Positions 1 to 21,723 of a stretch of DNA of 21,723 nucleotides are shown here, piece after piece. Position numbers and translations under genes: made by a program. This stretch comes from a virus, in IMG/VR virus record IMGVR_UViG_3300034160_000008, positions 1 to 21,723 of that record. One strand, 5' to 3'. Under the pieces are notes generated by a model that saw only the letters and a list, made by a program, of their open reading frames with translations, ran no database searches and had not been told where the DNA came from. Numbering within the stretch: the first letter of the stretch is position 1; every line of letters begins with the position of its first letter.

Positions 1-1
1 A

Positions 2-346
2 ATGCCTTCAAAAAGTAAACGTAAGCTCAAAGCTGATGCTGAACATTTAGCTTGGCTAGTCAAACGTGGCCTGGATCCAAAAACGTTGCGTAAAAAGCTA
101 CGTGAGTCAGGTAACGGTATTGACTTCCCGGTCTATCTCTATACTAAAGTGCAGTATTCAAATGTTGTGGGATCTGGAACCAAGCGTGGTGTAATGTCAA
201 ATCTGCATAAGGAGGAAGCCGCAACGCAAAAAGAAATCCTTGCAAAAGCAAGCCGTGTTATGCCTTTATACAACAAAGGCGCGCTGCAATATTGCACAGA
301 TGGTACAGACATAAAAACTGTTGGCACAAAAAGTAGGAGAGGGTAA
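2..346 (+). CDS. Basic hypothetical phage protein, early block
   Basis: This 114-residue protein has a strongly basic N-terminus (MPSKSKRKLK) and a helical first third (about residues 10-38) containing the segment LAWLVKRGLDPKTLRKKL. The remainder is mixed and ends in KSRRG. The start is the ATG at position 2, but the window begins one base earlier, so an N-terminal extension or upstream signals cannot be excluded. Its stop codon overlaps the next gene's start (TAATG at 344-348), which argues that the two are translated together. The charge suggests nucleic-acid binding, but I do not recognise a family. It is the first of four small plus-strand genes that run against the large minus-strand late region. 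Confidence 0.65.
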   Translation: MPSKSKRKLKADAEHLAWLVKRGLDPKTLRKKLRESGNGIDFPVYLYTKVQYSNVVGSGTKRGVMSNLHKEEAATQKEILAKASRVMPLYNKGALQYCTDGTDIKTVGTKSRRG

Positions 347-525
347 TGCTGCAGATGGCACCTGCAATGAGAGTATCTAAGTACAAGCGTAAGTATAAAG
401 TTAAACGGGAGCCTGAGCGGTTCCGAGTACAGGCGCATTTCAAAAAGAAGCGCTGTAGTAAGTCAAATCGTAAAACCGTGTATGTCAAAGCGCATTGGCG
501 CACTAGGAGGACTTGGAAATGGTAA
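346..525 (+). CDS. Very basic 59-residue hypothetical protein
   Basis: A short gene below usual length cut-offs. It starts at the ATG overlapping the previous stop (TAATG) and ends at the TAA at 523-525, where it overlaps the next start at 519. An AGGAGA-like ribosome site lies just upstream at about 335-340. The 59 residues are dominated by Lys and Arg (for example KYKRKYKVKR and FKKKRC) and end in WRTRRTWKW. In-frame ATGs at codons 4 and 8 are alternative starts. The tight fit between both neighbours, with overlaps on both sides, is the main reason for calling it real. The composition suggests RNA or DNA binding, which is inference only; no family is recognised. Confidence 0.6.
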   Translation: MLQMAPAMRVSKYKRKYKVKREPERFRVQAHFKKKRCSKSNRKTVYVKAHWRTRRTWKW

Positions 526-848
526 ATCTTCAGGAAGTAATGGATACACTCTACAAGGCCCAGGCTGGACAAGTTTCAGCGTTTGCTGATGCGCTATTTG
601 AAGCTGCTGATATGAAAACGCAGTGTCTAGATGGTTCGCAAATGGACAAGCTTTTCTCCTTTGGTATGGTGTTAATGCACTGTGATAAATGCCGTGAACC
701 GCATTGGTTTGTAGCGTTCACTGAGCATGGCACACCACTTAGCGCAGCAGTACGTAGAGGCGTAGCACTTGAGTTGAAGCCGTCTTCTAACTTTGAAGAG
801 GCTCTGCAAACCTATCGTGATCTTAACAACAAAGACGTCCGTCATTAA
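519..848 (+). CDS. Hypothetical protein with a CxxC motif
   Basis: A 109-residue protein. The start chosen is the ATG at 519, eight bases after a strong AGGAGG at 505-510. A TTG two codons upstream is in frame but lies too close to that site. The first 50 residues look helical. The middle contains H54-C55-D-K-C58 followed by H62, a possible but incomplete metal-binding cluster. The C-terminus is again helical (SSNFEEALQTYRDLNN). I do not recognise the family. It overlaps the upstream basic gene by seven bases and is followed after 14 bases by the next gene, so it belongs to the same short transcription unit. Confidence 0.65.
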   Translation: MVNLQEVMDTLYKAQAGQVSAFADALFEAADMKTQCLDGSQMDKLFSFGMVLMHCDKCREPHWFVAFTEHGTPLSAAVRRGVALELKPSSNFEEALQTYRDLNNKDVRH

Positions 849-862
849 AGGAGAAATGAAGA

Positions 863-1093
863 ATGAGCACCATCATAGAACTTGGCGAAAGCATTGCATC
901 GTTTGAAGATTCGCTGAGCCAGATTGAGCAAGGCTTAAACATTAAGCTGGGTATACTTAGTAATCAACGCGCAGATTTGTACAAATTGATTGATGCGCAA
1001 TATCAGACTTCAATCACTGAGATTGAAACTATGCTCAAGGCTATTAAGCGATTGCGCGGTATAGACGAGGATCAAGTAACACTAGGCAGGTAA
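863..1093 (+). CDS. Small coiled-coil hypothetical protein
   Basis: This 76-residue protein is predicted from its sequence to be almost wholly helical, with regular hydrophobic spacing (IIELGESIASFEDSLSQIEQ and later ITEIETMLKAIKRL). That is typical of a small coiled coil or helical hairpin. An AAGGAG site at 848-853 is nine bases before the ATG. An earlier ATG at 856 is in another frame. It is the last gene of the plus-strand block, and a strong terminator hairpin begins directly after its stop. Function unknown; small acidic-helical phage proteins of this sort are often host-interaction or accessory proteins, but nothing here proves that. Confidence 0.65.
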   Translation: MSTIIELGESIASFEDSLSQIEQGLNIKLGILSNQRADLYKLIDAQYQTSITEIETMLKAIKRLRGIDEDQVTLGR

Positions 1094-1094
1094 T

Positions 1095-1134
1095 AAAAAG
1101 CCCTAGGTACCGTACTGGCGCCTAGGGCCTTTTT
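1095..1134. terminator. Bidirectional Rho-independent terminator
   Basis: A perfect 8-bp stem pairs GCCCTAGG (1100-1107) with CCTAGGGC (1121-1128). On the plus strand it is followed by CTTTTT. On the minus strand it is followed by the complement of the A-run at 1095-1099, i.e. TTTTT. It sits exactly where the plus-strand block and the minus-strand late region converge, so it probably stops both transcripts. Confidence 0.85.
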
Positions 1135-1137
1135 GTA

Positions 1138-1185
1138 TCAGCAGCCCGGCTTGGGCTTCGGCTTGGTCTTCTTTTTCTTAGCCAT
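1138..1185 (-). CDS. 15-residue Lys/Pro-rich mini-gene
   Basis: A tiny open frame encodes MAKKKKTKPKPKPGC and then a TGA at 1138-1140. The reason to take it seriously is an excellent ribosome site, AAAGGAG, five bases before the ATG at 1185. It is placed immediately after the last late gene, whose stop codon lies at 1198-1200, and just before the terminator. The peptide is an alternating Lys-Pro tail ending in a lone cysteine. I recall similar very short Lys-rich open frames in other phage genomes but cannot name a family. It could be a real peptide, or the ribosome site could serve another purpose. Confidence 0.5.
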   Translation of the reverse strand: MAKKKKTKPKPKPGC

Positions 1186-1197
1186 GTTTACTCCTTT

Positions 1198-2043
1198 CTA
1201 TCCGAGGTAGGATCTGAGTGACGGCCAGCCTTGGTCCTGCAAACCTTGAGCCATGTACGCCTTCTTAGCTTCCTCATCCATTTTAGAGTTCTTCATCCAG
1301 TAAGGCTCAGGTGCTTTGCCAAAGCTTCCAAAAATCTTCTGCATCAAGCTAAGTGGCTCAGTCGAGGGAGGATCGCCTGCAGCAGACACTACAGTCTGAC
1401 CTGTAGGGTTTGTATCATACTGGAATGGAGGGACGTATTCACCGCCCGAATAGGCTCCAGGCTGAGTCATCATTGCAGGAAGATTGTACTTAAAAGCATC
1501 TACAAACTGGCCACCCGAATACGCAGCAGGCTGATCGCCCTGCGCAGGCACCTTGTAGCTTCCACTCAAAGCCAGTGCATTGCTAAGGCGATTGCTCCAG
1601 CCATGTCCACCCATGGGGTTATTAGCAGACCAGCCTACCGGGCGTTCATACCCAATAGCGTGCTTCATAGCACTAGTCATGTCAGTAGCTTGGGCAAGCC
1701 TACCCCCTACCCCGGCTTCAGACATGGCACCAGGAAGTGGGAGCGTTTTACCAGGGCTATTCGGATCAGGCAATCCTTTAAGTTCGTTCTGAACAAATGC
1801 CAGCTGGGTGTCAAAGCTTAAAGGAGAAGAACCTTGCTTTGCTGCAAACGCCATAAGATTGGCTTTACGTTCTCGGTTCCACTGGCCAATACCAATCGAG
1901 GTTCCAGGGTCTCGCGGATTACGAGCGTTAGGATTCAGGCCCTGGCCACTTTCCTGCTGAAGATTACCTACAATAGCTGCAGCCTGCACGGGCGTCCAGC
2001 CAGCCTTAATAAAGTACTGATAAGCGTACTGAGCGCGATCCAT
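1198..2043 (-). CDS. Virion-associated lysozyme (phage tail lysozyme-like)
   Basis: This 281-residue protein has an N-terminal domain (about 1-150) matching the phage tail lysozyme pattern. It has a helix with AGWTPVQAAAIVGNLQQESG, placing the probable catalytic Glu at residue 31, then GIGQWNRERK at 51-60. Such proteins cut peptidoglycan during genome entry. The C-terminal half is low complexity and holds two imperfect repeats, AYSGGQFVDAFKYN (174-187) and AYSGGEYVPPFQYD (197-210), then a Lys-rich helical tail. A GAGGAG site lies six bases before the ATG at 2043. The gene follows the large internal-protein genes, which fits an ejected or tail-tip enzyme rather than the lysis endolysin, which is a separate gene at 10774-11226. 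Confidence 0.75.
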   Translation of the reverse strand: MDRAQYAYQYFIKAGWTPVQAAAIVGNLQQESGQGLNPNARNPRDPGTSIGIGQWNRERKANLMAFAAKQGSSPLSFDTQLAFVQNELKGLPDPNSPGKTLPLPGAMSEAGVGGRLAQATDMTSAMKHAIGYERPVGWSANNPMGGHGWSNRLSNALALSGSYKVPAQGDQPAAYSGGQFVDAFKYNLPAMMTQPGAYSGGEYVPPFQYDTNPTGQTVVSAAGDPPSTEPLSLMQKIFGSFGKAPEPYWMKNSKMDEEAKKAYMAQGLQDQGWPSLRSYLG

Positions 2044-2053
2044 GGCTCACTCC

Positions 2054-4021
2054 TCAATGATTATTCAGTTGATACAAAATACCTGCGCGTCCAAGGTTTC
2101 CAGACAGCGTAGAGGCCTTCTTACCCTTTGCCAAAAACTTAGCAAGCTCCTCTTTCGTATCAATACCTGCAGCGTGCAAGAACTCTTTATTTGTAGCATT
2201 CCTACGCAAAAAGTTTACAAGTCCTGCGCCCATTGCCGCCATAGCAATACCCGGGTGAGCAGCGACGTTACTCATACCGTAAGTCCAGTTGCCAAGGCTA
2301 AATGAACCTTGACCAATTTTATTCAGCACCGAATGAACAATGCCCGGCGTATCACCCTTACGATCAGTAAGAGACCTATAGGCTTCATGGCCAAGAGTCT
2401 CAAAATCACGCTGCTTAACAACGTCATCGCCAAGTATAACAGGCATTTTCTTGCCCTGGCCATAACCGCTAATAGGTGCAGTCGCAGAAGACCCCGGCTT
2501 CACGCCTTCAACCTTTTTAACAAGGTCACCTGCATAGCCAATACGATAAGAGTTCTGCAGGTTGTTGGCTTGGTCAGGCTCGAGCACTTTTCTAAAGTCT
2601 GTGTACGTTTTTATGGCTGATTTAGAGGCCTGCTTAGTACCTTCCTGGCCAGCTTTCAAAGCAGCCTTTCTAGCTGCAATTTGCTTAGCAGCTTCGTCAG
2701 CCCCATGAATCTCAGGATGAGAATACGCAATGCCGTTAGTGAGCTCATCATGAATAGGCATCAAAGCATCTTTAAGGTTAGGATCTTTTTCAATAGCGTC
2801 TTCAATAACCTTTCGAGCTGCAATAGCATTACGCGACTCATAGTTAAGTCGGTCTACACCAGGCGTATCTCTTCCACCTTGCTGGTAAATTAGCTTTCTA
2901 ACCTTGTCAGCCACTGCCTGCAAAGGAGTAAGCTGTCGAGACCGACCTTCCAAAAGCTTATTAACCATAGCGCCTGCTGTAGCATGATTAGAATCAGCAG
3001 TGCTGTTTTGGATACCTCGGTATACCTCATCAACCTGGCTATCCTTAGCTGCATTAAGCTGGGCAATATGATCATCTACGCCAGGCGCAGTCTTACCCAT
3101 ACCCATAGCATCTTCAATGTAGCGAGTCACTCGGCCAACAGCATCATCGTTACGAGACTTGAGTGCTCCCATAAGGGTAGCCGACTTCTCAGGCTCCGAA
3201 CTAACAATGTCTTGAAGCCTACGCTTTGTAGACGTATTGGGCGCTACAAAATCAACCGTCCTAGACGGCACATCCAAGTTGCGGGCTTCAGCAAGCAATT
3301 CAGGAGTATTTGTAGGCATGTCTCTTGCCACCTGTTTAGACACGCTAATGTCGGGCCGCACAAGTTGACCTGCACCATGCTGGGCAAGAGCAGTTAGCAA
3401 AGTAGCGGTTAGACCAGCTCCTTTTGACTCAGTATTGTCTGCTACTAGTTTACCAGCTACAGCTGGTGCAAAAGACTTTATAACTTCCTTACCAATCGAC
3501 TTGAGCGTTGCTCCTTTCGTAAAAGGAATAGCTGCCTCAATTGTGTTAGGAATAAGATACTGTGCCCAATCTTCACCAGCGTTAATAGGCTTGTGCATTA
3601 CCCCTTTATCTTCGAGGTACTTGTTCATGTTGTCAGTACTCGGCAAGAGCCCTGCAGAGTTAGCCGCACCAAGTAGAGCGCCTGCTGGGTTAGCAATCTT
3701 CATAGCCCCAGCAGCAAAAGGCTTAGCCACATCGGGAACGGCACTCATAACACTATTGTACATTTCGCCAGTGGAACCTGGCATACCCATAATGTCAGTA
3801 CCGATTCTTTCGGCGCTAGTACCTAGGACCTTGCCAATCTGCTTCAGCATGGTCATATCCCAGTTGGCGTAGGGGCTAGCTTCAGGCGGCGCATTAAGCG
3901 CTTTCAAAGCAGCTTGCTGCTCAGGCGTCAAGCCAGTGGCTGCGGGTGCAGAAGGAGCAGCTACAGCTGTGCCATCGTTAAAAAGCTTAAGGGCTTCTTC
4001 CTGTTCCTTAGTGAGGGGCAT
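2054..4021 (-). CDS. Large putative internal virion / DNA-ejection protein
   Basis: A 655-residue, Ala/Lys-rich, mainly helical protein. The N-terminus carries two copies of an LTxEQxxALKxxN motif (residues 3-17 and 31-45) separated by an Ala/Pro linker. A hydrophobic, Gly/Ala-rich stretch near the C-terminus (AHPGIAMAAMGAGLVNFLRR) could touch membrane. No enzymatic motif is visible. Its start overlaps the preceding gene's stop (TAATG), and the virion lysozyme follows ten bases after its stop. Size, helical content and position beside a lysozyme resemble the ejection or internal-core genes of podoviruses. That is a placement-based inference; the sequence itself matches no family I can name. 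Confidence 0.6.
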   Translation of the reverse strand: MPLTKEQEEALKLFNDGTAVAAPSAPAATGLTPEQQAALKALNAPPEASPYANWDMTMLKQIGKVLGTSAERIGTDIMGMPGSTGEMYNSVMSAVPDVAKPFAAGAMKIANPAGALLGAANSAGLLPSTDNMNKYLEDKGVMHKPINAGEDWAQYLIPNTIEAAIPFTKGATLKSIGKEVIKSFAPAVAGKLVADNTESKGAGLTATLLTALAQHGAGQLVRPDISVSKQVARDMPTNTPELLAEARNLDVPSRTVDFVAPNTSTKRRLQDIVSSEPEKSATLMGALKSRNDDAVGRVTRYIEDAMGMGKTAPGVDDHIAQLNAAKDSQVDEVYRGIQNSTADSNHATAGAMVNKLLEGRSRQLTPLQAVADKVRKLIYQQGGRDTPGVDRLNYESRNAIAARKVIEDAIEKDPNLKDALMPIHDELTNGIAYSHPEIHGADEAAKQIAARKAALKAGQEGTKQASKSAIKTYTDFRKVLEPDQANNLQNSYRIGYAGDLVKKVEGVKPGSSATAPISGYGQGKKMPVILGDDVVKQRDFETLGHEAYRSLTDRKGDTPGIVHSVLNKIGQGSFSLGNWTYGMSNVAAHPGIAMAAMGAGLVNFLRRNATNKEFLHAAGIDTKEELAKFLAKGKKASTLSGNLGRAGILYQLNNH

Positions 4022-5697
4022 TAGTTGTTACCTCCAAAGGCCTTAATGATAACCTTACGCTGTGCCGGAGTAGCTTTGTCCCAGTCTTCCTGCTTAACAT
4101 GCCCCACGGCTCCTTCAGGAATATCGGGTGCAGTAACGGCGTTAAGATCAAGGCCACTGTCACCATTAGGGTCTGGAGCCCTATAGTCACCAGGGGCCAT
4201 ATCAGCAGCCTGCATCTTAGCAGGATCAAAGTCTACACCACCAGAAGCCTTAGTCTTGACAGTATTAATCATATCAGCAAGACGGGCTTTTTTACGAGCA
4301 ATTGTCTTGTCATCATCGCTGACGCCAGGCATAACCAGCGCCATAAGTCGAGCGACTTCCTGATCAGGAGCTTGCTGGCCAGACAGCGCGTAGACGTAGC
4401 TCTGAGCAATCTGCACAAGAGAGTCTCGAGCCTGCCTACCTTCAGGAGTACGCAAGAAGCCGGCAAAGTCTTGAGCGCTGGAGCTACCACCAGACATTTC
4501 TGCCGCGCGATTAGCCCAAGCATTCTGCTTGTTACCAAGTGAATCAAACGTTTCGCCAATATTCACAATAGAGCTCTGAATACCAGCAAGCAGCGCTTTA
4601 CCCTTTGATTGATCAACGCTAACGTCTGCGCCAGTGCCGCCTGTTTTCTTGCCAAAACCAATGACGTTACCATTGGCATCTTTTTGAGGTTCGCCCGTCA
4701 GCAAAGGAGAAATGCCGTCGTCGCGCGAGTACGTTTTAGTCTTGTCATCCCAGAGCATAATATGCACCGAGCCGTCAGGGAACACTTTGTTAACATGGTC
4801 GCGAAGACCAATATCCTGCGGTGCAACCGTACCCTGAACAACATCGTACATCTTAGTCTTGGGATTATACGAACGGCGCTCAAACGTACCGTCAGTATTC
4901 ATGAAGACTTCGTTCTGAGAGCCCAGCTTCTGCTCTTCAGCAGACTTAGGCACTTCACCAACAGGCACATTAATAGCGCCAGTAATCGGATCCTGCGAAA
5001 CCATAATCTTACGATCAGGGTTATTGGGATCAACAATCTCTTTAGTGTCGCGCATGCCTGTAAGGGTAGAAACGCGGTTAGCCTGCAGATCCTTGGCTGC
5101 ATTGGGGTCAGTCATAAGACGAGCAGCATTGCCAAAGCCTAGCTCAGGCATTCTGTAGTCTTTTCTAAGTGCCATAAGCATTTCATCAGGCGTAATTTCC
5201 TGAGCAGCAGCTTCACCTGCCGTAGGTAGGCCAGGCATATTCGGACCCTGAACTGAATCAGCCACGACATTTTTAACAACGCCGTCCATCATCTTATTGT
5301 AGTAGCCAGCCCCACCAGGCGAGTTAGATTCCCGGTCTTTCTGGGCCTGCGTCAGCTTAGCCTGGTCTCTCTGCTTAGCAATGTCGTACTCAAAGCCAGT
5401 CTTAGCAAGTTTCTCAGCTTTCTGATACCCATAATAGGCCGAGAATACATTGTCCATGGTGGAAGGATCAGCACGAATCATTGCTGCAGCCATCGGATCA
5501 GTGGCTTCAATTTGATCTGCCATCTGACCAGCAAGCTGCACTTTACGCTGATACTGCTGAAGCAGCATCTGGTCCTTCTTAGCCGCCTGGAATCGAGCAG
5601 CTACACGAGGCATTAAAATCATGGCAATAGGGCTGTTGAAGAAGCCCTCCATGCCACCACTATCCTCAGATTGAGCCATCATCTCAGGAATGCCCAT
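4021..5697 (-). CDS. Putative internal virion protein, 558 residues
   Basis: The start is taken as the ATG at 5697, eight bases after a GGAGG. An upstream in-frame TTG at 5718 has no comparable ribosome site and would overlap the previous gene. Residues from about 14 to 100 are helical and Met/Gln-rich (MPRVAARFQAAKKDQMLLQQ). The centre (about 190-330) has alternating short strands typical of a beta domain (for example GTFERRSYNPKTKMYDVVQG). The C-terminus is helical and then Asp/Pro-rich, ending KVIIKAFGGNN. I recognise no family. It is coupled to the next large gene by TAATG and lies in the probable ejection-protein cluster, so a virion role is likely. Confidence 0.6.
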   Translation of the reverse strand: MGIPEMMAQSEDSGGMEGFFNSPIAMILMPRVAARFQAAKKDQMLLQQYQRKVQLAGQMADQIEATDPMAAAMIRADPSTMDNVFSAYYGYQKAEKLAKTGFEYDIAKQRDQAKLTQAQKDRESNSPGGAGYYNKMMDGVVKNVVADSVQGPNMPGLPTAGEAAAQEITPDEMLMALRKDYRMPELGFGNAARLMTDPNAAKDLQANRVSTLTGMRDTKEIVDPNNPDRKIMVSQDPITGAINVPVGEVPKSAEEQKLGSQNEVFMNTDGTFERRSYNPKTKMYDVVQGTVAPQDIGLRDHVNKVFPDGSVHIMLWDDKTKTYSRDDGISPLLTGEPQKDANGNVIGFGKKTGGTGADVSVDQSKGKALLAGIQSSIVNIGETFDSLGNKQNAWANRAAEMSGGSSSAQDFAGFLRTPEGRQARDSLVQIAQSYVYALSGQQAPDQEVARLMALVMPGVSDDDKTIARKKARLADMINTVKTKASGGVDFDPAKMQAADMAPGDYRAPDPNGDSGLDLNAVTAPDIPEGAVGHVKQEDWDKATPAQRKVIIKAFGGNN

Positions 5698-5698
5698 G

Positions 5699-6394
5699 TC
5701 ACTTGCCTCCGATACCAATGCTGGTGCCGCTAGAGCTGCCAGAAGATTTAGCGCTAGATGAGTTCATGTTGCCACCAAGAGCCTGGAAGATGCCGCTAAG
5801 TGCGGTAAGGCCAGGATTAGTACCCTGCTGCGTAAAGCCCTGATACTGTCCCTTAATAGCATCGGTGAGCTGCTGGAGAAGGCCCTGCTGCTGACCGGCT
5901 GCCTGGTTAGACTGCTCGGCAAGACTATTGCCCCAGTTAAAGCCCTGATTAGCCAAGCCGCCAAGAGCCGACGCAGCATTGCCTTGCGTAGCAATGTCCT
6001 GCTGAGCATTTGCAGTAGCCGTGTTGAAGCCCGTATTGAACAAGTTAGACAGAGTGTTAGATTTCTGCTGATTCCAATTCCGGGAGTTCTCAGCATTTTC
6101 AATGGCAAAACGATCGCCACCAAAAGCATTCTGAGACTGCGCTTCACTAGCCACCTTAAGGCGATCTAGATCCTGCTGCCTGTTCATTTCACCCATAGTG
6201 GTGTTTACCACATTCTGCGTGAACGGGTTCATATAAGGAGTAAGGTCGGTTCGCGCCAACGCTCCTCCTTGCGCCAAGTCACCAAATGTACCAAGAGACT
6301 GGGCATAGCTACCCATCGTCTGGTTATCAAGGCTCTGGCCTGCATAGGGATTGTATGCAGGACCATTGCCGCCCAACTGAGGAGTGCTACCCAT
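5699..6394 (-). CDS. Gln/Asn-rich putative virion protein, 231 residues
   Basis: The open frame extends upstream to 6580, but the start is taken at the ATG at 6394, which has GAGGG six bases ahead. An ATG at 6412 has no ribosome site. The protein is rich in Gln, Asn, Gly and Ser, with a helical middle (MGEMNRQQDLDRLKVASEAQ) and segments such as LANQGFNWGNSLAEQSNQAA. It ends in a Ser/Gly tail (SSSAKSSGSSSGTSIGIGGK). It overlaps the previous gene by eight bases. Composition and position suggest a structural or internal virion protein; function unknown. Confidence 0.65.
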   Translation of the reverse strand: MGSTPQLGGNGPAYNPYAGQSLDNQTMGSYAQSLGTFGDLAQGGALARTDLTPYMNPFTQNVVNTTMGEMNRQQDLDRLKVASEAQSQNAFGGDRFAIENAENSRNWNQQKSNTLSNLFNTGFNTATANAQQDIATQGNAASALGGLANQGFNWGNSLAEQSNQAAGQQQGLLQQLTDAIKGQYQGFTQQGTNPGLTALSGIFQALGGNMNSSSAKSSGSSSGTSIGIGGK

Positions 6395-6980
6395 TGTATG
6401 CCCTCGTGCCATAAGTGTTGTTGTAAAGATCAGGTTGCGTAATGAAGTCGCGGGTGGCCGTATAGTACCAGTTCTTGAAGGCATCACCGTTGTTAGCAGC
6501 GCCCGGCTTTGCCCCGCCACCTCCACCGCCATTGCCTCCACCGCCACCACCACCATTGCCACCAAGTGACATATTACCAAAAGCCCTAGACCCTAGCTTG
6601 CCCGTAACCGGGTCAATAGAGAAGCTCTTAATGTAGTCGTAAAGACCAGGGTAATTCTTCTGGAGCTGCGACAGCTGATCCTGGTAGCCGCCATAGCTTG
6701 ACAAGCCCTGAACACCATTCTGAGTAGTCAGAGGCATCTGGGACCTAATGTCCTGCTGAGGCGTACCATTGAATGCAGCGCTACGATCTGCAGTCTGTTG
6801 CCAATTATTGACCAGCGAATCAGGGACCGCGACATCCATACCCATGTAAGGTACGTAGCCCTGGTCTCCAACCTGGCCCGCACGAATCAGTGCGTTCTTG
6901 GCATACGGCAAAAATTCCTTATTAATGCCGCTAGATGCAGTGCTTTTCTGATCACTTTCCTGTGAGCCGAAGCTGCCCAT
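6387..6980 (-). CDS. Putative virion protein with poly-glycine hinge
   Basis: A 197-residue protein with an N-terminal region containing FLPYAKNALIRAGQ and YVPYMGMDVA. A nearly pure Gly/Asn stretch follows (about residues 140-156, NGGGGGGG repeats), then a C-terminal segment with FKNWYYTATRDFITQPDLYN. The poly-Gly run looks like a flexible hinge between two functional parts. An AAGGAG lies seven bases before the ATG at 6980, and one base separates it from the previous stop. The next gene overlaps its end. Family unknown; it belongs to the block of probable internal or tail proteins between the collagen-like fibre and the lysozyme. Confidence 0.65.
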   Translation of the reverse strand: MGSFGSQESDQKSTASSGINKEFLPYAKNALIRAGQVGDQGYVPYMGMDVAVPDSLVNNWQQTADRSAAFNGTPQQDIRSQMPLTTQNGVQGLSSYGGYQDQLSQLQKNYPGLYDYIKSFSIDPVTGKLGSRAFGNMSLGGNGGGGGGGNGGGGGGAKPGAANNGDAFKNWYYTATRDFITQPDLYNNTYGTRAYNG

Positions 6981-6981
6981 C

Positions 6982-7392
6982 CTAGATCTCCTTTACAAAG
7001 TATTGCTGTTTAGTGGGCTTCCACCCAGGCATTTCACGTCTAGTAAAACCATCTCGAGCAAGCATAGTCATCTTTGTAATACCGACAGAGCGCAGTAAAG
7101 GGATAACTTGCTCACTCTCAATCTGCTTTATTCCTTCAAACTTGCCACCTGCAATAGTGACATGAAAGTAGGAGCCGCGCTGCAGTGTAATAGTCTCAGC
7201 CACAACAAACGCATCGTCACTAGAAAACCAGTGCATATTACCCGCTAGCACACGCTGGCAAACCTCATTATACGTGAGGTACGCATCATTACGACGAAGC
7301 GCGCTTTCAATCTGAGGACGCCACTTAATAAGGCCATCAACTCGTTTCTTGGCTTCGTCAATAAAGGAGGGAAACTCTGATTGCGCGTTCAT
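6982..7392 (-). CDS. Hypothetical 136-residue phage protein
   Basis: A compact, mixed alpha/beta sequence. It has an N-terminal helix (FPSFIDEAKKRVDGLIKWRP), a central segment GNMHWFSSDDAFVVAETITL, then strands with YFHVTIAGGKFEGIKQIES and a C-terminus of RREMPGWKPTKQQYFVKEI. The pattern is reminiscent of small acetyltransferase-fold (GNAT-like) proteins sometimes found near podoviral internal-protein genes. I see no diagnostic acetyl-CoA motif, so this is only a suggestion. The ATG overlaps the previous stop (ATGA at 7389-7392), implying coupled translation with the fibre-assembly-type gene. Confidence 0.6.
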   Translation of the reverse strand: MNAQSEFPSFIDEAKKRVDGLIKWRPQIESALRRNDAYLTYNEVCQRVLAGNMHWFSSDDAFVVAETITLQRGSYFHVTIAGGKFEGIKQIESEQVIPLLRSVGITKMTMLARDGFTRREMPGWKPTKQQYFVKEI

Positions 7393-7718
7393 GCCTTGTT
7401 ACCCGTTTCTAGAGCCTCGATACGCTTCAATGCGTCTTGTAAAGCAACTTCCAACATATCAAGCTTATCAGCCGACTTGTTAAATGTTTCAGCAATCATC
7501 TCTTCTGCAGCTACATCTGACAGGGCTTCTAGTGGAGCTACATGAAGATACGGTACAGTGTTTGGATCTGCCACCAATGCATCATAAAGCGCTTCAACGT
7601 CAAACTCTGCGCCTGTATCCTCTCTTACAGCTGTAAAAGGTATCCAGCCATACTTGGGATGATTGATCTCACAATCAATAGTGGTCTCAGTCGAATAGTA
7701 CGGATTACGATATTCCAT
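7389..7718 (-). CDS. Putative tail-fibre assembly / XkdW-like protein
   Basis: A 109-residue protein starting [20 protein letters not shown] and continuing PKYGWIPFTA. This opening is typical of small phage proteins encoded just after tail-fibre genes (tail fibre chaperone or XkdW/DUF4376-like). The C-terminus is a predicted coiled coil (KLDMLEVALQDALKRIEALE). The frame is open further upstream to 7838, but the ATG at 7718 overlaps the stop of the collagen-like fibre gene (TAATG). That, together with the familiar N-terminus, decides the start. Its likely job is folding or attaching the fibre encoded directly before it; this is inferred from position and the N-terminal pattern. Confidence 0.65.
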   Translation of the reverse strand: MEYRNPYYSTETTIDCEINHPKYGWIPFTAVREDTGAEFDVEALYDALVADPNTVPYLHVAPLEALSDVAAEEMIAETFNKSADKLDMLEVALQDALKRIEALETGNKA

Positions 7719-8497
7719 TATGCGTACCTTACCCAAAGGGATGGAGAACCCGCAGTTGTATTTGCCGCTTGCCCAAGTAGACGCCATGAGCCAGCTGGTG
7801 CGGCTGCACCGGCAGGTATACCACTGCCATGTGCCCATCGCAAACCCGAGCCGGCCTGCACAGAATCTACGACCATAGCAGCTGGAGGTGTTCTGGCAAG
7901 AAAACCATAGGTTCCAACAGCGCCGTAGCCTAGTCCTGCTGTGGCAGCTAGTACATTAGCCGTAGTTACACTTGCAGATGAACCAGCTGGACCCTGAGGA
8001 CCCGTAGGACCAGTGGCCCCATCCAAACCGTTTGTACCATTTGTACCATTTGTACCCGCAGGACCTTGTGGACCTGTCGGACCCGTAGGACCGGCCGGAC
8101 CTTGAGGACCCGTGGGACCAACAGGCCCACCGGACGGGCCAGTGGCACCCGTAGCACCTTGCGGACCAGTAGGTCCTGGGACAGTACTATCTGCTCCAGT
8201 AGCGCCTGTCGGGCCTATAGGCCCTTGAGGACCAGTTGGACCCGTCGGACCAGCAGGGCCTTGGGGACCAGTTGGACCAGGGGGGCCTCCAGACGGACCT
8301 GTCGGACCAGTAGGACCCGCAGGACCCGTCGGACCAGTAGCGCCACTTCCGCCGCCAGACGCAATAAACTCTTCAAATTCATTCTTGCTAAGCTTAGTGT
8401 CAAGTGCGCGCTGCACAGCAGTACGATTATTCTGCTGATCATTTTCGCTATACTGCTTGCTGGGCCGGGGTAGTGACGGCCTGTACATGTCGCTCAT
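7718..8497 (-). CDS. Collagen-like tail fibre protein
   Basis: A 259-residue protein in three parts. Residues 1-51 form a probable virion-attachment region ([20 protein letters not shown]). Residues 52-172 are collagen-like Gly-X-Y triplets, mostly [12 protein letters not shown], broken at SGGPP, DSTVP and SGGPV. The last 87 residues form a non-repetitive, Ala/Gly-rich C-terminal domain ([19 protein letters not shown]) that probably trimerises or binds receptor. Collagen-like segments in phage fibres form rigid triple helices. The start overlaps the nozzle gene's stop (ATGA) and the stop overlaps the assembly-type gene (TAATG). Confidence 0.85.
7982..8344 (-). repeat. Gly-X-Y collagen-like coding repeat
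   Basis: About 40 Gly-X-Y triplets, with an internal duplication: the sequence PSGGP(P/V)[10 protein letters not shown] and about 25 following residues occur twice. At 8031-8057 there is a true DNA tandem repeat, three copies of the 9-mer TTTGTACCA (the last with a final C), encoding GTNGTNGTN. Confidence 0.85.
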
Positions 8498-10038
8498 CGA
8501 CCACCAGCTCCCTTAAGACGGAACCTGAATTTACCCATGGCCCACGTTGAAGGAGTAACTTCATCAAGTCGCATGCTGATCTGGCGAGCTCGCATACGCA
8601 CAGGCAGATAACCCTTTACAGTATTCAGCGCCACTGGGCCGTAGGACACAGAGTTTGAATTAGGAGCCTGTTTACAAGTAAACGTAATGCTAAGATCAGG
8701 GTCAGAACCTACCGATGCAGCTACGTTAACAAGATCAGGATATACACGATCAATGCGATACGTGTTTGTTCCTTCATCTACGTCCATAGCGCCTGTTTCT
8801 GCGTAGACATTGCGCGGACTACCGTCAGCTGTAACACCAATCTCTTGGGCGTAGATGGCTTGACCATTAATCCCAAGAGGCTTGTCTTCCCAAACAGGAT
8901 TTAGCCACGCAGTACGCGACATATTACCAGTGGCCCAATACGTATCCTGGCCTTTGTTAAAGCTGAACAAAGCATAGCGATCTGGTGTAGCTGACGCTTC
9001 TGAAGGGAAAAACCACCACAATTCCTGATTATGTTGGTTAACACCGCCATTGATAAGATGCTGTTCGGAAAGATTAGAATTATAGAATACATCGTAATCA
9101 ATTGTAGTCGGCACAGGGCTAACTGCGCCATTGTACATCCAGAAACTCCCCTGGCCCAGCCACATAGCGCCAAATGAGGTCTGGAACAGTGCAGCGCTAG
9201 AAGCTAGGTCACATTCTGTAGATACGCGCCTACGACCATAGTAATACGGTGCACCCACATATTCAATCATATGTGCATCAGTGTCTGTCAATACAAGTAT
9301 GCCGCCAGGCACAAGACATGCACCAATAATAACACCGTTAGACTGGAGGTCAAAACCACCAGCAGAGTTTGTAGAGATAGGCGTCCAATCATCGTAAGTA
9401 CGACGAGAAGCCCATTTTACTCGGCGAGGGTTATTCTTACCACCCATCACCATAAGAAATTCTTCATCGGTAGCAATAACAAGAGTATTGTCTACGGGTG
9501 CTCCAGCAATTGGCGCTGAGATGGTCGCAGGTGTAACTGGGTCCCATTTACAAAGACGACCGTCCTGTGAGGACACAGACATTAGCAATTTACCAAAGTT
9601 GGTCATGGACCACATAGCAGTACTGTCTAGCGTAACACCACCACTAGACGTTCCATAAGCGCCACCTCCATATGCGCCTGTACCATAACCCAGCATACCA
9701 CCTGGATTATAGCCGAGGCCGGAGGGCGTAATGTCATAGAATGTATATGTACCATCAGGATTAATCTGGGTGCCCCACAGTTTATCTGCGGCGCCAAAAG
9801 CAGCCCAAGGATTTTTAAGCAAATCACGCCAAGAATAGGTGCTGCGAACAGGTTCTAGCGGAGGCGTGCCCATATTGGGAATATCGTACAACTTAACCCA
9901 ACCACCAATCGGGGTCAGGACCTTATTTACCCAGCGAATAAGATTGCCATTCCACCAAGACCGCCCAGCTGCGTACTGAGTGCTCGTCCTGTTAAGGCCA
10001 GGGGGCAGATCAAATATGCTTTGGTTCTGTCCGCTCAT
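8494..10038 (-). CDS. Nozzle-type tail protein
   Basis: A 514-residue protein beginning [20 protein letters not shown] and containing [20 protein letters not shown] with GGWVKLYD. This opening is characteristic of large podoviral tail-tube or nozzle proteins that sit under the adaptor. The body is rich in Gly, Tyr and Trp with many short strands (for example [55 protein letters not shown]), consistent with a beta-propeller. Its predicted role is to form the narrow exit of the short tail. It overlaps its neighbours by ATGA on both sides. Unusually, it is separated from the adaptor gene by fibre and lysis genes. Confidence 0.75.
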
Positions 10039-10316
10039 TTTGTATCATCCAAATCGCATTTATCGGGTTCGACTACGGTCTCTTTTGTAGTATGGGTCTT
10101 AAATCCACCGGCAAAAGCTAGTGCTGCAGCAAGGGCAGCTCCAAGTAATTCGCCTAATCTGCCGTTAACATCGCACTGCGCTTTTCCTTCAAGAATCTCG
10201 CCCGAATGCCAAATACACGCACCTTCAGCTAAAAGAACTGCGACTACATGCGCAGCAATTACAAAAGCCACTAACCAAAAACACGCCCTAACAACATCAA
10301 AATGAGGCGCGCTCAT
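10035..10316 (-). CDS. Small membrane protein, two predicted segments
   Basis: A 93-residue protein with a hydrophobic segment near the N-terminus (ACFWLVAFVIAAHVVAVLLA, about 11-30) and a second one at about 52-70 (LGELLGAALAAALAFAGG). Between them lies a short loop containing Cys residues (ACIWHS...AQCDVNG). The tail is charged ([16 protein letters not shown]). It overlaps the previous gene (ATGA) and the nozzle gene (ATGA). Its place in a block with an endolysin and other membrane proteins suggests a lysis-related role, possibly holin or antiholin, but no family is recognised. Confidence 0.65.
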   Translation of the reverse strand: MSAPHFDVVRACFWLVAFVIAAHVVAVLLAEGACIWHSGEILEGKAQCDVNGRLGELLGAALAAALAFAGGFKTHTTKETVVEPDKCDLDDTK

Positions 10317-10573
10317 TTAGAACTACCAAAAATAGGCTTCAACTTCTTACGTAGGTGGTCGTGCATATACTGGGTGCCCTCACCCCTACGTTCAGCTGCA
10401 TGCAATTCTTCAAGCTCTTTAGGTGTCATTTGTTTAGCTATAGCAGGAATGGCCGCTTTAACAATAACCTCAATCAGTCCTGCCCAGAAAGTAGCACTAC
10501 CGCCAGCTTTGTAGGCCCCGAAGCCAAGAGCTCCGAGACCCACAACAGTAATTGCTACTAAAACCCAGTTCAC
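10313..10573 (-). CDS. Small membrane-anchored protein with charged tail
   Basis: The start is taken as a GTG at 10573, four bases after the holin-like gene's stop and nine bases after an AAGG. The frame is open to 10642, but that would overlap the holin-like gene by 65 bases and shows no ribosome site. The 86-residue product begins MNWVLVAITVVGLGALGFGA, a clear membrane segment. It then has a possible second weak hydrophobic stretch (FWAGLIEVIVKAAIPAIA) and a charged helical tail (TPKELEELHAAERRGE). The layout could suit an inner-membrane spanin-type partner, but the tail is short for that family and I cannot assign it. Confidence 0.55.
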   Translation of the reverse strand: MNWVLVAITVVGLGALGFGAYKAGGSATFWAGLIEVIVKAAIPAIAKQMTPKELEELHAAERRGEGTQYMHDHLRKKLKPIFGSSK

Positions 10574-10577
10574 TGCA

Positions 10578-10763
10578 TCATGCCTTGGGCTTATTCGGAA
10601 CAAGATATGTGACAGCAGCCGTAAGAAGGGCGCCACCAACAACGCTAATCATGTCGATCATGCTTGGTGTAATCCAACCAGTGGACACACCAAAAACACT
10701 TACGAGAGCAACTAAGCTGGTGATGAACGCAGCTAGGGCTTTGTGGGCAGTGGTCTCGGGCAT
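10578..10763 (-). CDS. Putative holin, two membrane segments
   Basis: A 61-residue protein with two hydrophobic stretches, about residues 9-27 (ALAAFITSLVALVSVFGV) and 37-54 (DMISVVGGALLTAAVTYL), and a short basic end (VPNKPKA). Size and topology fit small phage holins, which permeabilise the inner membrane so that endolysin can reach the wall. AAGGAG lies six bases before the ATG. It follows the endolysin gene after ten bases, supporting a lysis role. The alternative is an antiholin or unrelated membrane protein, because several other small membrane proteins lie alongside. Confidence 0.65.
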   Translation of the reverse strand: MPETTAHKALAAFITSLVALVSVFGVSTGWITPSMIDMISVVGGALLTAAVTYLVPNKPKA

Positions 10764-10773
10764 TGTAGTCTCC

Positions 10774-11226
10774 TTAATGGGTTAAGAACAGTTTCTTCTC
10801 TGCTTCACGACGGCGAGTTAGGCCAGCCATGACTTTGCCAGCGGCCTTATTCCACAAAAGGAATGAATTTGCAGCGCCCGCCGTATCTCCTGCGTTAAAT
10901 TTTTTCACAACTGACGACTTAGCAAAATTGCCAGGCCCAATATTATAACAAAGACTAACCATTGCTCCAAACTGATTTGACGCAGGCTCTTTAGTGATTG
11001 CCTTAGATACTGCATTTTCGTATTTTTCTAATGACTTTACCAAGTACTCATCAGCTTGAGCCTGTGTAATGGTAAGCCCTTTATACACTTTTATAATCCC
11101 AGCAGCAGACGTCAAACCGTAACCAATAGTCCAAGGCTCACCGCCTGTACCAGGATCAGGATACGCCTTTAACCTGCAGCCTTCAAACTGCTTAATCAAA
11201 TCAATTCCTGCTTTATTAGTTTTCAT
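10774..11226 (-). CDS. Endolysin, T4-type lysozyme (GH24 muramidase)
   Basis: A 150-residue lysozyme of the T4/P22 family, which hydrolyses peptidoglycan at lysis. The start is the ATG at 11226, six bases after GGAGG; it overlaps the stop of the preceding small gene (TAATG). The catalytic arrangement is visible: Glu15 in KQFEGCRLKAY, Asp24 in PDPGTGG and Thr33 in PWTIGYG. Later family features include SLCYNIGPGNFAKSSVVKKF and a C-terminus with AGLTRRREAEKKLF. There is no signal peptide or signal-anchor segment, so export probably depends on a holin. A longer frame to 11247 (MWPWRHL) lacks support. It is distinct from the virion lysozyme at 1198-2043. Confidence 0.92.
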   Translation of the reverse strand: MKTNKAGIDLIKQFEGCRLKAYPDPGTGGEPWTIGYGLTSAAGIIKVYKGLTITQAQADEYLVKSLEKYENAVSKAITKEPASNQFGAMVSLCYNIGPGNFAKSSVVKKFNAGDTAGAANSFLLWNKAAGKVMAGLTRRREAEKKLFLTH

Positions 11227-11366
11227 TAAATGCCTCCACGGCCACAAGAGCTTATTCTTGACATCAGCACATGATCGTTATATTCTGAGCGCACTGCTTC
11301 TGTGACAACAAGTATCGCCAATATGGCAAGAACAGCACCAGAAATATGTTGAGTAAGTTTGGTCAT
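11226..11366 (-). CDS. 46-residue single-pass membrane protein
   Basis: A very short gene. Both ends interlock with neighbours: its ATG at 11366 shares bases with the upstream stop (TAATG), and its TAA at 11226-11228 shares bases with the endolysin ATG (TAATG). The protein is MTKLTQHISGAVLAILAILV and continues VTEAVRSEYNDHVLMSRISS and CGRGGI. A hydrophobic stretch spans residues 8-22, followed by a polar tail with one cysteine. Its position directly before the endolysin suggests a lysis accessory (holin-, antiholin- or spanin-like), but I do not recognise the family. No lipobox is seen. Confidence 0.65.
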   Translation of the reverse strand: MTKLTQHISGAVLAILAILVVTEAVRSEYNDHVLMSRISSCGRGGI

Positions 11367-11551
11367 TATTTTGGCGTCCCACCAAACACATCAGCATAAA
11401 ACGACTTTAGAGCAAAATAACCGCCCACAACACCGGCTACCCAAGCAGCCCATACCCGCATTGTAGACCAAAACCATACAACTCGTTTTTCTTTTTCAAG
11501 TAACGCCCGCAGTTCTACAACCTCTTCGTCTGTAAAATCCTGATGGGCCAT
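11366..11551 (-). CDS. 61-residue membrane-anchored protein
   Basis: The first 24 residues are charged and helical (FTDEEVVELRALLEKEKR). A Trp-rich hydrophobic segment follows at about 25-48 (WFWSTMRVWAAWVAGVVGGY), then a short tail. AGGA lies ten bases before the ATG. It starts 12 bases after the tail-fibre stop and is coupled by TAATG to the next small membrane gene. Similar short proteins with an acidic helix and one membrane segment occur near lysis genes in phages, but I cannot give a family name. A holin-like or lysis-regulating role is inferred from the neighbourhood. Confidence 0.65.
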   Translation of the reverse strand: MAHQDFTDEEVVELRALLEKEKRVVWFWSTMRVWAAWVAGVVGGYFALKSFYADVFGGTPK

Positions 11552-11563
11552 TTCATAAAAATC

Positions 11564-12667
11564 CTACTTAATGCCATAGATGTAGGCTGCGCCGCTGTCA
11601 AACGAAGCTGCAGAACTCCAACCCAAGTTAATCGATGTTGAACCATTATTAACACTAAGGGAATTACAACCAACATCGCTAAGGCCTGCATTAGCCTTGA
11701 AGATTGCAAAATGTCCGATAGTAGAAGTAAGATCGCATTCGATGAATCCATAAAGAACATCCGCCGCACCGTATCCACTCGCACTACCGACTCGTGCCCC
11801 GTTAATCTGGAAATCGCCACTTGCGCCAGACAACGAAGTGTTAGTGATACAAATACGAACAGATTTGTAACTGCCGAGAGATAGTCCTGTCGCAGTTACA
11901 TCTTGCCCACTCAGTCCCGAGGACCATAGAAGTGTGAAACTAGCCGGCACTGAAGGAGGTGGGATTGCTGCGATTGCAGCCGTCACAAAAGCAGTAGTTG
12001 CAAGCGATGTATCATTATCACCAGGGGAAGGTGTAGGTGCTGTGGGATTACCACTGAATCCAGGACTTGAGAGAGGCGCCAAGCCAGCAGCGCCAGCCGT
12101 AACTGCAGCAGTTACAAACGCAGTCGTTGCAATTGACGTATCGTTGTCCCCAGGTGAAGGAGTGGGCGCGGTCGGATTACCCGTCAGCGCAGGGCTATTA
12201 GACAGAACAACTGAACCAGAGCCAGTTGCTGTATTAAAGTCAGTGTAAGCAGCCTGCCAAGATGCAGCCGTAGTGCCAGTAATAAGAATACAAGTCAGCT
12301 TAACAGCCGTACCAGGCAACACGGTAATAATGGCATTGCCACCTGACGAATTAACTGTCAGATTACCAGTAGAGCTGTTTATGATGAGATAAGACCAGCC
12401 CAACGTAAGGCCGGATACAACAGGTAAAACAATAGTCTGAGTCAGAACACCTGTAAAAATTTGAAAATACGTGCTTACAACAGTAAACGCAGTACTTCCT
12501 GCAGCCGTAGCAGTAATCGTCAAGCCAGCATTTTTAGTTACTGGACCCGAGCCAAATAAAGCATCAATTGCATCGAGATCATCGTTGATCTTCTCGCCCC
12601 ACGTGTCGTTGGAAGCACCTACTTCTGGTTTGGTAAGATCTAGATTAGTAGTAAATGTATCAGCCAT
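11564..12667 (-). CDS. Tail fibre protein with GNPTAPTP repeats
   Basis: A 367-residue fibre. The N-terminus ([20 protein letters not shown], residues 9-28, then [10 protein letters not shown]) is a common start of phage tail fibres. The middle is Ser/Thr/Val-rich beta structure. Two phage-fibre repeats occur at about residues 158-200 and 201-234, each with [20 protein letters not shown] and AFVTAA, the pattern of the short tail-fibre repeat family. The C-terminal ~120 residues are non-repetitive and probably the receptor-facing tip ([20 protein letters not shown]). An AAGGA lies eight bases before the ATG. It is placed before the lysis block and is a second fibre besides the collagen-like one. 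Confidence 0.85.
11966..12196 (-). repeat. Two tandem tail-fibre repeats (43-residue spacing)
   Basis: The first unit covers 12068-12196 and the second 11966-12067. Both encode [16 protein letters not shown](I/L)AT followed by TAFVTAA. The DNA copies differ mainly at silent positions, so the duplication is old or under protein-level selection rather than a recent copy. Confidence 0.8.
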
Positions 12668-12678
12668 TGCTTTGTTCC

Positions 12679-13209
12679 TTACCGACCATAGTAGCTATCG
12701 TTATTCTGACTGTATGAATTATACGAATTACTTGGAGCAACTCGATCACCGTATTTAGCATACCCAACCTGGCCACCGCCCAAAACAACATTATTATTAA
12801 ACGTATTGCCTGCAAAGCTAGGGTCATACGGCGCACGATCGTAAGAAATCTTTGGACTAAAGATGTTTTGAAGCATTCCGGGAATAGCGTTTTGCGGCAC
12901 ATAAGAGGCGGGGGTAGGAGCAGGATAGGTTGGCCTATTCAGCACACGGCTTATAACACCTTGTACTATAGGATGATTTACAAGCTGCTGAACCATAGGG
13001 TGAAGGGCCGGAGCAGGGGCGGGTGTCTTCATCTGCGTGCCGGAAACCGATCCGCTCATAACACCCGTATTGCCGCCTAACCTACCACCAAAACCCCCAC
13101 CTCCGCCTCCGCCACCCATACCTCCACCGATGCCGCCATTACCTAGTCCACCGGCGCCACCGCCGCCAGGGCGACCCATGTTAGAACCAAAGTCATCGCG
13201 AGCGCTCAT
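12679..13209 (-). CDS. Gly-rich putative virion protein
   Basis: A 176-residue protein whose first ~50 residues are almost all Gly ([20 protein letters not shown]). A helical Pro-bordered middle follows ([20 protein letters not shown]), then a Tyr/Asn/Ser-rich C-terminus ([15 protein letters not shown]). The Gly-rich arm may be a flexible linker to another virion part. AAGGC lies six bases before the ATG, a modest ribosome site. The gene lies nine bases after the Ig-like gene and is followed 11 bases later by the tail fibre. No family is recognised; a tail or fibre-attachment role is inferred from position. Confidence 0.6.
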
Positions 13210-13218
13210 TGTACTGCC

Positions 13219-13557
13219 TTAAACAATCGGGCCAACGGCTGCAGAAGTAGCAAGCGTTGAGCCAGCGGGGTTTGAAGCTGTTACATCCACGGTAACTGTC
13301 TTAGTAGCATCACCAGCAACCGTTGTATATGTATTTTGGTTAGTGCCTACGTTTACACCGGCAACTTTCCACTGATATGAATACACAATTGGTGCTGCGC
13401 CTATCCATGTGCCAGTGGACGCAGTAAGAACGCTACCAACGGTAAGCGTACCAGTAATTACAGGCAACACACTGTTTGCCGGCTTAGGCAGCGCCATGCC
13501 TGCTGCACCCATCTGACCGCAGATATAGATGCCCAAAGCGTCGAGCGATACGCTCAT
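13219..13557 (-). CDS. Small Ig-like domain virion protein
   Basis: The start is the ATG at 13557 (MSVSLDALGIYICGQMGAAG), five bases after GGAGG. The frame is open further to 13614, but that overlaps the adaptor gene. Residues about 35-110 form a bacterial Ig-like or PKD-like fold: ITGTLTVGSVLTASTGTWIG, the core tryptophan in SYQWKVAGVNVG, then a repeating Thr/Val strand region ending ASNPAGSTLATSAAVG. Ig-like domains decorate many phage virions and bind sugars or other virion proteins. It lies one base after the adaptor stop. Possible roles are head or tail decoration. Confidence 0.7.
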   Translation of the reverse strand: MSVSLDALGIYICGQMGAAGMALPKPANSVLPVITGTLTVGSVLTASTGTWIGAAPIVYSYQWKVAGVNVGTNQNTYTTVAGDATKTVTVDVTASNPAGSTLATSAAVGPIV

Positions 13558-13558
13558 A

Positions 13559-14263
13559 TCAGCCTCCAAGCAGGATACCAGTGCGCGTAACATCGCTCCT
13601 GGTAGGCCCGCCATAAACGTTAATCTCGCGCTTTAAAGGAGTAGAACCCATTCGCGCTTGCTTTGCCGTAAGATTGATCGTATCAATCTGACCAACATAC
13701 AGCCCTTTCCAAGTCGGCAACCGCTCATCTTCAGCAATGTACGGCTCAGCAGCAATCAAAGCCGCATACAAAAATGCCGTCTGATGATTAAGCGTATAAA
13801 TATTAGAATCTACCACATCGCTAAGATACGGCACTTTCTTAGAATACCGAATCTGGAGCGTTGTGCCCTGGCTGGGTACTGGCCACACATACAACTGCGA
13901 GGCCTGAATAGCATACGCCACAGGCTTGCTTGCTGGCGACGCGTTTGATGCAATAAGGTCTACCATTTCATTGATAGCCTTAGCATCCATTGCAGGACCA
14001 CCCTCGGCATTAACTAGAATCATGCGATTATAATCGCTAATGCCAAGAGCAGAAATGTCCAGCGGCCACACTTCCAAACCGGTGCACGCGTAGTCAACAG
14101 GCGGTGCTTCCGTAGCAAGACTATCTACGTCCGCATTCAAGCTGTCAACAGCCATGTCCAAGAATGTGCTAATAGCTGCGTCAGGAACGGCAATCGTATC
14201 ATCTACGTCCAGCCAGTCTCTGACCTTAGCTCGCCATCCAACAGTTGTAGTGGGCCAAGCCAT
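13559..14263 (-). CDS. Head-to-tail adaptor protein (SU10/P22-like)
   Basis: A 234-residue protein of the podoviral adaptor type, which docks under the portal ring. Features include an N-terminal helical part (VGWRAKVRDWLDVDDTIAVP and DAAISTFLDMAVDSLNADVD), a middle strand region with LYVWPVPSQGTTLQIRYSKK, and the helix HQTAFLYAALIAAEPYIAED followed by LPTWKGLYVGQIDTINLTAK. This matches the adaptor family found in SU10-like phages. AAGGAGG lies five bases before the ATG at 14263. The start is well supported, and the gene is separated from the next by a single base. Confidence 0.75.
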   Translation of the reverse strand: MAWPTTTVGWRAKVRDWLDVDDTIAVPDAAISTFLDMAVDSLNADVDSLATEAPPVDYACTGLEVWPLDISALGISDYNRMILVNAEGGPAMDAKAINEMVDLIASNASPASKPVAYAIQASQLYVWPVPSQGTTLQIRYSKKVPYLSDVVDSNIYTLNHQTAFLYAALIAAEPYIAEDERLPTWKGLYVGQIDTINLTAKQARMGSTPLKREINVYGGPTRSDVTRTGILLGG

Positions 14264-14273
14264 ATCGGCCTCC

Positions 14274-14540
14274 TTAGTAGAGTGCTACAAGAGAGCCGGC
14301 AGACGTGCCTGTTGCATTTACTCGACTGGTCTGGATTGGAAGGACAGAACCTGCCAGTACGCCCGTAAATAGCACAGTAGTCGAGCTGTTGGGAAGAACG
14401 CAAGTGATGTTGCCGGCAGTGCCGACATAGATACCGCGAGTAATGTAAGGCAAGCTAGTCACATCGCTGGGCGTAATCGCACCAAACTGCGGTGAGGACT
14501 GGATACCCGAATTACCCGGACGAATTGCATGGTCAACCAT
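14274..14540 (-). CDS. Small protein resembling GTA spike-base family end
   Basis: An 88-residue beta-rich protein: AITPSDVTSLPYITRGIYVG, then TAGNITCVLPNSSTTVLFTG, then LAGSVLPIQTSRVNATGTSA and GSLVALY. The pattern (T-P-x-D-x-T-x-L-P-x-x-T-R-x-I/L-Y-V-G-T-A-G, later V-N-A-T-G-T-x-A) is shared with small phage virion proteins and with the spike-base protein described in the Rhodobacter gene transfer agent. A role in decorating the capsid or a tail spike base is possible; the similarity is from memory of the pattern, not a search. It lies ten bases upstream of the adaptor gene. Confidence 0.65.
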   Translation of the reverse strand: MVDHAIRPGNSGIQSSPQFGAITPSDVTSLPYITRGIYVGTAGNITCVLPNSSTTVLFTGVLAGSVLPIQTSRVNATGTSAGSLVALY

Positions 14541-14563
14541 TTGAGTTCACTCCTTATAGGTGC

Positions 14564-14863
14564 TCAATAATGTTTCAGTGTTAGCTTAGGCATAGCTTCA
14601 AGGCGACGCATCACCTCTTTTTCGTTCCCTGGCGCAAGTGCGTTGAAGCCCTCTGCAAACCACTGATCAAGAACAACCAGTGGGATGGAGCCAACCTTTT
14701 TCCAAGTGCGCGACTTATTCCAGCCGCCGGGGTTCAGGTGTGCCTCAAGACGAAGATCGTCGAGAACAGGCTCAACATCTTCCGTACGCTTATGATGGAT
14801 ATTAGCCGTATCATAATCGTACGCAAAGGTTTCATCAACGACTTTGCGCCAGGGGTCAGACAT
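14564..14863 (-). CDS. Hypothetical virion-region protein, 99 residues
   Basis: The protein starts MSDPWRKVVDETFAYDYDTA and has an amphipathic middle (VEPVLDDLRLEAHLNPGGW), then WKKVGSIPLVVLDQWFAEGF and a C-terminal helix (EKEVMRRLEAMPKLTLKHY). Proteins with this overall look (a W-R-K-V opening, a V-E-P-V-L helix and an S-I-P-x-V-V strand) are common between capsid and adaptor genes of podoviruses, where their function is unknown. Its ATG overlaps the previous stop (TAATG at 14861-14865). Confidence 0.65.
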   Translation of the reverse strand: MSDPWRKVVDETFAYDYDTANIHHKRTEDVEPVLDDLRLEAHLNPGGWNKSRTWKKVGSIPLVVLDQWFAEGFNALAPGNEKEVMRRLEAMPKLTLKHY

Positions 14864-15123
14864 TAGATCGGCCTCACACGCTGAGGCTTAGAAGGCTTGT
14901 CATTACCAGCACGAGTGCCGGCGCTCTTCATAGCAGGACGAGTTTTGCCCGTATCAAGAAGCTTTACTGCGATCGAAGGGGCACTCTTTGAAGGAGCAGC
15001 CACTTTGTTCATGGGCTTGGAACGACCATTAGTACCCTGGACTCCACGAGCAATGTTGCCCTTAGAGCCCACGTCTTTAGGGCCACCAAACGGATACATG
15101 CCAGAGCTAGGGTTCTTAGCCAT
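14863..15123 (-). CDS. Small basic hypothetical protein, 86 residues
   Basis: A Lys/Arg/Ser/Pro-rich, probably disordered protein (for example NGRSKPMNKVAAPSKSAPSI and KPSKPQRVRPI). GGGAG lies six bases before the ATG at 15123. It overlaps the upstream gene by eight bases and the downstream gene by TAATG, so it belongs in the same coupled string. Its basic, flexible character would suit contact with DNA or an acidic capsid surface, but no family is recognised. Confidence 0.6.
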   Translation of the reverse strand: MAKNPSSGMYPFGGPKDVGSKGNIARGVQGTNGRSKPMNKVAAPSKSAPSIAVKLLDTGKTRPAMKSAGTRAGNDKPSKPQRVRPI

Positions 15124-15343
15124 TGGTAACTCCCGAGCTCAGTTCTGCCTTGGTGGGCGCCGGCTTGGTGGACTTTGCAGGAATGGGCTCAGGCGTAGGC
15201 TCATCCTCGGCGTATTCAAGAACGCCCATGCCAACAAGGTATTCGCACAGGCTGTCGTCACCCTCGAGATCAAACTTCGTACCCGTGACGTGGATCACAC
15301 TGTCAAACGGGTGTAGAAAATCTTTAGTCGCTACCATCTTCAT
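15116..15343 (-). CDS. Small protein downstream of capsid gene, 75 residues
   Basis: A folded-looking N-terminal half, MKMVATKDFLHPFDSVIHVT, then GTKFDLEGDDSLCEYLVGMG, is followed by a Pro/Lys/Ala-rich tail (PTPEPIPAKSTKPAPTKAEL). Short proteins of this type often follow the major capsid gene in tailed phages; their role is uncertain. The start is the ATG at 15343, nine bases after AAGGAGGG; a second ATG two codons on is possible. It is the first gene after the capsid gene and is separated from it by 82 bases. Confidence 0.65.
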   Translation of the reverse strand: MKMVATKDFLHPFDSVIHVTGTKFDLEGDDSLCEYLVGMGVLEYAEDEPTPEPIPAKSTKPAPTKAELSSGVTNG

Positions 15344-15425
15344 CGTGTATTCCCTCCTTAAAGGAATGGTGGACTTATTGACATTGCCACCAAGTTTAGG
15401 CCGCGTGTGCTGGGAGGAGCACTAG

Positions 15426-16451
15426 TTAACCCTGCGTATCCGCGATGATCGCATGGGCAGCTTCGTTACCAACCCACAGCGTGTACTGCGAGCTGATCAA
15501 GGTGTTGTCAGTGAGACCGGTGCGCGCCAGCGGCTGCTGACGAGTCGGCCACATATTGCACACGGCCACGTAGTCCGGGTCCAGGATGTGAACGTCAGCA
15601 CCAACGCTGAAGCGGTCCGGAACGATGGTCACTTCACCAAAGTCCGACTTGTACACGTCAACAGCGCTGATCAGCTTCTGGCTGTCAGTGGAGTTGTAGC
15701 GCGTGCCATAAGCGTTGAAGGTCTTCGAGATGAGACGCTTGTTGGTCGGGCTGCAGAGCACGTAACGGGGACGACCGCCAGAGTTCCAAGCAGCCTGGAT
15801 GCCGTTGTTCAGAAGGTCTTCAGTCAGTGCACGCAGAGTGCCGGCGCCTGCAGCAGCGTTCGGGTAGCCGTTGGTGGAGCCCGACAGGGTCGGAGCGGTA
15901 CCAGTGGCGCCGCGCTGAGCATTAGTCAGGTAGAAAGCCGGCATGCCAGCCGCCTGGCGGGTCGTCGCACCGTTAGCCGCACCGGGAACCGCCGGCACGT
16001 TCTGAAGGAGAAGCGTTTCCTTGTCGCGCTTCAGCTCGAGCAGCTTGTAGGTGATCTGCTTGGACTTCATCAGAATCTGCGCAGCGTCATCCACAGCCTG
16101 GGAAGTGTCAGACAGCTTCAGGTTCTTCACAGAAATCTGCGTGTAGTTGCCGCGACGCGAGGCATAGTCAGGGGTGCTGACAGCCGGCGCATCTTCACCT
16201 TCTGCAACGCGGTTCGAAGAGTTCACTGCAGCCAGGGCAAGCAGCGGCCATTCGTGATAAGTGTTGGTGCACTTACCGCCGTCCGTAGCAATCATGCTCA
16301 TGAACGGGGTCTCAGTCGGGGTGATACGGTTCTCAGCGTCCTGGAGGTCCTCGCGGATCACCTTGGCATTGTAGGTCTGAGCAGCCGAAGCATTGACCGC
16401 GTGCAGCACAGCGGCATACAGCGGGAGGGTAAGATTCCGAAGACGGAACAT
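15426..16451 (-). CDS. Major capsid protein, SU10-like (DUF5309-type)
   Basis: A 341-residue major head protein. From residue 25 on it fits the SU10-like capsid family: TYNAKVIREDLQDAENRITP and TETPFMSMI, then TNTYHEWPLLALAAVNSSNR followed by VAEGEDAPAV. Later come a helix KSKQITYKLLELKRDKETLL and a C-terminal part (VTIVPDRFSVGADVHILDPD). Such proteins form HK97-fold capsids. The start ATG has GGAGA seven bases ahead. Residues 1-24 (including LPLYAAVLHAVNASAA) are an unusual hydrophobic, signal-like extension before the usual family start. The gene is visibly more GC-rich than its neighbours, as expected for strong expression. Confidence 0.88.
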   Translation of the reverse strand: MFRLRNLTLPLYAAVLHAVNASAAQTYNAKVIREDLQDAENRITPTETPFMSMIATDGGKCTNTYHEWPLLALAAVNSSNRVAEGEDAPAVSTPDYASRRGNYTQISVKNLKLSDTSQAVDDAAQILMKSKQITYKLLELKRDKETLLLQNVPAVPGAANGATTRQAAGMPAFYLTNAQRGATGTAPTLSGSTNGYPNAAAGAGTLRALTEDLLNNGIQAAWNSGGRPRYVLCSPTNKRLISKTFNAYGTRYNSTDSQKLISAVDVYKSDFGEVTIVPDRFSVGADVHILDPDYVAVCNMWPTRQQPLARTGLTDNTLISSQYTLWVGNEAAHAIIADTQG

Positions 16452-16654
16452 TGGGAATTCTCCATATTGAGGTTTTCTGGGGTTTTATTGCCAGCATCCA
16501 CACCCTCCTTACGGCTTAGGTGTTTCCGATCCTCACTATGTGTTTTCCCAACCCCTAGACTGCGCTGTCGCGGTTGGCACATCAGTGTGTTCTATTTGGC
16601 TTAGAACATTGGTCTAGTCAGACGGAGCGTTACCTCCGTCTAGTAGGCCCATGT
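16452..16654 (-). promoter_or_regulatory. Structured leader before the capsid gene
   Basis: A 203-base noncoding gap, the longest in the late region, lies between scaffold and capsid genes. It contains two perfect inverted repeats: AGACGGAG/CTCCGTCT (16620-16641, 6-base loop) and TGTTCTA/TAGAACA (16588-16608, 7-base loop). Neither is followed by a T-run on the transcribed strand, so simple termination is unlikely. They could mark RNA processing, a partial terminator or a promoter region for abundant capsid mRNA. I could not find a convincing sigma70 promoter in it. An extra AAGGAGG lies at 16504-16510, with an out-of-frame ATG at 16497. Confidence 0.45.
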
Positions 16655-17698
16655 TTAGTAACCGGTCTGCTTAGTCCTTGCACGCGGTGCCGACACAAGA
16701 AGCGTGGCAGCAACGTCGTCAATTGAACCGCTCTGCGCAGCACGAGCTAACGCAGCTTTTTCAGCCTTGACCGCATTCATCTTAGCACCAAAATTCTGCG
16801 AGCCCGGCCGAAGGAGAGGCTTGGGCTGCTGCCGCGGAGCACCGGCTGCTTTACCCTGACGAGCATTTTTGGCCTCAACCAACGCACGATATTTCATAGC
16901 ATCAGTGAGAACCAGCAAATGACGATGATCAACAATGCTAGCAATTTCTTCGTCATTAAACCCGTAAGCACGACCCGTCTTATTCCAGTTTTCGCTAAGC
17001 TTGCGAGCACTTTCAGCATTCTTAAGCTCAGGCATCTTTTTCATAAGAATGTCGGCCTGCTCAGCCGCAAACTCTTCCTGGCGCTTAGCCATCAGTGCAC
17101 GCTGCTGTTGCTGAGTCTCATAAGCAGCCTGCTGTACCTGCCGGCGCCTATTCTGCGTCTCTTGAATCTTGTCTTTCTCAAGCAAATAACGGCTCGGATC
17201 AAGCCTACGCAGCTGTTCCAAATCAACCTCGGGCTGCTCAGCCTGGGCAAGAATAGAATCCAAAGCAGTGAGGCGCTCATGCGTAGCGTTAAGCTGCTTC
17301 ATAAGCTCAGTCGTAACAACTTCCTGCTGCTTACGATACTCGCTAGCCTGCTGGACGCGCTGTTCAATTGCCTTGTTACCGCTATACGCGGCCTTCAATT
17401 CTTTCAGCTTAGCCTTAGTGGGCGCGCCATCCACAGTAACATCATACTCGACGTCATCAGGGTCTACCTGGACATCATCAGCATAATCTTCCTCAGTGTC
17501 GTCGCCTTCAAGCAGATCAACGTCTTCAAGATCAACAGAGTTGTCAACGTCGTCTTCGCCAACCTGGTCGTCACCTTCAGCCACACGGTTTGAAGGGTTA
17601 GCAGGTGTTTTGGTTACGGGCGCGTCTTCTGAGCCTACAAATAGGCTTTCAGCAACAGCGTCCAATCCGCCTTCAAATGTTTCGTTCTCGCCCGGCAT
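16655..17698 (-). CDS. Capsid scaffolding protein (putative)
   Basis: A 347-residue protein immediately before the capsid gene. Residues 1-90 are very acidic (VGEDDVDNSVDLEDVDLLEG, DDTEEDYADD). Residues about 90-235 are a long Gln/Glu/Lys-rich coiled coil (IEQRVQQASEYRKQQEVVTT, RRRQVQQAAYETQQQQRALM). The C-terminal part is basic (RQGKAAGAPRQQPKPLLRPG) and ends KQTGY. Acidic N-terminus, coiled coil and basic capsid-binding C-terminus are typical of podoviral scaffolds. It contains SNRVAEGDD at 36-44, almost identical to a segment of the capsid protein. The start overlaps the previous gene's stop (TAATG). Confidence 0.8.
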   Translation of the reverse strand: MPGENETFEGGLDAVAESLFVGSEDAPVTKTPANPSNRVAEGDDQVGEDDVDNSVDLEDVDLLEGDDTEEDYADDVQVDPDDVEYDVTVDGAPTKAKLKELKAAYSGNKAIEQRVQQASEYRKQQEVVTTELMKQLNATHERLTALDSILAQAEQPEVDLEQLRRLDPSRYLLEKDKIQETQNRRRQVQQAAYETQQQQRALMAKRQEEFAAEQADILMKKMPELKNAESARKLSENWNKTGRAYGFNDEEIASIVDHRHLLVLTDAMKYRALVEAKNARQGKAAGAPRQQPKPLLRPGSQNFGAKMNAVKAEKAALARAAQSGSIDDVAATLLVSAPRARTKQTGY

Positions 17699-17907
17699 TA
17701 TCGTGACATCCTTACATCATTAGCAATTTCGGTTAACTTTCCCTGCAACCGATCTAGGGCTCGTGCTTCGTCTCGTAGCTTGATAAGCGCAGCTACGTCG
17801 TCAGTCTCCATCATCGAACTAGCAATGTCTTGCTTCATAGAAAGGAACAGTTGGTCAAAATACTGGTTTTCGACAATAGCCAGAATCTGAACTTTAATCG
17901 GGTCCAT
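17698..17907 (-). CDS. Small helical protein between Acb2/Tad1-like gene and scaffold
   Basis: The start is the ATG at 17907 (MDPIKVQILAIVENQYFDQL), which overlaps the previous stop (TGATG); GAAGG lies ten bases upstream. The frame is open to 17931, but that N-terminus overlaps the anti-defence gene. The 69 residues are two probable helices (FDQLFLSMKQDIASSMMETD; LIKLRDEARALDRLQGKLTE). Small helical proteins occur between portal and scaffold genes in many podoviruses; the function is unknown. Coupling to the scaffold by TAATG suggests matched production. Confidence 0.6.
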   Translation of the reverse strand: MDPIKVQILAIVENQYFDQLFLSMKQDIASSMMETDDVAALIKLRDEARALDRLQGKLTEIANDVRMSR

Positions 17908-18098
17908 CAGAAATTTGCCTTCACAGCCCACATAGCGGCTTGCTCGTAATTTGTCAGCGCAAGAGCTTTGCGACGACCATCAGGTACGTTGTCTTCCACA
18001 AACTGAATAAGTTCTTCAGTCATGCTTTTGATCTTTGCAACCACTTCGTTGCCCGAAGGGTTAAAGTTAGGAATTGTCGTTACTTTCTCGCCCGTCAT
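17907..18098 (-). CDS. Acb2/Tad1-like anti-defence protein (cyclic nucleotide sponge)
   Basis: A 63-residue helical hairpin. Helix one (about 16-37, GNEVVAKIKSMTEELIQFVE) is joined by PDGR (39-42) to helix two (RKALALTNYEQAAMWAVKA). The signature ELI...(V/I)E...P-x-G/S-R-x-K-(A/S)-LALT-x-x-E-x-A-x-MWA is that of the Acb2/Tad1 hairpin domain (formerly DUF7681). In characterised phages members bind cyclic oligonucleotides (CBASS) or gcADPR-type (Thoeris) signals and so block host immunity. The start ATG overlaps the portal stop (ATGA), with GGAGA seven bases ahead; its stop overlaps the next start. It sits inside the late head operon between portal and scaffold. The family match is by eye; the ligand is unknown. 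Confidence 0.72.
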   Translation of the reverse strand: MTGEKVTTIPNFNPSGNEVVAKIKSMTEELIQFVEDNVPDGRRKALALTNYEQAAMWAVKANF

Positions 18099-20317
18099 TG
18101 TACGCTCTCCGTTGTTTGCTGTGCAGCCTGCTGTGCAGCCATATCGGCATCTGCTTCCATTTGTTCACGAGCTACGCCGAGCTTGTACATATCGGCATAG
18201 AATTTAAGCATTGCTGCATCACGCTTTTGCTCAGACTCAATAAGTACCGCGCGCAGGTCCTGCATATTCTTGGTCTGCTGCTGCATCAGCTCACCCTGGA
18301 GCTTCTGTACTTCTGCGGCATGCTGTTGCTGCATCTTAGCAATAGCTTCCTGGAATTTCAGCTGGTTTTTCTGAGCTTCAACCTGGACCATTTCCTTCAT
18401 GGCGTCGGCCTGCTGCTTCTGTATCATCAGCTGAGCCTGACCAGCCTGAATCTGCATATCAGAGCTCTGCTTAGAAGCTGCCTTCTGATCCTGGTCAAGT
18501 TTCTGAACCATCATCGGAGGCACCCACGGCAAGTAGTCTGTCGTGTTGTGAATGCCAGAAAGCCTCAGCATTGTAGCCCAGCTATTGCGCAGATTATCCC
18601 AATTACACAGGGGATTAGCAGGACCTGCCTTTTCAAGAAGCGCGGTCTGAAACTGAATAAGACCCTGGAGAACCATCTTCTTTTCGTCAATCTTACCAGA
18701 GCCAAGACCAACATTGATCTTGATGCTCATGTCGTCCGTCCACGCGGAAGGAACAACTGTTGCATAGCCCCACGCCGTCTTAACGCTCTGAGGCCCTTCA
18801 AGCTCGTGAATAGCCACGTTCATAATAGTATTGAACAGCGACTTAACACCAGTCTCACCAAGGTTACGCGCCATCATCTCAATGCGCGCATCACTATTAG
18901 ATACCATTGCACCTGCGCCTACACGAGACGTGGACTGCAGTGCATCTGGATCAATACCCTGGCTAAGCTTAGTAATGCCAGTGCGCTTCTCGGACACTTC
19001 TTGCATAAACTGCAGTACCGGAAGCGTTTGGGACATCGTGGCTGGCGTCACCAGCTCTTCAACCATGCCCATTTCTTTAACGCGGATAATTGCGCCAATA
19101 TCGCCATTCTTAAGATCGTTAAGGTTGACCTTAGCTTCATTGGCAGCAGTACGAGGGCTATTGACCAAGGCTGCGTTATCAATGATAGACCGCATCATTG
19201 CAGTCTGCGCATCCTGATCCTGGATCAGATCTTCAGCCAGCGAAATGGGCGCAAACACGTGGGGCTGAATGACCGACTTAGCTACTGCAAACGGCACGTA
19301 GTTCACGGGTTCGTTCGACAGCACTTCATAGTTAATGCCACCACATACAATGCGACGCAGCTCTTGAACGCCATCACCGTCAACATCAAGCCACACATAA
19401 GCTTCCGTCAGAATAATGGTCGCCGACAAAGGGTCAATGTCTTTGGTATTGTCGGTGTTAGTATTGGTGTAGCCACGACGATCATCGCGCTCAGTAGTCG
19501 TCTGCTCGTCATCAGTAGATGCAAGCTCAAGCAGGTCTTCTTCCGGGTACCCAAGAGCTACACCGTCAGCAACTGTGACCTCACGACGATGCGCTAGAAC
19601 CTGGAAGTCATACTGCGACTTTGCATTGGCGTCATAAATAAATTCTTCAGGCGGAATCGGGTCAAGATGCCAAATGGTTCTTTCAACCAGCTGGGTATAA
19701 ACATTTGTCTCTTCATCAGCTTCTGTCAGCTGAGGAGCGCCAGCCTCACCCTCGAGCAAATCCTCGGGGTCAGCTGCATCCATAGGTCCAACCAGCGCCT
19801 CAGGGGGCGAGTCCTCGGCAACTGGCTGTTCCCCCTCTGTGCCCATGCCCACCGGGGGAGGAGTGACAGGCACATAAGCGTGTACGGGGACTTTCTTTTT
19901 CTCAACCCAAACCTTGACTACACCAAGACGTGCCTTAAGAGCATCGGTAGACATAGAAATGAGCGACGTGTAACCATCGAATTTGTCATACACATGGTTA
20001 CAGAAAATGGTAGCTTCCTTAGTAGACTTTTCACCCTTCGGGTCATCGGTCCAAAATTCAGCAATCGTGTCAGTCTGCGTAAAGATACGCGCCACTGAAG
20101 GGATAACGGAATTAACACCGGACCGCACGCAGTCCACAATAACCTGGGAACGGCCAGGAAGGCTGTCAAGATCGGTGCCACCCTGATAGTACAAGTCTGC
20201 CAGCTCGCGATTGGGCTGCAGGTCCTGTTCCATAAAGTTTACGGCATCTTGCAATACACGCTGCATGTACTTCTGTACACGCGCAGGAGTAATGCCCTTG
20301 ACTTCTTTTTTAGCCAT
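18095..20317 (-). CDS. Portal protein, SU10-like
   Basis: A 740-residue portal, the ring through which DNA enters and leaves the head. The N-terminal region is typical of long podoviral portals: FMEQDLQPNRELADLYYQGG and LPGRSQVIVDCVRSGVNSVI, then ARIFTQTDTIAEFWTDDPKG. The core includes KRTGITKLSQGIDPDALQST and RVGAGAMVSNSDARIEMMAR. Residues about 610-735 form a long Gln-rich helix (the barrel region; IAKMQQQHAAEVQKLQGELM). An acidic Pro-rich insertion lies at about 150-205 (EDLLEGEAGAPQLTEADEET). The ATG overlaps the terminase stop (TAATG). Size and order after terminase leave little doubt. Confidence 0.88.
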   Translation of the reverse strand: MAKKEVKGITPARVQKYMQRVLQDAVNFMEQDLQPNRELADLYYQGGTDLDSLPGRSQVIVDCVRSGVNSVIPSVARIFTQTDTIAEFWTDDPKGEKSTKEATIFCNHVYDKFDGYTSLISMSTDALKARLGVVKVWVEKKKVPVHAYVPVTPPPVGMGTEGEQPVAEDSPPEALVGPMDAADPEDLLEGEAGAPQLTEADEETNVYTQLVERTIWHLDPIPPEEFIYDANAKSQYDFQVLAHRREVTVADGVALGYPEEDLLELASTDDEQTTTERDDRRGYTNTNTDNTKDIDPLSATIILTEAYVWLDVDGDGVQELRRIVCGGINYEVLSNEPVNYVPFAVAKSVIQPHVFAPISLAEDLIQDQDAQTAMMRSIIDNAALVNSPRTAANEAKVNLNDLKNGDIGAIIRVKEMGMVEELVTPATMSQTLPVLQFMQEVSEKRTGITKLSQGIDPDALQSTSRVGAGAMVSNSDARIEMMARNLGETGVKSLFNTIMNVAIHELEGPQSVKTAWGYATVVPSAWTDDMSIKINVGLGSGKIDEKKMVLQGLIQFQTALLEKAGPANPLCNWDNLRNSWATMLRLSGIHNTTDYLPWVPPMMVQKLDQDQKAASKQSSDMQIQAGQAQLMIQKQQADAMKEMVQVEAQKNQLKFQEAIAKMQQQHAAEVQKLQGELMQQQTKNMQDLRAVLIESEQKRDAAMLKFYADMYKLGVAREQMEADADMAAQQAAQQTTESVQ

Positions 20318-21591
20318 TATACGTACGTCCCTCTAGCGTCTCGCGCAATCGGCTCATCCCAATCGGAATGCGATGCGCTAAAGTATTCGTTCATGCTCAT
20401 GATGGCATATCGCATAGCATCAGCACCGTTGGAATACTTGTCATGCCGAGGCTTATTGCGGAGAACCTGGTGCTTGCTGTTGTAATCGCTACGATAGTTG
20501 CGCAGCGCTTTGATGCCTTCTTTACAGCCTTCAGCATCAAACCACATACGCGAAAATGCCATGCGCACAGCGTTGATGCCATCCTCTACGCTAGTACGGC
20601 TCAGCACTTCTACATTCACATTGCGGTCTTCAAAGATCTGAACGCGGGATTTACCCACACCAAGCTCACGCACCTTCGCATCATGCGGCAGGTATACGGT
20701 GTCTACGGGATAGTCCAAGTTCTTGAGCCACGTGATATAATGGTCAAGACTCTTTCCTGTGTTGGCGTAGTATTTAAGGAAGCGCCATTCGTTTGCGTAC
20801 AGCTGGTAAACCCAAATCGCCGTAGCATCCGCCATGCCCAAGTCAATAGCAGCGTAGACTTCCAGGCTCTCGTCTCTGGCCACACGCTTAATGCGCCCTT
20901 CTTCTTGGGCGGTCTCAATATTAGATGCATAATAGTTACCCGGGAATGCAGCGGAGAAGCTAACTTCATACTCACGCTCAAACGCTTCAGGCGTCAGCAT
21001 CTTTCTTGCAGCAGCTAGTTCCTCGGGGTCCAGGATATGGCTCTCACTGGCCTTCAGGCGCATGTGGTACCAGTCTGGGTCATTCTGCGCATTCTGATAC
21101 AGGTCGAAGAACACGTCTTCACCCATCGGGGTACCGATGAAGATAGCCTTACCCTTACGGTCTGAAAGAGCAGGACGTACAACACCCTCCCAAATCGCCG
21201 ATAGATCCATGGACGCCGGCTCGTCAAATGCAGCCGTATCAGCATAAATACCACGAATACGATCAGGGTTTTCAGCCCCGTACAGCCTAATAGAAGCACC
21301 AGTAGGAAAAGTGCACCGTAGTTCGGCCTCATGGAAGTCCATACCCGGGATTTCACGAGTATAGTGCTTTAAATATTTCCAGGAAATATCTTTTGCCTGG
21401 GCAAATGAAGGAGCAATGAAGATACCACGCGGGTTAGGCAACGGGCACTGGAGTACCGTCTTAATCTGCTCATTCAGAACAGACACAGTCTTACCAGCAC
21501 GTCGATGGCATACCAGAATAGAAAAGCGCTTACCCGAGTTATGGAACGGGATAAACGCCTTTCTCGGCTGATATGGGATATTAATCTTCAA
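20317..21591 (-). CDS. Terminase large subunit
   Basis: A 424-residue DNA-packaging motor. The ATPase domain has Walker A CHRRAGKT (28-35), Walker B with the catalytic Glu in AAFDEPA (Asp123, Glu124) and the coupling motif IFIGTPMG (150-157). The nuclease domain has probable metal-binding residues Asp250 (AIDLGMADAT), Asp304 (HDAK) and Asp391 (YSNGADAMRYA). The start is a TTG at 21591: an in-frame stop lies two codons before it, no ATG is available until residue 84, and AGGA lies nine bases upstream. It overlaps the previous gene's stop (TTGA). It is followed by the portal gene, with overlapping codons. Confidence 0.93.
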   Translation of the reverse strand: MKINIPYQPRKAFIPFHNSGKRFSILVCHRRAGKTVSVLNEQIKTVLQCPLPNPRGIFIAPSFAQAKDISWKYLKHYTREIPGMDFHEAELRCTFPTGASIRLYGAENPDRIRGIYADTAAFDEPASMDLSAIWEGVVRPALSDRKGKAIFIGTPMGEDVFFDLYQNAQNDPDWYHMRLKASESHILDPEELAAARKMLTPEAFEREYEVSFSAAFPGNYYASNIETAQEEGRIKRVARDESLEVYAAIDLGMADATAIWVYQLYANEWRFLKYYANTGKSLDHYITWLKNLDYPVDTVYLPHDAKVRELGVGKSRVQIFEDRNVNVEVLSRTSVEDGINAVRMAFSRMWFDAEGCKEGIKALRNYRSDYNSKHQVLRNKPRHDKYSNGADAMRYAIMSMNEYFSASHSDWDEPIARDARGTYV

Positions 21592-21722
21592 GAGATGCTA
21601 TCCTTTATGCCTTCGTAAAGGGGAGAACTTTCCCGCACAGTTTCTTTATGTTGGCCCTCAGCATCATTCCAAGTAATTTCAATTTTCGCGGGGACCTTGG
21701 CGTTTCGGTCAGGCTCAAGATA
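21588..21722 (-). CDS. 3' end of upstream gene (possible small terminase)
   Basis: The last 44 codons of a minus-strand gene whose start lies beyond the window. The visible end is YLEPDRNAKVPAKIEITWND, then AEGQHKETVRESSPLYEGIK and DSIS. Its TGA (21588-21590) shares bases with the TTG start of the large terminase, so the two are coupled. The gene before a large terminase is often the small terminase subunit, but the visible tail does not prove it. Confidence 0.5.
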   Translation of the reverse strand, partial: YLEPDRNAKVPAKIEITWNDAEGQHKETVRESSPLYEGIKDSIS

Positions 21723-21723
21723 G

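Follow-up and report, generated by a model that had tools for sequence, protein, structure and literature searches.

The window, by which the whole 21.7-kb virus record analysed here is meant, is a fragment of a tailed phage. Between positions 21591 and 1198, its minus strand encodes the large terminase, the portal, the major head protein, an endolysin and a 281-aa tail-lysin/tape-like protein, as identified by PHROGs. Nine ORFs of the window were submitted to this search, and the terminase, portal, head, endolysin and tail matches among them all lie on the minus strand. Among the matches listed for the portal and head proteins are those of LUZ24-like phages, rhizobial phages and others, with identities of about 25-40%, and the 281-aa protein is similar in its N-terminal part to phage tail-associated lysins or tape-measure proteins (PHROGs, tblastn). 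Judging by position and the gene order of phiM5, the product of the 655-aa gene may be an internal virion protein. A long collagen-like GPTGPQGP repeat is encoded in a 259-aa ORF of the late region (7718-8497, minus strand). No tRNA was found in a tRNA scan of the window, and a covariance-model scan against Rfam at gathering scores returned no match.

The minus-strand ORF for the peptide MAKKKKTKPKPKPGC starts with ATG at 1185 and ends with TGA at 1140-1138. The peptide consists of 7 Lys, 3 Pro, a single C-terminal Cys and other residues that include no acidic, aromatic or Leu/Ile/Val residue, and has a charge of about +7. The stop codon of the 281-aa ORF (1200-1198) abuts the AAAGGAG ribosome site, and the ATG of the peptide lies 12 nt past that stop. 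A 15-residue ORF preceded at five bases by AAAGGAG had been described in a sequence-only reading of this DNA; the sequence and its re-translation confirm this and place the ORF on the minus strand, which was unstated there. The same reading held that the ORF closes the late region before a terminator. Given that the late genes identified are all on the minus strand and that the ORFs at 2-1093 judged to be genes run along the plus strand, the late region of the contig indeed ends with the peptide, and the hairpin at 1095-1133 agrees with the second part of that claim. The record of the window contains the exact 48-mer a single time, and a looser scan of the window gave two rows, the MAKKKKTKPKPKPGC peptide and a TTG-started 10-mer, LRTAGKPKSP. 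A gene of 15 codons would normally be skipped by standard gene finders.

Features of the window at and around the micropeptide gene, with the evidence for each
Feature	Position	Strand	Evidence or detail
15-codon micropeptide gene MAKKKKTKPKPKPGC	1138..1185	minus	sequence, re-translation, composition, family scans
Shine-Dalgarno (SD) AAAGGAG	1191..1197	minus	spacer TAAAC, 5 nt, then ATG
281-aa gene, directly upstream of the peptide	1198..2043	minus	PHROGs phrog_9570 and others; tblastn
655-aa gene, upstream	2054..4021	minus	PHROGs: no match
Strong bidirectional terminator-like hairpin (A-tract / GCCCTAGG stem / T-tract)	1095..1133	minus	RNA fold
76-aa convergent ORF beyond the terminator	863..1093	plus	PHROGs: no match
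88-aa phrog_12296 gene (tail-fibre-like)	14274..14540	minus	PHROGs
Large terminase, far (5') end of the late block	20317..21591	minus	phrog_2, 3.1e-32

With all 15 residues fixed, no match to the peptide was found in viral contigs. A scan for KPKPKPGC followed by a stop identified two other viral contigs, and in both the motif ends a short M-started ORF with a K-rich start (MPKKGKPKPKPGC and MAKSKGSKSKPKPKPGC, the latter with AAAGGAG). The shorter key KPKPGC-stop returned 21 stretches, adding L007 (MAKKPPKKPMKPGKPKPGC) and L013 (MAKKPKPRPKPKPGC), which both start with MAKK although the pattern did not require it; the two contigs of the longer key are also among the 21, a further stretch, L016 (MGKKKKPKPGC), lies inside an exonuclease gene, and the remaining 16 were off-plan. 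When a MAKK..KPGC pattern was applied to viral contigs, five of six matches were in-frame ORFs of the same plan, and two (L024 and L026) are doubtful. Two SD-anchored patterns added L039/L068/L070, L040/L042, L052 and L054, as well as L087, L088, L089, L090, L093, L098 and L099. Besides the window, the IMG/VR pattern scans thus gave 20 loci, which fall into 10 lineages when grouped by eye from peptide and flanks. These peptides, for which the name KPGC micropeptides is coined here, have 13-19 residues, usually a MAKK start, a body dominated by Lys/Arg and Pro that contains no hydrophobic anchor, one Cys and the end PGC-stop. Most have an SD sequence of their own, and many lie within operons for structural or packaging proteins or close an operon ahead of a hairpin.

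The composition was compared for 14 distinct sequences, a list that includes the doubtful L024/L026 type and excludes the doubtful L016 and L051/L084 types. Each has 5-7 basic residues, 3-6 Pro and at most one acidic residue, the latter being one Glu in one variant only. All 14 consist of Lys, Arg and Pro to at least half, carry a single Cys as the last residue and have no aromatic or Leu/Ile/Val residue. The window peptide agrees with the plan in length, start and PGC end, partly by construction as its end was the search key, and it has the SD sequence (AAAGGAG), while the member L003 has no SD core. Every family query fixed the PGC end, and some also fixed ATGG, MAK or MAKK, so that the constancy of these positions does not count as independent evidence; what appeared unprompted was the K/P body and, with the KPKPKPGC-stop and KPKPGC-stop keys, the MAKK start. 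Sister peptides with a different C-terminus would escape such scans. In 1.19 Mb of examined loci, which are partly redundant, only one K/P-rich SD-bearing short ORF not ending in PGC was counted (ATG-started, 9-32 aa, at least 60% K/R/P, two or more Pro, SD core).

Among 84,980 bacterial and archaeal genomes, the MAKK..KPGC pattern had 10 matches, none of which follows the plan. As this was the one pattern used genome-wide and is blind to L007, L054 and RPGC-ending members, occurrence in phages only was rejected as a firm claim. The pattern SD+MAKK..PGC gave no match in 398 phylum-restricted genomes, in two runs on nearly identical genome sets, and none in a further two. The contig name of L007 is of the style that we take to denote an isolate genome, hence prophage copies may exist. 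Separately, an identical 57-base stretch with a 13-aa ORF (MAKKSGGACNGGN) was observed in one viral contig and one Clostridia genome bin (L025, 8375-8431, minus strand; L036, 6595-6651, plus strand); it encodes a distinct tiny Lys-started peptide with Cys.

KPGC-stop is also the +1 shadow of Glu-Ala-(Gly/Arg)-Leu-Leu coding and occurs by chance inside genes, and any repeat of the scan will meet false positives of this origin. The ORF L016 (2034-2069, plus strand) was rejected as very probably such a shadow, as it lies in another frame inside a real exonuclease gene (phrog_107, residues 3-257). L024 and L026 overlap a cytidylyltransferase gene in its tail, past the part that encodes the domain, and L051 and L084 overlap an ORF with a weak tape-measure match; these four are considered doubtful because of the overlap with another plausible gene on the same strand. 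All five were excluded from the 20 counted loci. Some counted members lie under longer ORFs, either antisense (L040/L042, L052 and L088) or on the same strand (L013, L087 and L093, the L013 peptide ORF overlapping the upstream ORF by 29 nt). The overlapping ORFs of L042, L052, L088, L087, L093 and L013 have no PHROGs or Pfam match, which is not proof of their spuriousness. Nine loci with in-frame PGC ends that are not K/P-rich were discarded (L008, L010, L019, L035, L049, L056, L064, L073 and L077), as was the borderline L091 (MAKPRTTKAPVPGC), which is antisense to a longer ORF.

A fortuitous origin, i.e. a chance ORF that happens to follow an SD sequence, has to be weighed for any frame of 15 codons, the more so given the shadow exemplified by L016 in the exonuclease gene and the lack of a close relative in which the window copy might be tested directly. 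As a frame control, 54 loci were collected with an SD-anchored pattern that demands no frame. In 35 of them the two ends are out of frame, in one they are in frame with an intervening stop and in 18 they are in frame and open. Inner residues that are at least 50% K/R/P were found in 15 of the 18 open in-frame loci, compared with none of the 35 out-of-frame loci and not in the one with the stop (Fisher 9e-11). With duplicates removed the proportion is 9/12 (1.3e-7), and without the doubtful L024/L026 and L051/L084 it is 7/10 (Fisher 2.2e-6). The richness in K/R/P is confined to open in-frame matches, as coding predicts and base composition does not.

The divergence between related members points in the same direction. 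The three copies of MAKKTKPKPMKPRPGC differ pairwise by 2, 4 and 6 synonymous changes and no non-synonymous change, against an expectation of about 23% synonymous among point changes. The doubtful pair L024/L026 differs by one synonymous and no non-synonymous change, and L007 and L054 by two synonymous changes and one non-synonymous change (Lys-to-Arg). L088 and L090, which have matching flanks, differ by the in-frame loss of three codons. Divergence is thus mostly synonymous in small groups of members, the window's own copy being without a close relative for comparison. In addition, an SD core precedes the ORF in five of the six undoubted lineages found without an SD key, as opposed to 10.2% of all ATGs in the examined loci. 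On neither strand of the window is the peptide covered by another ORF of 60 aa or longer. The frame control (15/18 versus 0/36) and the synonymous divergence of other members, together with this free-standing position, argue strongly for translation and make a chance ORF very improbable, and the MAKKKKTKPKPKPGC ORF is very probably a real gene. The view of the sequence-only reading that the frame is a genuine small gene and its ribosome site a good one is thereby supported, the same plan recurring in unrelated phages. The internal control allows a 15-codon phage ORF to be recognised as a probable gene without recourse to other data than sequence.

The hairpin with A/T flanks that begins 4 nt past the peptide stop in the window folds with -25.1 kcal/mol (z -5.07), and none of 200 shuffles folded as well. 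This arrangement brings to mind attenuator leader peptides, which likewise combine a tiny ORF with an SD sequence and then a terminator-like hairpin, and raises the alternative that only the act of translation matters, the Lys-Pro codons timing the ribosome and setting read-through of the terminator. Post-stop hairpins were assessed at the member loci with mononucleotide shuffles, and strong ones were found in L003 (z -4.9), L027 (-4.0) and L004 (-3.1) besides the window (-5.1), with weaker ones (z about -2) in L042, L070, L087, L088, L090 and L093. In L007, L054, L028 and L052, however, the hairpin is no better than shuffles, and in L013 z is -0.2. As the four former loci have no such hairpin, a leader or attenuator role cannot be general. 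Furthermore, unlike attenuator leaders, the window ORF has no same-strand gene called downstream of the terminator up to the contig end, the ORFs beyond the hairpin running the opposite way, and an attenuator needs neither the MAKK start nor the terminal Cys. A role in translation timing is therefore considered improbable. A conserved RNA hairpin formed by the CCN-AAR-CCN-GGN codons themselves was rejected, since the peptide-coding stretch of the window folds no better than shuffles (z -0.74) and close members differ at third positions.

No close relative of the window phage was found in the searches made. A comparison of 8 kb of window DNA with annotated phages gave no match, and a search of viral contigs with the 655-aa neighbour gave no relative. 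For the 281-aa gene, a relative (45% identity) turned up in a single viral contig, L002, and no KPGC-type ORF is present beside it, as judged by eye and by a scan that was also empty. Likewise, none of eight annotated phage records (L101 in part, L102-L108 whole) has a member by the criteria used here. The refuting condition named in the sequence-only reading, a frame and ribosome site not conserved in close relatives, could thus be applied only by half: L002 and these records have no member, and close relatives were not found. The conservation is accordingly one across distant phages and not by synteny, and the lack of a close relative leaves no direct dN/dS for the window copy. A short blastn search of L090 against annotated phages (E up to 10) hit 111 records (40 listed); the one match examined, in Rhizobium phage PPF1, was rejected as an ordinary coding stretch in another frame. 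Bradyrhizobium phage ppBeUSDA76-2 (OP596614, L107) has a large terminase (TerL) 74% identical to that of L007. Its 52-aa Lys-rich gene at 17329-17487 (MAKHPGFKRVQAS..., no PHROGs match) is, like the L007/L054 peptide, small and basic with a MAK start, and occupies the slot directly upstream of a gene resembling the small terminase (TerS). The 52-aa product differs from a KPGC peptide in being longer, of mixed composition and without the Pro-Gly-Cys end.

The position of the members relative to TerL was surveyed with phrog_2 on 23 records, 13 of which had a match. TerL lies on the same strand downstream of the peptide at 0.3 kb in L007/L054, 1.4 kb in L028, 2.6 kb in L013, 2.7-2.9 kb in L088, L089 and L093, and 5.0 kb in L004; it is also found 0.4 kb downstream of the ORF in L016, which is probably false. 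For statistical assessment, records that lacked a phrog_2 match (10 of 23) and the doubtful G005 (L016) were excluded, and one record per lineage was used. TerL is within 3 kb downstream in four of nine lineages versus 0.47 expected under random placement (p 0.0008), and within 5.5 kb in five of nine versus 0.81 expected (p 0.0005), where the nine are eight lineages with a TerL match plus the window as a miss and both limits were picked after the distances had been seen. The position is not constant, as the peptide is not upstream of the terminase in the window, L003, L027 and the L039 group (L039/L068), which counts against the reading favoured below. By eye, the TerL ORFs of L087 and L026 contain an apparent intein-like insert near the ATP-binding motif, with Cys first and a His-Asn pair last, after which the TerL sequence resumes.

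Other neighbours also belong to the packaging or structural genes in several lineages. A match to phrog_15261, a PHROG with no assigned function, is shared by the gene directly behind the L007 peptide and the first ORF of 60 aa or more behind the L013 peptide, which are TerS-like by position, and a small terminase (phrog_51) is found at +485 from the L090 peptide. In the L039 group (e.g. L070), the peptide starts 10 nt past the major head gene (phrog_9953). Besides the window, five of 21 member records contain the tail-fibre-like phrog_12296 (L028, L087, L088, L089 and L093, at 0.4-1.2 kb downstream of the peptide), against none of 29 controls (Fisher 0.01), the 21 records including L024/L026 and the controls being 29 of the 39 non-member loci of the frame-control scan. 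These five records represent two lineages, and the link may therefore reflect shared ancestry. Helicase- and MazG-like ORFs near L027 and a resolvase-like ORF near L052 were recognised by eye, and L003 sits on a 205-kb contig.

The composition of the peptides and their gene neighbourhood tentatively suggest binding of nucleic acid or packaging together with DNA, both proposed in the sequence-only reading, and perhaps a part in the packaging process. A Lys-Pro run is extended and binds polyanions. In the absence of aromatic, Leu, Ile and Val residues, neither a fold with a hydrophobic core nor a seat in the membrane is expected, and the peptide would stay unstructured or adopt an extended, polyproline-II-like form. 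It may bind a polyanion, most plausibly DNA in late infection or packaging, the late and often packaging-linked placement favouring DNA, free or complexed with protein, as the target. The terminal thiol could cross-link two peptides or anchor the peptide to a partner; against this, the Cys would be reduced in the cytosol. The reading that is put forward here, that MAKKKKTKPKPKPGC is a translated late gene of the KPGC family whose product binds a polyanion, most plausibly DNA, and has a functional thiol, is considered to have about an even chance of being correct.

The chief rival is that the micropeptide is translated but has its target in the host, for example rRNA or the ribosome, RNA polymerase or another acidic host surface, instead of phage DNA. 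The combination of SD and ORF in most of the 11 lineages including the window (L003 having no SD core) is compatible with this, and the varied neighbours of L027, L052 and L003 would fit a portable accessory gene, which, if acting on the host, would offer a very small natural effector for study. Host take-over is usually complete by the time that packaging and structural genes are expressed, and it is with such genes that the peptide is surrounded in the window, the L039 group, L007/L054, L013, L028 and the L088 group. A host target is for this reason held to be possible though unlikely. Next in rank comes a role as a minor component of the virion, either coating an acidic surface of the particle or lying inside the head with the DNA. 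The location 10 nt past the major head gene in the L039 group and after the last late genes in the window would be in keeping with such a protein, as would the strongly basic character with no acidic residue except the one Glu, but several lineages place the peptide upstream of the terminase and not among virion genes, and this role is judged distinctly unlikely. Translation timing and then a chance origin follow in that order.

If the preferred reading of a DNA-binding peptide is extended to the family, many unrelated tailed phages may encode a late protamine-like thiol micropeptide that acts on DNA packaged or about to be packaged, by condensation, loading of the motor or cross-linking after packaging. 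This generalisation is a speculative one and, on the sequence data at hand, rather unlikely to hold in full. Annotation pipelines would have missed such a micropeptide because it is shorter than their limits. What the scans bring to light is a recurrent micropeptide of very distinctive chemistry, a polycation with one terminal thiol, which in several lineages lies next to packaging or capsid genes.

In open-licence PMC papers, none with the motifs KPKPGC, KPKPKPGC or KPRPGC was found, which does not prove their absence from print, and nothing on point regarding basic, packaged or unannotated phage micropeptides was found in titles and abstract openings of the same collection. A review of phage small proteins sets their limit at under 100 aa (PMC11323111); these are, like the KPGC peptides, short phage-encoded ORFs that were long overlooked, and a term search of its text did not find basic, lysine, proline or terminase. 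With no earlier description found in these searches, the KPGC peptides are regarded as a new family within a known kind, the phage micropeptides, and not as a new class of system. Their KPKPKP run is comparable to the Lys-Pro repeat of TonB, which is likewise expected to form an extended polyproline-II-like rod; in TonB the repeat serves as a spacer within a protein anchored in the membrane, whereas the KPGC peptide has no membrane anchor. The DNA-condensing polycations, such as protamines and the internal peptides of phage T4, are also short and highly basic, and the KPGC peptides could neutralise DNA as these do. The T4 internal peptides are cut from larger precursors. The KPGC peptide, in contrast, is encoded directly, and if its putative binding to DNA is borne out, it would represent a directly encoded phage counterpart of the protamines and call for a recount of the accessory factors of DNA packaging.

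Follow-up and report, generated by a model that had tools for sequence, protein, structure and literature searches.

A short Acb2-family hairpin protein encoded between the portal and scaffold genes of an uncultured virus

Known Acb2 proteins are hexamers. In the Acb2 of phage PaP2, Y11 and K26 are presumably the residues of the cyclic-dinucleotide pocket, and R67 is taken here to be the cyclic-trinucleotide site at the threefold interface. A short N-terminal helix precedes the two long helices of Acb2 (reviewed in PMC12043709). In the T4 protein, F82 makes a stacking contact with the base and dinucleotide binding is disrupted by the Y8A substitution (PMC12657218); T68M reduces binding affinity (PMC12657230). 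In Tad1, by comparison, the protomer has an N-terminal beta-sheet, and conserved loops of this protomer make up the gcADPR pocket (reviewed in PMC12043709). CBASS itself can be triggered by head proteins: the prohead protease of Bas13 stimulates a CBASS cyclase, and Pseudomonas and Staphylococcus phages can avoid CBASS through mutations in the capsid (PMC11312562, PMC12409349).

The window, i.e., the whole stretch of DNA analyzed here, comprises 21,723 bases and comes from the record of an uncultured virus. Its minus strand carries, in this order, the genes for the large terminase subunit (TerL), an SU10-type portal protein, an Acb2-like protein, a 69-aa protein, a scaffolding protein and the major capsid protein:

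20317-21591, minus strand: terminase large subunit, 424 aa (PF03237, E 1.4e-07)
18095-20317, minus strand: portal protein, SU10 type, 740 aa (PF23899, 432.7 bits; phrog_1216)
17907-18098, minus strand: acb2-like gene, 63 aa, PF24729 Acb2/Tad1 hairpin (ORF, Pfam, AF2)
17908-18098, minus strand: 191-bp unit missing from the same junction in contigs L078 and L079 (junction alignment)
17698-17907, minus strand: 69-aa conserved protein, function unassigned, in the portal-scaffold interval (junction; same-slot homologues)
16655-17698, minus strand: head scaffolding protein, 347 aa (phrog_3927, E 4e-34)
15426-16451, minus strand: major capsid protein, SU10 type, 341 aa (PF17236, 239.8 bits; phrog_1328)

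The acb2-like gene is an intact reading frame of 63 codons, translated from 18098 to 17907 as MTGEKVTTIPNFNPSGNEVVAKIKSMTEELIQFVEDNVPDGRRKALALTNYEQAAMWAVKANF. An earlier sequence-only reading had given its coordinates and length correctly and left the minus strand unstated; the motif quoted there omits two residues of the actual string, ELIQFVEDNVPDGRRKALALTNYEQAAMWAVKANF, and is otherwise correct. Both junctions also read as had been claimed. The start codon overlaps the stop codon of the portal gene in an ATGA (CA followed by ATGACGGG), with a Shine–Dalgarno-like run, GGAGAG, shortly 5′ of it, and the stop codon overlaps the start of the next gene in a TGATG (TTCTGATGGAC). Because of this TGATG overlap, ATG 17907 is considered the start of the 69-aa gene, the GTG start in the open reading frame list (77 aa) being wrong. 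The TerL/portal and 69-aa/scaffold junctions are both TAATG, and since successive genes overlap in these ways, the chain from TerL over portal, acb2 and the 69-aa gene to scaffold is tightly packed. Promoter-like matches, including one at 18125-18097, are at chance level, and a DNA-level search with the head region gave no match among cultured phages. Elsewhere on the minus strand, a 259-aa protein with a long collagen-like repeat is encoded in the downstream structural/tail region (7718-8497), and a 176-aa glycine-rich protein lies amid tail-region genes (12679-13209; family search without notable match). A 157-aa reading frame, lysozyme-like by sequence (10774-11247), has homologues near acb2-like genes in contigs L008 and L016.

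A Pfam search, which the sequence-only reading had proposed as a check, matched residues 14-62 of the protein to PF24729 (Acb2/Tad1 hairpin) with 53.2 bits (E 3.4e-14), above the curated cut-off of 27 bits; the founding Acb2 of phage PaP2 reaches 65.3 bits with this family. In a six-frame search, 0 of 14 control genomes were positive for PF24729 and the window was positive again. The resemblance to the family is thus far above what chance would give. NCBIfam and PADLOC searches gave no match. Many relatives are 48-78% identical to the window protein; pairwise identity to characterized Acb2 proteins is only 19-25%. Sequence matches to Acb2-type proteins in the PDB are weak as well, with best E values of 0.011-0.016: a family profile built from 24 relatives found T4 Vs.4 (7uq2), Acb2 homolog 43 (9ptq) and several Tad1 chains at E 0.016 to 0.98, and the best match of the single sequence was Acb2 homolog 43 (E 0.011). 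The top PDB match of the profile, the designed TIM barrel 7mcd, was rejected as spurious, as it amounts to four weak repeats. The suggestion that the protein lies near the lower size limit of the family holds against characterized members (PaP2 93 aa, T4-type 88 aa, 9ptq 76 aa), but not within its own clade, where 60-68 aa is normal.

For the monomer, AlphaFold predicts the anticipated two-helix hairpin, with helices at residues 18-37 and 42-61, a mean pLDDT of 85 and no other domain; residues 1-17 are predicted as coil, with low confidence in residues 1-10. The model matches Vs.4 with Z 5.7 and rmsd 3.4 over 53 residues (23% identity), in an alignment that runs to residue 63 of the model and residue 82 of Vs.4, but the fold is generic and unrelated hairpins score as well. 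Foldseek against the PDB returned generic hairpins only (E > 1), with Vs.4 at rank 18, a result that is unconvincing and does not serve as main evidence. As unrelated hairpins are thus among the best structural matches too, it is the HMM that carries the Acb2 assignment. Together with the profile matches to solved Acb2 proteins, the predicted fold and the retained pocket residues, it supports membership of the Acb2-type hairpin family. Compared to PaP2 Acb2, the hairpin is approximately 25 residues shorter between the pocket lysine and the arginine, so that its oligomer and ligand range could differ from those of the PaP2 protein.

The positions that contact ligands in described Acb2 proteins have counterparts in the window protein. 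T4 Y8, T68 and F82 align with F12, T49 and F63, as mapped by means of the alignments and of Vs.4 as encoded by a T4-like phage, and PaP2 Y11, K26 and GR (66-67) align with F12, K24 and G41-R42. Loss of the ligand pocket residues, named in the sequence-only reading as an outcome that would speak against it, was therefore not what the alignment gave, since F12, K24, T49 and F63 are all present, and the cyclic-dinucleotide pocket appears to be retained. F12, R42 and T49 occur in 55/55 distinct relatives, K24 in 54/55 and F63 in 49/55 (Thr in the remaining six), although these counts are partly ascertained, because peptide patterns taken from the query served to find the relatives. Few columns in the clade are as conserved as those of the pocket. 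R42, invariant in the clade, aligns with PaP2 R67, but T4-type Vs.4 has no arginine in this column. The median dN/dS is 0.32 over usable pairs, with values down to 0.03 and mostly well below 1. These data also bear on the idea that the Acb2 fold has been kept for another small-molecule or regulatory role, or with a degenerate or inactive pocket. The low identity to characterized members and the shortened hairpin would fit this idea, as would the selection of binding-deficient Acb2 variants by Panoptes in other phages (PMC12657218, PMC12657230); however, the high conservation of the pocket columns, with F12 and R42 found throughout the clade, and the low dN/dS make it very unlikely.

The nearest portal relatives of the window are contigs L078 and L079 (portal 82-83%, capsid 90-93% identical; portal clade support 100/100), in which the portal gene is joined directly to the 69-aa gene. 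The whole difference in the junction alignment is one 191-bp block with both flanks intact, spanning the acb2 ATG to the base preceding the ATG of the next gene. In L078, L079, L002, L082 and L099, this slot holds a homologue of the 69-aa protein but no acb2. Because most other relatives lack acb2 at the portal/69-aa site as well, a gain in the lineage of the window would be the simpler reading, the three-way branching order not being settled by the portal tree. L078 and L079 are fragments, and acb2 could sit elsewhere in their genomes. PF24729 is absent from the complete genomes of the cultured phages DB2 (Octadecabacter DB virus 2), phiM5 and pCB2047-A, which have the same head-module type. 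The description of the gene as locked inside the head operon is thus wrong as an evolutionary statement, as sister contigs have the operon without acb2 and relatives carry the gene in other slots.

In DB2, the slot after the portal gene is taken by a different 73-aa protein, gp23, which also overlaps the portal stop (L061 6073-6294). It was rejected as an Acb2, its sequence being dissimilar and the DB2 genome having no PF24729 match; the portal-downstream junction seems to accept different small genes. At the other end of the portal gene, the large terminase is approximately 40-53% identical to that of L078 and L079 in matched pieces, versus 82-83% for the portal (window 20317-21591 and 18095-20317; L078 355-3536), which suggests mosaic exchange at the TerL/portal boundary.

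For relatives of the protein, the viral-contig search returned 58 loci, and bacterial genomes yielded seven clear loci, with Croceicoccus, Roseivivax, Hoeflea, Novosphingobium and Marinosulfonomonas as named genera. These genera, and the portal relatives phiM5 (Sinorhizobium), pCB2047-A (Sulfitobacter) and DB2 (Octadecabacter), indicate that the host is probably alphaproteobacterial. Within homologous head modules, the gene occupies at least four slots, scattered over the portal tree:

Small/large terminase interval: L001, L004, L005
Large terminase/portal interval: L044, L090
Directly after portal: the window; L051, with the same short overlap
After the capsid gene: L002, L018, L043

In other portal families, an acb2-like gene lies near terminase or portal genes in L011, L013, L032, L038, L040 and L049. 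Elsewhere, its neighbors are genes for endolysin or amidase, for ribonucleotide reductase, or for RecT, primase or DNA polymerase. An enrichment beside head genes (approximately 15 independent loci, merged by eye) was rejected as a claim, since the viral contigs had been chosen by hallmark genes (terminase, portal) and many are short. The best cultured-phage match is in Sulfitobacter phage phiCB2047-B (HQ317387.2 54471-55037; L060 5608-6174). It lies inside a larger, unannotated reading frame of 188 codons beside thymidylate synthase, so that the hairpin in this phage may be part of a fusion with a second domain.

The translationally coupled location between portal and scaffold, the repetition of the portal/acb2 overlap in L051 and the many relatives that adjoin terminase, portal or capsid genes could also be explained by a head/connector or virion-packaged component that shares the Acb2 hairpin fold or was recruited from Acb2. 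Such a protein would be expected to be conserved in sister phages, but it is encoded neither at the site in L078 and L079, despite their 82-83% identical portal and 90-93% identical capsid, nor in the complete DB2, phiM5 and pCB2047-A genomes, which lack the PF24729 family. Moreover, relatives are also neighbors of lysis genes and of genes for ribonucleotide reductase, RecT, primase and DNA polymerase, and the ligand-contact positions are conserved. Given the empty site and the varied positions, a virion or structural role appears disfavored and has little chance of being correct. The label Acb2/Tad1-like, anti-CBASS/anti-Thoeris, given in the sequence-only reading, stands for its Acb2 half by HMM, profile, fold and pocket; a Tad1-like anti-Thoeris protein that sequesters gcADPR is very unlikely. 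The Pfam family covers both and the Tad1 C-terminal helices match the profile weakly, but the N-terminal antiparallel beta-sheet domain is missing from these 63 aa (AF2 strand-free, first helix from residue 18). This speaks against a Tad1-style binding of gcADPR and leaves Tad1 identity unsupported.

The best reading of the sequences is that the acb2-like gene has been repeatedly gained as an accessory. With a probability of roughly 0.82, it encodes an accessory, short Acb2-type cyclic-nucleotide sponge, cargo gained at the portal/69-aa junction and co-expressed with the head genes. This accessory-cargo reading is backed by the homology, by the conserved pocket and purifying selection, and by the clean absence of the gene from the empty site together with the variation in slots. 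By its gain at this junction, the gene would borrow the transcription and the coupled translation of the head operon and would be expressed with the head genes; from the gene order, late expression is plausible. The hairpins would most likely mediate assembly into an Acb2-like oligomer, whose pockets would, judging by the alignment, consist of F12, K24, R42, T49 and F63. There the oligomer would bind cyclic di- and/or trinucleotides produced by CBASS-type enzymes of the host and would so prevent them from switching on their effectors. The putative function is thus most likely to sequester cyclic nucleotides of the CBASS type. As head proteins can trigger CBASS and the sponge would be made with the head genes, its production may be timed to the CBASS trigger.

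A wider and rather doubtful proposal is that a mini-Acb2 subfamily (60-68 aa) has been inserted repeatedly at late head/packaging junctions in phages probably of Alphaproteobacteria, the sponge being made alongside CBASS-triggering head proteins. Such a just-in-time counter-defence may limit early exposure to sponge sensors like Panoptes. The locus brings many uncultured phages and contigs of Alphaproteobacteria into the range of Acb2-type counter-defence, here with a hairpin of unusually short length. The empty site, which is exact to the base, and the variety of slots among homologous modules indicate that a counter-defence gene of less than 200 bp can come and go with the coupled translation of essential head genes undisturbed. 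If expression is late, the match between sponge timing and capsid-triggered CBASS activation becomes testable.

Compared to T4 Acb2 (Vs.4, 7uq2), the window protein shares the hairpin, the C-terminal pattern xIAxTxxxxAxMWAxxAxF, and counterparts of the stacking Phe, the binding-site Thr and the N-terminal aromatic residue. The T4 protein differs in its length (88 aa versus 63 aa), its longer helices and the absence of arginine from the R42 column; in the T4-like phage G8, acb2 adjoins regB-annotated genes, outside the head operon. PaP2 Acb2 (PDB 8H2J, PMC11722364) belongs to the same Pfam family, PF24729, and has its Y11, K26 and GR aligned, but counts 93 aa with approximately 25 extra hairpin residues, and its gene (24096-24377, minus strand) lies beside a DNA-replication cluster, also outside the head operon. 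Acb2 homolog 43 (9ptq) is likewise small (76 aa) and has the R-x-x-x-x-x-x-T-x-x-E-x-A pattern, whereas identity is low and the MWAVKANF end is absent. The C-terminal part of Tad1 is a helical hairpin that also falls into PF24729; in addition, Tad1 has an N-terminal beta-domain (PDB chains of 123-138 aa) that the window protein lacks. The SU10-like head modules of phiM5, pCB2047-A and DB2 have the portal gene, one or two small proteins, scaffold and capsid in the same order, but these complete genomes are without any Acb2 gene. Altogether, the window protein is a new, short member of the Acb2 family, in an uncommon yet non-fixed place.
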